Part shown: positions 1-64,000 of the stretch, one piece after another
Position numbering within the stretch: the first letter of the stretch is position 1
Layout: each line of letters starts with the position of its first letter
Source: Acetomicrobium flavidum
GTDB lineage: Bacteria; Synergistota; Synergistia; Synergistales; Acetomicrobiaceae
Direction of reading: 5' to 3'
NCBI RefSeq assembly: GCF_900129645.1
Contig: NZ_FSQZ01000001.1
Coordinates: forward strand, 1,054,001 to 1,118,000
Length of the DNA stretch: 64,000 nucleotides
Translations under genes and position numbers: made by a program
Notes under the pieces: generated by a model
Databases searched by the model: none
Told to the model about the DNA's origin: nothing
What the model saw: only the letters and a program-made list of their open reading frames with translations

Positions 1-711
1 GCCTGGCACGATGAGCTCTTTGGGCGAACCTCCGCTTAAGGACTGAACGTTGAATCCTGCCTCACCGATGTATGGGTGCTTACCAGCGAGAAAAGGCAAC
101 TTTCCCAACTTAAACATAAAATCGACGGCCTTCGAAATGGCATTTTTGCCGGCCTCAAAATCGCTTCCATGAGCAGGCTGACCAGAAAAATTGAGCCTAG
201 CCCCAATTGCTCCAGCTTCGGAGGTGCATATATCAAGCTCCGTCGGCTCAAAGACGACAACCTCTTCCGGGCTTAAGTCCACTGCCTTGTAGGCTCCGCT
301 GCCGCCCTGTTCCTCATCCACCGTAAAGACTATGCTTACAGGAAGCTCGTAGTCGGGTCCTGACTGGTCCACATAATCCTCTAATGCAATTATCAAGGAG
401 GCTATGGAACCCTTAACATCTGCCGCGCCTCTGCCGTAAACCAAGTCGCCGTCCAGGCAAGTACGGCATCTTTCGCCATCCATTACTTCTGGGACTGTAT
501 CGACATGAAGATCGAACAACAACTTTGAACCCGGGTTGAAGATTAAATTTCCGTTTTTTCCGGAAGTGCTCTGTCGCTCGGTAGGGACTCCTAAAAATTG
601 CAGCCTGTCTTCCAGGTATTGAAGAATGGGGCCTTCGTTACCGCTCGAACTGGGAATTTCGATGAGCCTTACAAGCTCATCTGCAAGCCGATCAAAGCGA
701 TCGTCTTTCAT
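1..711 (-). CDS. M20 family metallopeptidase / deacylase (3' end outside window)
   Basis: Zinc-dependent amidohydrolase of the ArgE/DapE/ACY1 (M20) family. It would remove an acyl group or a terminal residue from an N-acyl amino acid or peptide in the cytoplasm. The visible 237 residues carry the family signposts in order: an HVDT motif (first metal ligand), GRGAADVKG (second ligand and start of the helix), DEEQGGSG (catalytic Glu pair) and FEPTELD. The start ATG follows an AAGGGGGTG ribosome site. The C-terminal part, with the last metal-binding His, lies beyond the left edge. The substrate cannot be told from sequence: ArgE, DapE and YgeY-type enzymes all look alike here. The family call is firm, the exact activity is open. 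Confidence 0.85.
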   Translation of the reverse strand, partial: MKDDRFDRLADELVRLIEIPSSSGNEGPILQYLEDRLQFLGVPTERQSTSGKNGNLIFNPGSKLLFDLHVDTVPEVMDGERCRTCLDGDLVYGRGAADVKGSIASLIIALEDYVDQSGPDYELPVSIVFTVDEEQGGSGAYKAVDLSPEEVVVFEPTELDICTSEAGAIGARLNFSGQPAHGSDFEAGKNAISKAVDFMFKLGKLPFLAGKHPYIGEAGFNVQSLSGGSPKELIVPG

Positions 712-825
712 TAAAAACACCCCCTTGAAGCTCCCGCTTCCAAATCACCTCCGCGAACATCTTTTTAAAAAGAGCAACTTAGAGGTTTTAATTATTATAA
801 CATAAAATGGAGGCATAACTTCGGC

Positions 826-1728
826 TCATCTGGTCCTTTGTAATATCCATACCCCCAATATTGCAACAGAGCCGCCGATGACGGATAAAAGGGATGGAAT
901 CTCTTCGAGCCACACCCAGGCTATAAATATGGCCAGCACGGGATTTAAAAATAAGCTGCTCGCTACCAGCGAAGCCGGATTTCTTGACGAAGCATAGGCC
1001 CAACCTGCATATCCGATGCAGGTAGGAAATATCGCAAGATATACGACGGTGAGGGTAGCCGATAGAGGAGCTGCTGCAACGGCGTCAAAGAGGCCCTTTC
1101 CAAAGGGCATCATCAAAATGGTACCGGCTATTATCACGTAGGAGGTAAGCCTGAAGGCACCATATTTAGGCAAAAGCTTCTTCTGAAATACGAAATAAAA
1201 GGATTCCATAAAGGCTGCACACAATATCCATAGGGCTCCAAGGGATATCCTGATTCCGCTTTCCCCCACTGCAATAAGGGCGGCACCGGCGAAACTCACG
1301 GCTATGCCGATCCACCCCAGAAAGGTCATCTTTTCTTTCAACCCGATGACCGCTATGATGGCCGTGAACACGGGCGCAGTGGAGATCAAGAGGCTGGACG
1401 ATCCGGCAGAGACGGTCTGCTCTCCAATGCAAAGAGGTATATGATAAAGAAGCATGCCAGTAGCGGCGAGGAAAAATATGAAGGGCAGATCACTAAGATC
1501 CGGCAATCCAAACTTAAATAGCAGGAAGGGAAGCAGAATTATCGATGATGTGATGAAACGTAGAACTGCCAAATGAAGCGGAGAATAAAACGATAACCCC
1601 GCCTTTATGGCAGCAAAGGCCGATGACCAAACCAGCAATGTCACCATTAGAGCTATCAGGCTGGGCCAATCTACAGATTCCTTTAATCCAATTTCGGCTT
1701 CGGCAAACTTTGGCTCTCTAGCGTTCAT
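826..1728 (-). CDS. EamA/DMT-superfamily inner-membrane transporter
   Basis: A 300-residue, strongly hydrophobic protein with about ten membrane segments arranged as two EamA repeats (roughly residues 20-150 and 165-298). This matches the drug/metabolite transporter superfamily that exports amino acids, metabolites or drugs. The N-terminal repeat has the usual WSSAFAAIKAGL helix, and the C-terminal repeat ends SVIGGSVAILGVWIL. The start ATG has a GGGGAAAG ribosome site upstream. The gene lies alone between the M20 peptidase and the divergent encapsulin operon. The substrate is unknown; nearby peptidase genes make amino-acid export a mild guess only. Confidence 0.85.
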   Translation of the reverse strand: MNAREPKFAEAEIGLKESVDWPSLIALMVTLLVWSSAFAAIKAGLSFYSPLHLAVLRFITSSIILLPFLLFKFGLPDLSDLPFIFFLAATGMLLYHIPLCIGEQTVSAGSSSLLISTAPVFTAIIAVIGLKEKMTFLGWIGIAVSFAGAALIAVGESGIRISLGALWILCAAFMESFYFVFQKKLLPKYGAFRLTSYVIIAGTILMMPFGKGLFDAVAAAPLSATLTVVYLAIFPTCIGYAGWAYASSRNPASLVASSLFLNPVLAIFIAWVWLEEIPSLLSVIGGSVAILGVWILQRTR

Positions 1729-1830
1729 TTCGTCTTTCTTCGCTTTCCCCTCGTATCCGCGGCTTCCATGATCGGAAACAGAATGATCTCTGTTAAGAAC
1801 CTCGACTTACATTTTAGCTCATATATGAAG

Positions 1831-1836
1831 TATAAT
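1831..1836 (+). promoter_or_regulatory. -10 element of the encapsulin operon promoter
   Basis: A perfect TATAAT stands 41 bases ahead of the ferritin-like gene start. The best upstream -35 match is weak (CTTACA with a 19-base spacer), so the promoter may need an activator. The element covers an in-frame ATG at 1835, which makes that ATG an unlikely start and supports ATG 1877. Confidence 0.5.
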
Positions 1837-1876
1837 GAATTTTGAAAATCATACTAAATTAAGGGGGGATTTGCCA

Positions 1877-2239
1877 ATGGCCGAATATCATGAACCCGTG
1901 GAAGAGATCTCCGCAAAGGATAGAGATTTCCATCGAGCTCTTGCCAGCCTCAAGGAAGAAGTCGAAGCGGTCATGTGGTATAACGACAGGGCGGCAACGA
2001 CACAGGACCCTACGATCAAGGCCGTCATAGAGCATAACAGGAACGAGGAGATGGAGCACGCCGCAATGCTCCTTGAATGGCTAAGGCGTAACATGCCGGG
2101 TTGGGATGAGGCCTTGAGGACATATCTTTTCACCGAAGCTCCGATCACGGAGATCGAAGCTTTAGCTGCATCGGGCGAGGGGTCCTCGAAGGGCGAAGGA
2201 AGCGATCTTAGCTTAAACATAGGTTCCCTTAAAGAATAA
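1877..2239 (+). CDS. Encapsulated ferritin-like protein (encapsulin cargo)
   Basis: A 120-residue ferritin-like helical protein that oxidises ferrous iron for storage inside an encapsulin shell. The ferroxidase residues are visible as EE at 27-28 in helix 1 and EEMEH (Glu58 with His61) in helix 2, as in the two-helix EncFtn family that works as a ring of dimers. The last residues, SLNIGSLKE, match the short C-terminal cargo-loading peptide (pattern L-x-[IV]-GSL) that docks on the shell's inner wall, joined by a flexible Gly/Ser/Glu linker. Start ATG 1877 follows an AAGGGGGGAT site. The shell gene begins 21 bases downstream in the same operon. The cytoplasmic iron-storage compartment role is known for the family; iron as the load here is inferred. 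Confidence 0.93.
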   Translation: MAEYHEPVEEISAKDRDFHRALASLKEEVEAVMWYNDRAATTQDPTIKAVIEHNRNEEMEHAAMLLEWLRRNMPGWDEALRTYLFTEAPITEIEALAASGEGSSKGEGSDLSLNIGSLKE

Positions 2240-2260
2240 AAAGGCAAAGGAGGGATGAAG

Positions 2261-3064
2261 ATGGATTTTTTAAAGAAGGAATTGGCACCGGTAAACGAAA
2301 GCGCGTGGAATGAGATAACCAAAAGGGCCAAAGAGGTATTAATCCCGAACCTGTCGGCCAGGAAGATTGTGGACGTACTGGGACCCTTCGGTTGGGATTA
2401 CGCCGCCTACCCCACCGGAAGGATAAAGAAGGGCAGCACCTCCAAGGATATATGCTACGCCACCCGTTTAAGCTTGCCTTTGGTAGAGGTATACGTACCC
2501 TTTGACCTTTCCATATGCGAGCTCGACAATGTACAGAGGGGCTTAAAGTCGCCGGATCTAACGAACCTCGAAGAGGCGGCAAGAAAAGTCGCTGCCTTCG
2601 AGGATAAGGCAATCTTTTACGGGTTGGACGATGCTTGCATAGAAGGATTTTTTAACGCATCGCAGCAATATTCAATAGAACTGCCAATACAAAACCCGAC
2701 GGATTTGCTTACCAGCTTGACCCAGGTCAAGCTTAACTTCACCCAGTGGGGCATTGAAGGTCCTTATGCCCTAGTGGCTGGTCCAGTCCTTTGGAGCAGG
2801 ATATACTCCTTAGGGGAGACTTACCCCTTATACAAAAAGATCGCCGACATATTGGATGGCGGAAAAGTAGTCTTCTCGCCTAACGTAAACGATGGCATTG
2901 TGATCTCCCTGAGGGGCGGAGATTTTGAGCTTATACTTGGCAAGGACATCTCCATAGGTTATAAGGAGCATAGGGAAGGCATGGTATCACTTTACTTCAC
3001 CGAGACCTTCACATTCAATGTGGTAACCCCTGAGGCAGCCGTACCGCTAAAGTTGGTCGATTGA
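2261..3064 (+). CDS. Encapsulin shell protein (family 1, HK97 fold)
   Basis: A 267-residue capsid-like protein that self-assembles into a protein nanocompartment. The N-terminus MDFLKKELAP, the segment GPFGWDYAAYP at about 43-53 and the C-terminal TFTFNVVTPEAAV follow the linocin/encapsulin family closely. Its length matches the small T=1 type such as the Thermotoga shell. ATG 2261 is preferred over ATG 2255 because AAAGGAGG ends 7 bases before it, and the alternative would overlap the ribosome site. It is co-transcribed with the ferritin-like cargo upstream, and a strong hairpin terminator follows. Such compartments store iron and protect against oxidative stress. I see no extra cargo gene (peroxidase or similar) nearby. 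Confidence 0.95.
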   Translation: MDFLKKELAPVNESAWNEITKRAKEVLIPNLSARKIVDVLGPFGWDYAAYPTGRIKKGSTSKDICYATRLSLPLVEVYVPFDLSICELDNVQRGLKSPDLTNLEEAARKVAAFEDKAIFYGLDDACIEGFFNASQQYSIELPIQNPTDLLTSLTQVKLNFTQWGIEGPYALVAGPVLWSRIYSLGETYPLYKKIADILDGGKVVFSPNVNDGIVISLRGGDFELILGKDISIGYKEHREGMVSLYFTETFTFNVVTPEAAVPLKLVD

Positions 3065-3067
3065 GCG

Positions 3068-3103
3068 AAAATAGGCTGAGCTCAAGGCTCAGCCTATTTT
3101 TTA
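3068..3103 (+). terminator. Intrinsic terminator of the encapsulin operon
   Basis: A perfect 14-bp stem (arms 3068-3081 and 3087-3100) with a five-base loop TCAAG, running directly into a T-rich tail. It starts 4 bases after the shell stop codon. Confidence 0.9.
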
Positions 3104-3237
3104 TCCCCCTGTCAGTCTGCGTAAAATCAGTATTTCCAATCCTAAAATATAGCATTACAATTGAGTTGAAACGAATAAAATATGTTTATAGCATATGTTG
3201 TCTACCCCGTCATTATATTAAAGGGGGGGTGATTATA

Positions 3238-3873
3238 GTGGACAAAGTGATAAGGCGCTCACTTATCGCTGTAATTTTACTGGTCGTCTTCATCGCCGGT
3301 ACGTCCGAGGCATCGCTACAACCGGCAGCCGTAAAGGACGTATGGCAAAGGCTGGCCAAGGCCGCCGGATTGGATCCCTCTGCGCCTATTACAGTAGTAG
3401 ACCAGAAGGAACCCAACGCCTGGGTTACCTTTTCACTCAACAAGTACTCCATAACCGTGACTAAGGGAATGTTAGACTTGCTCGACAGCGAAGATGAACT
3501 TGCCGGCGTTCTGGCCCATGAAATTGGACATATAAAGCTCAATCATTATGGCAGGACAGTGACACGAAGTGTTCTCTGGAGCTTGATTTTTCGAGCTGTC
3601 GGAAATTCCTCGAGCAGAATTGACCCCCTAGATCTGGGTTATGCCCTAGCTGAATCCGGCTTCAGCAGGGAACAGGAGGTTGAAGCCGATGACTATGGCA
3701 TAGAACTGTCCGCCAAGGCAGGTTACGACCCATGGGGATTGGTCAGTGCCTTGGAAAAGATGGCAAAGGCAGGATATACCACCAGCCCCAGCGGTTTTAA
3801 TTCCCATCCGCCCACCGAAAGAAGGCTCCAGCATGTAAGGGCCAAAGCCCAGGAGGTGGCAGCCCGCAGCTAA
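3238..3873 (+). CDS. Secreted M48-family zinc metallopeptidase
   Basis: A 211-residue exported peptidase related to the core of BepA/LoiP/HtpX proteins. Residues 1-26 form a signal peptide. The zinc motif HEIGH is at 94-98, and the third ligand Glu lies in the REQEVEADDYG segment of the downstream helix. A short NSHPPTERR motif near the C-terminus is typical of periplasmic M48 proteases. It lacks the TPR domain of BepA. Start GTG 3238 is chosen because AAGGGGGGG ends 8 bases upstream; the frame stays open back to 3061, but that would place the start inside the upstream terminator. The likely role is envelope-protein quality control. It stands alone between two hairpin terminators. Confidence 0.88.
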   Translation: MDKVIRRSLIAVILLVVFIAGTSEASLQPAAVKDVWQRLAKAAGLDPSAPITVVDQKEPNAWVTFSLNKYSITVTKGMLDLLDSEDELAGVLAHEIGHIKLNHYGRTVTRSVLWSLIFRAVGNSSSRIDPLDLGYALAESGFSREQEVEADDYGIELSAKAGYDPWGLVSALEKMAKAGYTTSPSGFNSHPPTERRLQHVRAKAQEVAARS

Positions 3874-3912
3874 ATAATCAAGCCGAACGGGTTACCCGTT
3901 CGGCTTGATTAT
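3874..3912. terminator. Bidirectional hairpin between convergent genes
   Basis: Inverted repeat with 19-base arms (3874-3892 and 3894-3912) between the M48 stop codon and the pepA stop codon. The outer parts of the arms are A/T-rich, which gives a short U-run in either direction, so it can serve both converging genes. Confidence 0.75.
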
Positions 3913-3914
3913 CA

Positions 3915-5363
3915 CTATAACCTTGAAAGCCACTCGAGAATTGTCCTTATGCCGAATGCCGACGAACCCTTCGGATAGTAACCGAATGACTCCCTGTAAT
4001 AATTGACCCCGGCGATATCCATGTGAGCCCAAGATATGCCTTCGTCCACAAACTCGCGCAAGAACATCGCGGCAGTTATGGCGCCGCCATATCTTCCCGC
4101 CGAGTTAAGCAAGTCCGCAAAGGGGGATTCCAAACGCTTTCTCAAGCGCTCATCGTCAATGGGAAGCTGCCAGAAACGTTCCCCCGTGAAGGCTGATACC
4201 TCCAGCAAATCATTGCACAAAGCTTGATCGTTTGAAAATAGTCCGGCCGTATAGGGCCCCAAGGCCACGGCGCAAGCACCGGTAAGCGTGGCTATGTCTA
4301 TGATGTAAGAGGGTTTAAGCTTTGACGTGAAGCTTAAGACGTCGGCCATGGTAACACGTCCTTCAGCGTCGGTGTTATCTATCTCTATGGTCTTTCCGTT
4401 GTATGCCTTGATTATGTCGTCGGGCTTGTAGGAAGAACCGCCGGGCATGTTCTCGACCGCTCCTATGAGGACGTGCACCTCGAGATCCAAATTCAACTTG
4501 GCCAAGGTCCTTATGGCCCCCAGGACAATGCAAGCTCCGGTCTTATCTCCCTTCATTGTCCTCATGTTATCCGGGGTCTTAATGTCAAGTCCACCGCTAT
4601 CGAAAGTTAATCCCTTTCCCACGAGCGCCACCTTAAGCCTTGTATTGCTATTTCGTTTAAACGTAAGGTGGATAAGCCTGGGGGGATTCACAGATCCCCT
4701 GCCAACAGCAAGCAAGGCGTTCATGCCCATATCTGCCAGCTCCTTCTCATCGTATATCCTGCAATCGAGCCCCATGTCGTCGGAAAGGTTGCGCGCTATA
4801 TCCGCTAACGAAATGGGATTGATCACGTTGGGCGGTTCATTCGCCAAATCTCTGGCATAATTTTGCCCGCAGGCAAAAAGCGTGCCCTTCTCTATCGCAT
4901 TCTCGTCACCGCCGATTAGGTAAAGGTTTTGTATTTTTTGCCCCCCATTGGCTTTGCCCTTGTATCTATCGAAATCATAAGCACCAAGCAAGCCGCCCTC
5001 AGCTATCGCCTGAGATATGAAATGATCCATCTCCGGTGAAAGGACATACAGATCGTCCACATTGGACTCCCGAGCTGCCCTTATAGCCAATGCCGAAGCA
5101 GTCCTATAGTCATCTAACCTGACCTTGGACTTCAAGCCTAGCCCAACCAGAAACACGATTTGTATGCGCTCACCAGGGAGCGTGACCTTGAGCACCTTCT
5201 CCCTTTTGCCAAAGTAGCCTTCAAGTTGTGCCTGCCTTTTAACCGACTCGCTTAAATCACCTATAAACTTTACCGTGTCAGCCAGTTCGTCCTCAAAGAC
5301 AAAGATGCTGACGGCTTTACCCTTCAGCTCATTTAGACTAATATCAGCCCTTGAAACTCTCAC
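3915..5363 (-). CDS. pepA: Leucyl aminopeptidase (M17 cytosol aminopeptidase)
   Basis: A 482-residue dimetal aminopeptidase that frees N-terminal residues from peptides in the cytoplasm, normally as a hexamer. The C-terminal catalytic domain shows KGLTFDSGG (metal-binding Lys and Asp), MKGDKTGA and the family signature NTDAEGR followed by VTMAD. The N-terminal half is the usual macro-like domain. Start GTG 5363 is chosen because the upstream in-frame ATG (5378) lies inside the GGAGGTG ribosome site. The length is typical for PepA. In a peptide-fermenting organism it would finish the digestion of imported peptides. It is divergent from the pst operon, with a 183-base shared upstream region. 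Confidence 0.95.
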   Translation of the reverse strand: MRVSRADISLNELKGKAVSIFVFEDELADTVKFIGDLSESVKRQAQLEGYFGKREKVLKVTLPGERIQIVFLVGLGLKSKVRLDDYRTASALAIRAARESNVDDLYVLSPEMDHFISQAIAEGGLLGAYDFDRYKGKANGGQKIQNLYLIGGDENAIEKGTLFACGQNYARDLANEPPNVINPISLADIARNLSDDMGLDCRIYDEKELADMGMNALLAVGRGSVNPPRLIHLTFKRNSNTRLKVALVGKGLTFDSGGLDIKTPDNMRTMKGDKTGACIVLGAIRTLAKLNLDLEVHVLIGAVENMPGGSSYKPDDIIKAYNGKTIEIDNTDAEGRVTMADVLSFTSKLKPSYIIDIATLTGACAVALGPYTAGLFSNDQALCNDLLEVSAFTGERFWQLPIDDERLRKRLESPFADLLNSAGRYGGAITAAMFLREFVDEGISWAHMDIAGVNYYRESFGYYPKGSSAFGIRTILEWLSRL

Positions 5364-5546
5364 AAAGAACACCTCCAAAAGATTTAGTCAACTCATAAAA
5401 TTTTTTATGATCAGTGCACTTCATTTATGTTATCAGAAAACACATGTAACAGTACCTTTACGACGTCGTAAGGTTATCGTTACATTAACCATGATAAAAT
5501 TTAATCGAATGCGCGCATCTCCAAAGAAAGGAGACGTTATAAGCCA
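5364..5546. promoter_or_regulatory. Divergent pepA/pstC upstream region with a 14-bp palindrome
   Basis: This spacer must hold promoters for both pepA (leftward) and the pst operon (rightward). It contains a perfect palindrome TTACGACGTCGTAA at 5458-5471 followed by GTTACATTAACC, an arrangement that could bind a dimeric regulator such as the PhoB-like protein encoded downstream. I see no clean copy of a described Pho box, so the binding protein is a guess. Confidence 0.4.
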
Positions 5547-6425
5547 ATGGACCTGAAGCAAAAGGACAGGCTAGCAAAGCTTACGATTAGCGCAGTAGCA
5601 ATGATAGGCATATTCATACTGATCTTTACCCTCATGTTCTTGATGAAGGAAAGCTTCCCGGTCCTAAAGAGCGTTACGTTAAAGGAATTGCTATTCGGCC
5701 TTTACTGGTATCCAACCTATTCTCCTCCCGAATTCGGCATGTTGCCGCTCATAGTCGGATCTCTAGCCGTAACCTTGGTGTCCTCCTTGATCGCGCTCCC
5801 TTTGAGCGTAATGGTCTCCATATTTCTATCGGAGGTATGCCCTAGGGCTATGAGGAACTTCATGAAGCCGATGCTTGAGATACTGGGGTTTTTACCGTCC
5901 GTGGTGTTGGGATTCATCGGAATGGTGATGCTTGCTCCGTGGCTTCAGAATGCCTTTGACCTAGTCACCGGATTAAATTTGTTCAACGCTTCGCTTCTTC
6001 TGGGCTTGCTAATAATACCCATAACGGGATCGCTTGCTGACGATGCAATATCATCGGTGCCGTCGGATATCAGGGATGCCGCCATCGCATTGGGCGCCAC
6101 AAGGCAGGAGACCATAACGCGGGTGGTTTTACCTGCCGCGCTGCCCGGAATCCTTCAGGCATGTTTGCTTGGGATGATGAGGGGCATCGGCGAGACCATG
6201 GTGGTACTGATGGCAGCAGGTGGAGCTGCCATAATTCCCAAAAGCCTGTTCGATCCGATCAGACCGCTTACTTCCACGATAGCAGCTGAGATGGGCGAGA
6301 CACCCATAGGCTCTCCGCATTACCATGCCCTGTTTTTTGCCGGGTTGCTACTTCTGCTTATGACATTGATCTTAAACTTTGCGACCATTTGGATCGAGAG
6401 GCGTTGGAGGTGGCAGTGGCGTTGA
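5547..6425 (+). CDS. pstC: Phosphate ABC transporter permease PstC
   Basis: A 292-residue inner-membrane permease, one half of the transmembrane channel of the high-affinity phosphate importer. It has about six membrane helices and the ABC-permease coupling loop at about 180-200 (DIRDAAIALGATRQETITRVVLP, positions 6070-6135). The start ATG has AAAGGAGA upstream. It is the first gene of pstC-pstA-pstB-phoU-regulator-kinase. The operon has no pstS ahead of pstC, where the phosphate-binding protein is usually encoded. The stop codon overlaps the start of pstA, so the two are translationally coupled. Confidence 0.95.
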   Translation: MDLKQKDRLAKLTISAVAMIGIFILIFTLMFLMKESFPVLKSVTLKELLFGLYWYPTYSPPEFGMLPLIVGSLAVTLVSSLIALPLSVMVSIFLSEVCPRAMRNFMKPMLEILGFLPSVVLGFIGMVMLAPWLQNAFDLVTGLNLFNASLLLGLLIIPITGSLADDAISSVPSDIRDAAIALGATRQETITRVVLPAALPGILQACLLGMMRGIGETMVVLMAAGGAAIIPKSLFDPIRPLTSTIAAEMGETPIGSPHYHALFFAGLLLLLMTLILNFATIWIERRWRWQWR

Positions 6426-7279
6426 ACAGGAGAAAACTTAAGGACAGGTTGCTCACATGCCTTCTATGGGCTTCTATGTTTTTTGTCATCTTGGTCCTCT
6501 TTGGCATATTGGCGTTCATAGCAACCCAGGGAATAGGCGCCATATCGATCGAATTTCTGACCCAACCCCCTCGCAACTCCATGACCGAGGGTGGCATATT
6601 GACTCCCCTTATTGGAACCTTACAGCTCATCATAGTATCCATGGCCTTTTCCCTCCCCATAGGGATATGCACCGCCATTTACCTGGTCGAATATGCCAGG
6701 GATGACTTCCTTACGGCAACATTGAGGTTGGCCATAAGGAGCTTGGCGGGCATTCCATCGATAGTTTACGGGCTTTTCGGCCTTTCGTTCTTTTGTATAC
6801 TGTTGAAGTTCGGGCCCTCTCTCCTTTCGGCGGGATTGACCTTGGGCTGCCTTGCCCTGCCGCTCATAGTCGGAGCCTCGGAGACGGCTTTGCTTGCCGT
6901 CCCCCAAAGCCTTCGGGATGCTGCTTACGCCTTGGGTGCATCAAAGTGGCAAACGATAAGGAAGGTCGTCATACCAAGCGCCATGCCATCAATACTTACC
7001 GGAGCTATACTCTCCGTTGGGCGAGTGGCCGGCGAAACGGCGCCAATAATGTTCACCGGAGCGGCCTTTTTCACTCCGGGGCTCGCCAAAAGTTTATTCG
7101 ACGAAGTGATGGCCCTGCCCTTTCACGTATATGTGCTGGCGACCTCCGGCACCTTCATAGATAAAACTCGCCCTCTACAGTATGGAGCCATCCTAGTCTT
7201 AATGACATTGGTATTGGGCATCACTTTGGTCGGTATAATATTGCGTGCGAGATTGAATCGCAGGCGCTATTTGATGTAG
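6416..7279 (+). CDS. pstA: Phosphate ABC transporter permease PstA
   Basis: Partner permease of PstC: about 287 residues with six predicted helices and the EAA-type coupling loop around [20 protein letters not shown] (6912-6971). The segment [16 protein letters not shown] is highly typical of PstA. GTG 6416 follows GGAGG at 6406-6410 with a five-base gap and overlaps the pstC stop by 10 bases. An upstream in-frame ATG (6389) and a TTG (6422) are alternatives. PstA and PstC form the phosphate channel energised by PstB. Confidence 0.93.
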
Positions 7280-7295
7280 CGGAGGAAGGATTAAG

Positions 7296-8069
7296 ATGAT
7301 TAGGCATTCGACGGACAATCCGAAGATAAGCGTCGAAAACCTGAGGTTATATTACGGCAACGTCATGGCTCTAAAAAACATAAGCATGGATATACAGGGC
7401 CAAAACGTCACTGCACTGATAGGACCCTCAGGATGCGGTAAAAGCAGCTTTTTGAGGTGTCTCAACAGGATGAACGATTTCCTGCCCAATACTAAGGTGG
7501 AAGGTACCGTTCTATTAGATGGCATTGATATATATTCGCCGGAAATGGATTTGATAGAGCTAAGGAAACGGGTCGGCATGGTGTTTCAGCGACCAAACCC
7601 CTTTCCCATGTCGATCTACGATAACGTGGCCTTCGGCCCCAGACTTCATGGCATAACCAGAAGGGAAAAGCTGGACGAAATAGTGGAAAATAGCCTTAAA
7701 GCTGCCGCTTTGTGGGATGAAGTTAAGGATATCCTGACGAGATCTGCCCTTTCTTTGTCCGGCGGACAGCAGCAGCGCCTGTGCGTGGCAAGGGCAATAG
7801 CCGTAAATCCCGAGGTACTTTTGATGGACGAACCCACATCGGCCTTGGATCCCCTGGCAACGGCTCGCATAGAACAGCTCATCAGAAACCTGAAAAGCAA
7901 ATTTACGATCGTGATCGTGACGCACAACATGCAGCAGGCGGCCAGGATATCCGACGTGACGGCCTTCTTTCTCATGGGCGAATTGATAGAAGCAGGACCC
8001 ACGGAAAAGATATTCACCGCTCCAGAAGATCCTCGAACAGCTGATTACATCACGGGAAGATTCGGATAA
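7296..8069 (+). CDS. pstB: Phosphate ABC transporter ATPase PstB
   Basis: A 257-residue ATP-binding subunit that drives phosphate import. Walker A is GPSGCGKSS at about 43-51, the Q-loop lies in [18 protein letters not shown], the signature is LSGGQQQR, Walker B is [12 protein letters not shown] and the switch His is in THNMQQA. The QRPNPFP stretch is specific to PstB among ABC ATPases. GGAGGAAG precedes ATG 7296. It lies 16 bases after pstA and before phoU, the standard order. Confidence 0.97.
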
Positions 8070-8105
8070 AATTATTATAAAGACTTAAAAGAAGGTGAAA
8101 GAGAG

Positions 8106-8798
8106 ATGGAGATAAACGTCAGAGAACACATAGACGTGGAATTGAAGAAATTGGAAGAAAAACTCTTGAAGTTGGGCAAATTGGCGGTAGACGCCATATC
8201 ACAAGCCGTGACGGCCTTGAAGGAACAGGACGTAGCCAAGGCCAGAGAGGTCATAAAGGGAGACAACTTGCTCGACGAACTGGCAGAAGACATAGATATG
8301 AGCTGCTTGAGGTTCATGGCTAGGTTTCAACCTTTGGGACAAGACCTGCGGACCGTCTCTGCCATCATGCATATGGCGGTCGATCTTGAGCGCATAGGAG
8401 ACTACGGATCCAGCATTGCCAAGAGGGCTATAAGGCTGTCTGATCGCCCGCATATAAAACCTCTCTTGGACATACCGCGAATGGAAAACGACATAAGGAA
8501 AATGGTTGACAAGGCCTTAGAGGCCCTCATGGAGCGGGACGTAAAAAAGGCCGAAGAGGTATGCCGCATGGACGACGAGGTGGACGACCTGGATCAGCAG
8601 ATCTTTAGGGAGCTGTTGCTCATAATGATCGAAAGGCCAAACGTCATAGAACAGGCCACGGAGCTTTTGCTGATATCTAGGACGCTTGAGAGGGCCGGAG
8701 ACCACGCCACAAACCTGGCAGAAAGGGTCATATATATGGTAACAGGCAAGAAGGTATCGGCTTCGCAAATAAGGAGGCCCAAGGGGGAGGTCATTTGA
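8106..8798 (+). CDS. phoU: Phosphate signalling protein PhoU
   Basis: A 230-residue all-helical protein with two PhoU repeats (about 15-105 and 120-210). It links the Pst transporter to the PhoR-type kinase and shuts down the phosphate regulon when phosphate is plentiful. The paired metal-binding patterns are visible as RIGDYGSSIA in repeat 1 and RAGDHATNLAE in repeat 2. ATG 8106 follows AAGGTGAAAG. Its last codons overlap the TTG start of the response regulator, suggesting coupled translation of PhoU with the two-component system it modulates. Confidence 0.95.
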   Translation: MEINVREHIDVELKKLEEKLLKLGKLAVDAISQAVTALKEQDVAKAREVIKGDNLLDELAEDIDMSCLRFMARFQPLGQDLRTVSAIMHMAVDLERIGDYGSSIAKRAIRLSDRPHIKPLLDIPRMENDIRKMVDKALEALMERDVKKAEEVCRMDDEVDDLDQQIFRELLLIMIERPNVIEQATELLLISRTLERAGDHATNLAERVIYMVTGKKVSASQIRRPKGEVI

Positions 8799-9484
8799 GG
8801 GAAGAAAAGATCCTCGTGGTTGAAGACGAGAAATCCATAGCATCACTGATAAAACAGTATCTCGCCATGAAGGGATACGATGTCATCGTTGCAGATGATG
8901 GGGATAAGGCGCTTTCCATATGTTACGAAGCGCTGCCCCAGCTGGTCATATTGGATTTGATGTTGCCCACCATGGACGGCTGGGAAGTATGCCGCAGGCT
9001 CAAAAAGGATCCCGCCACAGCGGATATACCGATCATCATGCTCACGGCCAGGCGCGACGAGAGGGACGTAATAGAAGGCCTTGAGCTTGGAGCCGACGAT
9101 TACATCAAAAAACCATTTTCTTTGAGCGAACTGCATGCCCGGATTAAATCAATATTAAGGAGAAGATCTTCCACTTCGAGATCTGGTGAATTAATAAAGG
9201 TAGGCGAGATGGAGTTAAACGCAGATACTGGCGAATTGACGTACGAGGACAAGAGCATAAGTTTAACGCCTATCGAGACCGAGATATTGAAGGTCCTCAT
9301 TGAAAACGCGCCAAAGGTAGTATCCAGGGAGCAGCTCCTTGTCAAGGTCTGGGGTACGTCTTTGGGGGAAACGCGAACCCTTGATGCCCATATATGCAGG
9401 CTGAGGGCAAAAATCAAGGAATTGGGCATTAATCCTTCCTTGATCGTGACCATAAGGCATCGCGGTTATAGAATAGCGGTATAA
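8795..9484 (+). CDS. PhoB/PhoP-like response regulator (OmpR family)
   Basis: A 229-residue transcription regulator with an N-terminal receiver domain (about 4-118) and a C-terminal winged helix (about 130-228). The acidic pocket is ED at 10-11, the phospho-acceptor is Asp54 in LVILDLML, Thr is in MLTAR, and Lys is in YIKKPF. The DNA-binding half shows LTPIETEILKVL and the wing GYRIAV. Start TTG 8795 overlaps the phoU stop and sits four bases after GGGGGAGG. Its position between phoU and the kinase points to control of phosphate-responsive genes, probably including this operon. Confidence 0.92.
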   Translation: MREEKILVVEDEKSIASLIKQYLAMKGYDVIVADDGDKALSICYEALPQLVILDLMLPTMDGWEVCRRLKKDPATADIPIIMLTARRDERDVIEGLELGADDYIKKPFSLSELHARIKSILRRRSSTSRSGELIKVGEMELNADTGELTYEDKSISLTPIETEILKVLIENAPKVVSREQLLVKVWGTSLGETRTLDAHICRLRAKIKELGINPSLIVTIRHRGYRIAV

Positions 9485-9490
9485 CGAACG

Positions 9491-11257
9491 ATGAGAAGCA
9501 TTAAAGGACGAATCATATTATTTACGATTCTTCTCGTCTTGATATCTGTCGGTTCGTCGTGGTATTTGGCATCTAAGACATCTGAGGACTTGCTATTAAG
9601 ACGCTCTATCGATGATCAGGGCAAGCTGGCTAACTCTTTGGAGGAAGCGTTAAAGGAGCTGAAGATGCCAGAGGCCATATCGTTCCTATCTAAAAATAAG
9701 GGGTTGATCGAAGATAGAATATTGCTGTACGACACGACCGGCAGAGCCATGTGGGACAGCAAGCCTGACGAAGCGAAGATAGAGTATTTGTTCGGGAATC
9801 TGGAGTTCCAAGAAGCCTTAAGGGGAACGGAAGTTACCAAATACATTTATAACGAAAACAGTGGATATTATACTGTTAACTTTTTTAAGAAGATTGCATT
9901 GCAAGACGGAGACGTAGTGATTACGCTATCCAGGACGTTGGGAGAAATCAGCGCGGTTCGACAAAAGTTAAGCCTTTACTTTTTCATGCTGATGCTTTTC
10001 GTCTTATGTTTGGCCACCTTCTTCGGCCATCTCATCGTAAGACGGATTTTACATCCCTTGGGCGAGCTTAGCTCGGTAGCTGAGAATTTAGCCTTGGGCA
10101 AACCGGCGAGGTTTTCGCTGGTAGGTCCTCCTGAAATTTCCAATTTGGCGAGATCCTTAAAGGAAATGGCCGAGAACTTACAGCACGCCTTGGAGAACTT
10201 GAGCCAACAAAGAAACGACCTAAAACAACTTATAGACTTACTGCCGGCAGGCGTAATCCTCATTGACAACGAAGGACGCGTGCGTTACATAAACGAGAGC
10301 GCCATCAATTCATTGGATATGCCGCAGGGCGATTATACGGGCAAACCCTTCATCGGTGTTGCGGGGATATCTAAGCTCATGGAACTTTACGACACCTTGA
10401 GGATATCACCTGAGGCATCCGTTGAAATTACAACCTCAAAAAATAAATATCTTAACTGTAAGGGTAGAAGGATAAGCAAGGGATTCTTGCTCTTAATCAC
10501 GGACATGACCGAACAAAGGCAGCTCGAATTGGCCAGAAGAAATTTCATGGCCGACGCCAGCCACGAGTTTCAGACTCCACTTACGGTGATAAGGGCCTCT
10601 GCCGAGATCATAATGGATAATCCTGAATTACCACAGGAAGAACAAAGGGAGCTGCTCAAGAAGATCGTAAACCAGCAGGAACGCCTATCCAAATTAGTAG
10701 ACGATTTGCTATATCTTGCCAAGCTAGAAGCACAACCAAACAAATCGATGATGCAAAAAAGACAGATCGTAGATTTGGCTCAATTGCTCAGAGAAATCGT
10801 TGATGAATATAGAGACTACCCACAGGCTCGGAAAATAAGCTGGAATGTAGTCATAGAACCAGAAAGCGCTAATATCTTAGCTTCACCCGAGGAACTAAAG
10901 AAGGCAATAGGAAACGTCATCGATAACGCCCTTAAATTCACCCGACAGAAATATGAGGACGAAGACGGAGGTTTCATATCCGTATCGCTCATAGATGGGC
11001 ATACTCATTGGCGTATACAGATATCGGACAACGGCGTTGGCATATCGGAGGATATGACCGAAGGCATATACGAGAGGTTCCAAAGGGGATCAGTTTCGCT
11101 AAAGGGACGAAGGAAAACGATCGGTTATGGGCTTGGACTCGCCATCACAAAAAACATAATAGAGGCCCATGGTGGTTTAATAGAGCTCACGTCTAAGGCA
11201 GAACCTACCACATTTACGATAAGCCTGCCCAAATTGCCCGAAAAAAATCGGGATTAG
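9491..11257 (+). CDS. phoR: PhoR-like membrane sensor histidine kinase
   Basis: A 588-residue kinase. It has a membrane segment at about 8-26, a periplasmic sensor part to about 160, a second helix at about 163-187, HAMP (190-240), a PAS domain beginning LPAGVILIDNEGRVRYIN, HisKA with the phosphorylated His358 in ADASHEFQTPL, and an ATPase domain with NALKF, ISDNGVGI and GYGLGLAI boxes. PAS plus HAMP in this operon matches PhoR, which phosphorylates the PhoB-type partner encoded 6 bases upstream. No clear ribosome site precedes the ATG, so it probably depends on translation of the regulator gene. A hairpin terminator follows. Confidence 0.92.
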   Translation: MRSIKGRIILFTILLVLISVGSSWYLASKTSEDLLLRRSIDDQGKLANSLEEALKELKMPEAISFLSKNKGLIEDRILLYDTTGRAMWDSKPDEAKIEYLFGNLEFQEALRGTEVTKYIYNENSGYYTVNFFKKIALQDGDVVITLSRTLGEISAVRQKLSLYFFMLMLFVLCLATFFGHLIVRRILHPLGELSSVAENLALGKPARFSLVGPPEISNLARSLKEMAENLQHALENLSQQRNDLKQLIDLLPAGVILIDNEGRVRYINESAINSLDMPQGDYTGKPFIGVAGISKLMELYDTLRISPEASVEITTSKNKYLNCKGRRISKGFLLLITDMTEQRQLELARRNFMADASHEFQTPLTVIRASAEIIMDNPELPQEEQRELLKKIVNQQERLSKLVDDLLYLAKLEAQPNKSMMQKRQIVDLAQLLREIVDEYRDYPQARKISWNVVIEPESANILASPEELKKAIGNVIDNALKFTRQKYEDEDGGFISVSLIDGHTHWRIQISDNGVGISEDMTEGIYERFQRGSVSLKGRRKTIGYGLGLAITKNIIEAHGGLIELTSKAEPTTFTISLPKLPEKNRD

Positions 11258-11324
11258 GGGTTTTCAAATCCCAAAAAAGGATGTACAATCAGGATTGTAA
11301 TTGAAATTGTGCCGTCATTAGTAT

Positions 11325-11362
11325 ACAATAGATCGCCTTAAGGGCGGTCTATTGTGTTTTTT
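11325..11362 (+). terminator. Terminator of the pst-pho operon
   Basis: A 13-bp stem (11325-11337 with 11343-11355, one G-T wobble), a five-base loop TTAAG, then a T-rich run. It lies 68 bases beyond the kinase stop codon. A smaller inverted repeat, ACAATC/GATTGT, is just upstream at 11285-11298. Confidence 0.88.
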
Positions 11363-11442
11363 GGCACCTGCGGCTAGGTAAAAATACTTATTTCATAGAG
11401 GTAGGTGGTAAGGGATTTAAACTCTTACAAAAGGAGGTTGCG

Positions 11443-12144
11443 ATGATATTGAAGAAATCGCTTCGCGCGAGATACTATATCATGGCAAAGATAGTAACGA
11501 TATTTTTATTTTTCTCTACCATACTATCCATCGCTACTCCCGGAATTGGTGAGATAAATGACGAAAAATCAAAAGAAAATATCGTTTTTCACGATAAGAT
11601 CATTCAAACATTGGCAGAAACAGGCAATTCTCCTGAAGATATAATTCGCTGGCAAAAAGAATGCCCCACCTCCACGCTTAGGTTTTTAAGCGAAATGCTT
11701 CCAGATGAGCAGGAAATGATAGCATCCCTCGCCAAGTACATCAGAAAGGTCAACCCCAAAATCGCATCCAAGACGTTATGGAGGGAAGCCTGTGCTTTCG
11801 CATACTACTCTAAAAAATATGGCGTTCCCAAGGAGCTCCTCATCGCCGTTGCCAAGGCTGAAAGCCACTTCGATCCCAAGGCGACCAGCTCCAAAGGTGC
11901 CGTTGGAGTCATGCAGGTAGTGTGGGATACGCACTCTGCTCTACTTTCAGCCAACGGAATAACGTCAAAAAACCACCTAAACGACCCCGAGCTTGGAATA
12001 GCCGCCGGTGCATTGTTGCTGTCTCGTTATATTAGGGCTTACGGATCGGAGCATAAGGCATTAGATCGATATTACGGAACGGCATCCGTAAGGTACAAAA
12101 ATATGATCAACAAAAACATGATGGCACTTGAAAGTTTTCTATAA
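11443..12144 (+). CDS. Secreted lytic transglycosylase (SLT domain)
   Basis: A 233-residue exported murein lytic transglycosylase that cleaves the glycan strand of peptidoglycan. An N-terminal hydrophobic stretch (about 10-35) serves as signal or anchor. The lysozyme-like domain begins near residue 130 with the catalytic Glu in VAKAESHFDPKATS, followed by GAVGVMQV and a late YYGTASVRY segment. An AAAGGAGGT site precedes ATG 11443. Residues 40-120 have no recognised domain. The gene is monocistronic, between two strong hairpins. Confidence 0.9.
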   Translation: MILKKSLRARYYIMAKIVTIFLFFSTILSIATPGIGEINDEKSKENIVFHDKIIQTLAETGNSPEDIIRWQKECPTSTLRFLSEMLPDEQEMIASLAKYIRKVNPKIASKTLWREACAFAYYSKKYGVPKELLIAVAKAESHFDPKATSSKGAVGVMQVVWDTHSALLSANGITSKNHLNDPELGIAAGALLLSRYIRAYGSEHKALDRYYGTASVRYKNMINKNMMALESFL

Positions 12145-12147
12145 AAG

Positions 12148-12184
12148 ATACACCCCTAAGCTAAAAATTAGCTTAGGGGTGTAT
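12148..12184. terminator. Bidirectional terminator, transglycosylase / superoxide reductase
   Basis: A perfect 17-bp stem (12148-12164 with 12168-12184) around an AAA loop, between the stop codons of two convergent genes. Confidence 0.85.
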
Positions 12185-12207
12185 TGGCGACTAACCGCTT
12201 ATGCCGT

Positions 12208-12600
12208 TTACTTTACCTTTATCTCCTTAGAACTTTCCCATAATCCATGTATGTTGCAATAGGACATGGCCAAAAGCGTACCGGATTTGTTAAGCTTAAC
12301 CTTGGCGGTTACGCAGGGCTCGCTGTAAGCTGGGCCAGTATTGGGACCGCCAACATGCTCTCCGTGAGCCGTAAATTCGTAAGAACCAATCTCAAAGGGG
12401 AACTTTTCATCCTCCCCCTTAAAGAATAACTTTATCCATCTGATATGATGTTCCGTCGTATTGGGGTGAGGTATTTCCTTGCCCACGCTAACCGTAATAA
12501 CGAACGCTTCGCCGGAAGCGACCTCATCGGGAGACTCAATGACCGGGATATGCTTTTCACCCTTCCAATCGCCTGACTGCATTAAGGCCTCAAACTTCAT
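12208..12600 (-). CDS. Superoxide reductase (neelaredoxin / class II type)
   Basis: A 130-residue non-heme iron enzyme that reduces superoxide to hydrogen peroxide without making oxygen, typical of anaerobes. The iron centre ligands are visible: His in GEKHIPVI, two His in IPHPNTTEHHIRWI, and the C-terminal Cys-x-x-His in CNIHGLW. There is no N-terminal desulforedoxin domain with its four Cys, so it is the one-iron neelaredoxin form. ATG 12600 is chosen over TTG 12606 because GGAGG sits nine bases upstream. With the encapsulated ferritin at 1.9 kb it belongs to the oxygen-defence set of this genome. Confidence 0.93.
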   Translation of the reverse strand: MKFEALMQSGDWKGEKHIPVIESPDEVASGEAFVITVSVGKEIPHPNTTEHHIRWIKLFFKGEDEKFPFEIGSYEFTAHGEHVGGPNTGPAYSEPCVTAKVKLNKSGTLLAMSYCNIHGLWESSKEIKVK

Positions 12601-12657
12601 ATCCAACCCCCTCCTTTTTAAACGTCCTTTTTAAATGCATTTTTATTTTAACACATT

Positions 12658-13440
12658 TTAAAAAGGAGACCATATCTCATCTTCCGAAGGTCCGCTTCTT
12701 ACAATATATATTCTACCCCTTGCCCTATCCCACGCGTAAAGGCCCGATCCACCGCGTGGCCTTCCCATAGAATCAAGAAACGTCATATTATATGAAAGAG
12801 CGGTATCCACGCTGATATAGCCATATATCTTGCACGCAAAGGGAAGATTTCCGACCATATTGGGAGTAGGCCAGCCCCCAAGGGGAGCCAGAGGAGCTTT
12901 AGTCTTTATCTTTTCTATGATGTTTGCCACCTCAACCGGAGCGGTCCGTATGCCATAGATCCTAGCTTCTCTTGATTCGTAAAGGCGCAAAAATAAACTC
13001 CTTGCAAGCCAGGGAGCGCCCTTTTCGTCCATCGACAGCAACGAACCTATAGCCACATACACGGCATCTAAGGCAGCCAGTGGTTTTGGGACCATTTGAG
13101 GTATCCATAGACCCTCTATCGAACTCCAGAGGGCCGGATCTCCCTGTGGAAATAGTTCACTGATCAGTCTCAATGCAATTGAGGCTCTTTTTTCGTCGTT
13201 TAAATCCTTGTTAAATAATGATTCCCACATATCATATTGAGACATATCCTTAGGGGCCTGCTGTAATAGGCGCTCTTGCAGCTTTAAACCGTCGCTTTCT
13301 CCGGCTTCCTTGCTCTCGTATAAAGAAACGAGGTCCTCGAACTCCGTTCCATAGGAAGGCTGCGTAAGACAAAGGGACAAAAAGGCAAATATTACGACCA
13401 AAACTATCCCTTTAACGACGAAACTTAGATATTTTTTCAT
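12658..13440 (-). CDS. Secreted protein of unknown function
   Basis: I do not recognise a family. The 260-residue product has a signal peptide (MKKYLSFVVKG then a hydrophobic stretch, cleavage near residue 30, no lipobox Cys). A helical middle part contains FEDLVSLYESKEAG, and a C-terminal Gly/Pro-rich part includes LGGWPTPNMVG and ends GPSEDEIWSPF. ATG 13440 follows AAGGAG; an upstream ATG at 13449 overlaps that site. It is the last gene after dciA-like, 31 bases downstream on the same strand, so it may be read with the dnaA-recF group. Confidence 0.6.
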   Translation of the reverse strand: MKKYLSFVVKGIVLVVIFAFLSLCLTQPSYGTEFEDLVSLYESKEAGESDGLKLQERLLQQAPKDMSQYDMWESLFNKDLNDEKRASIALRLISELFPQGDPALWSSIEGLWIPQMVPKPLAALDAVYVAIGSLLSMDEKGAPWLARSLFLRLYESREARIYGIRTAPVEVANIIEKIKTKAPLAPLGGWPTPNMVGNLPFACKIYGYISVDTALSYNMTFLDSMGRPRGGSGLYAWDRARGRIYIVRSGPSEDEIWSPF

Positions 13441-13471
13441 GTTCGCCATCTCCTTATCTATGTCTAGCCAT

Positions 13472-13957
13472 TTAACTAAACGAATTAAACCTTTTATTAT
13501 AAACTACATACAACCTAGACAACCTCTCTATCATATCGTCAGACAGGTTTTTACCCTTAAACCTTTCCTTTGCCCTTTCAACCTCTTGGGCAATATCTTC
13601 TTCACTTAAAGGTTTTAATCGGGGAACAGTGCTTGAATGAGACATCTCATCCTTATCGAGAACATTTCCCACATATACCGATATGGAATCTATATTTATG
13701 CCCAAGGATAGGGCACGGGAGATTATCTGTCCACTCCTCATATTTATTTCCTGAGCTATCAGAGGTGATGCAGCTATTACCTGAAGCTTCCTCCCCTGAA
13801 TTTGGATTGGCTTCGACTTATTTGATGCCATGCCAACCAATTCTGCCCATGTTTTTTTGATCCTGTAAAAATCTAACAGATCCTTAAGTTCCTTAGACAA
13901 TTCCCTTTCAAGCACCTTAGACACGTGCTCTGGAGCTTCTTTCATCCTAAACTTCAT
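13472..13957 (-). CDS. DUF721 / DciA-like protein
   Basis: A 161-residue protein with the DUF721 domain over about residues 20-110: a tRIKKTWAELVG helix, a strand LQVIAASPLIAQEINMR, then ISVYVGNV. DciA proteins load the replicative helicase DnaB in bacteria that lack DnaC/DnaI loaders, and the gene often sits with recF and dnaN, as here. Its ATG overlaps the mnmG stop by four bases (ATGA). The tail from about 110 is charged and has no known domain. The family assignment is good; helicase loading in this organism is inferred. Confidence 0.75.
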   Translation of the reverse strand: MKFRMKEAPEHVSKVLERELSKELKDLLDFYRIKKTWAELVGMASNKSKPIQIQGRKLQVIAASPLIAQEINMRSGQIISRALSLGINIDSISVYVGNVLDKDEMSHSSTVPRLKPLSEEDIAQEVERAKERFKGKNLSDDMIERLSRLYVVYNKRFNSFS

Positions 13958-15843
13958 GACCTCTTACATCTCTCCTTCGTCTCCAGATACATCCATAAAA
14001 CCTGTAAGTCCGACGGCGTAACGCCTGATATTCGGCCAGCCTGGCCTAAAGTGCCTGGCATTATCTTTTTTAACTTCTCCCTTCCCTCCGACGATAAGCC
14101 AAAGACATCGTCATAATCCATATCACGGGGAATGCGAAGCTGCTCTATCCTCTGCATTTTAGCTGCCAAGGCATTTTCTTTCTGTATGTAACCGGAATAC
14201 TTAACCTCTATCTCTACTCTTGATTTTACCTCATCGTCAAGGGGCTGTGGCGGAGGGACGATCTTACAGATAAATTTATGGTCTATACCAGGCCTCTTCA
14301 ACAAATCGTAGGCTAGGATCGGCTCATCTATGGGCTTTTGGCCCAAAGAAAAGAGCAAGTCGTTGACAGCTTGCGACGGGTAAACCCTCACGCTTTTAAG
14401 GCGGTCTATTTCATCATCGATAGCCTTCCATTTTCTGGTCAACACATTCCAACGCACATCGTCGATCAGGCCCAAACGCCTGCCTATGGGGGCAAGCCTC
14501 CTGTCTGCGTTATCGTGACGCAATAGCAATCTGTATTCACACCTGCTTGTAAGCATCCTGTACGGTTCACGTGTTCCCTTGGTAACTAGGTCATCTATCA
14601 ATACTCCTATGTAGGCCTCGTGCCTGCCCAGCACAAGGGGCTCTTCGCCTCTTAACTTCAAAACGGCGTTGATGCCTGCAATCAGCCCTTGTGCTGCAGC
14701 TTCCTCGTAACCGGAAGTACCGTTTATCTGTCCGGCAAAAAACAGTCCCTCCACCAACTTGGTCTCAAGCCATGGATGAAGCTGGGTTGGTGGAAAATAA
14801 TCGTATTCAATGGCATAACCAGGTTTAAGGATATGTGCCCTTTCACACCCCGGGATGCTCCTTACCATCTCGACCTGGACGTCGTAGGGCAGGCTCGTCG
14901 AGAAGTTTTGCATATATATCTCCTTAGTGTAGCGTGACGTCGGCTCTAAGAATATCGGGTGAGATTCCTTGTCGGGAAACCTGATGACCTTATCCTCTAT
15001 GGACGGACAGTAACGGGGGCCTGGACTTTCCAAGTCGCCTCTCGCCAAAGGGGATCGAGATAAAGAAGACCTTATGATCTCATGGGTCCTTGGAGTAGAT
15101 CTCGTTAGATAACAGGAAAAACCCCCATAAACGCGAGGTTCTCCCCAATGGCTGAAGCACAGCGGTTCAGCTGCAGACTGCTGTGCTTTTAAAGATTTAA
15201 AATCTATCGTGTCGGCATGAAGCCTCGGCGTCGTATCGGTCCTAAGCCTGTCCACCTCGAATCCAATTTGCCTTAGCGAAGATGATAATTTAAGCGATGG
15301 CATTTGACCCAAAGGTCCGGAAGGAAAGCTAACCTGACCTATGAAAACCTTCCCGTTCGTATAAGGTCCAGTCGTTATTATGACGCAGGAGGCGTTATAG
15401 ATTTGGCCCAACAAAGTTTTAACCCCTACTACACGTCCATCTTCTGTAAGCAGGTCTGTTGCCATAGCCTGGTGGACGTACAGGTTATCTGTAGTCTCCA
15501 GTGTTCCTATCATGTGCCTATGGTAATCGGATGGGTCGCACTGAGCTCTAAGTGCCCTTACAGCCGGTCCCTTCGATGTATTAAGCCATCTTATATGAAG
15601 GGTCGAAGCGTCCGTGGCCCTGGCTTGTTCTCCGCCCAAGGCATCTATCTCACGAGTTATGTGACCCTTGGCAGGTCCTCCAATGGAGGGATTGCAGGGC
15701 ATCAGGGCCGTATTATCGAGATAGAGATTAAGTAAAAGAGTACGGGCGCCCATCCGTGCAGAAACCAACGCAGCTTCACATCCTGCATGCCCAGCTCCAA
15801 CCACTATTACATCGAAGGTATTTTCATCTCGTACAGAAGACAT
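13954..15843 (-). CDS. mnmG: tRNA uridine-5-carboxymethylaminomethyl synthesis enzyme MnmG
   Basis: A 629-residue FAD protein that, with MnmE, modifies U34 of tRNAs reading split codon boxes. The N-terminus has the dinucleotide fold VIVVGAGHAGCEAAL and the family-specific MPCNPSIGGPAKG stretch. The middle has YCPSIEDKVIRFPDKESHP (14951-15007), and the C-terminal helical domain binds MnmE. The length is standard. It follows recF with no spacer and precedes the DUF721 gene. Location beside dnaN/dnaA near the origin is common in many bacteria. Confidence 0.97.
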   Translation of the reverse strand: MSSVRDENTFDVIVVGAGHAGCEAALVSARMGARTLLLNLYLDNTALMPCNPSIGGPAKGHITREIDALGGEQARATDASTLHIRWLNTSKGPAVRALRAQCDPSDYHRHMIGTLETTDNLYVHQAMATDLLTEDGRVVGVKTLLGQIYNASCVIITTGPYTNGKVFIGQVSFPSGPLGQMPSLKLSSSLRQIGFEVDRLRTDTTPRLHADTIDFKSLKAQQSAAEPLCFSHWGEPRVYGGFSCYLTRSTPRTHEIIRSSLSRSPLARGDLESPGPRYCPSIEDKVIRFPDKESHPIFLEPTSRYTKEIYMQNFSTSLPYDVQVEMVRSIPGCERAHILKPGYAIEYDYFPPTQLHPWLETKLVEGLFFAGQINGTSGYEEAAAQGLIAGINAVLKLRGEEPLVLGRHEAYIGVLIDDLVTKGTREPYRMLTSRCEYRLLLRHDNADRRLAPIGRRLGLIDDVRWNVLTRKWKAIDDEIDRLKSVRVYPSQAVNDLLFSLGQKPIDEPILAYDLLKRPGIDHKFICKIVPPPQPLDDEVKSRVEIEVKYSGYIQKENALAAKMQRIEQLRIPRDMDYDDVFGLSSEGREKLKKIMPGTLGQAGRISGVTPSDLQVLWMYLETKERCKRS

Positions 15844-16905
15844 TTAAACTGATAATCCCCCTTGATCAATATGCCAGACTTTTCCAGGAAATTCGCCTAT
15901 CCTGTCGTCAGCGGTAGCCGCAATCACCTGGCAACCGCTGTTAAAAAGCGCGTTGATCAAACTAGATTTTGCCTCGCTATCGAGCTCCGCCGTAATTTCG
16001 TCCAACAATATTATAGGTCTTTTTCTCATCTTGAATTCCACAACCTTCGCAGCAGAGAGCATCAACGTCACGGCGAGCTTTCTCCTCTGACCCCGGCTTA
16101 ACGCCTCACTGGCAGGTCTGCCTGTTATCGTCATGCTTAAGTCATCTCTATGGGGACCAGCAAGCGATACTCGCCTAGCCATCTCGTCATTTTTAAAGGC
16201 CGCTATAGACTTATAGAACCCCTCCAAGGGATCCTCAAATAAGTCACAGCTGCCCTCCTTCATGTCAATTTCGACATCAAAATCAAGCAACGAAGGAGAT
16301 ATCTCTTTAAAGCTTATCTTTAAGAGATCTACTATCGTTCTCCTATAGGACCAAATCCACGCTGCGAGGGGGGCCATCGTCTTTATTATGACAGAGTCAT
16401 ATTGCCCCCTTTTTAAGCTGTGATTTCTATGTCGCAAAAGCTTATTATAATCGTATAATCTTCTGGCATATAAAGGTACTATAAGAGCACACAGCTGATT
16501 CAAGAAGTTTCGTCGCACGTATGGTGGTCCATCTACTAAATATACATCGTCGCTCCAGAAGGATAAACAGGGGATGAACGCTCGTAATATTGAAGCATTA
16601 CCCTGTTTACCAGATATCTCGATAACACGCTTCTCATCGATTGTCATCGATACTGCAAGCTCTTCCTCTCCGCAAAACTTGGAGTGAAGCCTTGCTACAC
16701 CACGACCTTGCAATTGCCAGTTTACAAGGTCCTTAAGTTTTTTGCGTCGAGACCCCCACCAACCGCAAAGCATGGACAGAGCCTCAAGCGTATTGGTCTT
16801 GCCGGAGGCATTTGGGCCGACTATTAAGTTTAGACCTTCATACCAACAGACCCGTTCCGGTTTCAAGTTTTTATAATTCAGCCAATATGTTTGGCTAAAT
16901 TTCAT
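15844..16905 (-). CDS. recF: DNA replication/repair protein RecF
   Basis: A 353-residue SMC-like ATPase that helps load RecA at single-strand gaps. Walker A is GPNASGKTN at about 30-38, the signature motif is LSRGQRRKLAV, and Walker B is IILLDEITAELD with the D-loop after it. The start ATG overlaps the end of dnaN by 11 bases, so the two are coupled. The order dnaA-dnaN-recF-mnmG is read leftward. Confidence 0.96.
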   Translation of the reverse strand: MKFSQTYWLNYKNLKPERVCWYEGLNLIVGPNASGKTNTLEALSMLCGWWGSRRKKLKDLVNWQLQGRGVARLHSKFCGEEELAVSMTIDEKRVIEISGKQGNASILRAFIPCLSFWSDDVYLVDGPPYVRRNFLNQLCALIVPLYARRLYDYNKLLRHRNHSLKRGQYDSVIIKTMAPLAAWIWSYRRTIVDLLKISFKEISPSLLDFDVEIDMKEGSCDLFEDPLEGFYKSIAAFKNDEMARRVSLAGPHRDDLSMTITGRPASEALSRGQRRKLAVTLMLSAAKVVEFKMRKRPIILLDEITAELDSEAKSSLINALFNSGCQVIAATADDRIGEFPGKVWHIDQGGLSV

Positions 16906-18052
16906 CCGTTTCTCCTTCTTCTTTTACCATTTCCTCGGGCAATATGACCGGCATAAGGATGTAGAGGAACTTGTCATCCCCAAGCTTTTGCAACCTCATC
17001 TGTCCGTGTGTTCCGTTAAAGCTCATTCGCACGATGGGATCTCCGATTGCCTTAAGCCCCTGCAGCAGGTAGGATACGTTAAATCCAACCTTGAGCGGCT
17101 CTCCGTCAATATCTGCGTCAACATGAACGAAGGCCTCTCCTACGTTTTGGGCACAGGCGGATATCAGGAGGTTTCCTGCCGGCTTTAGATTTAAGATGAC
17201 GACCTTATTAAAATCGCGTACAACTATTTCGACCTTTTCAAGAGCATCTATTAGCTGCTGTCGATCTACGATCATCCAGGTGGTCTTATCCGATAAGATT
17301 ATCTTCTCGTAAGGAGGAAATACGGATTCAACTCTCCTTATGGCCAATTCAATGTCTTCGGTTCTAAAATAGCACTGCGAATCGTCATACAAAATTTCAA
17401 CGACCGTATCCTCACTTAACGTAGATAATATCCTATCCAATTCATTAATTCCCCTTATTGGAATAAGTAAGCTTTCTGTCCTTTCATGATCCGTTTCTGA
17501 TAAAATGGCCTCGGATAAAGATAGTCGCTTGCCATCCGTGGCTATCAGCTTAATGGAATCCTCCTTGAACTCCAAGAGAGCACTCGATAGGTATGGTGGA
17601 AATTCCTCAGTACTGGAGCCTGTAAAAGAGCCTTCGGAAATGATCCTCGATAGCTCTCTTGCCTCAATGTGACATGCAAGTGTAGCTGAGGCAGATGTGG
17701 GCAGTTTTGGAAACTCGTCTGTCGGATAGGTGGTAAAGGTGAATTGGTTTCTGTCGTCCTTTATAATTACCTTTCTATCCGTTGTCTCAATCAGGTATCC
17801 TGTGGACAACTTTTTAATGATCTCCCCAACGCCCTTAGTGGGAAAGACGCATTCTCCTTCCTCCTCAATCTTTGCTTCATGTATTGAACATTTTATCGAT
17901 GTCTTGAGGTCTGTGGCCATTAATGTTATTACATCGTTGTATGCTTTAACATATATGCTTGAAAGCACTGCCATGGATTTAGGTCCCTTTGATGTCCTTT
18001 CTGCTATTTGCCAGTTTCTTACCAGTGCTTGGTCGTCTATTTTTATCCTCAT
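16895..18052 (-). CDS. dnaN: DNA polymerase III beta subunit (sliding clamp)
   Basis: A 385-residue clamp that encircles DNA and tethers polymerase III. Three tandem clamp folds are expected (about 1-125, 130-250, 255-370). Recognisable pieces are LIRGINELDRIL in domain 2, INVLISA-like strands and the C-terminal LMPVILPE, close to the family's LMPMRL ending. A short Glu-rich tail (EEMVKEEGETDEI) extends beyond it. It is 206 bases downstream of dnaA, and the spacer carries DnaA boxes and the probable unwinding site. Confidence 0.97.
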   Translation of the reverse strand: MRIKIDDQALVRNWQIAERTSKGPKSMAVLSSIYVKAYNDVITLMATDLKTSIKCSIHEAKIEEEGECVFPTKGVGEIIKKLSTGYLIETTDRKVIIKDDRNQFTFTTYPTDEFPKLPTSASATLACHIEARELSRIISEGSFTGSSTEEFPPYLSSALLEFKEDSIKLIATDGKRLSLSEAILSETDHERTESLLIPIRGINELDRILSTLSEDTVVEILYDDSQCYFRTEDIELAIRRVESVFPPYEKIILSDKTTWMIVDRQQLIDALEKVEIVVRDFNKVVILNLKPAGNLLISACAQNVGEAFVHVDADIDGEPLKVGFNVSYLLQGLKAIGDPIVRMSFNGTHGQMRLQKLGDDKFLYILMPVILPEEMVKEEGETDEI

Positions 18053-18060
18053 GCCGTAGT

Positions 18061-18258
18061 TCCTCCTGTTATTACTTTTATATTAATAAGTAAAAAGCAG
18101 TAATAGTAATAGGTGCAGTGGATGCTGTGGATAAGTCGGTCTTTATGTCTGGGAGCAATACTTTTCCACCGTGGATAAGTATGTGCAAAGCTCGAAAAAT
18201 TATCCACACTTTGTACGAAAATTTCCACCTTTGAAGCAGGGGTGTGGATTATACATAC
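18061..18258. other. Probable replication origin, dnaA-dnaN spacer with DnaA-trio
   Basis: The spacer contains DnaA boxes TTATCCACA in perfect form at 18126-18134 (minus) and 18200-18208 (plus), with near matches at 18170-18178 and 18243-18251. A further perfect box lies just inside dnaA at 18293-18301. Beside the 18126 box, after 13 bases, is TAATAGTAATAG (18101-18112). Read 3'-5' away from the box this gives GAT-AAT-GAT-AAT, the pattern of a DnaA-trio on which DnaA melts the origin. An A/T-rich stretch (18071-18098) follows. Together these form the box, spacer, trio, A/T-rich order of a basal unwinding system. Confidence 0.8.
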
Positions 18259-19596
18259 TTATTCACGGGATGATCGTACGTTGTCCGCCAAGTTATCCAC
18301 AATCTTTTTCATCTTTACATCCTCTTTTAACATTTCCTCAATCTTTCTGCAGGCGTGAAGAACTGTAGTATGATCCTTTTTATTGAATGCCATTCCTATT
18401 TGCTGCAAGCTGGACTCGGTCAACTCCCTGGCTAAATACATGGCTACCTGTCTTGCCAAGGCTAAATCCGCAGTCCTCTTGGAGCTCTTTAAGTCTTCCA
18501 CATCAAAGCCGAAGTGAGATGCCACGATGTCCTGAATCATCTCTATGGACACCGGACCGACTTTTTGCATCTTTATTATGTCCTTAAGCCATTCAGCAGC
18601 GTTTTCTATGGTTATGGGCTCCATATTTAGCTGGGAACATGCTATGATGCGATTTAATGCTCCTTCCAGCTCCCTGATGTTGCTCGGTATGTTTTGAGCT
18701 AAAAAGTACACGACATCTTCCGGGATGGTATATCCCTTAAATTCGGCCTTTTTCTGTAGTATAGCTATTCTGGTCTCCAGGTCAGGTGGCTGGATATCGG
18801 TCACCAACCCCCACTCGAACCTGGAGACCAATCTCTGCTCGATGCTCTGTATCTCCTTTGGGGGTCTATCCGAGCTCAATACGATTTGGCGCTTTGCATT
18901 GTGAAGGCTGTTAAAGGTATGGAAAAATTCCTCCTGAGTGCTTTCCTTGTTGGCCAAAAACTGAATGTCGTCGATAAGGAGTATATCGACGTTCCTAAAT
19001 TTTGCCTTGAACTCTTGAGTCTTATTGTTCTGTATGGCCGATATCAGCTCGTTGGTGAACTTCTCGGAACTGGCGTATACTACACGTGCTCCCGGGAGAT
19101 GTTCTAATATGTAATGTCCTATGGCGTGCATGAGATGCGTCTTGCCCAATCCAACGCCTCCCCATATGAAGAGCGGATTGTAGGCTACTCCGGGAGATTC
19201 GGCTACAGCTAAGCTTGCTGCATGAGCAAGCCTGTTTGATTTTCCTACGACAAAGGTGTCGAAGTAGTAGTTCGGGTTAAGGCCATCAGGTGGCGGCGGG
19301 GCCTGTCTTGCAGCGGTTTCGGCCCTTTTTTGCTCTCCGTCTCTCATCTCGGTGCCCACGACTAGCTCTACTTCTCTGGCCAATCCTCTGCCCGTGACCA
19401 GTTCTCTTAGGCCGCCTAGGAAGCGCGATTGAATCTGTTCCTTCACGAACACGTTGGGCACATCCAAGGTTAGAATTCCACCCTCCAGCGATATGGGCAG
19501 GCATGTCTTAAGCCATATCTCCGTAGCTCCTTGAGGGAGTTTTTCACGAGCCATCGATAAAACTTCTTTCCACATCTCGTTTAACTTGTCGTTCAC
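18259..19596 (-). CDS. dnaA: Chromosomal replication initiator DnaA
   Basis: A 445-residue AAA+ initiator that binds DnaA boxes and opens the origin. Domain I (about 1-85) begins NDKLNEMWKEVLS; a short linker is rich in Ala/Pro; domain III has Walker A GGVGLGKTHLMHA, Walker B ILLIDDIQFL and the arginine region EIQSIEQRLVSRFEWG; domain IV ends with the helix-turn-helix signature FNKKDHTTVLHACRKIEE. Start GTG 19596 is preferred because GGGGGG lies six bases before it; the in-frame GTG at 19620 is part of a DnaA box. Boxes on both sides suggest autoregulation. Confidence 0.97.
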   Translation of the reverse strand: MNDKLNEMWKEVLSMAREKLPQGATEIWLKTCLPISLEGGILTLDVPNVFVKEQIQSRFLGGLRELVTGRGLAREVELVVGTEMRDGEQKRAETAARQAPPPPDGLNPNYYFDTFVVGKSNRLAHAASLAVAESPGVAYNPLFIWGGVGLGKTHLMHAIGHYILEHLPGARVVYASSEKFTNELISAIQNNKTQEFKAKFRNVDILLIDDIQFLANKESTQEEFFHTFNSLHNAKRQIVLSSDRPPKEIQSIEQRLVSRFEWGLVTDIQPPDLETRIAILQKKAEFKGYTIPEDVVYFLAQNIPSNIRELEGALNRIIACSQLNMEPITIENAAEWLKDIIKMQKVGPVSIEMIQDIVASHFGFDVEDLKSSKRTADLALARQVAMYLARELTESSLQQIGMAFNKKDHTTVLHACRKIEEMLKEDVKMKKIVDNLADNVRSSRE

Positions 19597-19850
19597 GAAA
19601 AGCCCCCCTAAGTTATCCACAAACTATACTCAATATTACCACAGAATTTCCACAAAAGTTATCCACATATTCACCAGTTATCTACCATGGGTGTGAATAA
19701 CTTTTACTGGAGGCTAACGGCAACCATGGGGGTTCTTAAATTGAAACGAATTTAGTGAACATTATAACATGTAGTGGGCAAGCAGCGTGGCGGAGTTATC
19801 CACATGTTATCTACATATTGTGAATAACTCCCTGTAAAGTTCTCCACACT
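19597..19850. other. DnaA-box cluster upstream of dnaA (second origin part / dnaA promoter)
   Basis: The 326-base gene-free stretch ahead of dnaA holds perfect boxes TTATCCACA at 19613-19621, 19659-19667 and 19796-19804. One-base variants occur at 19678-19686, 19692-19700, 19807-19815, 19819-19827 and 19840-19848, in mixed orientation. The middle is A/T-rich (19735-19775). With the dnaA-dnaN spacer this gives a bipartite origin flanking dnaA, and the boxes probably also repress the dnaA promoter. No rpmH gene is found here, unlike many bacteria. Confidence 0.75.
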
Positions 19851-19864
19851 TCTCGATCTAATAA

Positions 19865-19911
19865 GATCATCTTCAGCCTGTAATATGCACTTCATGATGT
19901 GCAAGATGATC
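19865..19911 (-). terminator. Stem-loop after the PPP phosphatase gene
   Basis: Nine-base arms GATCATCTT/AAGATGATC (19865-19873, 19903-19911) enclose a smaller hairpin (19886-19903). It lies 12 bases beyond the stop codon of the leftward phosphatase gene and is followed by TTATTAG on that strand. It could terminate that transcript and insulate the origin. Confidence 0.5.
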
Positions 19912-19922
19912 GGGAATGAAGC

Positions 19923-20726
19923 TTACAGCCTTATGATGTATCTTTCTACGTTTTCGGGGGAAATTTCACTAGGATGCGGAAAATAAGCGAAACACCTGGG
20001 CCAGCCGTAACCGTAACTTGCGGAAAATATGGTCACGCACTGGTTGTCGAAGTTGAGTTTATAGCCTCTGCCTGGAACATATTGGTGTCCCCTGATGAGC
20101 AGTTTTGTGCCTGTAAGATTTAAAAAGGCGGATAGGTCATCTGCTGTAAAGGCCTTGGTTCCCCCGCCTCGAGGCCAATATTGTTCGTCCAAGGGATCGT
20201 TCCATAAAATCTGAAGGCCGACCGGATCAAAAGCCTGTGCCCCGGCAAGTTCTTTTAGGTCTTTGGGGACGGGCTTGGGCACTCCTCCATGGAGGGCCAC
20301 AATACTGTCCAAAAGGGCGATCAACGGCAGAGATTCGTACCAGGCCAGGATGTCTTCGATCATGTCCTCGTAACCTTTTGCCAGTAATTCACCTGCGAAG
20401 GAATAACGGACGTTCATGTTCCAGTCTTCGTGATTGCCCCTGAGCAGTATGACCCTGTCTTGGTTTCTTGCCTGGAAGGTCAGGATGTCCTCGAGCAGTC
20501 CTATACAATCCGATCCCCTGTCCACGTAGTCTCCTAAAAATAGGAATAAGCTATCCCTTTCATCTCCGACAACGTCTATAATGTCCTTTAGGGAATCGCG
20601 TTCGCCGTGAAGATCTCCTATAATTACTAAAGGGCTGTCTGCGTCTCTTTCTACCATATTATCGCGACGAAAAGGAAGCCTTATGTTGATCTCGGTGCTT
20701 TTGATTAAAAGCTTTCGCAAGCTCAT
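19923..20726 (-). CDS. PPP-family metallophosphatase (Ser/Thr or Ap4A type)
   Basis: A 267-residue cytoplasmic phosphatase with a two-metal site. All family motifs are present in order: GDLHG, GDYVDRG, GNHED, HGG and RGH. This set is shared by lambda-type protein phosphatases and symmetric Ap4A hydrolases; the longer spacing and the WNDPLDEQYWPRGGG segment resemble the protein Ser/Thr phosphatase side. ATG 20726 follows AAGGGGTG. It is divergent from the DHH operon, 39 bases apart, and transcribed toward the origin. The substrate is unknown. Confidence 0.88.
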   Translation of the reverse strand: MSLRKLLIKSTEINIRLPFRRDNMVERDADSPLVIIGDLHGERDSLKDIIDVVGDERDSLFLFLGDYVDRGSDCIGLLEDILTFQARNQDRVILLRGNHEDWNMNVRYSFAGELLAKGYEDMIEDILAWYESLPLIALLDSIVALHGGVPKPVPKDLKELAGAQAFDPVGLQILWNDPLDEQYWPRGGGTKAFTADDLSAFLNLTGTKLLIRGHQYVPGRGYKLNFDNQCVTIFSASYGYGWPRCFAYFPHPSEISPENVERYIIRL

Positions 20727-20765
20727 GCATGATCACCCCTTCATGGTTTGGAGGTGTAAGTTGTC

Positions 20766-21773
20766 TTGAAAAGACCTTTAATTAATATAATAAGCCATAC
20801 CGATCTGGACGGCGTAGTGGCCGCTGCAGTTGCCTGGTATGCGCTTTATCCTGAAAGCGCACCGCTTCAGATTAATCTGCTGGGGTATGGAGAAATTGAC
20901 AATGCGATCCTGGAGACCCTTCAATCGGACAGGAAACCTTTAATACTCGATCTTTTTTGTCAAAGGAGGGAGACGATAGATCTCATCGACAGCTACTTTG
21001 AGGGCGGATGCCCAATTTGTTTCGATCATCACGAGACGACGTTGCAAAATTGGGGCAACAGGCCTTGGCTTAAGATCGATACCTCCTGTTGTGCTGCCAA
21101 GGTATATTACAGCTGGCTCATGTCGCAGGACTTGCCTGACAGCGCAAGACAGCGTTTGATTATCTTATCCGACATTGTTGAAGTAGCCAACGACAGGGAC
21201 CTGTGGCTGGGACAAAAACCGGAAAGCAGGCTCTGGCAGGCGCTTATCACCATGTGTGGTCCCTGGAGCGTCTTCTGCAGGCTTGTTGCCAATCCTTCTT
21301 CCTCTCTCTCCGATGGAGAATATGAAGCAACGACCGAATTTGTCCATGATCAGGAGGCGCGTTTTGCGGAGGCCCTTGAAAAGGTCAAACGTTACGGCGA
21401 CGACCTGATGGCGATTGGGCCGGAGTTGCTTGAATTTGGAGACGTGTCGGATTTCTGTGGCTTAATCTTAGATAGGACCGAAAATCCGCCAAAGGTGGTG
21501 GCGGTGGCCAACAAGAAAGTAACGGGGGAGTGGGCCGTGTCGCTTAGAAGCAGGTCGGGATTGGCCGGTAAAATTACCGGGATGTTGCGTGATGGCAGGA
21601 AGGTACGCGGAGGCGGACATGGGGATGCAGCGGCGTTATACTTTCCTCCGCATTATTCCCTGGAACAGATATGTGATTCGATCCTGTCGGCGATAAAATT
21701 GGTTTCAGAGCAGGAAAGCCCGATATCGATGACCCTGGGCGACATATTGAAGGGCAAATTAAAGAAGGATTAG
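20766..21773 (+). CDS. DHH-family phosphoesterase
   Basis: A 335-residue protein with an N-terminal DHH domain (SHTDLDGVVAA at 11-21, CFDHHETT at about 87) and a C-terminal DHHA1-like glycine loop (RGGGHGDAAALYF). Family members split oligoribonucleotides, pAp, cyclic dinucleotide products or polyphosphate at a manganese centre. Start TTG 20766 is nine bases after GGAGGTG. It leads a three-gene set with the glycosyltransferase and the class V enzyme (15- and 31-base spacers). Which phosphoester it acts on cannot be read from sequence. Confidence 0.8.
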   Translation: MKRPLINIISHTDLDGVVAAAVAWYALYPESAPLQINLLGYGEIDNAILETLQSDRKPLILDLFCQRRETIDLIDSYFEGGCPICFDHHETTLQNWGNRPWLKIDTSCCAAKVYYSWLMSQDLPDSARQRLIILSDIVEVANDRDLWLGQKPESRLWQALITMCGPWSVFCRLVANPSSSLSDGEYEATTEFVHDQEARFAEALEKVKRYGDDLMAIGPELLEFGDVSDFCGLILDRTENPPKVVAVANKKVTGEWAVSLRSRSGLAGKITGMLRDGRKVRGGGHGDAAALYFPPHYSLEQICDSILSAIKLVSEQESPISMTLGDILKGKLKKD

Positions 21774-21788
21774 GAGAGTTAATTAGCC

Positions 21789-22910
21789 ATGACTGATCGA
21801 AAGAAAAGGGCAGCTGTGATATATTCATCTATTGGCACGGGACACAAGACGGCTGCGTACGCCTTATGCGAGTGGTTTTCCAAGGTAAACGTGGATACGA
21901 TATGCCTTGACGCGTTGGCGTACGTGAACCCCATAATTAGGGGAATTTATGCCCGATCCTACCTGGAGATGGTACGCAAAGCCCCTCAGATCTGGGGCTA
22001 TTTTTATGAGTCGACCGATTCGCCCGAGGCAAGCATCGGGTTTCTCGCGGGGCTTCATGAGCTTACGGTGAAGCTCAACGCCAGGAAGTTGCTCAAGGTC
22101 TTGGCCGACTTTTCTCCTGACGTCATCATCTTTACCCATTTTTTCGCCGCCTCGGCGGTCTCACAGGAGTATAAAGGAAAGGCCCCCATCTTTCTGGTGA
22201 ATACAGATTTTTTAAGCCACGTCTTCCATCGAGACCGGGAAGTCTACGACGGTTGGTTCATAGCCTCAGAGGAGGCCTTGCTGCAGTACGAAGCGGATGG
22301 AATCGATGTAAAAAATGTCCACATATCCGGGATTCCGATTAAGCCTTCCTTTGTTTCCCCTCCTCGCAAGGCCTTAGCCAGGGAAACGCTGGAGCTGCCA
22401 CAGGATGACGCCGTCCTTCTAGTCATGGGCGGTGGCATAGGCGTTGGTCCCCTTGAGGATGTCGTCGATTCCCTCTCTCAAATAGACAATGCAACGGTAT
22501 TGACCTTATGCGGCAACAACGAGGAATTAAGGGAATCCATGGAGGAGAGGTTTTCCGACAACGAAAAGGTTAGGATTTTCGGATTCGTCAGGGGAATGGA
22601 ATATGTATATGCTGCCTCCGATGCAATAGTGATGAAACCGGGGGGGTTATCCACGTCGGAGGTCCTATGCATGGAGCGCCCCTTCTTTTTGTGTGGGGTG
22701 ATCCCGGGACAGGAACAGAGAAACAGCGACTATTTGCTTGATCGTGGAGCCGCAAAGATAATTTTCGAACCTAGGAAAGCTGCCAACACGCTATTAAGCG
22801 TCCTTCAAGACGATAAAGAGCGAAACAGGTTGCTAAGTTCGGCAAAGCGATTGGCAAAGCCCAGGGCAGGCGAATTCATCGCTAACAAGATCTTGGAATC
22901 TATTTCATGA
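21789..22910 (+). CDS. MGDG-synthase/UgtP-like glycosyltransferase
   Basis: A 373-residue GT28-type transferase. The N-terminal domain has the glycolipid-synthase motif YSSIGTGHKTAA at about 12-23, which binds the lipid acceptor side. The C-terminal Rossmann domain binds a UDP-sugar, with VMGGGIGVGPLEDVV and the late MKPGGLSTSEVLCMERP motif. Relatives make mono- or di-glycosyl diacylglycerol at the inner face of the membrane. It follows the DHH gene by 15 bases. The acceptor lipid and the sugar are inferred from family only. Confidence 0.85.
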   Translation: MTDRKKRAAVIYSSIGTGHKTAAYALCEWFSKVNVDTICLDALAYVNPIIRGIYARSYLEMVRKAPQIWGYFYESTDSPEASIGFLAGLHELTVKLNARKLLKVLADFSPDVIIFTHFFAASAVSQEYKGKAPIFLVNTDFLSHVFHRDREVYDGWFIASEEALLQYEADGIDVKNVHISGIPIKPSFVSPPRKALARETLELPQDDAVLLVMGGGIGVGPLEDVVDSLSQIDNATVLTLCGNNEELRESMEERFSDNEKVRIFGFVRGMEYVYAASDAIVMKPGGLSTSEVLCMERPFFLCGVIPGQEQRNSDYLLDRGAAKIIFEPRKAANTLLSVLQDDKERNRLLSSAKRLAKPRAGEFIANKILESIS

Positions 22911-22941
22911 CAAAGCTTAAGCTCGAAGGAAAGTGATCGAT

Positions 22942-24114
22942 ATGGGAGTATATCTCAACAATGCCGCAACCAGTTGGCCAAAGCCGAGGGTTGTGGCGGA
23001 AAGCATGGCGAATTTCATACTGAAGGCCGGCGCAAACTTAGCTAGGGGAAGTTCTTCCTGTAGGGATATAAAGACACTTGACATGGTGACAGATTGTCGA
23101 GCCAATATAGCTAGCCTTTTTGGCGGATATTGCGATCACGATCCCCGGTATGTGACTTTTACATCGAACGTCACGGAGGCGCTAAACTTGGTGATCAAGG
23201 GTTTTTTGAGGCCGGGCATGACGGTCTTGACATCTTCCATGGAGCATAACGCTGTCATGCGACCCTTGAGGCACCTGGAAAGAGACGGCGTAAACCTCGT
23301 GGTCGTCCAATGCGACGAAAAAGGGTACATGCATGAGGAAATCTTCGAGGATGAGCTAAAAAAGCATATGCCCGATCTGGTCGTATTGAATCACGCAAGC
23401 AACGTCTGCGGGACCTTGCAGGACTTAAAAGCCTTATGTAGGATCTGCCGCGATAAGGGCGTCCCCATAGTGGTGGACGCAGCCCAGACGGCGGGACACA
23501 TCCCCATATCGGTATCCGAAAACGACATAGCTGCTCTCTGTTTTACCGGCCACAAAGGCCTTTTAGGCCCCCAAGGCATTGGCGGGGTGGTATGGAGGCC
23601 GGACTTTGCCGATCGCGTGATGCCTCTTATAGAGGGTGGCACGGGAAGCTTTTCTCACGAGGAGATACAACCTAAAAGATTGCCCGACAAGTTCGAGGCC
23701 GGCACCCCCAATTTACCGGGCATAGCAGGGCTGCAGGCAGCCTTACTGTGGGCAGACAATGAAGGCAGGGATAAGTTGGCCGAGAAGCTGAACGAACTGG
23801 GAGAAAGGCTTTTGAAAGGCTTGATGCACATAGATGAGGTCATCCTTTACGGACCAATGAATATGGCGGATAGGTTGCCCGTTTTCGCATTGAACGTCAA
23901 GGGAATCGACAACGCAAAGCTTGCCCTGGACCTCGACGAGCGTTGGGGCATAGAAACACGTCCGGGATTACACTGCGCTCCCCGTGCCCATATGACGCTT
24001 GGGACGTTTCCGGAGGGTGCCCTCAGGGTATCCATAGGTCCCTTCAATACGAACGACGATATAGACGTATTGTTAGATGCCCTGTCGACCCTGGTTAGAG
24101 AAAGTCGGGGATAA
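22942..24114 (+). CDS. Class V aminotransferase, cysteine-desulfurase-like
   Basis: A 390-residue PLP enzyme related to SufS/CsdA. Features: YLNNAATSWPKP at the N-terminus, the substrate-binding stretch NHASNVCGT, the cofactor Asp/Gln in VVDAAQTAGH, and the PLP-binding Lys in CFTGHKGLLGPQGIGG. The late segment GLHCAPRAH carries the candidate catalytic Cys in the place of the desulfurase loop. ATG 22942 is chosen; an in-frame GTG at 22933 lies too close to GAAGGA. It may provide sulfur for clusters or thio-cofactors, but no scaffold gene (iscU/sufU) is nearby. Its last 20 bases overlap the convergent HAD gene. Confidence 0.85.
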   Translation: MGVYLNNAATSWPKPRVVAESMANFILKAGANLARGSSSCRDIKTLDMVTDCRANIASLFGGYCDHDPRYVTFTSNVTEALNLVIKGFLRPGMTVLTSSMEHNAVMRPLRHLERDGVNLVVVQCDEKGYMHEEIFEDELKKHMPDLVVLNHASNVCGTLQDLKALCRICRDKGVPIVVDAAQTAGHIPISVSENDIAALCFTGHKGLLGPQGIGGVVWRPDFADRVMPLIEGGTGSFSHEEIQPKRLPDKFEAGTPNLPGIAGLQAALLWADNEGRDKLAEKLNELGERLLKGLMHIDEVILYGPMNMADRLPVFALNVKGIDNAKLALDLDERWGIETRPGLHCAPRAHMTLGTFPEGALRVSIGPFNTNDDIDVLLDALSTLVRESRG

Positions 24115-24904
24115 TTATATCTTTTATGGCTACGGCGACGCCGTCTTCGTCGTTTGATGCCGTGACAAAGGTGGCCTTGGCCTTCACTTCCTCCCTGGCG
24201 TTGCCCATAGCTATGGAAATCCCTGCTGCTTCAAACATGTTTATGTCGTTTTCCGAGTCGCCTATGACGCATATCTCGTCTCTTGTTATCCCAAAGTGGC
24301 CGGCAAGAAATGTTAGGGCTTTTCCCTTGTTGGTCTCTGGATTTCCCATATCTATGTATAGGGGTGATGAGATTGCCACAAAAAGGCGATCGTTAAAATG
24401 CGACTTGATCTCATCCCTCATCCTCTCCGTTTCGCTTACGTCGTCGGCGACGGCGAGGAGCTTCGTCGGTTCCTTTTTGGGATTATAAAGTTTATCTCCT
24501 GCTACGACTGGCGTGACATCGGAATGTCTGGCGTAAGTTATGGCCTTATCGTTCAGCTCCCTGACGTAAAGCACGTCATCGATGTAGCTTTGAACGTACC
24601 AATCTCTCTCTTTGAAGAAGTTCAACGTTTCTCTTGCAAGGTCTAAGGGGATAGGTTTGTGTGAAAGCAGCTCACCTTGGGCATAACTTATCCATGCACC
24701 GTTGTAGGCGATGACGGGGGTATGTGGTCCAAAGAGCAGCGCGAACTTTTTAGCTGAGCAGAACATCCTTCCCGTTGCCACAACCAGGATGATGCCGCGA
24801 GAAATTAAGTCCCTTACAGCCTGAACGGTCCTTTCCGTTATCGTATCCTGAGATGTTAAAAGCGATCCGTCCAGGTCGATCGCCACAAGTTTTATCCTTT
24901 TCAT
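24095..24904 (-). CDS. Cof-type HAD-superfamily phosphatase
   Basis: A 269-residue haloacid-dehalogenase-fold hydrolase of the Cof/IIB subgroup that removes phosphate from small metabolites such as sugar phosphates or FMN. Motif I is AIDLDGSLL (nucleophile Asp11), motif II is VATGR, motif III is the Lys near NKGKALTFL, and motif IV is GDSENDINMFEAAG. A large cap domain lies between about 85 and 190. It overlaps the class V gene tail to tail by 20 bases. The substrate is not predictable. Confidence 0.9.
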   Translation of the reverse strand: MKRIKLVAIDLDGSLLTSQDTITERTVQAVRDLISRGIILVVATGRMFCSAKKFALLFGPHTPVIAYNGAWISYAQGELLSHKPIPLDLARETLNFFKERDWYVQSYIDDVLYVRELNDKAITYARHSDVTPVVAGDKLYNPKKEPTKLLAVADDVSETERMRDEIKSHFNDRLFVAISSPLYIDMGNPETNKGKALTFLAGHFGITRDEICVIGDSENDINMFEAAGISIAMGNAREEVKAKATFVTASNDEDGVAVAIKDIIIPDFL

Positions 24905-24963
24905 CCTGCTTCACTTCTTTATGATAATTTTAAAAAATCCGTATTTTATTATGCAGGGCATAA

Positions 24964-25710
24964 TTAAGATGTAAACAGAGCTATCGTGGCAAGGGCAAAA
25001 AGCTCGGCCAACACTTCAATTGTACCCAGGACATCTCCGCTTACTCCTCCTATTTTTTCGTGTGCCCATATGGTCAAAAGTGCACTGACGATGGATGTCG
25101 ATAGGAACGATAATATCCACAGCCACGGTCCGATCAGAAAAAATATAGCAAAACACACAAAGGAGTAGGCAAGCTCTCTTACGGAAAATCCCTCTACAAA
25201 GGGAAGGCCCATCCCGTTTTTCCACGGATAGTGACCAAAGAAGGACGCGCAACACATTGCCCACCTGCCAGATGCCCCGACTATTATGCCGATCGTTATC
25301 CAACGCCATGAGGGAAAGGCAAAAAGAAGCGATGTCCACAGTCCCAAAGCTACAATCAGCGCCATTGCCCCGTAGGGTCCGCAGCTGCTGTCCTTAATTA
25401 CCTCCTTTAGGGCCGAACCGCTCCTTCCGCTTCCCCAGCCGTCCGCTATATCGCTTAGGCCGTCCAGGTGTAGCCCCCAGCCCAGCAATATATATATCAA
25501 GGCCGATGACCATGCAGCGCCCAGGGCCGCAAATTTTAGGCTAAGAAGCACTCCTAGACCTCCCCAAAGCGCACCAAGCACTCCGCCCACTATGGGGGAT
25601 AAGGCAAGCATCATGCCATAAGGTGGTTCCCCTTCGGGCAGCAAAATTGCAGGGACCGGAATCCTGCTGAAGAACGAGAATGAAGCCGCCAGAATTTCTA
25701 CGAAACGCAA
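24964..25710 (-). CDS. cobS: Cobalamin synthase (adenosylcobinamide-GDP ribazoletransferase)
   Basis: A 248-residue polytopic membrane enzyme that joins adenosylcobinamide-GDP with alpha-ribazole (or its phosphate), the last step of nucleotide-loop assembly. The starting FFSRIPVP, the metal-binding LDGLSDIADGWGSG, the Gly/Ala-rich helices and the GVSGDVLG motif are diagnostic. Start TTG 25710 follows AAAGGAGGT by six bases; an upstream in-frame ATG (25755) has no ribosome site. It is the last gene of HD-GYP-cobT-cobU-cobS, separated from cobU by a 94-base spacer. Confidence 0.95.
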   Translation of the reverse strand: MRFVEILAASFSFFSRIPVPAILLPEGEPPYGMMLALSPIVGGVLGALWGGLGVLLSLKFAALGAAWSSALIYILLGWGLHLDGLSDIADGWGSGRSGSALKEVIKDSSCGPYGAMALIVALGLWTSLLFAFPSWRWITIGIIVGASGRWAMCCASFFGHYPWKNGMGLPFVEGFSVRELAYSFVCFAIFFLIGPWLWILSFLSTSIVSALLTIWAHEKIGGVSGDVLGTIEVLAELFALATIALFTS

Positions 25711-25804
25711 GGTTGGACCTCCTTTCAGAAGATATTTTAATAAATTGCTTTGCAATAAGCTCTCAGGTCGCCGGCTACATGGGGCTTTAAGTAACTTCCC
25801 TATT

Positions 25805-26362
25805 TTAGCTAGATGGCATTCCTCCCTTTAACCATAACGGAAGCCCTGCTATCATCATGACTACGTCATCGGCATAAAGCGCTGTTATCTGGTTAGCCCT
25901 TCCCTGGAGGTCTCTGAACCTCCGTCCCATTAACGATGCAGGTACTACCCCACTGCCGATCTCGTTACTCACCACGACCAAAAGTTCAGGCCCCTTTGTC
26001 TTACATAGCATCTCGACGTTTGAGAGAAGCTCTCCTTGCACCTCATCCCAATCATCTTCCGACAGATTCTCCATGTCGCATCTATCGAACATGAATTCTG
26101 ACAGCCATGTAGTAAGGCAATCAATCAGAGCAGCCCCCTTTACTGCATTTAGATGTTCTATCAGATCGCCGGGGTTTCCCTCCCAGGTATCCCACGATGC
26201 CGGCCTTTCCTTTTTGTGTAGCGATATGCGTCGCTTCATCTCTTCATCCTTAGCGCGCGCTGTTGCAAAAAAGGTCACCGGGCCTTTGTAGCCCTCCATA
26301 AGCTTCTTTGCGAAGCTGCTCTTGCCGCTCCTTGCTCCGCCAAGTACAAGCGTTAACCTCAT
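25805..26362 (-). CDS. cobU: Adenosylcobinamide kinase / guanylyltransferase
   Basis: A 185-residue bifunctional enzyme that phosphorylates adenosylcobinamide and then attaches GMP. The P-loop is LGGARSGKSSFA, the second nucleotide-binding motif is LIDCLTTWLSE, and the guanylylated His is expected near MKRRISLHKKERP. VVSNEIGSGVVP is the classic CobU signature. The start ATG overlaps the cobT-like stop by four bases, giving tight coupling. Confidence 0.96.
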   Translation of the reverse strand: MRLTLVLGGARSGKSSFAKKLMEGYKGPVTFFATARAKDEEMKRRISLHKKERPASWDTWEGNPGDLIEHLNAVKGAALIDCLTTWLSEFMFDRCDMENLSEDDWDEVQGELLSNVEMLCKTKGPELLVVVSNEIGSGVVPASLMGRRFRDLQGRANQITALYADDVVMMIAGLPLWLKGGMPSS

Positions 26363-27357
26363 GATGTCATGCCTTCCATTAAATCTCCGTATATCTGTTC
26401 CGCTCTTCTTAGGACCCTTTCTAGGGGGACTCCCAAGTAATTAGCATACCATAAAGCACCGCCAGCCCCTACTCCTTCCTTTACGTATCCCTTCTCGTAA
26501 TCCGAAAGCCCCCTGAAGGGCGACTGCGATAGGTCCATGGAGACCACGTGAGCTTTTACGCCCAGTTCTTCGGCCAATTTGGCGAAGTTGGCCGAACTGT
26601 CAGAGGCCACATATTTCGTGGTGGCAAGCTCTATCATGCCATCGTATCCCTCATTTCTCAATACGGCAGCAATGGCAAGCATCTGCGTTCCGCCCGCAAG
26701 TATCAACCTTGATTTGGCATATGAGCCCATTGCCAGCCCCGAGACTGCTGCCTGCATCGGGTCGCCTAAAAGCGCCACAGCCTCTAGGCCTCTTCCCCTA
26801 AAACCGCCCTCTTTTATCCCATATTTGCTACAGCATTTTTCCCAAACCTCGAGCTTCAAGTTTGAGGGATTATGGGGACTTGCGGAGGACACCATCCCGT
26901 CGTAACCAAGGGCCTTTAAGACCAGGAAAGCGGAAGTTGTGCCACCGGGAATGGACTCTCCTATCACGAGCAGTGGGTTAGTGGAGGCCAAAACATTGCC
27001 CAGCTCCTTGGCCCATGAGTATATCTTTTCCACTTCATCCACTGCGGGATTTTCCAGCGGGTTTGACCCTGGTTTTGAACCCATCTCGACGTAGGGACAT
27101 TTGGGTGGCAGGAAACTTCCGGCCCTTAACACCATGACCGGAAAATTTGCCTCTTCGCGGGCTGCCCTGGAAAAAATGGCAGGTGTCGGATGACCTTCGG
27201 GGTCCACGGGCAGTGCCGAGGTGGAAAGGCATTTTCCCCAAAACAGGAATTCGGCATCACAGGGTACCGTGTACTTTATGGCCTCTGGGTTTGCTCCCGC
27301 TGCAGAAAGGTTAGGTATCTTGCTCAGATCGGTATTGGCGATGCACAATAAGAACAT
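26359..27357 (-). CDS. CobT-like nicotinate-nucleotide:base phosphoribosyltransferase (TIGR00303 type)
   Basis: A 332-residue protein resembling the archaeal/cyanobacterial branch of CobT (UPF0284/TIGR00303) rather than classical CobT. It would make alpha-ribazole phosphate (or an analogue with another lower base) from nicotinate mononucleotide. Visible landmarks are VIGESIPGGTTSAFLVLKALGY, LILAGGTQMLAIAA and GVGAGGALWYANYLG. Direct linkage to cobU and cobS supports the cobalamin role. AAAAGGAG precedes ATG 27357. I could not see the classical CobT catalytic Glu motif, so the activity is by family and context. Confidence 0.82.
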   Translation of the reverse strand: MFLLCIANTDLSKIPNLSAAGANPEAIKYTVPCDAEFLFWGKCLSTSALPVDPEGHPTPAIFSRAAREEANFPVMVLRAGSFLPPKCPYVEMGSKPGSNPLENPAVDEVEKIYSWAKELGNVLASTNPLLVIGESIPGGTTSAFLVLKALGYDGMVSSASPHNPSNLKLEVWEKCCSKYGIKEGGFRGRGLEAVALLGDPMQAAVSGLAMGSYAKSRLILAGGTQMLAIAAVLRNEGYDGMIELATTKYVASDSSANFAKLAEELGVKAHVVSMDLSQSPFRGLSDYEKGYVKEGVGAGGALWYANYLGVPLERVLRRAEQIYGDLMEGMTS

Positions 27358-27392
27358 TGCAAAGTCTCCTTTTGATGAAATTTATGATTAAA

Positions 27393-28478
27393 TCATGGGG
27401 TTGGCTCTTCGACTACCTCTTGTATGGACAGGATAGCGTTCTCTGCCAACGATATGGTTACCGGTTCCTTAAGGGGCTTCATGTTCTCATCGTAAAACAC
27501 GGTAACATCGGGATATTGCACCATCCCCTGCTTGACCGATACCACCAGTCCGGTATAACCACTGGACAGCCTCACCCATGTTCCGATCGGGTATGGCGCC
27601 ACTATATCGAGAAATTGCTTACATACCTCGGGATCGAATAATACCCCCATGTTTTCTCTGACATAGGCGTAAGCCTCATGGGGAGGAAGCGACTTCGTGT
27701 ATGGCCTTTTCGATACCAATGCGTCGTAGACGTTCACAGGGGCGGCTATTCGGGAGTACAGATGTATTTCCTCTCCGGCCAAGCCTTTAGGATAGCCCGT
27801 GCCGTTCCACTTCTCGTGGTGCTGTAACACGACTGCCTTGGCGGTCGGCCAGACTTTGGAGTTGTCCTGCAACAGCTCAAAACCGATGCGAGGGTGCGCC
27901 TTTAATATTTCCACCTCGTCAGGAGTTAATGGCCCTTCTTTGTTCAAAATATTTTTCGGGATTGCGACCTTTCCTATGTCGTGCAGGACTGCGCCCATAC
28001 CAAGGTTATGAAGCTGGCTCTTCGTCAAATTCATTTTTTTCCCGATCATCAATGATATCGTCATGACCTGAAGGCTGTGCTGGAAGGTGTAGGAATCGGC
28101 GTTCTTGATGTCGATGAGGTGGACCACCAGATCGTTTTGTTTCAGTATCACGTCGACGATATTAAAGACCAGGTTTTTAATGTCCTCGAGGTCGAAGGGT
28201 AGAGATCTTTTGACGTTATTTTGCAATGCTGCCTCAAAGGCCTTCTTTATCGTATGTGTTGCCCTCGCCATGTCCTCGGGAGATATGAGGGGCTCTGCTT
28301 TTACGTCTACCCTCTCGTCCTTTATGTACAAAAAGGGGATGCCCCTCCTTTTGATCAGCTCTATTAGCCGCTCGTTGAGGGTGATGCCGCTGTTTAAAAG
28401 AAGGGTACCCGTGTCGGAAATTATTGGCCTTGCGACCACCATTCCTGCTTTAAGTTTATCGGAACTTACCAGCTTCAT
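27393..28478 (-). CDS. HD-GYP domain phosphodiesterase
   Basis: A 361-residue protein with a full HD-GYP domain (about 120-290): HSLQVM, catalytic HDIGKVAIP, LKAHPRIG, and HHEKWNGTGYPKGL. HD-GYP enzymes degrade cyclic-di-GMP (or cGAMP) and control lifestyle switches. The N-terminal 70 residues begin KAGMVVARPIISDTG, the small domain that often precedes HD-GYP. A beta-rich tail (about 300-361) is also common. No membrane or receiver domain is present, so it is cytoplasmic. It sits 35 bases upstream of the cobT-like gene in the same direction, an unusual pairing. Confidence 0.9.
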   Translation of the reverse strand: MKLVSSDKLKAGMVVARPIISDTGTLLLNSGITLNERLIELIKRRGIPFLYIKDERVDVKAEPLISPEDMARATHTIKKAFEAALQNNVKRSLPFDLEDIKNLVFNIVDVILKQNDLVVHLIDIKNADSYTFQHSLQVMTISLMIGKKMNLTKSQLHNLGMGAVLHDIGKVAIPKNILNKEGPLTPDEVEILKAHPRIGFELLQDNSKVWPTAKAVVLQHHEKWNGTGYPKGLAGEEIHLYSRIAAPVNVYDALVSKRPYTKSLPPHEAYAYVRENMGVLFDPEVCKQFLDIVAPYPIGTWVRLSSGYTGLVVSVKQGMVQYPDVTVFYDENMKPLKEPVTISLAENAILSIQEVVEEPTP

Positions 28479-28536
28479 TAAATAGGGATCACCTCTGTCC
28501 CTGAAGATCGGATATAATCGATTGTAGTTTATAGTT

Positions 28537-28565
28537 TTGACATAGGATTATGATTAATATAATAT
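28537..28565 (+). promoter_or_regulatory. Sigma-70-type promoter of threonine dehydratase
   Basis: A perfect TTGACA (28537-28542), a 17-base spacer and TAATAT (28560-28565). It lies 63 bases ahead of the dehydratase start, in the region shared with the divergent HD-GYP gene. Confidence 0.75.
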
Positions 28566-28627
28566 TATCATGAACTGTCGAAAAAACCTTCATACATATT
28601 ATAAATTAAGAGGAGAAAAGGAAAAAG

Positions 28628-29602
28628 ATGATCTGGCCAAAGGCTACGGATATATTGTTGGCTGCGCAATTTTTAAGGGAAAAGGTTAGGCATACTCCAA
28701 TTGAGAAATCCCTGGATTTGAGCGACATAGCTGGCGGTTCTGTCTATTTGAAGTGGGAGAACCTGCAGCCCTGCGGTTCCTTTAAGATAAGGGGAGCTCT
28801 CAATAAGATGTTTCATATGTCCGAGGAAGAGCGCGAGCGGGGAGTGGTTACGGCTTCTAGCGGCAATCATGCGCAGGGCGTTGCCATAGCTGCAAGGATG
28901 CTCAACGTCAAGGCCGTGATCTTCGTACCTGGCGTGTGCCCCGCGAACAAACAGAGGGCTATCAAGCGCTTGGGAGGCGATGTCGTAGACCTTCGTGTCG
29001 TAGGGCACCTCTACGACGATGCCGAACAGGCCGCCAGACAGCTGGCAAGGAGTGAAGGGCTGACTTATGTGTCTTCCTACGAAGATCACCATATAATCTG
29101 TGGTGCAGGAACGGTGGGGCTGGAGATGTTGCTCGATGTGCCGGACCTCGATATGCTGGTGGTTCCCGCCGGAGGGGGAGGGTTGATTTCCGGCATAGCC
29201 ACGATCGCCAAGGCCCTATCTCCCGGTATCAGGATTGTAGGGGTGCAGTCAGTGGCCTCCATGCCGTGGGTGGTCTCATGGCAATCGGGCAGGGTCATAG
29301 ATGTTACTTACTCGGACTCCCTTGCCGATGGTCTCACCGGTTCCATCCCTCAATCCCTGTTGGATTTGGCCAGGGTCAGGGTGGACGATTTCATGGCCGT
29401 TACGGAAGACGATATAGCCAAGGCCATAGCCTTTCTTCACCGCAGGCATCATCAAATCGTAGAGGGTGCCGGCGCCGTGGGTGTTGCGGCCTTGCTGTCG
29501 GGTCGTGTTTCTGCTAAAGGGCGACGTGTCGGCGTGGTTATATCGGGTGGCAATATTGACCATGAGGTCCTGATGAATATACTGGAGAAAGTCACCCTTT
29601 AA
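28628..29602 (+). CDS. Threonine dehydratase (TdcB/IlvA catalytic form)
   Basis: A 324-residue PLP enzyme converting threonine (and serine) to the 2-oxo acid and ammonia. The PLP lysine is Lys53 in CGSFKIRGA, the substrate loop is SSGNHAQG, and the phosphate-binding Gly-rich loop is VPAGGGGLISG. There is no C-terminal ACT-like regulatory domain, so it is the short form, which can be catabolic (TdcB) or feed isoleucine synthesis. Serine racemase is a close alternative. It has its own promoter and ends 20 bases before the convergent AsmA-like gene. In an amino-acid fermenter a catabolic role is plausible. Confidence 0.88.
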   Translation: MIWPKATDILLAAQFLREKVRHTPIEKSLDLSDIAGGSVYLKWENLQPCGSFKIRGALNKMFHMSEEERERGVVTASSGNHAQGVAIAARMLNVKAVIFVPGVCPANKQRAIKRLGGDVVDLRVVGHLYDDAEQAARQLARSEGLTYVSSYEDHHIICGAGTVGLEMLLDVPDLDMLVVPAGGGGLISGIATIAKALSPGIRIVGVQSVASMPWVVSWQSGRVIDVTYSDSLADGLTGSIPQSLLDLARVRVDDFMAVTEDDIAKAIAFLHRRHHQIVEGAGAVGVAALLSGRVSAKGRRVGVVISGGNIDHEVLMNILEKVTL

Positions 29603-29621
29603 CTTCGCATGGCGGCCGATG

Positions 29622-32600
29622 TTAGTGTTCCACCTTTAAATCATCGGCCGTCGTGAAAGTGCCCTTCTTTTCGTTTGCCTGTGTATCGGGGGAGAAGAGT
29701 TGGCCTAAAAGCCCCTGCAGCAATTGCGATATGAACTGATCCCCGAAGTCATAGTTAGGAGATTTACCCTTGCCGGTCGGGAAGGTAAAAAAGAGCCTGA
29801 TGCTTTTTTCATCCTCGTCATCGTCCACAAAACGGGGAGAGGAATTCTTGCTCGTCAAGGGTTCGTCCACGCGCAATTGTGCAAGTGTCAAAGAAGGCCA
29901 TGTGCCGTTCACGCGTAATGATATGTCCTTGAAGTCCTTTGCAGAGTAACCGCCAATGAAGCCCTCGAGCAAGTTTTGTGCCACCCTTTGTTCCGACGGA
30001 TTTTCCAGGGTAGCTACCCTCTTTAACGCCTGTGTCAGGGCGTTCAGCGCCTTCACGTTTATATTTCCGAGGCAGTACAGATCTATTTTGCCGCCCGTGG
30101 TTATGACGCCGTCAAAGGATATATATCGGTACAGGGAGTCATTGGGCATGGACGTTATCATGCTTCCCGGTAAAATGTAGAAAGAAGGTCCGTTGACGTT
30201 GAAATCCAGGGAGAATCGCTGAAACTTGAAACTGTCCAGGCCCAGGTCTTTTAATACCTTATTGTTTGTCTCTCGAAGCCCAGCGATCTGGCCGTCGGTA
30301 ATTTCCATCTTGCCCAAGCCTGAGACGTTTACCGATCTTGTGCCCTCGCCTTTGAGGTCGAGCGAAATGGTCGCATTGCCCTTTGCTGCAAAGGAATTTC
30401 CCAGGATGCCGCAAACCAGGGGTTCGAGGGGGATATTTTTTGCGGAAATTGCCGCCTCCCAACGCAGCGGCTTGCTCCTCTTGGCGTTAACGCGCATCTG
30501 TAACGTTCCGCCCGATATGTTTGCCTTCAGCGTGTCGATCTGGCATGCATCGTTCGATAAACGTATGGGCACATTTAGATCTTCGAGCTCGATGCCAAGA
30601 AGAGATAATTTGCCTGCCTTAACTTCGCCATGCAATTTTAAGCCGTTGTCGTAACTGCCGGAAAGATGCAAGTGGGTCATGCCCTTAAAACTGCCTTTTA
30701 GATTGTAAGAAAAGGCACATGCCAGCAAATCTGCCGGTATGTTGTCTCCATGTATCTCAAATTCAAAACTTGGCCGGGGTCGGAAAAGGCCTCGAAGCTT
30801 TGCCTTTAAAACTCCTCCCTGATCGTATGCCTCTATTTCTTCCACCTCGAAATTGGTCAAATCGCTTTTTGCCGAAAAATTGACCCTCTCAAAGGAAAAA
30901 CCGTCAATCGCCGCCTCCCTGATGATGCCCTTCGCTGCTATTTGAGGATGATCTAAGCTGCCCTTTATACTTACCGTCCCGGCGGTCATACCTTGGGAAA
31001 ACCATTCAGGAGGAAGGGGAAGGTGTGCCAGGTTTACGGCGTTGAAATTTCCTTCCAGATCCAGGGAATCCTTCTGCATGGTTCCCGCTAATTCCACTTG
31101 CCCGTCGTAGAGGCCAAAGGATAGCGACTTTATGACCATATGGGAGCCATCTACCTCGATTTGACCCTTTAGGCCTTTCAGCGGGATGCCTTTCATCTCA
31201 ACCTTATCGCTTGCAAAGCTTGTTGAAAGCGTAAACTTTCCCCCTTGTCCCATTATGTGAAACGGCCCGTTTAGCGACCCTTCCAGCGGAAATCTTTTTG
31301 ACGAAAGCCTCACGTCGTCAAATCTTCCGGATATGTCCACGGAGGGGATCTTGTTGATCCTCCTCATCCTTCCGGAAAAGTCGACCTTGCCCGAAAGCAT
31401 ACTGCCTTGGCCCGAGATGTCAAAGCCATCGTCGGCAGACTTTAAGTCGGCCGATAAGTCACTTAAAGCCAAAAGATCACCAACCTTGAGTACCGGGGCT
31501 TCGACGTGTGCAGACACGAGCATGGCGCCACCCTTTTTTAGCACTTGCCATTTTGCCGTCAGGTTTCCGGAGATCCTTGGCTCTCCTTCATCGATGATCC
31601 TGCCCGCATCCAAATTTGCAAGGGCGCCGGATATATCTATGACCGCTTCGGAGGATGTAAGGCTGATGCTGCCCTTGCCATTTAGTAGTGCATCATATAC
31701 CTTTGCCCGCAAAGACGATATGACCAGGGATCTATCCTTTTTCGATTCAAAATCGGCCTTGAGGTCCTTTAATTCGGTGCCATTGATCTTCAGGTTGCCG
31801 GACTGCACGGCGCCGCTTATGTCATGTCTATCGGGCTTGCCCTGTAGCTTTAAAGACACGTCGAGGCGTCCCTGCAGCTCAATGGCCTCATCAAGCTTGA
31901 CGAAGCTTTTAAGCCTGTTTGCGTCCACATCCTTGGCCTCTATCAGGGCGTTGAGTTCTAACGAATCACCCTTCGAGGTCGTTCCCTGAAGCTTTATGGG
32001 CATATCCTGCCAGATGCCCTTCCCTTTAAAACCGATGGCATTGCTCGAGATCTCGGCTATGACTTCGGCATTTGACAAGGTGTAGTCTAATGCTTTCAGG
32101 CTCGAAGATTTAAAGGCAACCTTGCCGGACAACTCCTTGGGCGGGCCTTCCAAGGACAGGGTGACATCTTTAACGACTCCATTGAGGGAAGAAAGCCAGT
32201 TGAAGCGTTTTTTCCACGACTCTATCGATGCCTCCTTGGAGTTCAATTGCAGCATTAGCCTTGTGGGGTTAAAGCGCACCACAATCTTTCCCGCCAAGTC
32301 GGAATCGAAGGAGCGATCTTGAAGCACCTTAACGTCAAGGACTTTATCGGCATAGACCAGAAAAAATGAGGCGTCATTTATCGGAATGCCCACGATTTCT
32401 CCTGAGGGTACGTCGAAATGTCCCTCTACTTTAAGGCGTCCTTCGTTTGAGGTGAACTTTGCTCGTCCTGAGATGTTGCCCTTGGGTTTGGCTGAAGCGA
32501 ACTTGGGAAGTATGGCCACTATTTCGTCAGTGCTTACATTTCTAAGGTTTCCCTCTAATTCAAACGACGGAGCTATTTCCCCCTCCAAGGAAAGCCTGCC

Positions 32601-33233
32601 TCCGTGCCCGGTCTGAATTGCGCAGTCCCTCAAGTATGCATGTCCATCAGTAATTAGGAGATTACCCTTGGCATATAAACCCAATAAGTCGACCTTACCT
32701 CGAAGGTCGAAGGCCATCGGGCTACTTTTCAGCTTAAGATGTGCACTTTCGATGTGAATCCTTCTTTTGCCAAATATCTGCACGTCGTTTAAAGCCACTT
32801 CGTCGACCGATATCTTTCGCTTGGCTTCATCGTTTGCGGAAAACAAGTCAAGCAACTTGACGAAATCGTCGGTGGCGACCTTTGCGGAGCTTACCGTGAT
32901 GTTGCCTATCGAGGGCTTTCCGGTTATCAAAGATTTAAGCGAAAACCTTATGCTTATGGACTCAGCCAGATCGAGCGTCCTGTCGTCCAGCTTAAATTTT
33001 ACGTCCTTGGCCACGAAACCCGTGAAGGGGTTTCCGGAAAATGACGCAAAAAGAAGATCTGCGCCTGTTGAAGCTTTGACTGCGTTTTGAAATTGCTGGG
33101 CAACGAAGGATGCCCCCAAGTCGCCCCTTTGTTTCCACAATTCCATAGCAGCGAAGCCAAAATAAAGCACTAGAATGCAAATAAGGACAGCAAGTATTTT
33201 AATGAATTTTCCCTGAAGCCTGATTTTCAACAT
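29622..33233 (-). CDS. Giant AsmA/TamB-like envelope protein
   Basis: A 1203-residue protein with one N-terminal membrane anchor (about 10-30) and a very long repetitive beta-strand body, the layout of AsmA/TamB/YhdP proteins. In diderm bacteria these span the periplasm and carry lipid to the outer membrane or help outer-membrane assembly. Repeated phrases such as GKGSISLTS, GNLTAKW, GSLNGPFHI and LKGSFKGM fit short beta-helix-like repeats. The C-terminal 200 residues (FYILPGSM, then YISFDGVITTGG and LYCLGNINVKALNAL) match the second giant at 45.1-48.4 kb. Divergent from larE. The exact partner and cargo are unknown. Confidence 0.8.
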   Translation of the reverse strand: MLKIRLQGKFIKILAVLICILVLYFGFAAMELWKQRGDLGASFVAQQFQNAVKASTGADLLFASFSGNPFTGFVAKDVKFKLDDRTLDLAESISIRFSLKSLITGKPSIGNITVSSAKVATDDFVKLLDLFSANDEAKRKISVDEVALNDVQIFGKRRIHIESAHLKLKSSPMAFDLRGKVDLLGLYAKGNLLITDGHAYLRDCAIQTGHGGRLSLEGEIAPSFELEGNLRNVSTDEIVAILPKFASAKPKGNISGRAKFTSNEGRLKVEGHFDVPSGEIVGIPINDASFFLVYADKVLDVKVLQDRSFDSDLAGKIVVRFNPTRLMLQLNSKEASIESWKKRFNWLSSLNGVVKDVTLSLEGPPKELSGKVAFKSSSLKALDYTLSNAEVIAEISSNAIGFKGKGIWQDMPIKLQGTTSKGDSLELNALIEAKDVDANRLKSFVKLDEAIELQGRLDVSLKLQGKPDRHDISGAVQSGNLKINGTELKDLKADFESKKDRSLVISSLRAKVYDALLNGKGSISLTSSEAVIDISGALANLDAGRIIDEGEPRISGNLTAKWQVLKKGGAMLVSAHVEAPVLKVGDLLALSDLSADLKSADDGFDISGQGSMLSGKVDFSGRMRRINKIPSVDISGRFDDVRLSSKRFPLEGSLNGPFHIMGQGGKFTLSTSFASDKVEMKGIPLKGLKGQIEVDGSHMVIKSLSFGLYDGQVELAGTMQKDSLDLEGNFNAVNLAHLPLPPEWFSQGMTAGTVSIKGSLDHPQIAAKGIIREAAIDGFSFERVNFSAKSDLTNFEVEEIEAYDQGGVLKAKLRGLFRPRPSFEFEIHGDNIPADLLACAFSYNLKGSFKGMTHLHLSGSYDNGLKLHGEVKAGKLSLLGIELEDLNVPIRLSNDACQIDTLKANISGGTLQMRVNAKRSKPLRWEAAISAKNIPLEPLVCGILGNSFAAKGNATISLDLKGEGTRSVNVSGLGKMEITDGQIAGLRETNNKVLKDLGLDSFKFQRFSLDFNVNGPSFYILPGSMITSMPNDSLYRYISFDGVITTGGKIDLYCLGNINVKALNALTQALKRVATLENPSEQRVAQNLLEGFIGGYSAKDFKDISLRVNGTWPSLTLAQLRVDEPLTSKNSSPRFVDDDEDEKSIRLFFTFPTGKGKSPNYDFGDQFISQLLQGLLGQLFSPDTQANEKKGTFTTADDLKVEH

Positions 33234-33319
33234 TCAAAACAACCCTTGGCCGGGCAGGTCGGCCTAAAATATTTGGACCCATCACGGACCCTATTATATT
33301 CATCATTATACTGGAAATG

Positions 33320-33325
33320 TATAAT
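33320..33325 (+). promoter_or_regulatory. -10 element upstream of larE
   Basis: A perfect TATAAT 44 bases before the chosen larE start. No good -35 is seen at 17 bases. Its position argues against the longer frame opening at 33246. Confidence 0.45.
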
Positions 33326-33368
33326 ACAATCTAAAGTAATTCCCGCAACGAAAAAGAGGGATGTAGGG

Positions 33369-34187
33369 ATGTCTAAATGGGTTTGTTTATTGGATTACAT
33401 AAGCAATTTCAGCAACACCGTCGTATTGTTATCGGGTGGCACGGATAGCTCCTTTTTAACCTACGCCTGCACTAAGGCCAAGACCAACGTAATAGCCGTA
33501 ACTTTTTCCTCCATGCTGGTTTCCAAGGAAGAGGTGGATGCTGCATCAAAGGTCGCAAGGGCCTTCGGCGTACCCCATCACATAATCGATTCTGACGACT
33601 TGAATGTGACGGAGATAAGGCAAAACCATCCGAGGCGATGCTATTTTTGCAGAAGGCACAGGGACGAGTTGGTGAAAAGTTGGCTCAAGAATTTAGAGCC
33701 TGAAAAGTTCGTAGTAATGGACGGTGTAACGGCCTCAGATGTGGGCGAATACAGGCCGGGCCTAGAGGCAGCGGAAGAAGACGGGGTTTTACACCCCTTG
33801 AAGGAGGTTGGCCTTGAAAAATGGGAGATAAGGAGATTGGCCCAGGAGTTCGGACTGCCCTTTTGGGATAAACCCTCATCGCCCTGTTTGGCCACCAGGT
33901 TTCCATATCTTACGACGTTGGACGAAGATGAGATAGCCAGGATAGCGGAAGCGGAAAGCTGTTTGATGTCTATGGGGCTCAGCAACGTGCGCGTCAGAAG
34001 TTACCATTCCGGTGTGGCCGTAGTTGAGGTAGCGCCGGACGATATGGAAAAGGCGTGGGCATTGAAGGATAATATTAAAAATGCGTTATTCAGTGTGGGC
34101 TTTTCTGTAGTCGCGCTTGACCTTGATGGCCATAAAAGCGGCAAAATGGATCTTTTAATGGGAGGCGTTAGGCATGATAGTGTTTGA
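33369..34187 (+). CDS. larE: LarE-type sulfur transferase for nickel-pincer cofactor
   Basis: A 272-residue ATP-pyrophosphatase-fold enzyme that puts sulfur on the pyridinium dicarboxylate intermediate of the nickel-pincer nucleotide, the cofactor of lactate racemase and related isomerases. The PP-loop is LLSGGTDSSFL at 20-30. Conserved later parts are MDGVTASDVGEYRPG, KPSSPCLATRFPY and VRVRSYHSGVAVVEV. It has Cys91-x-x-Cys94 plus Cys173, the three-Cys set of LarE enzymes that hold a [4Fe-4S] cluster, instead of only the single sacrificial Cys. ATG 33369 follows GAGGG and is downstream of the -10 box. It overlaps larC by 14 bases. Confidence 0.9.
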   Translation: MSKWVCLLDYISNFSNTVVLLSGGTDSSFLTYACTKAKTNVIAVTFSSMLVSKEEVDAASKVARAFGVPHHIIDSDDLNVTEIRQNHPRRCYFCRRHRDELVKSWLKNLEPEKFVVMDGVTASDVGEYRPGLEAAEEDGVLHPLKEVGLEKWEIRRLAQEFGLPFWDKPSSPCLATRFPYLTTLDEDEIARIAEAESCLMSMGLSNVRVRSYHSGVAVVEVAPDDMEKAWALKDNIKNALFSVGFSVVALDLDGHKSGKMDLLMGGVRHDSV

Positions 34188-35289
34188 ACCTCACCTATCG
34201 GGAGTAAGCGGAGACATGCTTTTGGGTGCACTTGTGGACTTGGGCGGGGATTTTTCTTTGCTTGAGCGCTTCGCGCATGTGAAAGATGTCGAAGGGCTTG
34301 CGGGCATATCTATCAGAAAAGAAAGGGTAAAAAAGAGGGCCATAGCGTCCACGAGGGTAGAGATAGAGCTCGACGAACACTTTCATGCTAGGCACGGACA
34401 CGAGATGTTCGACATCTTAGATCGAACGTCAAAGGAGGTAGGCGCCTCAAGCTGGGCCAGGCAAAAGGCAAAAGAAGCGGTCTTATGCCTGCTCGAAGCC
34501 GAGGCGAGGGTACACGGTGAGGATGTTGATGAGGTTCATCTGCACGAGGCGGGAAGTTTCGATACCATCATAGACTGCTTGGGGTACTTTATGCTCCTTG
34601 AAAGCCTTGGAGCCCAAAAGGTGTTTTCCACCCCCGTTTGTGTCGGAAGCGGAACCGTAAATACCTGTCACGGCCTTCTTCCCGTGCCCGTTCCTGCCGT
34701 GACTGCCATCGCATCCGATAAGGGGATTCCCTTAGTCGGAAGCATGGCAGAAGGGGAGGTGGCGACGCCTACGGGGGTGTCCCTTCTTGCCGTATCCGCT
34801 GATTTTTGCAAGGCCCTTCCGTCCATGGTGCCGCAAAAGGTCGGATATGGTGCCGGAAGCAGGGACTTTGAGGTGGCAAACGTCTTGAGGGCCACCCTCG
34901 TCGAAGATAAGAGCTTTGAGGAGACGGTCCTGATCGAGACCACCATGGATGATATAACGGGCGAAGAGATCGGTTATGCCATAGGGAAGCTGCAGGAGTT
35001 ATCAATGGAGGTTCATCTGCTTCAGGGATTGGGCAAAAAGAACAGGCCCGTGTTTGTGCTAAGGCTTTTAGTGGATGCCGGAAAAATTGATCAGGCAGTT
35101 AAGGCTTTGTTCGAACATACCACTACGATCGGGGTAAGGTACTGGCCGGTCTCCAGGGTGAAAATGGATCGATCCATTAAGGAAATACCGCACGGTGAGG
35201 GCTTCGTGCGGGTCAAGGTCTCGCGCCACGGAGACCTTCAAAAGGAGAAGATAGACTTCGACGATTTGCCGTACGGCGACCAAAAGTAG
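34174..35289 (+). CDS. larC: LarC nickel insertase (single-frame form)
   Basis: A 371-residue CTP-dependent enzyme that inserts nickel into the dithiolated pincer nucleotide. Signposts: PHLSGVSGDMLLGALVDLG at the N-terminus, a His-rich metal-binding stretch HFHARHGHEMFD, VHLHEAGSFDTIID, GSGTVNTCHGLLPVPVPA, and the C-terminal domain ETTMDDITGEEIGYA. In Lactobacillus the two halves are joined by a programmed frameshift; here both are in one continuous frame. It starts inside the end of larE, so the two are coupled. Neither larB nor the racemase larA is in the window. Confidence 0.93.
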   Translation: MIVFEPHLSGVSGDMLLGALVDLGGDFSLLERFAHVKDVEGLAGISIRKERVKKRAIASTRVEIELDEHFHARHGHEMFDILDRTSKEVGASSWARQKAKEAVLCLLEAEARVHGEDVDEVHLHEAGSFDTIIDCLGYFMLLESLGAQKVFSTPVCVGSGTVNTCHGLLPVPVPAVTAIASDKGIPLVGSMAEGEVATPTGVSLLAVSADFCKALPSMVPQKVGYGAGSRDFEVANVLRATLVEDKSFEETVLIETTMDDITGEEIGYAIGKLQELSMEVHLLQGLGKKNRPVFVLRLLVDAGKIDQAVKALFEHTTTIGVRYWPVSRVKMDRSIKEIPHGEGFVRVKVSRHGDLQKEKIDFDDLPYGDQK

Positions 35290-35842
35290 GCCGTAATCGG
35301 CCAGATTTGGTCGATATTTCAATAATTTTTACCATAACGGTAATTTGATTATGATTAATCATATCATTAGTTATATGTAATATGCATGCTTGTTTTCTGA
35401 CAAGCACTGAACATTTAGACGATTTTTAAAAATGCTCTTTATAGTGGTAAAAATAACGTTGCAACATTCATTGTTCAAAATATATTGACTTTTCTATTCA
35501 GGCTTAATATTATAAGCTCATAGTCTAAGTTAGTTAAATTTAAATAAAAGCCCTTAAGATTACTTACAACCTCAATAGATACATGCAGTAATACATTATT
35601 TCAATTGAAATGTCGTGCAATTCGACGTATCAACATCCGAACATATTGTTAGTTCTTTTTCATATCGAGATCCTGCCTGCCTATATAGCGCTGAGCGTTA
35701 CTTAAGTCCACTGCTCATGGAGCTGGATTGGCGAATTGCTAGAGGGCCAATATCCAATGCCGTGATAAATATGCCGCCCTGGCTTATTTAAAGAGTTTTA
35801 ACGCAATAGGCTTTAAACATAAAAGGAAGGTGGCGAAGCTTT
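35290..35842 (+). promoter_or_regulatory. 553-base gene-free region ahead of the dipeptide transporter operon
   Basis: No believable coding frame. A/T-rich. It contains a 14-bp palindrome TATGATTAATCATA (35350-35363) and a strong promoter, TTGACT (35485-35490), 17 bases, TATTAT (35508-35513). A possible hairpin with arms GGATTGGC and GCCAATATCC spans 35725-35755. If the promoter is used, the transcript carries a leader of about 320 bases before the binding-protein gene. I do not recognise any known riboswitch class in it. Confidence 0.55.
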
Positions 35843-37474
35843 ATGAGAAAGCGGTTAGCGTTGTTGTTGGTAGCCGCAGTCTGTCTTTCGGTGGCCTTCT
35901 TGGTTTCGGGGGCCGTGGCTCAGGAACCCAAGTATGGTGGCGTATTAAGGTGGCGTGAGGTCAGCGATCCGCCGAAACTCGACCCAGCAATGTCGACGGA
36001 TACTAGTTCTTCTAGAAATGTATATCTTATGTTCGACATGCTGGTCGATAATGATCCCGACGGCAAAAGGATCGTTCCTAGACTGGCTGAAAGTTGGGAA
36101 GCCAGTCCCGACGGCAAAACTTGGACGTTTCACCTAAGGAAGGGTGTCAAATTCCACAGGGAATCGATGGGCAAACCGACCTTGAACGGCGGACGCGAGG
36201 TAAAGGCTCAAGATTGGAAGTACTCCTTCGAGAGACTGGTTAAGGTCAATTCTCCCCGTGCTTATTTCATCGACATGGTAAAGGGGTACAAAGACTTCGT
36301 GGACGGCAAGGCCAAGGAGTGGACGGGCATCAAGGTCATAGACGATTACACCCTCCAGTTCGATCTGGATTACCCCTTTTCTCCCTTTTTAAGCGTTCTG
36401 GCATACAATACCTTTGTGGTCGTACCTAAAGAGGATGCAGAAAAATGGGGAAAGGAGTTTAACTTCCATCCTGTCGGCACCGGAGCTTTTATACTTCAAC
36501 GCTGGGATCACGATCAACGACTAGTATACAAGAAAAACCCTGATTATTGGAAGAAGGACTCTGCCGGCAGACAACTTCCCTATCTTGACGGCGTGGAGGT
36601 CGTCATAATTCCGGACAACACCATAGCTTACGAAGAGTTTAAAAAAGGAAACATAGACGTCCTTCCTGCACCCCCTGATGAGTATTACGAGGAAATAAAG
36701 GCCAAATATCCACATCTTCTCCAAGAACGTCCTGAGCTTGGGACATATTATTATGGCTTCAACAATGCCAAACCTCCCTTTAAGGACAACCTAAAGCTAA
36801 GACAGGCTTTCAACTATGCCGTTGACAGGCAGGCCATAAACGAGCTAGTCATACATGGCCGTTATTTTCCGGCCAAGGGTATCCTTCCGCCGGGAATGCC
36901 CGGATACAACCCTAACCTGAAGGGATATGAATACGATCCCAAGAAAGCAAAGCAATTGCTGGCGGAGGCAGGATACCCCAAGGGAATAACCGTAGACTTG
37001 AACGTCAACAACGATCCTCGACATACCCTCATATCGGAGGCAATCCAGGCACAGCTGAAGCAAGTTGGCATCAACATCAACATAAAGGTCTTAGACTGGG
37101 GAGTGCATTTGGATTTGTGTGAGCGTGGTGAGACCCATATGTTTAGGATGGGATGGGTTGCCGATTATGCCGATCCGGATAACTTCCTTTACGTCCTATT
37201 GCACTCCTCCAACCATGGATCCAAGGGGAATTACTCGTTCTACAGCAATCCAAAGGTAGATGAGCTACTTGCCCAGGCGCGAGTCGAGACAAATTGGGAC
37301 AAGAGAATGAAGCTCTACCAGGAGGCTGAGCAGATTATTGTTAACGATGCGCCTTGGTTGTTCTTGTTCCATTACACTACCAGCTTACTTGCCCAAGAAC
37401 GGCTGAAGAACGTGCACCTTCCGGCCTTTGGAGACTACAGCACTCCGCTTGACGTGGTTTGGATCGCGAAATAA
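35843..37474 (+). CDS. Dipeptide/oligopeptide ABC transporter, substrate-binding protein
   Basis: A 543-residue periplasmic binding protein of family SBP_bac_5 (DppA/OppA). Residues 1-25 are a signal peptide ending SGAVAQ with no lipobox Cys, so the protein is free in the periplasm, as in diderms. Landmarks are LAESWEASPDGKTWTFHLR, the NYAVDRQAIN helix and PGMPGYNP. GGAAGGTGG precedes the ATG. It is the first gene of a five-gene operon with two permeases and two ATPases, and a 30-bp palindrome separates it from the first permease. Peptide specificity is unknown; nickel or sugar ligands occur in some relatives. Confidence 0.92.
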   Translation: MRKRLALLLVAAVCLSVAFLVSGAVAQEPKYGGVLRWREVSDPPKLDPAMSTDTSSSRNVYLMFDMLVDNDPDGKRIVPRLAESWEASPDGKTWTFHLRKGVKFHRESMGKPTLNGGREVKAQDWKYSFERLVKVNSPRAYFIDMVKGYKDFVDGKAKEWTGIKVIDDYTLQFDLDYPFSPFLSVLAYNTFVVVPKEDAEKWGKEFNFHPVGTGAFILQRWDHDQRLVYKKNPDYWKKDSAGRQLPYLDGVEVVIIPDNTIAYEEFKKGNIDVLPAPPDEYYEEIKAKYPHLLQERPELGTYYYGFNNAKPPFKDNLKLRQAFNYAVDRQAINELVIHGRYFPAKGILPPGMPGYNPNLKGYEYDPKKAKQLLAEAGYPKGITVDLNVNNDPRHTLISEAIQAQLKQVGININIKVLDWGVHLDLCERGETHMFRMGWVADYADPDNFLYVLLHSSNHGSKGNYSFYSNPKVDELLAQARVETNWDKRMKLYQEAEQIIVNDAPWLFLFHYTTSLLAQERLKNVHLPAFGDYSTPLDVVWIAK

Positions 37475-37479
37475 GGACG

Positions 37480-37509
37480 GATTAGAGGCGGGCTAGCCCG
37501 CCTCTAATC
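37480..37509 (+). repeat. 30-bp perfect palindrome between binding-protein and permease genes
   Basis: A perfect 15+15 inverted repeat with GC-rich centre, six bases after the binding-protein stop codon and 19 bases before the permease start. There is no U-run after it, so rather than a full terminator it probably protects the upstream mRNA 3' end or slows polymerase, giving more binding protein than permease. Confidence 0.8.
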
Positions 37510-37527
37510 GAGATAGGGGGCAGGCGA

Positions 37528-38454
37528 ATGTTCTCTTACGTAGTTAGAAAGCTGTTATATGCAGTTCCCGTCATATGGGGCGTCGTTACCATTGTGTTCA
37601 TTCTTATGGCCATCGTGCCCGGAGATCCGGCAAGGCTAATGATGGGACAAAGGGGTGATCCGGAGACGTTGGCCCGTATCAGGGCGGATTTGGGATTGGA
37701 CCTTCCCATCCATAAGCAATACGTAAGATTTTTAAAGGATTTAGCGAGAGGTGACCTTGGCGTATCTTACCGAAATAATGAAAAGGTTGTTGATGCTTTA
37801 ATGACGCGTTTCGGAGCTACGCTGAAGTTGGCTTTTTGGGCCATGATATTGGCCTCCATATTAGGGATACTTGCCGGGATAATATCTGCCGTCAAGCAGT
37901 ATTCCATATTTGACTATTCGGCTATGTTCATCGCCATATCCGGCATCAGTGCACCCGTCTTTTGGGTAGGGTTGCTGCTTTTATTGATCTTTGCCTATAC
38001 GCTTCATTTGATACCGGGAGTCGGATACGTTCCTGGGGATTGGCGATATTTTATACTTCCGGTCATCACGCTAGGCGTTAGACCTGCGGCCCTCATCGCA
38101 AGGCTGACTAGATCGTGCATGCTCGAAGTGATGACCCAGGACTACATTCGTACGGCAAGGGCGAAGGGGTTGCACGAAAGAGCTGTGGTCATGCGGCATG
38201 CCCTGAAGAACGCCCTCATTCCCGTAGTGACAATAGTTGGCACCGAGGTGGCCGATTTGCTCTCCGGGGCGGTCTTGACCGAGACCATATTTGCTTGGCC
38301 TGGAGTGGGGAGGCTGGCAGTCGAAGCCTTGGTGGCGCGAGATTTTCCGATGATAAGGGGCACTGTCATCTTTATGGCCGTCATATTTTTGGTGGCCAAC
38401 TTGATCGTCGACATCTCCTATGGGTTCATAGATCCCAGGATACGTTACGACTAA
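37528..38454 (+). CDS. Dipeptide ABC transporter permease (DppB-like)
   Basis: A 308-residue inner-membrane permease with about six helices. It begins FSYVVRKLLYAVPVIWGVV and has the typical PGDPARLMMGQRGDPE segment after helix 1 and the coupling loop YIRTARAKGLHERAVVMRHAL (38142-38204). It ends GFIDPRIRYD, the classic DppB/OppB tail. GGGGGCAGG precedes the ATG. It partners the DppC-like gene 12 bases downstream. Confidence 0.93.
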   Translation: MFSYVVRKLLYAVPVIWGVVTIVFILMAIVPGDPARLMMGQRGDPETLARIRADLGLDLPIHKQYVRFLKDLARGDLGVSYRNNEKVVDALMTRFGATLKLAFWAMILASILGILAGIISAVKQYSIFDYSAMFIAISGISAPVFWVGLLLLLIFAYTLHLIPGVGYVPGDWRYFILPVITLGVRPAALIARLTRSCMLEVMTQDYIRTARAKGLHERAVVMRHALKNALIPVVTIVGTEVADLLSGAVLTETIFAWPGVGRLAVEALVARDFPMIRGTVIFMAVIFLVANLIVDISYGFIDPRIRYD

Positions 38455-38466
38455 GGTGATTTTAAC

Positions 38467-39348
38467 ATGACTAAAAAGAGCAAATCAGGCGGTCTTTGGT
38501 ATGAGGCATGGCTAAGGTTTAAGAGGAATAAATTGGCCATGGTGGGTTTGGTCATGGCCCTATCGGTCATCTTGGTGGCAATTTTTGCTCCCCTTATCGC
38601 ACCATACGATCCCATAGAGCAGCTGATATGGAGCGAGGGCGCACAAGCGAGGCTTGCCCCTCCGAGCCTGCGCCATTTGATGGGTACCGATATATATGGT
38701 CGCGATATACTAAGCAGGATAATATACGGGTCGAGGATCTCCCTTCAGATAGGCATATTTGCTACCGTAGTTTCGCTTCTAATAGGCGTGCCATTGGGGG
38801 CAATGGCGGGGTATATAGGCAAGTGGGTCGACGATCTGATATCATGGCTTATCAACGTCGTGTTCGCCTTTCCCTTTTTGCTATTCGTCTTGGCCGTGAT
38901 AGCGGTCTTTCAAAGTCCCAGTCTCAGGGTCGTCTATATTGCCATAGGTTTAGTAAATTGGGTTGGCATAGCTAGGGTTGTCAGGGCGCAGTTCATATCC
39001 TTGCGAGATAGGGAATTTGTTGAGGCCGCTAAGGCTTTGGGTCTGCCGCGCAGGACCATAATATTTAAACATATCCTTCCCAACGCGATCGCTCCCGTTA
39101 TAGTGCAGGCAACGCTGGGCATGGGCAGCATCATCATAACCGAAGCCGGCTTGGCCTTTTTGGGCTTTGGTGCACAGCCTCCGACTCCAAGTTGGGGCCT
39201 CATGATTTCCGAGGGCCAAAAATATCTGAGCGTTGGCAAGTGGTGGTGGGCCATATTTCCGGGCCTTGCGATAATTTACACTGTGCTTGCCTTCAACTTC
39301 CTTGGAGACGGGTTGCGGGACGCCTTGGACGTCAGGCTCAAAAGGTAG
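38467..39348 (+). CDS. Dipeptide ABC transporter permease (DppC-like)
   Basis: The second permease, 293 residues, with an N-terminal OppC_N segment (RFKRNKLAMVGLVMA) and five further helices. Family marks: HLMGTDIYGRDILSRIIYG, the coupling loop EFVEAAKALGLPRRTIIFKH and the ending NFLGDGLRDALDVRLKR. It forms the channel with the DppB-like protein. Its stop codon touches the GTG start of the ATPase gene downstream. Confidence 0.93.
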   Translation: MTKKSKSGGLWYEAWLRFKRNKLAMVGLVMALSVILVAIFAPLIAPYDPIEQLIWSEGAQARLAPPSLRHLMGTDIYGRDILSRIIYGSRISLQIGIFATVVSLLIGVPLGAMAGYIGKWVDDLISWLINVVFAFPFLLFVLAVIAVFQSPSLRVVYIAIGLVNWVGIARVVRAQFISLRDREFVEAAKALGLPRRTIIFKHILPNAIAPVIVQATLGMGSIIITEAGLAFLGFGAQPPTPSWGLMISEGQKYLSVGKWWWAIFPGLAIIYTVLAFNFLGDGLRDALDVRLKR

Positions 39349-40350
39349 GTGAGGTCGTTGAGCTTGCTGGAGATCAAGGATCTTAAGACGTATTTCGATA
39401 CGGACAGAGGTCTTGTGAAGGCCGTCGAAGGAGTGACCTTTAACATTGATCCTGGAGAGACCGTTGGCGTAGTGGGAGAGTCGGGATGCGGCAAAAGCGT
39501 GACAGCCCTATCGGTAATGAAGCTTCTTCCTAAGCCTGTAGGCAGGATAGCTGGCGGGAAGATCATCTTCAAGGGGGAAGATCTAACTGACGCCACGGAA
39601 GACAGGATGCGGCAAATAAGGGGTAACAAGATCTCGATGATATTTCAGGAGCCCATGACGAGCCTGAATCCGGTGTTGACGGTTGGTTATCAGATAATGG
39701 AACCCTTAATGCTTCACCAAGGCATGAGCAGCAGGGAGGCCAAGGCCAAGGCAATCGAGATGCTGCAGCTTGTTGGCATGCCCGATCCGGGTCGCAGGGT
39801 TGACGAATACCCCCATCAACTTTCAGGAGGACAGCGTCAAAGGGCCATGATAGCCATGGCTTTGGCCTGCAGGCCTGAACTGCTCATCGCCGATGAACCG
39901 ACCACCGCTTTGGACGTTACGATTCAGGCCCAAATCTTGGACCTTATGAACGATCTGCAGAGGGAGTTCGACACGGCCATAATGTTGATAACCCATGATC
40001 TTGGCGTCATAGCTGAGATGGCCCAACGGGTGGTCGTCATGTACGCAGGGCTGATAGTGGAAGAAGCGCCCGTAGTTCCTCTTTTCTACGAACCGCTACA
40101 TCCTTACACCCGGGGGCTGCTTTCCTCAATTCCGAGAGTTGATAAAGACCTTGATAAACTCCACGTGATACCGGGTTTTGTGCCCAGCCCATTTGAATTT
40201 CCCAAAGGATGTCGTTTTCATAACCGTTGCGACAGGGCCTTATCAAAATGTTCCGAGGAAATGCCTCCGCTTTATGTATTTAAGGACGGGCGTGCGGTGA
40301 GATGCTTTTTGTACGAATCAAAATCTACCGACAGAGGTGCCTCGCGATGA
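39349..40350 (+). CDS. Dipeptide ABC transporter ATPase (DppD-like)
   Basis: A 333-residue ATPase. Walker A is GESGCGKSV at about 44-52, the signature is [12 protein letters not shown], Walker B is [13 protein letters not shown] and the switch His is in [10 protein letters not shown]. The C-terminal oligopeptide-transporter extension carries a Cys cluster ([15 protein letters not shown]) that in relatives binds an iron-sulfur centre. GTG 39349 directly follows the dppC-like stop; TTG 39358 with the AGGTGAGG site is a possible alternative start. It works as a heterodimer with the next gene product. Confidence 0.92.
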
Positions 40351-41324
40351 CCCAAGGGATTCATTTCTTGGAGGTTAAGAACTTAAGGCAATACTTTCCC
40401 ATTAAAAGGGGAGTATTCAGGAGGACAGTTGGGTACGTTCGTGCCGTAGATGATGTTTCCTTCCATATTGACGACCAGGAGACCTTGGGGTTGGTTGGAG
40501 AATCCGGCTGCGGAAAGACCACTATGGGAAGAACTATACTTCACTTGCTCGAACCGACAGGCGGTGAGGCCTTTTTCATGGGTGAGGAAATCGGCGTTAA
40601 ATTGCGCCATGATCCTCGTGACGTCAGGCAGAAAATGCAAATCATCTTTCAGGACCCCTACGGCAGCTTAAACCCCCGAATGACCGTAAACGAGATAGTT
40701 GGCGAAGCGGTAAGGTATTATGGCCTATGTTCCAGAAAGGAACTCGATGATTATATAGCTGAAGTTTTGTCGAGATGCGGATTGCTCCCGGAACATCGCT
40801 TCAGGTATCCCCATGAATTTTCTGGAGGACAACGCCAAAGGATCAGCATCGCGCGAGCCTTGGCTTTGAAGCCGAAGTTTATCGTCTGCGACGAGCCGGT
40901 ATCAGCTCTGGATGTCTCAATAAGAAGCCAAATATTGAATTTACTAAAGGATCTTCAGGAACAGCTTAAGCTGACCTATCTGTTCATATCCCACGATTTA
41001 GCCGTGGTAAGGCACATATCCGATCGTATTGCCGTCATGTACCTGGGAAAGATCGTGGAGATGGCATCTAAGGTGGAGTTTTTCGACAACCCCTTGCATC
41101 CCTACTCTCACGCCTTGCTTTCTGCTATACCGGTTCCCGATCCCAAACGTCAACGTCAACGCATCATCCTGGAAGGAGACGTTCCGTCGCCGGCAAATCC
41201 TCCATCGGGCTGCAGGTTTAACCCCAGGTGCAAGCATGCCATGGAAAAATGCAGAAAAGAAGAACCTTCCTTAGTGGATGTTGGAAATGGTCATTTTGTG
41301 GCCTGCTTTTTGCATTGCAGATAA
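40347..41324 (+). CDS. Dipeptide ABC transporter ATPase (DppF-like)
   Basis: A 325-residue ATPase. Walker A is GESGCGKTT, the signature is [12 protein letters not shown], Walker B is [13 protein letters not shown] and the switch His is in SHDLAVVRH. The C-terminal extension again has Cys residues ([15 protein letters not shown]). ATG 40347 overlaps the dppD-like stop (ATGA) and follows GAGGTG by eight bases; the frame is open further upstream to 40302 but without a ribosome site. It ends the operon and is followed by a small GC hairpin and a true terminator. Confidence 0.92.
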
Positions 41325-41356
41325 GCCCCGGACGGGGAGCAAACGATATTAAAAAT

Positions 41357-41392
41357 TTTAAAAAAGAGCCGAAGCCCTGGCTCTTTTTTAAA
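41357..41392 (+). terminator. Terminator of the first dipeptide transporter operon
   Basis: A 14-bp stem (41357-41370 with 41379-41392) with an eight-base loop and a T-rich 3' arm. A small CCCCG/CGGGG hairpin precedes it at 41326-41337. Confidence 0.85.
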
Positions 41393-41395
41393 TGT

Positions 41396-41419
41396 TATAA
41401 TATACCTATCCTAGGTATA
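41396..41419 (+). promoter_or_regulatory. ccdA-resA promoter -10 with overlapping inverted repeat
   Basis: TATAAT (41396-41401) runs into an 8-bp inverted repeat, TATACCTA-TCC-TAGGTATA (41401-41419), which then touches the GGAGGATG ribosome site of the ccdA-like gene. The form ATACC-N7-GGTAT resembles operators of CsoR/CstR-type copper or persulfide sensors. A repressor bound here would block transcription. No such regulator is in the window. Confidence 0.5.
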
Positions 41420-41432
41420 GGAGGATGAAGCA

Positions 41433-42137
41433 GTGTCAAACCTGTCTTTTGGGATTGCCTTTGTGGCCGGATTGTTGTCCTTCATGTCGCCATGTCTTTT
41501 GCCCATGATACCTATTTACATCGCCTACTTGGCCGGAGACTCCTTTGAAGTTTCTGGCCGGCGAGAAGGCGCAAGAAGGCTTAAGGCCTTTTCCCATGCC
41601 CTCCTTTTCGTCGCAGGCTTTTCCGTCGTGTTCGTCCTCTTTGGAGCCTCTGCCACGGCCTTGGGAAGGCTTTTGATCAAAAACCAGCTTTTGATAAGAA
41701 AAGTCGGCGCCGCCTTCATCGTTCTTCTGGGCCTTTACATGATGGGCCTGTTTGACCTGTTGTCGCTGGATCGGCAGCGATCTGTAGGGATAAAGCTGCC
41801 AAAGGTTTCTTGGGTCAAGGCGTTTTTGATGGGCATGGCCTTTTCTGCCGGCTGGACTCCCTGCGTCGGCCCCATACTGGCTTCCATACTGATCATGGCA
41901 AGCAGCAGCGATACGGTTTCGGTAGGCATGTTGCTGTTGCTTGCCTATTCCTTGGGGCTTGGATTGCCATTTTTGGTAGTGGCCCTATTTGTGGATTGGT
42001 TTGAAGGTTTCATAAAAAGGCATACGACAAAGCTGATATACGTCAAAAAGATCGCTGGCGCGATGCTGGTCGCCGTTGGAGCCTTGATGTACCTCGATTT
42101 CTTTTCCAGGTATGCCGTTTATTTTACAGGGGGTTGA
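41433..42137 (+). CDS. CcdA/DsbD-type thiol-electron transporter
   Basis: A 234-residue inner-membrane protein with about six helices that carries electrons from cytoplasmic thioredoxin to periplasmic thiol proteins. The redox Cys residues are in SFMSPCLLPMIPIY (helix 1) and GWTPCVGPIL (helix 4), the hallmark of CcdA. Start GTG 41433 follows GGAGG by eight bases. It is paired with the periplasmic thioredoxin-like gene four bases downstream, its likely electron acceptor. Together they can keep cytochrome c or other exported Cys proteins reduced. Confidence 0.92.
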   Translation: MSNLSFGIAFVAGLLSFMSPCLLPMIPIYIAYLAGDSFEVSGRREGARRLKAFSHALLFVAGFSVVFVLFGASATALGRLLIKNQLLIRKVGAAFIVLLGLYMMGLFDLLSLDRQRSVGIKLPKVSWVKAFLMGMAFSAGWTPCVGPILASILIMASSSDTVSVGMLLLLAYSLGLGLPFLVVALFVDWFEGFIKRHTTKLIYVKKIAGAMLVAVGALMYLDFFSRYAVYFTGG

Positions 42138-42141
42138 TGTC

Positions 42142-42660
42142 ATGAAGGCCATAAGAGCGGTTAATCTATCGATATCTGTATTGCTTTTTTCGTTGCTGTT
42201 CGCTATATGCTTTGTCTATGAAGCTAGCGCTTCGTCACTTGTCCAGAAGGGGCGTGTGGCGCCCAATTTTGAAGTGGTCGACTTAAACGGCAATCCCTTT
42301 AAGCTTTCCGATTTAAAGGGAAAGCCGGTATTGCTCAACTTTTGGGCCACGTGGTGTCCTCCATGCAAGTCGGAGCTTCCGGAGTTTGAGCGATTCTTTG
42401 AGGAATATGGCAAACAGGTGCATATCGTCGCAATTAACCTTACCCTTTCGGAAAAGTCCAAGGATGCCGTCAAGGAGTTCGTGAAGAAGCAAGGCCTGAC
42501 CTTCCCGATTTACCTGGACGTTGAGGGCTCTGTGGCCGAAACGTATCTGGTGCGTTACATCCCTACCAGTTACTTTCTCGACGAGAATCTGGTGGTGAAG
42601 GATATGCACGTAGGCCCTTTGAAGTTCGAGGATATGGTCAAAAAGTTTGAAGTTGATTGA
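42142..42660 (+). CDS. Exported TlpA/ResA-like thioredoxin
   Basis: A 172-residue thioredoxin-fold protein held at or released from the membrane by residues 1-30 (hydrophobic signal; AS rather than Cys at the cleavage region, so not a lipoprotein). The active site is NFWATWCPPCKSELPE at about 70-85. A PTSYFLDENL segment holds the cis-proline. ATG 42142 follows AGGGGG by eight bases; an upstream ATG at 42112 lies within ccdA. It receives electrons from CcdA, which is co-transcribed. Confidence 0.92.
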   Translation: MKAIRAVNLSISVLLFSLLFAICFVYEASASSLVQKGRVAPNFEVVDLNGNPFKLSDLKGKPVLLNFWATWCPPCKSELPEFERFFEEYGKQVHIVAINLTLSEKSKDAVKEFVKKQGLTFPIYLDVEGSVAETYLVRYIPTSYFLDENLVVKDMHVGPLKFEDMVKKFEVD

Positions 42661-42745
42661 TATGTATACATAATATATCAATGACCCAAGTCAGCACTCC
42701 TCCCTGTGTTATACTTTTATTGTAAGGTTTAGTTTAGATGAGGAG

Positions 42746-43435
42746 ATGATGAGGCCAATGAGCGAGCTTATTCCGGAGATAGCCAGATGGGCGAGTATCA
42801 GGAGGTACGAGCAACGCCCCATTCCAAATGACGTGCTCAAAAGGATCCTGGATGCGGCAAGGCGTGCTCCAAGCTGGTCTAACGTGCAGCCATGGCATTT
42901 CATTGCAGTAAGGGATAAGACGATGAAGTCGAAGCTGCGCCAATTGGCGGTAGGACAGCGCTTCGTCGAGACGGCTGACACGGTGATCGTTTGTTGCGGT
43001 GATCGCAGCGCATGGTCCAGGGAGCAGAGGATAAGGCAGATGAAGGCCCTGTCTGAGGCTCTGGGTCAAAGCTTCGACGAGGAGAGGGTAAAAAGGTCCT
43101 TAAATGATCCCGCCTATAACCCCCTTTTGAGGGGCGAAGAGGTGCTGATCGCCAGGCTGTATGAACAGATCTCCTTGGCAATTGCCTTCATGATACTCCA
43201 GGCCAGACACGAAGGCGTCGGCAGCTGCATCGTGGGTGCCTTTGCCAATGAGGTTACGGCAATAAACAGGGAGCTTTATGACGAGGTTCGCCTAGACCTC
43301 GGCATCCCTAAGGACATGACGATCTTGACCTTGGTAACCCTTGGCTACCCTGCAGAGGATCCAAAGCCCAGGCCGCGCAAGCCCTTTGACGAGGTCGTCT
43401 CCCTTGAAAGATACGCAAATTTCTTCAACGATTGA
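42746..43435 (+). CDS. Nitroreductase-family FMN oxidoreductase
   Basis: A 229-residue flavoprotein fold. SIRRYEQRPIPNDVLKRIL at the N-terminus gives the FMN phosphate contacts, followed by ARRAPSWSNVQPWHF and a C-terminal TLVTLGYPAEDPKPRPRKP, typical of the family. Members reduce nitro compounds, quinones or flavin using NAD(P)H. The start is uncertain: ATG 42746, 42749 and 42758 are close together around GATGAGGAG; 42746 is given. A TATACT at 42710-42715 may be its -10. It is followed at 22 bases by the beta-CASP gene. The substrate is unknown. Confidence 0.88.
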   Translation: MMRPMSELIPEIARWASIRRYEQRPIPNDVLKRILDAARRAPSWSNVQPWHFIAVRDKTMKSKLRQLAVGQRFVETADTVIVCCGDRSAWSREQRIRQMKALSEALGQSFDEERVKRSLNDPAYNPLLRGEEVLIARLYEQISLAIAFMILQARHEGVGSCIVGAFANEVTAINRELYDEVRLDLGIPKDMTILTLVTLGYPAEDPKPRPRKPFDEVVSLERYANFFND

Positions 43436-43457
43436 TGTCTGAAAGGGGGACATAAAG

Positions 43458-45050
43458 ATGCGACTTGGCATTTACGGATCCGCCGGAGAGGTGACCGGAT
43501 CTAATTATCTCATTGAGCATGATGGAAGCAAACTGCTGGTGGATTGCGGGATCTTTCAGGGTCGAGATGAAGATAGAAGAAACAGTGAACCCTTCCCCTT
43601 TGACCCGACCACCGTTGACGCTGTTTTGCTTACCCATGCCCATTTGGATCATTCGGGCCGCATCCCCCTTCTTGTAAAGCGGGGCTTTAAGGGAAAGATT
43701 TACGCGACGACGCCCACCCTTGAGCTGTGCGAGATCTTATGGCGGGATTCTGCACGTTTAATGCGCGAGGAAGCCGAATGGAAGACGCGCAAAAACAGGA
43801 GAAAGGGGCTTCCTTCCGTATCTCCGCTGTTTACGGAGAAAGACATTGATAGGGCGATGGAGTACTTTGCCCCTCTTTCTTATGATGATATATACGAGGT
43901 TGCTCCCAAGGTCAAGGCCCGCTTCAGGGACGCTGGCCATATCTTGGGTAGCTCTATGATCGAAGTTTGGATAGGTGAGGAAAGCGTCAAGCTGGTCTTT
44001 TCCGGTGACCTGGGACAACAGGTCACGGTATTGGACAGGAACCCTGCCGTCATCAACGACGCCGACTACGTGATAATAGAGTCCACCTATGGGGACCGAA
44101 ACCACAAAAACCTCGAGGACACGAGGAGGGAATTTGCCTCTATCATCGAGGAGTCCCTAAAGGATCGCTCGAAGATCTTGATACCGACCTTCGTGGTTGA
44201 CAGGGTGCAAAGGCTGCTTTACGAGTTTGTCGTCCTCCAGGAGACAGGCATATTAAAGGAGGATATACCAATCTATTTTGACTCTCCCATGGGCGTCAAG
44301 ACCACGGATGTCTACAGAAAATATTCTTCCCTGCTTTCGGCTGAAATCCAGGAAAGGCTTTTGAAAAATACCGACCCCTTTAGCCCCAAGGGCCTTAGGG
44401 AAGTGACGACGCCTGAGGAGTCCAAGATGATCAACGACGTTTCGTTCGCCATTGTTCTCGCGGGAAGCGGGATGGCAAATGGAGGAAGGATAGTCCATCA
44501 CCTCAAACATAACCTCTGGAACCCGCGAAGCCACCTGATATTCGTTGGATATCAGGCCTCTGGTACCCTGGGGCGTCTGATCATAGATGGGGCCAGGTTC
44601 GTGAAGGTGGCTGGCGAGGAGGTCGCAGTTAAATGTAAAGTGCATACTATTGGCGGTTTTTCGGCCCATGCGGGGAAGGACGACCTCATTGCCTGGGCGT
44701 CGAACTTTAAGACGAAGCCCATATTCATAGTGACCCACGGCGAAAGGAACGCCTCGAACTCCCTGGCAAGTGAAATTAGAAAGCTAGGTTACGAAGTCAT
44801 AGTCCCGCAAATGGGCTATGAGATGTTGCTTACCCGAGGAAGACCTACCGTTGAAAGAAGGACGGAGGCGCCTTCAGAAAGGACCCCGGATCTGCAGGAG
44901 ATGGTCAAGGAGATGGACCTTTTGTTGGCGAGCCTAAACGATGCCCTGAGAGAAGCGGAGGCCTCGGAAGAGGTAAAGTCGCTGCTTTTGTCGGCCAAGG
45001 TGTTGCTGGAGATAGCTAACCGAAGGGCGGCATCTGAGGTAAAGCAGTAA
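43458..45050 (+). CDS. MBL-fold beta-CASP RNA/DNA hydrolase
   Basis: A 530-residue metallo-beta-lactamase fold enzyme with a beta-CASP insertion, related to CPSF73-like/YsgC-type RNA hydrolases. The zinc site is HAHLDHSG at about 60-67, with later GDAGHILGSSM, FSGDLG and the C-terminal VHTIGGFSAHAGKDDL motifs. The segment ILIPTFVVDRVQRLLYE lies in the beta-CASP part. Residues 470-530 form a helical, probably coiled-coil tail (EMVKEMDLLLASLNDALREA) beyond the usual end. It probably acts on RNA. A long hairpin shared with the convergent gene contains its stop codon. Confidence 0.88.
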   Translation: MRLGIYGSAGEVTGSNYLIEHDGSKLLVDCGIFQGRDEDRRNSEPFPFDPTTVDAVLLTHAHLDHSGRIPLLVKRGFKGKIYATTPTLELCEILWRDSARLMREEAEWKTRKNRRKGLPSVSPLFTEKDIDRAMEYFAPLSYDDIYEVAPKVKARFRDAGHILGSSMIEVWIGEESVKLVFSGDLGQQVTVLDRNPAVINDADYVIIESTYGDRNHKNLEDTRREFASIIEESLKDRSKILIPTFVVDRVQRLLYEFVVLQETGILKEDIPIYFDSPMGVKTTDVYRKYSSLLSAEIQERLLKNTDPFSPKGLREVTTPEESKMINDVSFAIVLAGSGMANGGRIVHHLKHNLWNPRSHLIFVGYQASGTLGRLIIDGARFVKVAGEEVAVKCKVHTIGGFSAHAGKDDLIAWASNFKTKPIFIVTHGERNASNSLASEIRKLGYEVIVPQMGYEMLLTRGRPTVERRTEAPSERTPDLQEMVKEMDLLLASLNDALREAEASEEVKSLLLSAKVLLEIANRRAASEVKQ

Positions 45051-45100
45051 AGCTAAGGGGCCTTGGACATATCCCCCGCCACAGGCCCCTTAGCTTTACT
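45046..45100. terminator. Shared terminator containing both convergent stop codons
   Basis: A perfect 18-bp inverted repeat (45046-45063 with 45083-45100) with a 19-base loop. The TAA of the beta-CASP gene (45048-45050) is in the left arm, and the TAA of the leftward AsmA-like gene (45096-45098) is in the right arm. Confidence 0.85.
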
Positions 45101-48100
45101 GGTTGAATATCTTTTCAAGTATCGTCTTTTTGATCACGTCTTCAGGGCTTTCCTGTTTCGTTTCGCCAGGCGTCTCACCCTGTATGGATGTGATGTCCTG
45201 TGAGCTTTCCGTTTCGCCTTCGGGCCTTGAGACGTTGAAGTTCGATATCTTTGGAGATTTGATCGTACCTGTCAGCTTAAAGGCTACGTCTCTGTAATCG
45301 GATTTTTGTCCTGCCTGCAACAAACCGCTTAAGAACCCCTCCAGGGCGGACTCCAGGCTTTCTGCTGCGAGCACTCCGCCTTTTATGCCGCCCACGATGG
45401 CGTTGATCGCCTGGACGTTAAGGTTGCCATAGCAGGATAGGTTGAGCTTGCCGTCGTATTTGACGGTGCCGTCAGCCCCAAAGTAGGTATACATGGGATC
45501 TCCCTTGGGAGCGTAAGCCTGAGTGCCCGGAAGCAGCGTCAGTGCCAGGGAATTTAGCGTATATCTTCCTTCAATGGACCTGTAGTCTATGGTGCTCTTG
45601 CCGTAAGCCTTGGCTATCGTCTTTACAATCTTAAAATCAGAAACATGCCCTTCGCTGACGCTGAACGAGCCGCTGCCGTCAAGGTGTTTGCCCAAAAGCC
45701 CGTTGCCCTTAAATTGGATCTTCGCCTTTCCGGTTATATGCCCCTCCAGGGGGAAGAGGTCGTGCAAAAGCAAGTCTAGGTTTGTGCCCGTAACGGTTGC
45801 CGAGGCGTCCCACTTGGTGCTTGCCAGGGAGATGGAACCTACTCCCGCCACTGAGCCCTCGTAGAAGCTGGCGCTTATGTTCTGACATGTCAGCTTGTTA
45901 TCTGCCAATGAGAAGGGCACCTTTATGTCGGTAGCCTTAAGCCCATAAATGCCGGCTTGAGGAGATTTAGCTTCCCCATGTCCCTTAAGGCCCTTTTCGT
46001 CGTAGGTCACGGAGGCCGTTATGTCCATAGTCCCGTTTATCTTATATTTGTCCTTCTCATCGATCTTTTTAGATAGCTCCTTCAGATCCAATCCGTTGCC
46101 GGTTAAATCGAGCTTCAAATTTACGGCCTTGTCGTAGTTGACGCTTCCGCTCGCCGTCAAACTGCCTCCTCCTGCCTTAGCGGTTAACGACTTAATCTGT
46201 AGAGCTTTTTGAGAGCCTTCCACAGTTGCAGCCACGTTTGATAGGACAAAGCCGGCTATGGTCAGCTCCGGGGAAGAGGCTTCTGCCGATATCAAGAGGT
46301 CAGGTATTGAGCCCGTAATGTTGGCCTTCACGTCGGTCATTCCTTCCAGGGGAAAGGCGAAACCAAGGTCCTTGACGTGCGACAGCTTGATTTTGTTTGC
46401 CGTGGCTGTCAGGGTGATTTGCGGACTTTTGCCGGCCGGCATCGTCACTTGGCCGGAGGCTTGAAGCTCGCCGCCCAAAAGGTTTCCCTTGGCTTGGCCG
46501 ATGTTTATCTTGTCGGCGCTTGCGTCTATGGAGACTGATAGGTCTTGCAGCAACGCAAAGGAAGGGGTCCCTAAGGACGAAGCCCTTATGGAAGCACTTA
46601 TGCCTGCAATTGGTTTAGCGAGTGGTTTCAAGCTCGTGCTGCCGGTGATACCCTTCACGGTTATCCCTGAAAGGGATAGCCTGTCGGAATTGAAGTCCAA
46701 CGAAAGTTCGGGGGAGTTTAAGGGCCCCTTTAACGTCCATTGCGACGAAATGACTCCGGAGATGTTGTATTGAGATAGTTGAGGTACGAATTGATCCAGG
46801 TCGGATACGTTCAATCCGTGGACGTTTCCCTCAACGTTCAAGGTGGCGGCCTTAGGCAAACCGGAAATTACGCCTTTGCCCTTTATGCTTGCCTTACGCC
46901 AGGAGGCGGAAAAAGCATCGATGTTTAATTCGTTGCCCTTAAACCTAAAGTTTGCTACAGGCGACTTGATCTCCTCCTTTGCAACCGTAAGGCTGTCGGA
47001 CCAGACCTTGCCGGAAATTGCAAGTAAGGACATGTCCTTAAGCGATCCTCTTACCGCAATTTCGCCCGACGGGTATCCCTTTATGGGCAATTGCTTTAAG
47101 GCCGGCAAAAGGGCTTTTATCCTTTCGATCGATGCCCTTTGCCATGACAGGGTCAGGTCCACAGAAGGTCCCCCGGGAAGGTCTACATAACCGACTGCCT
47201 TTATGGGGGCATCGTTCCAGCGCGAAGAAGCATTGATATTTATCCTTTTGCCCTCTTTGATTTGCAGGGTAGCCTTAACGTCTTTCAGGGGCTGGCCCTT
47301 AACGGTGAGATTGCTTGCGATCAGGGAGGCGCTGCCGGAAAGCGTCATGGGCATCCCGGATAGGTTTGTCGCCACGGAGTCAAGTGTTCCTGAAAGCATG
47401 CCCGAAACCTGCGGATAGCTTTTTGCTATGGTATCTAAATCTATCCCCTTGGCCTGGAGATTTAAGTTCAAATGGGGAGGAAGGTTTCTCAATGACATGG
47501 CAAGCCCCCCGCTGACCGTGCCGTTTAAGACGTCAGCGCTTATGTCGCTGAAGGAAATGGATTCCCCCTCGTATTTCCAGTTGGCGCTTGCCCGCTTCAC
47601 GGGGATGCCAACCAGCATGCCGTCATTAAAGGTTATATCGCCGGTTCCCCGTATGTCGGGTATTTTGCCCGTTAGTTTGATGTGCCCTCCAAGCTTTCCC
47701 GCCAGCTTCTGATCTTTTAGGGGTGCCCAGATGTCCTTTATTCTCTCAATGTCGAGGTTTTTGATCGTCCCCTCTACTCCTAGCTCAGGACCCACAGGTC
47801 CCGAGAGAGAAATTTCACCCTCTGCTATTTTGAGGTTAAGCTCTTCAATTTTTACCCCATCTATGATCGATAACGCGGCGTTGCCCTTGGCGGACAGACC
47901 GTTGTACGAGGCGTCAAGCTTGGCCTTGATCACGTTTAAATGGGGCGTTATCTCGACATCCTTTAAATCAATGGTGCCAAAGGGCCCCTTTATCTCGCTG
48001 GATTTTATGAAAATCGAGCCCAGGGGCAACCCCTCGCCGGCCCCAGATGGTTTAAAGCTCTTTGCAAGTTTAAGAGTTTTATCGAAATCGAAATGGGCTC

Positions 48101-48413
48101 CGTTTAAGGTTAGGGAGGCCAGGTACACCTTTCCCTTGATCAGGGAGGTGAGGCTGGGCCTGGCTCCAACTTGATCGATCGACAATATCTCCTCGGATCC
48201 TTTCGATAGGACAATTCCTTTAAGGGAATAGCCCTTTATGGGGTTGCCGGAGACGGCCTTCAAGGTCAAATCGATGCCTAAAGCGTCCTTTGCTGCCTTT
48301 GGCGCCATTTCCTTGACGATACCGGTGCCCATGTTAACACCAGCCACAGCTAGCGCAACGATGGCTATGACAGCTGCCAATGCGATCAATAGGTATTTAT
48401 TTCTGGTTTTCAT
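45096..48413 (-). CDS. Second giant AsmA/TamB-like envelope protein
   Basis: A 1105-residue paralogue of the 29.6-33.2 kb gene. One N-terminal membrane helix (about 7-26) is followed by SGNPIKGYSLKGI (compare SGNPFTGFVAKDV in the other), then a repetitive beta-rich body with motifs such as GNAALSI, GKLGGHIKLTGKIP and GHITGKAKIQFKG. A conserved C-terminal module LLPGTQAY, YTYFGADGTV and LSCYGNLNVQAINAI matches its sister residue by residue. A Glu/Ser-rich tail ends VIKKTILEKIFNQ. The likely role is lipid transport or assembly between inner and outer membrane. GAGGTGA precedes the ATG. It is last in a leftward group with secreted and nuclease-like genes. Confidence 0.8.
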   Translation of the reverse strand: MKTRNKYLLIALAAVIAIVALAVAGVNMGTGIVKEMAPKAAKDALGIDLTLKAVSGNPIKGYSLKGIVLSKGSEEILSIDQVGARPSLTSLIKGKVYLASLTLNGAHFDFDKTLKLAKSFKPSGAGEGLPLGSIFIKSSEIKGPFGTIDLKDVEITPHLNVIKAKLDASYNGLSAKGNAALSIIDGVKIEELNLKIAEGEISLSGPVGPELGVEGTIKNLDIERIKDIWAPLKDQKLAGKLGGHIKLTGKIPDIRGTGDITFNDGMLVGIPVKRASANWKYEGESISFSDISADVLNGTVSGGLAMSLRNLPPHLNLNLQAKGIDLDTIAKSYPQVSGMLSGTLDSVATNLSGMPMTLSGSASLIASNLTVKGQPLKDVKATLQIKEGKRININASSRWNDAPIKAVGYVDLPGGPSVDLTLSWQRASIERIKALLPALKQLPIKGYPSGEIAVRGSLKDMSLLAISGKVWSDSLTVAKEEIKSPVANFRFKGNELNIDAFSASWRKASIKGKGVISGLPKAATLNVEGNVHGLNVSDLDQFVPQLSQYNISGVISSQWTLKGPLNSPELSLDFNSDRLSLSGITVKGITGSTSLKPLAKPIAGISASIRASSLGTPSFALLQDLSVSIDASADKINIGQAKGNLLGGELQASGQVTMPAGKSPQITLTATANKIKLSHVKDLGFAFPLEGMTDVKANITGSIPDLLISAEASSPELTIAGFVLSNVAATVEGSQKALQIKSLTAKAGGGSLTASGSVNYDKAVNLKLDLTGNGLDLKELSKKIDEKDKYKINGTMDITASVTYDEKGLKGHGEAKSPQAGIYGLKATDIKVPFSLADNKLTCQNISASFYEGSVAGVGSISLASTKWDASATVTGTNLDLLLHDLFPLEGHITGKAKIQFKGNGLLGKHLDGSGSFSVSEGHVSDFKIVKTIAKAYGKSTIDYRSIEGRYTLNSLALTLLPGTQAYAPKGDPMYTYFGADGTVKYDGKLNLSCYGNLNVQAINAIVGGIKGGVLAAESLESALEGFLSGLLQAGQKSDYRDVAFKLTGTIKSPKISNFNVSRPEGETESSQDITSIQGETPGETKQESPEDVIKKTILEKIFNQ

Positions 48414-48456
48414 GACAAATTATCACCTCAATATAGGGCAGGTCCTTATCGGCTCA

Positions 48457-48933
48457 TCAAAAAATTACGTTTTTAAATGCTATCATTATCTTCTTGCCAT
48501 TTTCTGCCTTCACCTTGGGACCTTTCAGGTTTTCCCCATTCTTGCCTACCTGAGCCTTGACGTTTTTGGGCTGTTCATGGGGATCGAAGATTGCCTTTAG
48601 GGTCAAAAACTTAATGCCGCCCCCATTCCATTCCTTTGGCAGGTCTATCATTACGAAGAAGTTCCCCGGCGTGATATGGACCTTTACGTCGTGATCCTTT
48701 CCCTTGTTGTCGTCCAAATTGGGAATGGAGACCTTTATATGAAGGTTGGACCCCGGAGGCAGGTCGGTATGCCCTTTAATGTGAAGCTTATGCCCCTTCA
48801 ATGATACTTCGTCGATGTCAAGTTCGCTGAAGAAATTTGCAGATAGGCTTATATCGGGCGCCAGCAGCGACAGTATGCAAAAAAGAAATACCCACAGGAC
48901 AACACCTTTTTTACTGCTAATCAGTTTAAACAT
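48457..48933 (-). CDS. Secreted beta-sandwich-like protein, unknown function
   Basis: I recognise no named family. The 158-residue product has a signal peptide (about 1-31, ending SLSA) and then a mostly beta region with alternating pattern (VSLKGHKLHIKGHTDLPPG, HIKVSIPNLDDNKG, FFVMIDLPKEWNGGG) that suggests an Ig-like or carboxypeptidase-regulatory fold. It ends MIAFKNVIF. ATG 48933 follows GGAGG by nine bases; the open frame to 49002 overlaps the upstream gene's end. It lies 43 bases before the AsmA-like gene and may work in the same envelope process. Confidence 0.6.
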   Translation of the reverse strand: MFKLISSKKGVVLWVFLFCILSLLAPDISLSANFFSELDIDEVSLKGHKLHIKGHTDLPPGSNLHIKVSIPNLDDNKGKDHDVKVHITPGNFFVMIDLPKEWNGGGIKFLTLKAIFDPHEQPKNVKAQVGKNGENLKGPKVKAENGKKIMIAFKNVIF

Positions 48934-48994
48934 TTTTAATCGCCTCCATAATGCTATCTTACCATGTACAGCCCGTTGATTGGATACCGTAATT

Positions 48995-49783
48995 TTACTC
49001 ACCTGCAGGGCTTTTCGAGATAATTTGGGCAGGATCTGATATGACTATCTCAGCTCCCGCATGAGAAGCCGCTACCTTGCCAACGACCTTAACCTCTCTT
49101 CCGATCAGGGAGTCTTTGACGGGAAGCAGATATTCATTGTTGTCGTAGATGACCAGGCGGCATTTGGATTTCCCCTGCGATAATATCCACCTTGAGCCTG
49201 ACTTTTCGATCTTATCGATTTTAATTTTTATCGTAACGAAGCTGCCTGCCAGGTAGGGCAATTCGGAGTAAATCTGATCGGGGGTAAATATCCTGCCCTG
49301 TGCCCTCTTCCAAAGCCCCACGTTTCTGCTTCGCGCACGCTTGGTCGCCTCCATGATGGCGTTTAAATATTTTCCGTTTGGCGGGATGATGTAGGGCAAG
49401 GCAAGCCCCTCCTCCACGAGCGCTTCGTTGACCATCCTTTCCCCCTGGCTCGTATCTACCCATACGTAGGCAAGCAGCCTGTCGTATTTGTCCCTTTCCT
49501 GTTTGTCCAACTCTATCCTAACTTTGTTATTTAATACGAGCGATGCGTTAAAGCCTTTGGCCTCCTCCCCCAGCTCTTCCCTGCCTCGATTTGGATGGTG
49601 GAGTTCCGGAGTATCTATGAGCAGATACCTTATCGTTTCCCTTTGTCCCCGATCGGTCAGTGCCACTATGGTATCGCCGTCGATGACATCGACCACAAGC
49701 GCCTGATCCTCGCCCAGGTCATTGAAAAGCAGTAAAAGACAGATGAACAAGAAGGCGAGAAGCGCCTTTCGGTCAAACCTCAT
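48995..49783 (-). CDS. Thermonuclease-like (SNase) protein with extra C-terminal domain
   Basis: A 262-residue membrane-anchored or exported protein. Residues 1-22 are a hydrophobic signal (RKALLAFLFICLLLLF). The staphylococcal-nuclease domain covers about 28-165, with DGDTI, YLLIDTPELHHP (catalytic Glu) and DKYDRLLAYVW (catalytic Arg), so it looks active on RNA/DNA with calcium. Residues 180-262 form a second small beta domain (VTIKIKIDKIEKSGSRW to REVKVVGKV), probably an OB-fold. ATG 49783 is preferred; ATG 49822 adds a basic leader but has no ribosome site. Secreted nucleases scavenge nucleotides; the reason for linkage to the AsmA gene is unclear. Confidence 0.8.
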   Translation of the reverse strand: MRFDRKALLAFLFICLLLLFNDLGEDQALVVDVIDGDTIVALTDRGQRETIRYLLIDTPELHHPNRGREELGEEAKGFNASLVLNNKVRIELDKQERDKYDRLLAYVWVDTSQGERMVNEALVEEGLALPYIIPPNGKYLNAIMEATKRARSRNVGLWKRAQGRIFTPDQIYSELPYLAGSFVTIKIKIDKIEKSGSRWILSQGKSKCRLVIYDNNEYLLPVKDSLIGREVKVVGKVAASHAGAEIVISDPAQIISKSPAGE

Positions 49784-49837
49784 CCTGCCTCTCGCCTTTG
49801 TTGCCTTGCGCGCCCTACCCATGTTCTAGAATCTCAG

Positions 49838-50281
49838 TTATCGTTTAAGCTCGGGAAATAGTCGCAACAACCCTTCGCCTTCCTTGAGGCGCTTCAAGGT
49901 TATGCCCCTCGGGAGCAGAAACACCAATTCATTAGTCTGGTGCACGGTGGCACGAAAGAGGTGTCCTCCAACGGTGTTAAGTTCCGAACTGCCAAGCACG
50001 ACATGGAGGTGCATAAATAAGCTCCCATCTTCCTTCGCGTTGACCGATCCCGTCATTGAAAGAAGCTCCATCGGCTCACTCATGGTTCTTTTTTGATATT
50101 CTTCGCCCCCAAACCACCCTATTTCGACGTCCCTCATCATCCCCACTGCCGATACCAAAATTGCAGACCTGATCTTCTCCTCCTCCAGGACGGCAGTAAG
50201 CCTTTCAAAAAAGTCGTCGCCGTCTCTGAGTCGCACTATAAGATAATTGTCGTTGCGCACGTAGATGCTTTTGCCGGACAT
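49838..50281 (-). CDS. PCC/DUF296 domain protein
   Basis: A 147-residue single-domain protein of the PCC (plants and prokaryotes conserved, DUF296) family. The trimer-forming core shows ILVSAVGMMRDVEIGWF, then LHVVLGSSELNTVGGHL with the His residues that form a possible metal or ligand site. In plants the domain is fused to AT-hooks; bacterial single-domain versions have no settled function. AAAGGGGATG precedes the ATG. It lies between the DUF364 and nuclease-like genes on the same strand. Confidence 0.85.
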   Translation of the reverse strand: MSGKSIYVRNDNYLIVRLRDGDDFFERLTAVLEEEKIRSAILVSAVGMMRDVEIGWFGGEEYQKRTMSEPMELLSMTGSVNAKEDGSLFMHLHVVLGSSELNTVGGHLFRATVHQTNELVFLLPRGITLKRLKEGEGLLRLFPELKR

Positions 50282-50348
50282 GGCAACATCCCCTTTCCAA
50301 ACGTTAATCTTCCTCTCCTATTTCTATGCTATCACAAAATTCGTGGCA

Positions 50349-51086
50349 CTATAGTCGATGGACTTCCCATGAGAAAAGCTCATGATCCCAGTAGTTGCCG
50401 CCCGCTGCTATGTAGTTAAATATCTCTCTGGCCTTATCCTGCAATGGACGAGGTTGCGCTACGAAGTTGATCCCCATGGCCCTCAGGACATCGGGCAACC
50501 ATGGCACGCCGGGGCCCAGGAGGACTACTTTTTTCGTGTTTTTTATCAACTTTTCCAGCGATAACATTTGCCTGTCTCTCAGAGCTTGACAGGTTATCCA
50601 TAGCCAATCGGCGTCGTTTAGGAGGTGAGGTCCCACCCAAGATGGCAGTACGCCGGGCTTTCGAGACAAATCATCCAAGACGCAGGGCTTTAAATTGAGA
50701 TTATTAAATAGGAGGACAAGCGGCCGCTCGTATCCTATTATGTATAGCTTCTTGGAGTTCAAGCTCTCCAGGAAGTCCTCCAGAGGTATGCCCGGGACCT
50801 TTATGGATGCCAGTGCCGATGCTGCTGCGCTTGCTATGGCGAATTCCTGCGGGTAGGGAGAGACCAGAAGCTCGGCCAGCTCCTGGGCGGACAGCCGTAG
50901 GAGATGTCGAGTCTGAAGGGAAGAAATCTCAAAGGTCTCAAGATGTTTGGCGGAAGGCACGGAGCCCAGGCCATAACGACCGTCTTTGAGCACGACGACG
51001 CTCCCATACCATCCAAGGACGATATCGCTCACGTTTCCGTCGGGAAAATCCTTGAGCCCCCTTAGGATTGCATCGAATATTCGCAA
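50349..51086 (-). CDS. DUF364-family protein (putative metal-chelate binding)
   Basis: A 245-residue protein of the DUF4213/DUF364 type. The N-terminal enolase-like part includes IVLGWYGSVVVLKDGRYGLG, and the C-terminal Rossmann-like part has LYIIGYERPLV, WLWITCQALRD and VVLLGPGVPWLPDVL. Relatives are linked to metal or corrinoid handling, but the biochemistry is not settled. Start TTG 51086 is seven bases after AAAGGAGG; an in-frame ATG at 51107 lies before that site. It is divergent from rsmG with a 55-base spacer. Confidence 0.78.
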   Translation of the reverse strand: MRIFDAILRGLKDFPDGNVSDIVLGWYGSVVVLKDGRYGLGSVPSAKHLETFEISSLQTRHLLRLSAQELAELLVSPYPQEFAIASAAASALASIKVPGIPLEDFLESLNSKKLYIIGYERPLVLLFNNLNLKPCVLDDLSRKPGVLPSWVGPHLLNDADWLWITCQALRDRQMLSLEKLIKNTKKVVLLGPGVPWLPDVLRAMGINFVAQPRPLQDKAREIFNYIAAGGNYWDHELFSWEVHRL

Positions 51087-51141
51087 TCCTATACCTCCTT
51101 TTTGCAAAATATTATATTATCGATATGAGGTGAAAGGTATA

Positions 51142-51840
51142 GTGGAGATGAAGTTAAAGGAGATAGACTCAGGCATCGTAGCAAACCTCATAGATGAAAA
51201 CAAGGAAAAACTCATGTATTACGCCCATATCCTGGCCAAGGCCAACGCACGGGCAAGGCTGACCGGCTCCGACGACCCAATTGAGATATTTGATGTTCAC
51301 GTTATGGATTGTGCCATGGCCCTGCCCCTTTTGCCCGGTAATGCCTGGGTCGTGGACGTGGGGACAGGAGGGGGATTGCCTGGAATTGTCTGGGCCATAT
51401 GCAGGAACGACCTTTCGGTGGTGCTTTTAGACAGCATACGGAAAAAATGCGAGCTGTTAAGCGATATGATCCAGCATCTGGGGCTTAAAAACGTTCAGGT
51501 ATGCTGCGGCAGGGTCGAGGAGTTTGCCCTCTCAAACTTTGAACGTTACGATGTCGCTGCCGCGCGCGGGGTGTCGCATCTCGGGATTTTGCTCGAATAT
51601 TTTTCCCCCCTCGTAAAAAAGGGGGGGAGGTGCCTGGCCTTCAAGGGCCCGCGTGCCTTCGAGGAGCTTAGGGAGTTTTACGGCAGGGAAGGAAAGCTTG
51701 GATGGTCCGGCCTTGAGGTTTGGAAGTACGACCTGGACGAAAGGGAGCTTTTTATCTTTACGTGGCAAAAGAGCCGTGATGCGGAGATGAAATTGCCTCG
51801 AAGGGTTGGGATTCCCGAAAAAAGGCCATGGTGGAGGTGA
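51142..51840 (+). CDS. rsmG: 16S rRNA m7G527 methyltransferase RsmG
   Basis: A 232-residue SAM-dependent methyltransferase that modifies G527 of 16S rRNA (loss gives low-level streptomycin resistance). The SAM-binding motif is VVDVGTGGGLPGIVWAI, followed by VLLDSIRKKCELL and the catalytic-loop region YDVAAARGVSHLGILLEYF. GTG 51142 is chosen because GAGGTGA is eight bases upstream; ATG 51148 is the alternative. It precedes parA and parB with five-base spacing, the usual rsmG-parA-parB order, although mnmG, the common fourth partner, is 35 kb away beside dnaA. Confidence 0.94.
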   Translation: MEMKLKEIDSGIVANLIDENKEKLMYYAHILAKANARARLTGSDDPIEIFDVHVMDCAMALPLLPGNAWVVDVGTGGGLPGIVWAICRNDLSVVLLDSIRKKCELLSDMIQHLGLKNVQVCCGRVEEFALSNFERYDVAAARGVSHLGILLEYFSPLVKKGGRCLAFKGPRAFEELREFYGREGKLGWSGLEVWKYDLDERELFIFTWQKSRDAEMKLPRRVGIPEKRPWWR

Positions 51841-51845
51841 GGTTT

Positions 51846-52619
51846 TTGCGGATTATAGCCGTTGCGAATCAAAAGGGTGGCGTGGGCAAGACCACATCGT
51901 GCGTGAATATAGCTGCTGCCTTAGGCTACAGGGGGAGGCAAGTCCTTATCGTGGATATGGATCCGCAGGGTCACAGCACCAGCGGACTGGGGATTGATAA
52001 GGGCACTTTATCTTGCAGCGTCTATGATGTCCTCATAAATGACTTAAGCCCTGAAAGGGCAGTTTTCCCCACACAGTGGAAGGGAGTCTTCGTCCTGCCT
52101 GCCAGGCTCGAGCTTGCGGGGGCCGAGGTGGAGCTTGTGGGATTGCTGAGTCGTGAGAGCAGATTGGCCAAGGCCTTATCGAAGATTGACGGCTTTGACC
52201 TGGCACTTGTGGATTGTCCTCCTTCGCTTGGCCTTTTGACGGTAAATGCCCTTGTGGCCGCGGAATCGGTGATCGTTCCCATACAGTGTGAGTACTACGC
52301 CCTCGAAGGGCTATCTCAGCTCGTTGGGACTATAGAGCTCGTTAAGCGCCATCTTAACGAAAAGCTACGCATTGGCGGAGTGATCCTGACCATGTACGAC
52401 GGCCGGACCAACCTCTCCAAGGAGGTGGCAGACGAGGTTCGAAGGCAATTTCCCGATCTCGTATTTTCGACCGTCATCCCTAGAAACGTCAGGCTTTCGG
52501 AGGCCCCAAGCTTCGGTCAGCCCGTAATTTACTACGACCCTCAGTGCATCGGTGCCATGGCTTACATGTCCTTGGCCGAGGAGGTGGAAGAAAGATGGCT
52601 AAACAAAAAAAGGCCTTAG
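51846..52619 (+). CDS. parA: Chromosome-partitioning ATPase ParA (Soj)
   Basis: A 257-residue Walker-type ATPase that moves ParB-bound origin regions over the nucleoid. The deviant Walker A is VANQKGGVGKTTS at about 6-18, Walker A' is VDMDPQGHS, and Walker B is LALVDCPPSLG. TTG 51846 is picked because GGAGGT ends seven bases upstream; ATG 51828 and GTG 51837 overlap that site. The 3' end overlaps parB by 25 bases. Confidence 0.95.
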   Translation: MRIIAVANQKGGVGKTTSCVNIAAALGYRGRQVLIVDMDPQGHSTSGLGIDKGTLSCSVYDVLINDLSPERAVFPTQWKGVFVLPARLELAGAEVELVGLLSRESRLAKALSKIDGFDLALVDCPPSLGLLTVNALVAAESVIVPIQCEYYALEGLSQLVGTIELVKRHLNEKLRIGGVILTMYDGRTNLSKEVADEVRRQFPDLVFSTVIPRNVRLSEAPSFGQPVIYYDPQCIGAMAYMSLAEEVEERWLNKKRP

Positions 52620-53476
52620 GAAAGGGATTGGAGGCATTATTTGCCTCCTCCGGGGACATTAAACCGACCATTGAAAAAGAGGAAGGCGAGACAGGAAAAA
52701 ATACGCTTCTTTCCGTCGATGAGCTGGTCCCTTCCTCATTTCAGCCTCGGCAAAATATCAAGGACGAAAGTTTGTTGTCCCTGGCCGACTCGATAAGGGA
52801 ACACGGCCTGCTTCAGCCCATCATAGTAAGGCGCATAAACGACCGCTACGAGATAGTCGCTGGAGAAAGGCGGTGGAGGGCTGCTAAGCTTGCAGGCCTG
52901 GCGGAAGTGCCCGTCGTGATTGTCGATTTAAGCGACAGCGAATCGCTTGAAGTGGCGTTGGTGGAAAACCTGCAGAGGGAGGACCTCTCTCCCGTTGAAG
53001 TAGCTCGCTCGCTTTTTGAATTGACAAGACGTTTCGGTTTGACCCATGAGGAGATGGCTTCCCGTTTGGGCTGGAGTCGTCCTGCCGTGACCAACAAGCT
53101 TCGCCTCCTCGACCTGCCTTCGCAAGTCCAGGACATGCTTGACAAGGGAGAGCTGTCCGAAGGTCATGCCAGGGTCCTTTTGGTGATTGACTCAAGCGAT
53201 GACCAGATACTGCTTGCAAAAAGGGCAGCAGAGATGTCCTGGTCCGTTCGAAGGTTGGAAGAAGAGATCGGGAAGCTAAAACAAAATGGAATGACCAAGC
53301 AAAAAAGATCATCATCGGTGAAGCTGCCCATTGGCGAAAGCCTGGGGCTTCATGTGGTGCTTAAAAGGTCTAACGACGAGACAAGGTTGATCATAGGAGG
53401 TCTCGACGACAGTAAGGCAAATAAGCTGATAGATCTGCTTAAAAACCACCTGGAGACGTTATTTGATGAAGATTGA
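52595..53476 (+). CDS. parB: Chromosome-partitioning protein ParB (Spo0J)
   Basis: A 293-residue CTP-binding DNA clamp. The N-terminal KALGKGLEALFAS activates ParA. The ParB/Srx domain has SLADSIREHGLLQPIIVRR, the CTP motif GERRWRAAKLAGL and ENLQREDLSPVE. A helix-turn-helix follows (TRRFGLTHEEMASRLGWSR), and a C-terminal dimer domain. ATG 52595 follows GGAAGAAAG and lies inside the end of parA. I found no clean parS sequence in the window. Confidence 0.95.
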   Translation: MAKQKKALGKGLEALFASSGDIKPTIEKEEGETGKNTLLSVDELVPSSFQPRQNIKDESLLSLADSIREHGLLQPIIVRRINDRYEIVAGERRWRAAKLAGLAEVPVVIVDLSDSESLEVALVENLQREDLSPVEVARSLFELTRRFGLTHEEMASRLGWSRPAVTNKLRLLDLPSQVQDMLDKGELSEGHARVLLVIDSSDDQILLAKRAAEMSWSVRRLEEEIGKLKQNGMTKQKRSSSVKLPIGESLGLHVVLKRSNDETRLIIGGLDDSKANKLIDLLKNHLETLFDED

Positions 53477-53696
53477 CTTCAGGGACATAGCGATATTTGC
53501 CAAGATAGTCTCCTCCGGGCTTTTGATCGCAGGCTTCATATTGCTCGGCTATTATCTTGGGCTTCGTATCGCAGAAAAGTACGGTCTGAGCGAATCGCTT
53601 CCCCTTTTGGGGGCTTTGATTGGTGCAGCGTTGGGGTTTCAGCAGTGCTGGGCAATGGTCAAATCCGTTATAGACCAGGTCAAAAGATCAAAGTAA
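53466..53696 (+). CDS. AtpZ/AtpI-like small membrane protein
   Basis: A 76-residue protein with two hydrophobic helices (about 12-35 and 45-65) and the Gly-rich pattern GFILLGYYLGLRI ... LLGALIGAALGF of the AtpZ/AtpI family, usually found at the start of F-type ATP synthase operons, where it may help c-ring assembly or carry divalent cations. Here it begins inside the end of parB (ATG 53466, 9 bases after GGAGA), and no ATP synthase genes are near. The family call rests on length and helix pattern. Confidence 0.7.
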   Translation: MKIDFRDIAIFAKIVSSGLLIAGFILLGYYLGLRIAEKYGLSESLPLLGALIGAALGFQQCWAMVKSVIDQVKRSK

Positions 53697-53716
53697 AAGA
53701 AAAGGTGGGATGTCGG

Positions 53717-54508
53717 ATGGATCTTGGACTTGAAGGAAAGGTAGCCCTTGTATTGGCATCAAGTTCCGGCTTGGGCAAGGCGATCGCCACGGAGCTTGCA
53801 GGGGAAAAGGCAAAGGTAGTGATAACCTCTACCAACGAAAACAAGCTGATCGCTGCCAGGATGGACATAAAAGAGCGCACCGGAAACGAGCCGCTGCATT
53901 ACGTGTGCGACGTTACCAAAGCTCGTGACATCGAGAATCTGGTTAGTTTTGTCATAGAACGCTACGGTACCGTCCATATATTGGTCAACAACGCCGGCGG
54001 TCCGCCCCCCGGAAAGTTCGAGGACTTTGGCGATGACGTCTGGCAAAGGGCCTTTGAGCTGAACCTCTTAAGCTATGTGAGGGCCATAAGGCAAGTCTTG
54101 CCCCACATGAAGAGGATGCGTTGGGGCAGGATAGTAAACTCAACGTCTTCGTCAGTGCGAGAGGTTATAGACAACTTGATGCTATCAAACACATTTCGCC
54201 TGGGCGTCATAGGCATGACTAAGACGCTTGCTCGGGAAGTTGCCCAATACAACATATTGGTGAACGCCGTGGGCCCAGGAAGGTTTCAAACGGATCGCAT
54301 AGAGCAGCTTGACAGGGCGGTGGCAGAGCAGAAAAAACTGCCCTTGGAGCAAGTCCGTGCCGCCATGGTAAGCCAAATCCCCATGGGAAGATATGGGGAT
54401 CCATCGGAGTACGGTCGATTGTGCGCATTCCTTTGTTCCGAGGCGAACAGCTATATAACGGGACAGACCATCGTCGCCGACGGAGGGATGCTCAGGGCGG
54501 TTCCGTAG
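53717..54508 (+). CDS. Atypical short-chain dehydrogenase/reductase (BKR-like)
   Basis: A 263-residue SDR-fold protein. The cofactor region reads ASSSGLGKAIATELA instead of the classical TGxxxGxG, and NNAGGPPPG is present. The catalytic Ser is in NSTSSSV, but where YxxxK is expected the sequence reads SNTFR, so both Tyr and Lys are missing. The C-terminal part (ITGQTIVADGGMLRAV) is standard. It resembles the ketoacyl-reductase-like subgroup known for an imperfect tetrad. ATG 53717 follows AGGTGGGATG. Its activity is doubtful and its substrate unknown. Convergent with the histidine phosphatase. Confidence 0.85.
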   Translation: MDLGLEGKVALVLASSSGLGKAIATELAGEKAKVVITSTNENKLIAARMDIKERTGNEPLHYVCDVTKARDIENLVSFVIERYGTVHILVNNAGGPPPGKFEDFGDDVWQRAFELNLLSYVRAIRQVLPHMKRMRWGRIVNSTSSSVREVIDNLMLSNTFRLGVIGMTKTLAREVAQYNILVNAVGPGRFQTDRIEQLDRAVAEQKKLPLEQVRAAMVSQIPMGRYGDPSEYGRLCAFLCSEANSYITGQTIVADGGMLRAVP

Positions 54509-54528
54509 GAAAATGCCAAGCGACGGCC

Positions 54529-55161
54529 TCATAGCGATCTTTGCTTAGACCACCTCCAGCCGCTTTCCAGATGGCATATATCTCCAAGGAGCGGAACGGT
54601 GGCCCTTCCATCTTCTTCCTCTACTATGGATACGCTGCAGTTGGCAAGCCTAAAACGCCAAAAGCCCGACAAGGGAAGCTCGAGCCAATGGCACAGCAGG
54701 CATTTTATGACTGCGTCATGGGTTACGATGATGGCTTGTACTTCGCCTCGTTGCCTTATCCTGTCCAGCACCTTTACGGCACGTCCCTGCACGTCTTTCA
54801 GGCTCTCGCCCCCAGGCATCAAGACCTTGTCGGGCTGCCTGAGCCACAGGTCAAAAAGCTCCGGATAGAGGCGCTTTACTTCTTCGACGTGCAGGCATTC
54901 CCACTCGCCGTGGTCTATCTCCATCAAGCCATCATCGATGAGGATCTCGTATCCGCCCCTTTCTGCCAGGGGCTTGGCTGTTTGTCTGGCCCTCAAAAGC
55001 GAGCTGCACCATACGGTGGCTTTTCCTATCTTTGTGGCAATGTTTGATGTAAGCTGTGCCTGCATCAGGCCCTTCTCGCTCAATGGCGCATCTTGCTTTC
55101 CCTGAAATATTTCCCTGGCGTTCCAGGTCGTCTCTCCATGTCGTATCAGATAATATCGCAA
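54529..55161 (-). CDS. Histidine phosphatase (phosphoglycerate-mutase / CobC-like)
   Basis: A 210-residue phosphatase with the phospho-His motif YLIRHGETTWN at 4-14, the second motif GGESLKDVQGRAVKVLDR and VTHDAVIKCLL with the second catalytic His. This set fits both broad-specificity PGM-like phosphatases and alpha-ribazole phosphatase CobC. TTG 55161 follows GGGGAG by eight bases and comes six bases after the serA stop. Since the genome has cobT, cobU and cobS in this window, CobC is possible, but the position after serA also allows phosphoserine phosphatase (iPSP type), which would complete serine synthesis with SerA. Confidence 0.85.
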   Translation of the reverse strand: MRYYLIRHGETTWNAREIFQGKQDAPLSEKGLMQAQLTSNIATKIGKATVWCSSLLRARQTAKPLAERGGYEILIDDGLMEIDHGEWECLHVEEVKRLYPELFDLWLRQPDKVLMPGGESLKDVQGRAVKVLDRIRQRGEVQAIIVTHDAVIKCLLCHWLELPLSGFWRFRLANCSVSIVEEEDGRATVPLLGDICHLESGWRWSKQRSL

Positions 55162-55166
55162 CTTCC

Positions 55167-56801
55167 TCACTCCCCGTTCAGGTTTATGAGATGTGCCCAC
55201 AACAAATCAGCATCCTTCTGGATCTTTTCCATTATCTCCCTGGGTGCGCTGCTGTCCAGCTGCAGGGCTGCTATGGCAAGCCCGCTTCCGTTCTTTCTGC
55301 CCAGGGCGAAATTCGCTATGTTAACATTATAGTCTCCTAGCAGCGTTCCTATCTTTCCTATGACGCCAGGCCTGTCGTGGTTCGAGAAAAGCAGTATCCA
55401 ACCTTCCGGCACGAAGTCTATCTCGTAACCGTCAACGCGAACTATTCGCTTCTTGCCCTCCTCGGTCACCGTGCCGTCCATGGAAAACGCCTTGTTTTGA
55501 GACTTGATCTCCACGGAGAGGATGTTTTTGTACGTCCTTGCCTCGGTGCGGCTTTCAAAGATACTGACGCCCTGCTCCTTGGCCAAAAGCGGTGCCGACA
55601 TGGCATTTACCTCAGGGCCAAGCCTGACCTCGAGCAACCCCTTCAGTGCGGCCGTGGTAAAGGGCATGTATCTGTAGGGCAGCTCAAAGGGCAGATTCAG
55701 CTCGAATTCCTCAAATAAGGGGCCCGCCATGGTAACGGTCATTTTGGCTATGTGCTCCTTGACCACGCAGGCGGCGATCATGCCCATCCTCCTTGCAAGG
55801 GACAGAAATTCCCTTTCCTGTAGCGTCATCCTGTTTTCCATGTAGGGGATGTTCACGGCGTTCTCGTAAGGTTCGCCGTTTAGCGCCTTGATCAAATTTT
55901 TTACCACTATCTCTGCAACAGCCTGTTGGGCTTCCTTGGTGTTGGCCCCTATGTGGGGGGTTAGCACCACCTTGGCGGCTATCTCGGGGTCAAAAAGCGG
56001 GCTTCCCTTTGGGGGTTCGACTGCGTGAACGTCGAAGGCCGCTCCTGCCAGCCTACCTTCCTTCAGCGCCTCTGCACATGCCCTTTCGTCCACAATCCCT
56101 CCCCTTGCGCAGTTGATCAGGTAAGCTCCCTTTTTGATCGATCTCAGGGCTTCGTCGTCTATCATGTTTTTGGTCTCGCCCGTTAAAGGCACGTGAATGG
56201 TTACGAAGTCTGCAAGCGCCAAAGCACCATGTAAGTCATCTAAGCGCCTTACCCCAAGGTTTTCTACCTTCTTCGCGTTTATGTAAGGGTCGTAGCAAAA
56301 GACTTCCATTCCCAAGGCCTTTGCCCTCGTGGCCACGGAAGAACCTATCCTCCCCAGCCCTATTATTAGAAGCGTCTTGCCGTAAAGCTGCGTCCCAAGA
56401 AAATTCTCCCTCCTCCACTCCCCTTTCCGCAGGGAGTTATTTGCCTGGGGGATCTTTCTTGCCACGGCGATAATCATGCCCATCGTCAGTTCTGTGGCGG
56501 CCAGCGTGTTTCCCGTCGGAGAGTTCAGCACTATTACACCTCTTTTGCTGGCAGCTTCCAAGTCGATGTTGTCAACTCCCACTCCTACCCTGGCAACGAC
56601 CTTTAGGTTTTTACCTGCATCGAGCAACTTTGCATCGACGGCCGTGCCGCTTCTCGTAATCAATGCGTCTGCGTCCTTGACGGCCTCATAAAGCTCCTCT
56701 TTAGATAAGTCGAGTCTAACGATCGTCTCAATGTTCGGCGCTTCGTATAAGTCCCTTAAGCCCTCTTCGTGGATGTGCTCCGTGATCAATACCCTATGCA
56801 T
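55167..56801 (-). CDS. serA: D-3-phosphoglycerate dehydrogenase (long form, ACT domain)
   Basis: A 544-residue enzyme catalysing the first step of serine synthesis. The NAD domain has IIGLGRIGSSVATRAKALG. Catalytic elements are NCARGGIVDE (Arg) and LTPHIGANT (His). An intervening domain covers about 310-465 and a C-terminal ACT domain begins near WILLFSNHDRPGVIGKIG, giving serine feedback control. ATG 56801 is preferred to GTG 56813 because GGAAGGTGG lies upstream at the right distance. A promoter, Ser/Gly/Cys-rich leader frame and terminator precede it, suggesting transcription attenuation. A histidine phosphatase gene follows by six bases. Confidence 0.95.
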   Translation of the reverse strand: MHRVLITEHIHEEGLRDLYEAPNIETIVRLDLSKEELYEAVKDADALITRSGTAVDAKLLDAGKNLKVVARVGVGVDNIDLEAASKRGVIVLNSPTGNTLAATELTMGMIIAVARKIPQANNSLRKGEWRRENFLGTQLYGKTLLIIGLGRIGSSVATRAKALGMEVFCYDPYINAKKVENLGVRRLDDLHGALALADFVTIHVPLTGETKNMIDDEALRSIKKGAYLINCARGGIVDERACAEALKEGRLAGAAFDVHAVEPPKGSPLFDPEIAAKVVLTPHIGANTKEAQQAVAEIVVKNLIKALNGEPYENAVNIPYMENRMTLQEREFLSLARRMGMIAACVVKEHIAKMTVTMAGPLFEEFELNLPFELPYRYMPFTTAALKGLLEVRLGPEVNAMSAPLLAKEQGVSIFESRTEARTYKNILSVEIKSQNKAFSMDGTVTEEGKKRIVRVDGYEIDFVPEGWILLFSNHDRPGVIGKIGTLLGDYNVNIANFALGRKNGSGLAIAALQLDSSAPREIMEKIQKDADLLWAHLINLNGE

Positions 56802-56833
56802 CGCCTTTGCCACCTTCCTTGTGGAAGAATAAG

Positions 56834-56867
56834 AAAAGGGCCGGAAGGTATCGCCTCCGGCCCTTTT
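56834..56867 (-). terminator. Terminator hairpin in the serA leader (putative attenuator)
   Basis: A 12-bp GC-rich stem (56856-56867 with 56834-56845) with a 10-base loop and a 3' TTTTCTTATT on the minus strand, placed 32 bases ahead of the serA start. An upstream segment CTTTTGGCC (56912-56920, minus) can pair with GGCCGGAGG in its first arm and loop (three G-U pairs), a possible antiterminator. Confidence 0.8.
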
Positions 56868-56895
56868 AACAGCTTAGCTTAAACTTTAAATTACG

Positions 56896-57009
56896 CTACA
56901 CCTGATCACGCGGCCAAAAGCAACACCCTTCTCTATCTTGGCTGGAAGACCAAGATCGGGAACAACTGCCGCCGCATGATCCGCAAACTGCATTTCGATT
57001 CATCATCAT
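56896..57009 (-). CDS. Putative serA leader peptide (37 codons, Ser/Gly/Cys/Trp-rich)
   Basis: A short frame with a 28-base 5' leader after the predicted start of transcription. It starts with three consecutive ATG codons, and AGGT lies seven bases upstream. Residues 9-23 (CGSCGGSCSRSWSSS) are Ser, Gly, Cys or Trp in 14 of 15 positions; overall there are 7 Ser, 5 Cys, 4 Gly and 2 Trp. All four amino acids derive from serine, the product of the pathway begun by serA downstream. A hairpin lies inside the Ser/Trp codons and a terminator follows the stop codon. The arrangement is that of classic leader-peptide attenuation. A cysteine-rich small protein is the other reading. Confidence 0.6.
   Translation of the reverse strand: MMMNRNAVCGSCGGSCSRSWSSSQDREGCCFWPRDQV
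56935..56956 (-). promoter_or_regulatory. Hairpin inside the leader frame (possible pause/anti-antiterminator stem)
   Basis: A perfect 7-bp stem ATCTTGG/CCAAGAT around an eight-base loop, overlapping leader codons 19-25 (Ser-Trp-Ser-Ser-Ser-Gln-Asp). In attenuators such a stem pauses polymerase and is opened by the translating ribosome. Confidence 0.55.
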
Positions 57010-57043
57010 AGCTACGACCTGCCATCGTATTGAGATTTATGTT

Positions 57044-57072
57044 TTTATAATACTCTTGCTAAAAGTTGTCAA
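57044..57072 (-). promoter_or_regulatory. Promoter of the serA leader transcript
   Basis: On the minus strand: a perfect TTGACA (57072-57067), a 17-base spacer and TATAAA (57049-57044). Transcription would start near 57037, giving a leader RNA of about 200 bases if stopped at the hairpin 56834-56867. Confidence 0.8.
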
Positions 57073-57115
57073 GGGGTCTTAAGTTTACCTACTCGGCGCT
57101 AAGGAATTTCCGATC

Positions 57116-57154
57116 TTAAGGATCGACATGGATCACATCTTCTTCCTTGAGCAT
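57116..57154 (-). other. 12-codon frame with a strong ribosome site, significance unknown
   Basis: On the minus strand, AAAGGAGG is followed after eight bases by ATG and the short frame MLKEEDVIHVDP. It ends in a TAA inside a small CGATC/GATCG hairpin. It lies upstream of the serA promoter and after the peptide operon. It could be a tiny peptide gene, a leader or the remnant of a deleted gene. The remainder of 57073-57217 shows nothing else I can support. Confidence 0.3.
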
Positions 57155-57217
57155 GTCGCATCCCTCCTTTAATGCTGGAATGCTAGCTCATTCGTGCCCA
57201 TCCATTTCATATGTATA

Positions 57218-57257
57218 GTATGGGAAACAAGGCAGTTGCAAGCCTCGTTTCCCATAC
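57218..57257 (-). terminator. Stem-loop after the second peptide operon
   Basis: Arms GTATGGGAAACAAGGC and GCCTCGTTTCCCATAC pair over 15 of 16 positions with an eight-base loop. It is 12 bases past the binding-protein stop codon on the minus strand. There is only a weak T-run after it, so it may be a terminator or an mRNA-stabilising hairpin. Confidence 0.65.
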
Positions 57258-57268
57258 CTCATGAGTTT

Positions 57269-58828
57269 TTAGCGTTCGATATAGGCTTGATGTGCGAAGG
57301 TCATCTCGAGCGGAATGATCTTTAAGCCCTTGACGTAATTACGGTAGCCAGTCACGTTATTCATCCAGTATAAGGTGATCCATGAAGCGTCTTGAACTAT
57401 CAATTCCTGCGCCTTCCTGTAAATCTCCTTGCGTTTTTCCGGATCTACGGCGCTCATTCCTTCTTCTATCAGTTTATCGACCTCGGGGTTTTTGTAGAAG
57501 TTGTTGTTATCGTTAGGAGACCAGTTTGAGGAATGGAAGAGTGGGCGCAGCACCCAATCCGCATCTCCGGTAGACGGTGACCAGCCTAACAAGTACATAT
57601 CAACGTTATTTTCCTCAAGAGGTTTGGAAAGCGTTGCGAGGTAGGAACCCCACTCCATGGTGACAAGCTTTGCATCCACGCCGATATCCTTCAGATATGC
57701 CTGCACTGCCTCCGCAACCTTATAGTCCATCAGGTAGCGCCCGTGGGGAGTCATCAAATTGACGGAAAGCTTTTTCCCGTTTTTGTCAAGGATCCCGTCG
57801 CCGTTCGTATCTTTCCAGCCTGCCTCCGCTAGGAGCTCTTTGGCTTTTTGTGGATTGTAAGAATAACCCTTGACCTCGGCGTAGCCATTGGTCTTTGGGG
57901 CCAGAGGCGTATCCAGAGGCACTCCCATGCCCTTTAGGATGTTATCGCATATGGCCTTTTTATCTACGGCATAGTTGAATGCACGGCGTACCAAAACGTC
58001 CTTTGTGACGCCCTTCTGGCAGTTCATGCCTATGTAGATGACGCGCAAGGATGGGGCTATCTTAACCACTATATCTTTATTGGCCTTGAGGCGTTCTATG
58101 TCGAAGGGAGAAAGCCTCTCGGCAACATCCAACTCTCCCGTCTCCAGCATCATGGTGCGAGAGGTGTCTTCAGGCACTACCTTAAAGACAAGCTCATCGA
58201 GCTTTGGCCTGCCTCCATGGTAGCCGTCGAAAGCAGTTAGCCTTATCTGATCGCCCACGGCCCAATCTTTGAACTTAAAGGGGCCAGTGCCCGAGGGCTT
58301 TCGTCCTATGTCCGCCTTGGCATCGATCAGTGTCGGGTCTACTATCAACCCTGCCGTATGGCATAAGGTGTGAAGGAAAGGACCGAAGGGTTGGGGCAAC
58401 ACGAACTGTACGGTGTATTCATCCACTGCGTTTACCTTGCTGATGACTGGTTGATAAAGGGAACTCCTTTTCAATCCGCCGGCAAGTATCCTGTCGAAGC
58501 TTTTTTTGACGGCCTGGGCATTAAAGGCAGCACCGGAGTGGAATTTGACGCCCTTTTTCAAATGAAAGGTCCATGTCTTGCCGTCTTGGGAAACGCTCCA
58601 ATCCGTGGCTAGCTTGGGAATTATGTTCATGTCTTCGTCAAACCCGACAAGCCCCTCGTAGATATGGTGGCAAACCTCCTCCGAAGGATTATCCGTCACG
58701 TTGGCAGGATCTAACGCGACTGGTTCGACGCCTTGTCCTATTGTAAGCTTCATTGCAGCTGTTGCAGGTGAGACCATTAAAAATATAGCGAAGGTCAAAC
58801 ATAGCAACACAATTAAATAACGCTTCAT
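57269..58828 (-). CDS. Peptide ABC transporter substrate-binding protein (second system)
   Basis: A 519-residue SBP_bac_5 protein with a signal peptide (about 1-24, ending ATAAM; no lipobox). Landmarks: LATDWSVSQDGKTWTFHLKKG, NYAVDKKAICDNIL and GWSPSTGDADWVLRPLFHS near the C-terminus. GGAGGGGGT precedes the ATG. It is the last gene of a leftward operon of two permeases, two ATPases and isoaspartyl dipeptidase, an unusual order since the binding protein usually comes first. Linkage to the dipeptidase suggests peptides as ligand; glutathione-type or other ligands are possible in the family. Confidence 0.92.
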   Translation of the reverse strand: MKRYLIVLLCLTFAIFLMVSPATAAMKLTIGQGVEPVALDPANVTDNPSEEVCHHIYEGLVGFDEDMNIIPKLATDWSVSQDGKTWTFHLKKGVKFHSGAAFNAQAVKKSFDRILAGGLKRSSLYQPVISKVNAVDEYTVQFVLPQPFGPFLHTLCHTAGLIVDPTLIDAKADIGRKPSGTGPFKFKDWAVGDQIRLTAFDGYHGGRPKLDELVFKVVPEDTSRTMMLETGELDVAERLSPFDIERLKANKDIVVKIAPSLRVIYIGMNCQKGVTKDVLVRRAFNYAVDKKAICDNILKGMGVPLDTPLAPKTNGYAEVKGYSYNPQKAKELLAEAGWKDTNGDGILDKNGKKLSVNLMTPHGRYLMDYKVAEAVQAYLKDIGVDAKLVTMEWGSYLATLSKPLEENNVDMYLLGWSPSTGDADWVLRPLFHSSNWSPNDNNNFYKNPEVDKLIEEGMSAVDPEKRKEIYRKAQELIVQDASWITLYWMNNVTGYRNYVKGLKIIPLEMTFAHQAYIER

Positions 58829-58862
58829 TTCTACCCCCTCCTTTTTAACTAAACTATTAATT

Positions 58863-59972
58863 TTATATTTTACTCCAAATTGGTCTGCCCTTAGCTATCA
58901 CTCCCTTTAGGTTCCATTCGCTGTCAAATATCAGTAAGTCTGCGTCAAGGTCCACGGCAATTTTGCCCTTCTTGCCAAGTCCCAACCTTTGTGCCGGATT
59001 TGTGGAGAATACGGAAATAGCCTTTTCAGGTCCCATTAAGTCGACCAAGTGCAAGAACTGTTTCAGGAAGTCCTCGGGCGTAGTTATCTTTACATCCAGC
59101 AGATGCCCTTCCGCATCGAAAAGCGGCGAACTTCCGCCAGCATCCGAGCTCACAGTAATGCGATCCAAGGGCACTCCTGCCTCCACAAGATGAATTATGG
59201 CTTCACAAGCCTGAGGATGTTCCATGTCACTTGTAGCCGTAAAATCAACATTCCCTCCATCGAGTGCAAATTTTAGCGCTTCGCCAAGGACTGTCTCGTT
59301 TCTGTTCATGTGAGTCGGCAGAAAGTGATACAGCGGGATCGATGTCCTTTTATTGGTCTCGCGGACGATGTAAAGGGGGTCGGGATATGTCCCGACGTGC
59401 AGATGAAATATCCCAACCTTGCCGCTCAAGATTCCGGCCACGCGTACTTGAGAGGCAAGGCGGATGAACTCCTCTACTGTTGGGTGTGAAGAGCGATGAT
59501 CTGCTATGGCAGCTTTTAAACCCAGGACCTTTTCTATGGCGATGATGTCTGTGGCGACATCTCCTGTGATGGTTACCGGTGGAATTTTGTATGAACCGGT
59601 AAATATATACGTCGATATGCCCTGCATTTCCAAAGCGTAAGCTTTCTGCAACACCTCCATGACGCTTCTGGCGTATCCGTCCGTTCCCAGCAAGCCTACA
59701 GCGGTAGTTATGCCGGATTCAAGAAGCGAAGATAAGCTCAAAGGTTCTGCCCTGAAGATAGGGCCGCCTTCCCCGCCTGCGCCTGCGAAGTGCACATGAA
59801 GATCTATCAGGCCTGGAGTAACGATGAAGCCCGAAAGATCCATGGTCTTCGTCTCGGCAGGTACAGAGGTGATGTTGCTTCCCAGGGCCAACACCTTGCC
59901 GCCGCCAGTAAATATATCGACATCTCCCATATCCTGAGGCGCAAAGACACGGGCATTCTTCAACAACAGCAT
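58863..59972 (-). CDS. iadA: Isoaspartyl (beta-aspartyl) dipeptidase
   Basis: A 369-residue zinc amidohydrolase that cleaves beta-aspartyl dipeptides, which arise from aged proteins and asparagine-rich polymers. The binuclear metal site is DLHVHFAG at about 57-64, with HLHVG, FLPTHMNRNE and SSDAGGSSP (catalytic Asp). SDHRSSHP-type sequence AIADHRSSHPT matches IadA closely. It lacks any signal peptide, so it acts on imported peptides in the cytoplasm. AAGGTGG precedes ATG 59972. It sits inside a peptide transporter operon between the ATPase and binding-protein genes, which couples import with hydrolysis. Confidence 0.92.
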   Translation of the reverse strand: MLLLKNARVFAPQDMGDVDIFTGGGKVLALGSNITSVPAETKTMDLSGFIVTPGLIDLHVHFAGAGGEGGPIFRAEPLSLSSLLESGITTAVGLLGTDGYARSVMEVLQKAYALEMQGISTYIFTGSYKIPPVTITGDVATDIIAIEKVLGLKAAIADHRSSHPTVEEFIRLASQVRVAGILSGKVGIFHLHVGTYPDPLYIVRETNKRTSIPLYHFLPTHMNRNETVLGEALKFALDGGNVDFTATSDMEHPQACEAIIHLVEAGVPLDRITVSSDAGGSSPLFDAEGHLLDVKITTPEDFLKQFLHLVDLMGPEKAISVFSTNPAQRLGLGKKGKIAVDLDADLLIFDSEWNLKGVIAKGRPIWSKI

Positions 59973-59999
59973 GACTTTTCCACCTTCTTCTTTAAGATT

Positions 60000-60971
60000 T
60001 TAGACTAAATGGCAGGCTACCCAATGACCTGCCTTCACTTCCCTAAAATCCGGCATTATTTCCCTGCAAATGTCAGCTGCCTTGCGGCAGCGAGGGTTAA
60101 AGGGACAGCCGGATGGAGGGCTTACCGGGCTTGGTATGTCTCCCTCGATGACTTTTGTCTCTATGTCCTCAGGGGGAAAGGAAATCTTGGGGATACTGCT
60201 TAAAAGCGCCTGAGTGTAGGGATGCAGGGGCTGTGAGAAAAGCTCTCCCTTGGGCGAGCTTTCCATGATCTTACCCAAATACATGACGGCCACGTTGTTG
60301 CTTATGTGTCTCACCACGGCCAAGTTATGGGATATGAAGAGGTAAGTGAGCCCTCGCAATCGCTGGAGCTTTTTAAGCAGGTTCAATATCTGGGCTTGTA
60401 CTGACACATCTAGGGCGCTGGTGGGTTCGTCCAGGACGATAAACTCGGGATTTAAGGCAAGTGCCCTGGCGATGGCTATGCGCTGTCTTTGACCGCCGGA
60501 AAATTCATGGGGGTAGCGATTTAAATGTTCCTCTCTCAGCCCTACCTCGACAAGTAAAGCAGCCACCTTTTCTGTGAGCTCTTTTTCACTTTCTGCCAAG
60601 CCATGGAGCTTCATTCCTCTACCTACGATGTCCCTTACGGTCATGCGTGGATTTAGCGAAGCAAAGGGATTTTGAAAGACCACCTGGACTCGTCTCCTGA
60701 ACTGTTTAGGGTTGTCTTTTAAAAATTCGTCAATCGGCCTGCCATCGAATATGATGCTGCCTGCCGAGGGTTCAAGGAGTCCTAAAAGTAGCAATCCCGT
60801 GGTAGACTTGCCGCTGCCTGATTCGCCTACCAGGCCCAATGTCTTGCCGGCATCTATGGAAAAGGAAACGCCGTCGACGGCCCTCACCCATCCAATAGGC
60901 TTTGATCGTACGATTCCCCTCCCTATTGGAAAGTACTTGCACAAGCCCTCAGTGCTAACGAGCGTAGACAT
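60000..60971 (-). CDS. Peptide ABC transporter ATPase (OppF-like, second system)
   Basis: A 323-residue ATPase. Walker A is GESGSGKSTTG, the signature is [12 protein letters not shown], Walker B is [13 protein letters not shown] and the switch His is in SHNLAVVRH. The C-terminal extension carries Cys residues (GCPFNPRCRKAADIC). ATG 60971 follows GAGG by nine bases and overlaps the OppD-like gene by 17 bases; the frame is open to 60986. It forms the ATPase pair with the next-listed gene. Confidence 0.93.
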   Translation of the reverse strand: MSTLVSTEGLCKYFPIGRGIVRSKPIGWVRAVDGVSFSIDAGKTLGLVGESGSGKSTTGLLLLGLLEPSAGSIIFDGRPIDEFLKDNPKQFRRRVQVVFQNPFASLNPRMTVRDIVGRGMKLHGLAESEKELTEKVAALLVEVGLREEHLNRYPHEFSGGQRQRIAIARALALNPEFIVLDEPTSALDVSVQAQILNLLKKLQRLRGLTYLFISHNLAVVRHISNNVAVMYLGKIMESSPKGELFSQPLHPYTQALLSSIPKISFPPEDIETKVIEGDIPSPVSPPSGCPFNPRCRKAADICREIMPDFREVKAGHWVACHLV

Positions 60972-61923
60972 GGCACGCAACCTCATGGGCAGGCTTCACG
61001 GCTTTTAAGGGAGGCCTTTCTATTTTGCACGCATCCGTCGCAAGGGAGCAGCGCGGATGAAAACGACATCCGGAAGGTGGATCGGTAGGGTTCGGCAATG
61101 TCCCTTCGATGACGGCAAGCTCGTCTTTATCCTCGTCAACCCTTGGAATAGCTGCCAGCAACCCCTTCGTATAGGGATGCAGGGGATCTTGAAAAAGATC
61201 TTCCACCCTACCCTGCTCGACGATCAAACCAGAATACATGACTGCTACCCTGTGAGCCATTGTGGAAATGACCCCTAAATCGTGGGAGATCAAAAGGACG
61301 CTGCTTCCGTAATCCCGCTGTAATCTCTTTATCAGGCTCAAGATTTGGGCCTGAATTGAGACATCCAATGCCGTGGTTGGTTCGTCGGCTATTAAAAGTT
61401 TTGGATTTAGCGAAAGGGCCATCGCTATCATGACGCGCTGTTTCATGCCCCCGGAGAGCTGATGGGGATAGCGGTTGACCGTCTTCTGAGGGTCCGGGAT
61501 GTTGACCAGACCGAAAAGCTCTGCTGCCCTTAAGATTCCCTTTCGAATGGGGGTGCCAGTATGTGCCCATATAGCTTCGGCCACTTGGAATCCCACCCTT
61601 AATACTGGGTTTAAGCTACTTGCCGGATCTTGAAAGATCATGGCGATGTCCTTGCCCCTAATATGGCGCATTTGCTGTTCCGACAAGGAGAGCAACTCTC
61701 TGCCATTGAAAAGAATGCTTCCTTGTACAATTTTGCCTGGTGGAGAAGGAATAAGTCCCATTATCGATGTAGCCGTGACCGACTTTCCGCAGCCCGTCTC
61801 CCCTACGAGGCCCAATATCTCTCCTTGCCCGATCGAAAAAGAGACCCCGTCAAGAGCTTTAACCGTACCCTCGTCGGTATAAAAGTACGTAGCAAGATCT
61901 CTCACTTCAAGCAACGGTTCCAT
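60955..61923 (-). CDS. Peptide ABC transporter ATPase (OppD-like, second system)
   Basis: A 322-residue ATPase. Walker A is [11 protein letters not shown], the signature is LSGGMKQRVMIA, Walker B is [13 protein letters not shown] and the switch His is in SHDLGVISTM. The C-terminal Cys cluster reads GCRFHPRCSLATDAC. AAGGAG lies ten bases before ATG 61923, six bases after the OppC-like stop codon. The pair energises the two permeases. Confidence 0.93.
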   Translation of the reverse strand: MEPLLEVRDLATYFYTDEGTVKALDGVSFSIGQGEILGLVGETGCGKSVTATSIMGLIPSPPGKIVQGSILFNGRELLSLSEQQMRHIRGKDIAMIFQDPASSLNPVLRVGFQVAEAIWAHTGTPIRKGILRAAELFGLVNIPDPQKTVNRYPHQLSGGMKQRVMIAMALSLNPKLLIADEPTTALDVSIQAQILSLIKRLQRDYGSSVLLISHDLGVISTMAHRVAVMYSGLIVEQGRVEDLFQDPLHPYTKGLLAAIPRVDEDKDELAVIEGTLPNPTDPPSGCRFHPRCSLATDACKIERPPLKAVKPAHEVACHVYAR

Positions 61924-61929
61924 TTGCTT

Positions 61930-62787
61930 CTACTCCTTGAGCCTCGGATTTAGGGCGTCCTGCAGGCCGTCTCCGAGGAAATTAAATCCCAACACCGTGA
62001 TCATGATGGCAAGGCCTGGGAAAATGGCCACGTGGGGAGCCGCTCGCAGATACATCCTGGCGCTTGAAAGCATTGTGCCCCACTCCGGATTCGGTGGCTG
62101 TACCCCAAGGCCAAGGAAGCCAAGGCCAGAGGCCGTGAGCAATACTGTAGCCATGCGAAGCGTAGTTTGAACGATAATAGGGGAAAGGGCGTTTGGCAAG
62201 ACGTATCGGAGAATTATCGCGGCATCGCTTTCGCCAATTGCCTTTGCTCCAACGATGTATTCGTTCGCTCTCACAGCCAGCACTGCTCCTCTTGTGATGC
62301 GCGCAAATTGCGGGACGGAATAAACGCCGATGGCAATGATGAGGTTCCTCAAGCTGGGCCCGAGCATGGCCACAATGGCCAACGCCAAAAGCATTCCTGG
62401 GAATGCGAGTAGTATGTCCATAAATCGCATGATTACCTCGTCGATCTTTCCGCCGTAATATCCTCCAAGGGCACCGAGCAATATCCCGATAATAAGTGCC
62501 AGGACGACAGAGCTTAACTGTATCAGTAGCGATATACGCGCTCCCCAGATGATGCGGGACAATATATCCCTGCCAAAATCGTCGCAACCGAGTAAATGCC
62601 TGACGTTTGGCGACTGAAAGCTTTCGGCGAGGTTTTGCTTGGTCGGGTCGTAAGGGGATATGTAGGGAGCAAAGATGGCACAAAATACATAAAGGGACAC
62701 TATGATAAGCCCTATCACGGCTATTTTGTTCTTCTTCAGTTGGTTCCATATGGCAAACGCGGGGTGTTTGATCTTCTTCTCAGTCAT
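61930..62787 (-). CDS. Peptide ABC transporter permease (OppC-like, second system)
   Basis: A 285-residue inner-membrane permease with the OppC_N start (WNQLKKNKIAVIGLIIV), HLLGCDDFGRDILSRIIWG, the coupling loop ANEYIVGAKAIGESDAAIIL and the ending FNFLGDGLQDALNPRLKE. ATG 62787 overlaps the OppB-like stop by eight bases and has GAGGA upstream; an in-frame ATG at 62814 is inside the preceding gene. About six helices are predicted. Confidence 0.93.
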   Translation of the reverse strand: MTEKKIKHPAFAIWNQLKKNKIAVIGLIIVSLYVFCAIFAPYISPYDPTKQNLAESFQSPNVRHLLGCDDFGRDILSRIIWGARISLLIQLSSVVLALIIGILLGALGGYYGGKIDEVIMRFMDILLAFPGMLLALAIVAMLGPSLRNLIIAIGVYSVPQFARITRGAVLAVRANEYIVGAKAIGESDAAIILRYVLPNALSPIIVQTTLRMATVLLTASGLGFLGLGVQPPNPEWGTMLSSARMYLRAAPHVAIFPGLAIMITVLGFNFLGDGLQDALNPRLKE

Positions 62788-63697
62788 AGCGAATCCTCGG
62801 ATCCAGAAAGGCATAAAGAATATCTACGCCTAAGTTGACCATGACGAAAAGGCCGGCCACCAAAACGAGGGAAGCCTGTACCACGGGGTAATCTCTGGCC
62901 ATGATGGAATCGACTATCAAGCGTCCTATCCCAGGCCAGGAAAATACGGTCTCCGTGAGCACAGCTCCAGCAAGCATATATCCGAATTCAAGCCCCACTA
63001 CGGTAACCGTCGGTATCAGCGCATTCCTCAGGGCGTGGCGATAGACCACTATTCTTGAGGGCAATCCTTTCGCTTTGGCCGCCGTTATGTAGTCCTGCTT
63101 TAGGATATCCATCATGCTGGAACGGGTCATGCGAGCTATAACTCCGGCGGAAGAGGTACCAAGCACGATCGCCGGCAGTATCAAATGTCTTAGGTCGCCC
63201 ATGCCGCCGGATGGAAGCCACATCAAATACACCGAAAATATCATTATCAAGATGAGTCCCCACCAAAACACGGGCATCGATACGCCCAGAAGGGCCATAG
63301 TTGTAGCGATATAGTCCACGATGGAATGCCGACGGACTGCTGAAAGTATGCCGGCTATCATCCCGACGGTTAGGGCCACTAAAATACTTGCACAAGAAAG
63401 TTTTAGGGTATTTAAAATCCTCGGAGCTATGACGTTAACTACGGGCATCTCGTACTTGAGCGATATGAGGCTGCCATCGAAGATGCCCTTCAAGAACATG
63501 AAGTATTGGACGAAAAGTGGCTTGTCCAGGCCAAAACGCACCCGTAGGGCTGCAACGTCTTCAGCGGAAGCTTCAAGCCCGGCGAGTAACTTCGCCGGAT
63601 CTCCAGGTGCCAAGTGCAACATGAGGAAAGCGATGACGGAGACGCCAATTAAGACCGGGATGAGAAGTATAAGTCTTCTGACGATGAACTTTATCAT
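62780..63697 (-). CDS. Peptide ABC transporter permease (OppB-like, second system)
   Basis: A 305-residue permease, first gene of the second peptide operon. It starts KFIVRRLILLIPVLIGVSVI, has APGDPAKLLAGLEAS after the first helix, the coupling loop DYITAAKAKGLPSRIVVYRH and ends AFLDPRIRYD. AGGGGGAC precedes ATG 63697, and a good promoter lies 42 bases upstream. It is divergent from an ArsR-type regulator gene. Confidence 0.93.
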   Translation of the reverse strand: MIKFIVRRLILLIPVLIGVSVIAFLMLHLAPGDPAKLLAGLEASAEDVAALRVRFGLDKPLFVQYFMFLKGIFDGSLISLKYEMPVVNVIAPRILNTLKLSCASILVALTVGMIAGILSAVRRHSIVDYIATTMALLGVSMPVFWWGLILIMIFSVYLMWLPSGGMGDLRHLILPAIVLGTSSAGVIARMTRSSMMDILKQDYITAAKAKGLPSRIVVYRHALRNALIPTVTVVGLEFGYMLAGAVLTETVFSWPGIGRLIVDSIMARDYPVVQASLVLVAGLFVMVNLGVDILYAFLDPRIRYD

Positions 63698-63738
63698 ATA
63701 AGTCCCCCTGTCTCAACTTATTGCTTTAACGTCGTTTA

Positions 63739-63768
63739 ATTATAGGCCGATATGGTCGTTAAAGGCAA
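63739..63768 (-). promoter_or_regulatory. Promoter of the second peptide operon
   Basis: On the minus strand: TTGCCT (63768-63763), an 18-base spacer and a perfect TATAAT (63744-63739). Direct repeats TTTAACGAC / TTAAACGAC flank the -10 and could be regulator sites. Confidence 0.7.
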
Positions 63769-63854
63769 CTAGAGAATAACGCCGGCAAGCAAGAGTATGC
63801 ACGAAGAGTTTTAAAAACATGGTGAAATTGACGCTGTCTTGGTTCGAATGCCAA

Positions 63855-63893
63855 TTGCGCACTTGCATTATATGTGATAATATTGCCACATAT
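63855..63893 (+). promoter_or_regulatory. Promoter and possible operator of the ArsR-type regulator
   Basis: TTGCGC (63855-63860), a 17-base spacer and TAATAT (63878-63883). An inverted repeat ATATGTG/CACATAT (63870-63876, 63887-63893) covers the -10, as expected for an autorepressed ArsR-family gene. Confidence 0.55.
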
Positions 63894-63912
63894 TTATCGG
63901 GAGGGATTAACT

Positions 63913-64000
63913 GTGGAAATCGAAACCCAACGCAAAAAGGCCATGCTCTTAAAGGCCATGGGGCATCCCATTCGCATCGAAATCATCGAAATGTTGGGCG
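63913..64000 (+). CDS. ArsR-family winged-helix regulator (N-terminus only)
   Basis: Only the first 29 codons are in the window. The stretch LLKAMGHPIRIEIIEMLG is the hallmark first helix pair of the ArsR/SmtB HTH domain. Start GTG 63913 follows GGGAGGGAT. ArsR proteins sense metals, redox or metabolites and repress nearby genes. It is divergent from the peptide operon, 215 bases apart, and may control it. The ligand-binding residues lie outside the window. Confidence 0.75.
   Translation, partial: MEIETQRKKAMLLKAMGHPIRIEIIEMLG

Follow-up and report, generated by a model that had tools for sequence, protein, structure and literature searches.

A serine-rich leader peptide and candidate transcription attenuator ahead of serA in Acetomicrobium and other Synergistales

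Introduction

Upstream of serA in a genome of Acetomicrobium (Synergistota), a short reading frame crowded with serine, glycine and cysteine codons lies between a consensus promoter and an intrinsic terminator. What does this arrangement do? The locus is contained in the window, the 64-kb stretch of DNA analysed here (main contig, bases 1054001-1118000; genome size 2.02 Mb). An earlier note on this DNA proposed a ribosome-mediated attenuator ahead of serA. The proposal is supported by conservation in nine families, by the terminator and the promoter, by compensatory changes in the stems and by ribosome stalling in silico. We consider it very probable that a ribosome-mediated transcription attenuator of the trp/his type controls serine biosynthesis here, acting on serA and probably on the phosphatase gene that overlaps it.

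Results

Organization of the leader region

The elements of the leader are all located on the minus strand. The promoter comprises a -35 element, TTGACA (57067-57072), and a -10 element, TATAAA (57044-57049), separated by a 17-base spacer; the -10 element is invariant in five aligned Acetomicrobium sequences. This promoter, which would place the leader frame and serA on a shared transcript, is recognized by its consensus. The leader frame (56896-57009) has 37 codons and encodes MMMNRNAVCGSCGGSCSRSWSSSQDREGCCFWPRDQV, followed by a stop. Its Shine-Dalgarno sequence is weak in the window; its frame, start and approximate length are kept in relatives. Codons 9-23 (56941-56985) read C G S C G G S C S R S W S S S, so that 14 of the 15 specify Ser, Gly, Cys or Trp (7 Ser, 3 Gly, 3 Cys and 1 Trp) and the remaining one specifies Arg. 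A run of this kind, with 14 of 15 such codons, occurs once across the six frames of the window and in none of 40 dinucleotide shuffles. The seven serines are encoded by five codons from both serine boxes (TCA, AGT, TCC, TCT and AGC), which argues against a simple repeat.

Several pairings were obtained by folding. Segment 1 (GATCATGCGGC, 56971-56981) forms the 5' side of the 1:2, or protector, stem, and GCCGCGTGATC (56904-56914) forms its 3' side. This outer stem, which joins codons 10-13 to codons 32-36, goes beyond the elements listed in the earlier note; one compensatory U-A/G-C change was observed when the stem was compared in relatives. An inner hairpin within the Ser-Trp-Ser-Ser-Ser codons (56935-56956) has two pairs changed on both sides. 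Segment 2 (GTGTTGCTTTTGGCC, 56912-56926) is the 5' side of the antiterminator and forms a 15-bp pairing with segment 3 (56848-56862), which is common to the antiterminator and the terminator. The intrinsic terminator hairpin (3:4; 56835-56866) has a 13-bp stem of -22.8 kcal/mol, in which two pairs are changed on both sides, and is followed by a T-rich tract. It ends 33 bases before the serA ATG at 56801. The promoter, the 37-codon frame with a Ser/Gly/Cys/Trp run at codons 9-23 broken by one Arg, the hairpin inside the Ser-Trp-Ser-Ser-Ser codons, the segment able to pair with the first arm of the terminator and the terminator itself had been described before, and each was recovered at these positions; the terminator measurements alone were revised, from a 12-bp stem and 32 bases. 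As in leader-peptide attenuators, codons for the product of the pathway are clustered in a short frame, and an intrinsic terminator precedes the first structural gene.

Alternative folds and ribosome stalling in silico

The complete window RNA folds into the 1:2 stem and the terminator. RNA that ends before the second arm of the terminator folds instead into the 2:3 antiterminator (56926-56912 with 56862-56848), the whole duplex of which has an energy of -24.2 kcal/mol, matched by about 1% of shuffles. With the ribosomal A site at codons 10-24, the antiterminator forms with a probability of 0.82-0.99, although the RNA includes the entire terminator. At codon 25 and beyond, the terminator forms instead, with a probability of approximately 0.94. 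The range of the switch coincides with the Ser/Gly/Cys/Trp run. Folding of the two alternative structures, named in advance as a check, thus returned both of them, and in the window the switch follows the position of the stalled ribosome. The Cys-Cys pair at codons 29-30 sits in the antiterminator strand, and stalling there predicts termination.

A like switch was observed in silico for A. hydrogeniformans, at codons 15-23. The window and A. hydrogeniformans are therefore both predicted to have an antiterminator of the kind found in attenuators of this type, incompatible with the terminator and released when the ribosome stalls at the regulatory codons. At L003, a further Acetomicrobium locus, stalling leads to antitermination only in RNA that still lacks the second arm. 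Once the RNA is complete, the terminator is preferred wherever the ribosome is placed, and antitermination would then depend on the kinetic order of folding alone. The ribosome-free window RNA already favours the antiterminator as long as the 3' arm is missing (0.98), which suggests that uninitiated transcripts might escape termination.

Among five Acetomicrobium relatives, five pairs of the 1:2, inner and 3:4 stems are changed on both sides, a count reached by 1 of 500 shuffles, and 97.5% of cells pair compared with at most 51% when the stems are slid. The 2:3 helix is paired in 97.3% of cells but shows no double changes; it thus has no covariation support, as expected if its bases also serve other stems. 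Across a set of 59 leaders, antiterminator strength exceeds that of shuffled sequences (mean z -1.5; 42% below p 0.05), and a looser measure of arm pairing is only slightly above shuffles. In some families, the 5' strand of the antiterminator lies inside the Ser codons themselves. Given the weak separation of the looser measure from shuffles, the modelled antiterminator outside Acetomicrobium is provisional.

These folds are consistent with the following mechanism. RNA polymerase would start at the promoter at 57072-57044, and a ribosome would translate the 37-codon leader. When charged tRNA-Ser, and possibly tRNA-Gly or tRNA-Cys, is scarce, the ribosome would stall in codons 10-24 and cover segment 1. 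Segment 2 (56926-56912) could then pair with segment 3 (56862-56848) to form the antiterminator, and the polymerase would enter serA. When the tRNAs are charged, the ribosome would pass codon 25 and cover segment 2, segments 3 and 4 would form the terminator (56866-56835), and transcription would stop before serA. The parts, their conserved placement across the Synergistales and the thermodynamic switch in silico were observed; translation of the leader, a rise of serA transcription on starvation and the identity of the tRNA that is sensed are inferred.

Conservation across the Synergistales

The sample consisted of 73 Synergistales operons from nine families with enough upstream sequence, each a serA or an aminotransferase-serA operon with its start assigned by tblastn. 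A Ser-rich frame was defined as a short frame in which 12 codons include 5 or more Ser, at most 350 bases upstream of the operon. Such a frame was found on the sense strand of 59 of the 73 operons, compared with 6 for the antisense strand and 4.4 for shuffled sequences; these counts represent related genomes rather than independent events, and the peptides share little outside the run across families and genera. At a threshold of 7 Ser, the counts are 32, 0 and 0.02, respectively. Ser-rich frames come from each of the nine families sampled, and eight of the 73 operons have at most 3 Ser in 12 codons. The comparison of serA upstream regions in relatives had been set beforehand as a test of the attenuator, which it passed in this respect: the Ser-rich frame is kept.

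The flanking signals recur as well. In 59 of 65 scored leaders, the frame is separated from the operon by a terminator of -12 kcal/mol or stronger (antisense, 11; shuffles, 1.8). A promoter scoring at least 10.5 by consensus match precedes the run in 49 of 56 leaders (shuffles, 0.5); these promoters lie 47-104 bases ahead of the run and mostly read TTGACN-17-TATAAR. In Acetomicrobium, five genomes contain the region, and all retain the frame with its start and position; the leader peptide is MMPKKIIFSMSCGNGSNSRSWSRNQDWKECCFWPHESS in A. hydrogeniformans and MAFDLNVICISCGSSSSRSWRSRQERKRCCLRPRDIKAK in L003, each followed by a stop. Leaders ahead of an aminotransferase gene include LGTGSSSSSSSGWSGRAGLPVPAG (within the G024 leader), GISSSSLSSGASSSCGGSGC (G130) and GAMGSSSSSWEGDSSS (G182).

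The run is conserved at the amino-acid level while the bases change, as expected for leader-peptide attenuators. Among aligned Ser-Ser pairs, the two codons differ in 20 of 56 in Acetomicrobium, in 115 of 223 in g41 and in 86 of 253 in g36, counted together with one g47 genome; in the larger sets, this is between one-third and one-half of the pairs. The rest of the peptide varies freely from one genus to another. Together, the Ser-rich frame and the terminator probably allow a ribosome stalled by serine starvation to switch on the serine genes across the Synergistales.

The leader was absent from the four genomes of family f11, which lie outside the order; there, the aminotransferase gene closely follows another gene. 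No convincing leader was found upstream of Myxococcota serA loci, where the best sense frames have 1-6 Ser and the antisense frames 4-5. Within the order, the 300 bases upstream of the aminotransferase gene at L155 (G140) retain the leader promoter and the terminator, and no Ser-rich frame was found among them; this region is possibly a decayed attenuator.

The amino acid that is read

Codon composition was determined for the densest 15 codons of the leaders, weighted by genus over 26 genera. Serine accounts for 49% of the run compared with 8% of the rest of the leader, the former value being inflated by selection on Ser density. Glycine and cysteine were not selected on; they make up 15% and 5.5% of the run, 1.9-fold and 2.35-fold above shuffled sequences. 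Tryptophan shows no enrichment (1.8%, 1.2-fold). Glycine and cysteine are made from serine as substrate, which makes their co-sensing reasonable. As judged from codon composition, the leader would sense mainly charged tRNA-Ser, with Gly and Cys as plausible co-signals; sensing of tryptophan outside Acetomicrobium is not supported. Of the four amino acids for which sensing had been proposed, serine is thus supported, glycine and cysteine, being enriched, are possible, and tryptophan is not shown.

An attenuator with four equal inputs (Ser, Gly, Cys and Trp) overlaps with this explanation and differs from it in the signal alone. The mixed composition of the Acetomicrobium run and the roughly two-fold, order-wide enrichment of Gly and Cys fit such a device, as does antitermination in silico upon stalling at any of codons 10-24. 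Equality of the inputs is nevertheless unlikely, since Ser dominates everywhere and Trp, at its 1.2-fold level, occurs in the run of only 8 of the 26 genera. A tentative extension of the serine reading, to which we give somewhat less than even chances, is that a serine-specific leader-peptide attenuator is ancestral for serine biosynthesis in the Synergistales and that the mixed Gly and Cys codons allow joint reading of serine and its two direct products.

Codon choice was also recorded. In the leaders of 54 genomes, 86% of Ser codons are UCN and 14% AGY, whereas the downstream genes have 74% and 26%, respectively. In B. subtilis sinR, it is the UCN codons that are sensitive to starvation (PMC3862929).

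Other explanations for the conserved region

The region might act as a riboswitch for serine or another metabolite, or as a protein-bound RNA, with the Ser-rich frame incidental to RNA structure. In Acetomicrobium, it is indeed highly structured and conserved in its bases, for example in TCATGCGGC and GGCCGC. The other families, however, have no evident common RNA sequence and yet keep a Ser-coding run in a short frame, and the codons of this run vary and are drawn from both the UCN and the AGY box. No Rfam covariance model for a T-box, a riboswitch or another RNA matched the leader or 20 related loci, and a riboswitch or T-box was rejected on this ground; the sole match in the Rfam search of the window was a chance-level lncRNA located elsewhere. 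A structured RNA of this kind is very improbable. Alternatively, the frame could encode a nascent-chain arrest peptide or a functional small protein in place of a sensor of tRNA charging. This would suit the recurrence of a loose motif (SCG then SSS; GSSSSSGW) and the retention of C-terminal residues such as CCFWP in close relatives. The C-terminal codons kept in Acetomicrobium are, however, those of the antiterminator strand, the peptide outside the run is free to drift between genera, and the product of the pathway itself dominates the run; the chances of an arrest peptide or small protein are accordingly very small as well. That the terminator ends the transcript of the upstream gene, with serA served by its own downstream promoter and the frame being noise, is hardly credible and was rejected: intergenic intrinsic terminators are common and the gene upstream has the same direction, but that gene has its own hairpin just past its stop, the promoter, frame and terminator recur in this order before serA operons beside different upstream genes, and 0.02 leaders are expected by chance at the 7-Ser threshold compared with 32 observed. 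A chance frame was rejected from the 73-operon comparison and from the absence of the run in the 40 shuffles of the window.

A second leader in the same genome

A Trp leader was also observed in this genome. The frame MSMIDSFNKKNNNWWWQAH (NNNWWWQAH, followed by a stop; L158, G000:C1) lies about 300 bases upstream of a trpE match, behind a TTGACA promoter and ahead of hairpins. Its layout of promoter, repeated-codon frame and hairpins is that of the serA leader, with Trp codons in place of Ser codons. Judged by this layout, it is apparently a classic Trp attenuator in this Synergistete, which suggests that leader-peptide attenuation is probably in use there, and it provides a positive example from within the genome.

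Comparison with known systems

The trp, his, thr, leu, ilv and pheA attenuators of E. coli and Salmonella (PMC1183508) share with the attenuator proposed for serA the promoter, the short leader frame rich in codons for the product, the mutually exclusive antiterminator and terminator, and the intrinsic terminator before the first structural gene. The present leaders depart from these in carrying codons for Ser, joined by those for Gly and Cys, in preceding serA or an aminotransferase-serA operon, and in belonging to the Synergistota; in the literature consulted, serine is not named among the specificities. Leader-peptide systems have been assigned mainly to Proteobacteria and Actinobacteria, plus a single histidine example in Firmicutes (Naville and Gautheret 2010, PMC2965389), and the amino acids that they read form a limited set. 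The Synergistete Thermovirga lienii was analysed by Stav 2019, the main text of which names no serine leader (PMC6429828).

Other amino acids outside the classic set have been described. The polycysteine short frames of mycobacteria (Canestrari 2020, as cited in PMC7790235 and PMC13236596) are, according to these citing papers, leaderless and contain Cys rather than Ser, in another phylum and with other target genes. The cysS uORFC-8-2 motif of Rhodobacterales (PMC8632094) likewise involves Cys rather than Ser and differs in phylum and target. The serC RNA motif (RF00517) of alpha-proteobacteria is also a 5' element, that of the serC-serA operon, but consists of two short stems, the last of which hides the ribosome-binding site, with no leader frame or terminator reported (PMC1273637); its Rfam model matched neither the window nor the 20 related loci. 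In B. subtilis sinR, serine scarcity is similarly read through slowed translation of UCN serine codons, but the sensor acts on the translation of its own gene without an attenuator, and the authors contrast it with attenuation (PMC3862929).

No serine leader-peptide attenuator was found in the open-access literature searched, and control of this type appears to be new for serine. Leader-peptide attenuation is itself a known mechanism; within the open-access literature checked, its use for this amino acid, this target operon and this phylum is new. If true, a serine attenuator shared by the whole order would extend leader-peptide attenuation to one more amino acid and to the Synergistota, and provide a regulator for serine biosynthesis in these anaerobes. 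The approximately 60 diverged leaders would form a natural set for studying the evolution of regulatory codon runs, and the serine reading makes a testable prediction in cultured species.

The serA gene and its neighbours

The regulated gene, serA (55167-56801, minus strand), encodes D-3-phosphoglycerate dehydrogenase; it matches TIGR01327 above the cut-off and contains PF02826, PF00389, PF19304 and ACT domains. Its start is likely the ATG at 56801 rather than the upstream GTG at 56813, because the former aligns with the ATG starts of relatives. A gene of the histidine phosphatase family (PF00300; 54529-55200, minus strand) overlaps serA. Its best PDB match is 4ij5/4ij6, 'Phosphoserine phosphatase 1', and its best NCBIfam match is PspA, yet below the cut-off of that model. 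These matches make it a probable PspA-type phosphoserine phosphatase. Because of the overlap, the phosphatase gene is probably co-regulated with serA, and the regulated unit probably consists of two serine-pathway genes. The overlap of the PspA-like gene with the end of serA also suggests a serA-pspA pair in Acetomicrobium.

In other Synergistales, an aminotransferase gene mostly precedes serA, and the leader then lies ahead of the aminotransferase gene. No homologue of this aminotransferase was detected in the genus Acetomicrobium at 1e-40. The leader DNA occurs once in the genome of the window. It accompanies serA or its operon, and the upstream gene differs between the window and A. hydrogeniformans; in the window, it is a solute-binding-protein gene with the same direction.

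Two further features were observed upstream of the leader promoter, both on the minus strand. A 12-codon frame, MLKEEDVIHVDP followed by a stop (57116-57170), is preceded by a perfect Shine-Dalgarno sequence, AAAGGAGGG, and is possibly a gene remnant. Just past the solute-binding-protein gene, a long hairpin without a T tract (GTATGGGAAACGAGGC / GCCTTGTTTCCCATAC, approximately 57218-57257) is perhaps the terminator or a 3'-end stem of that gene.
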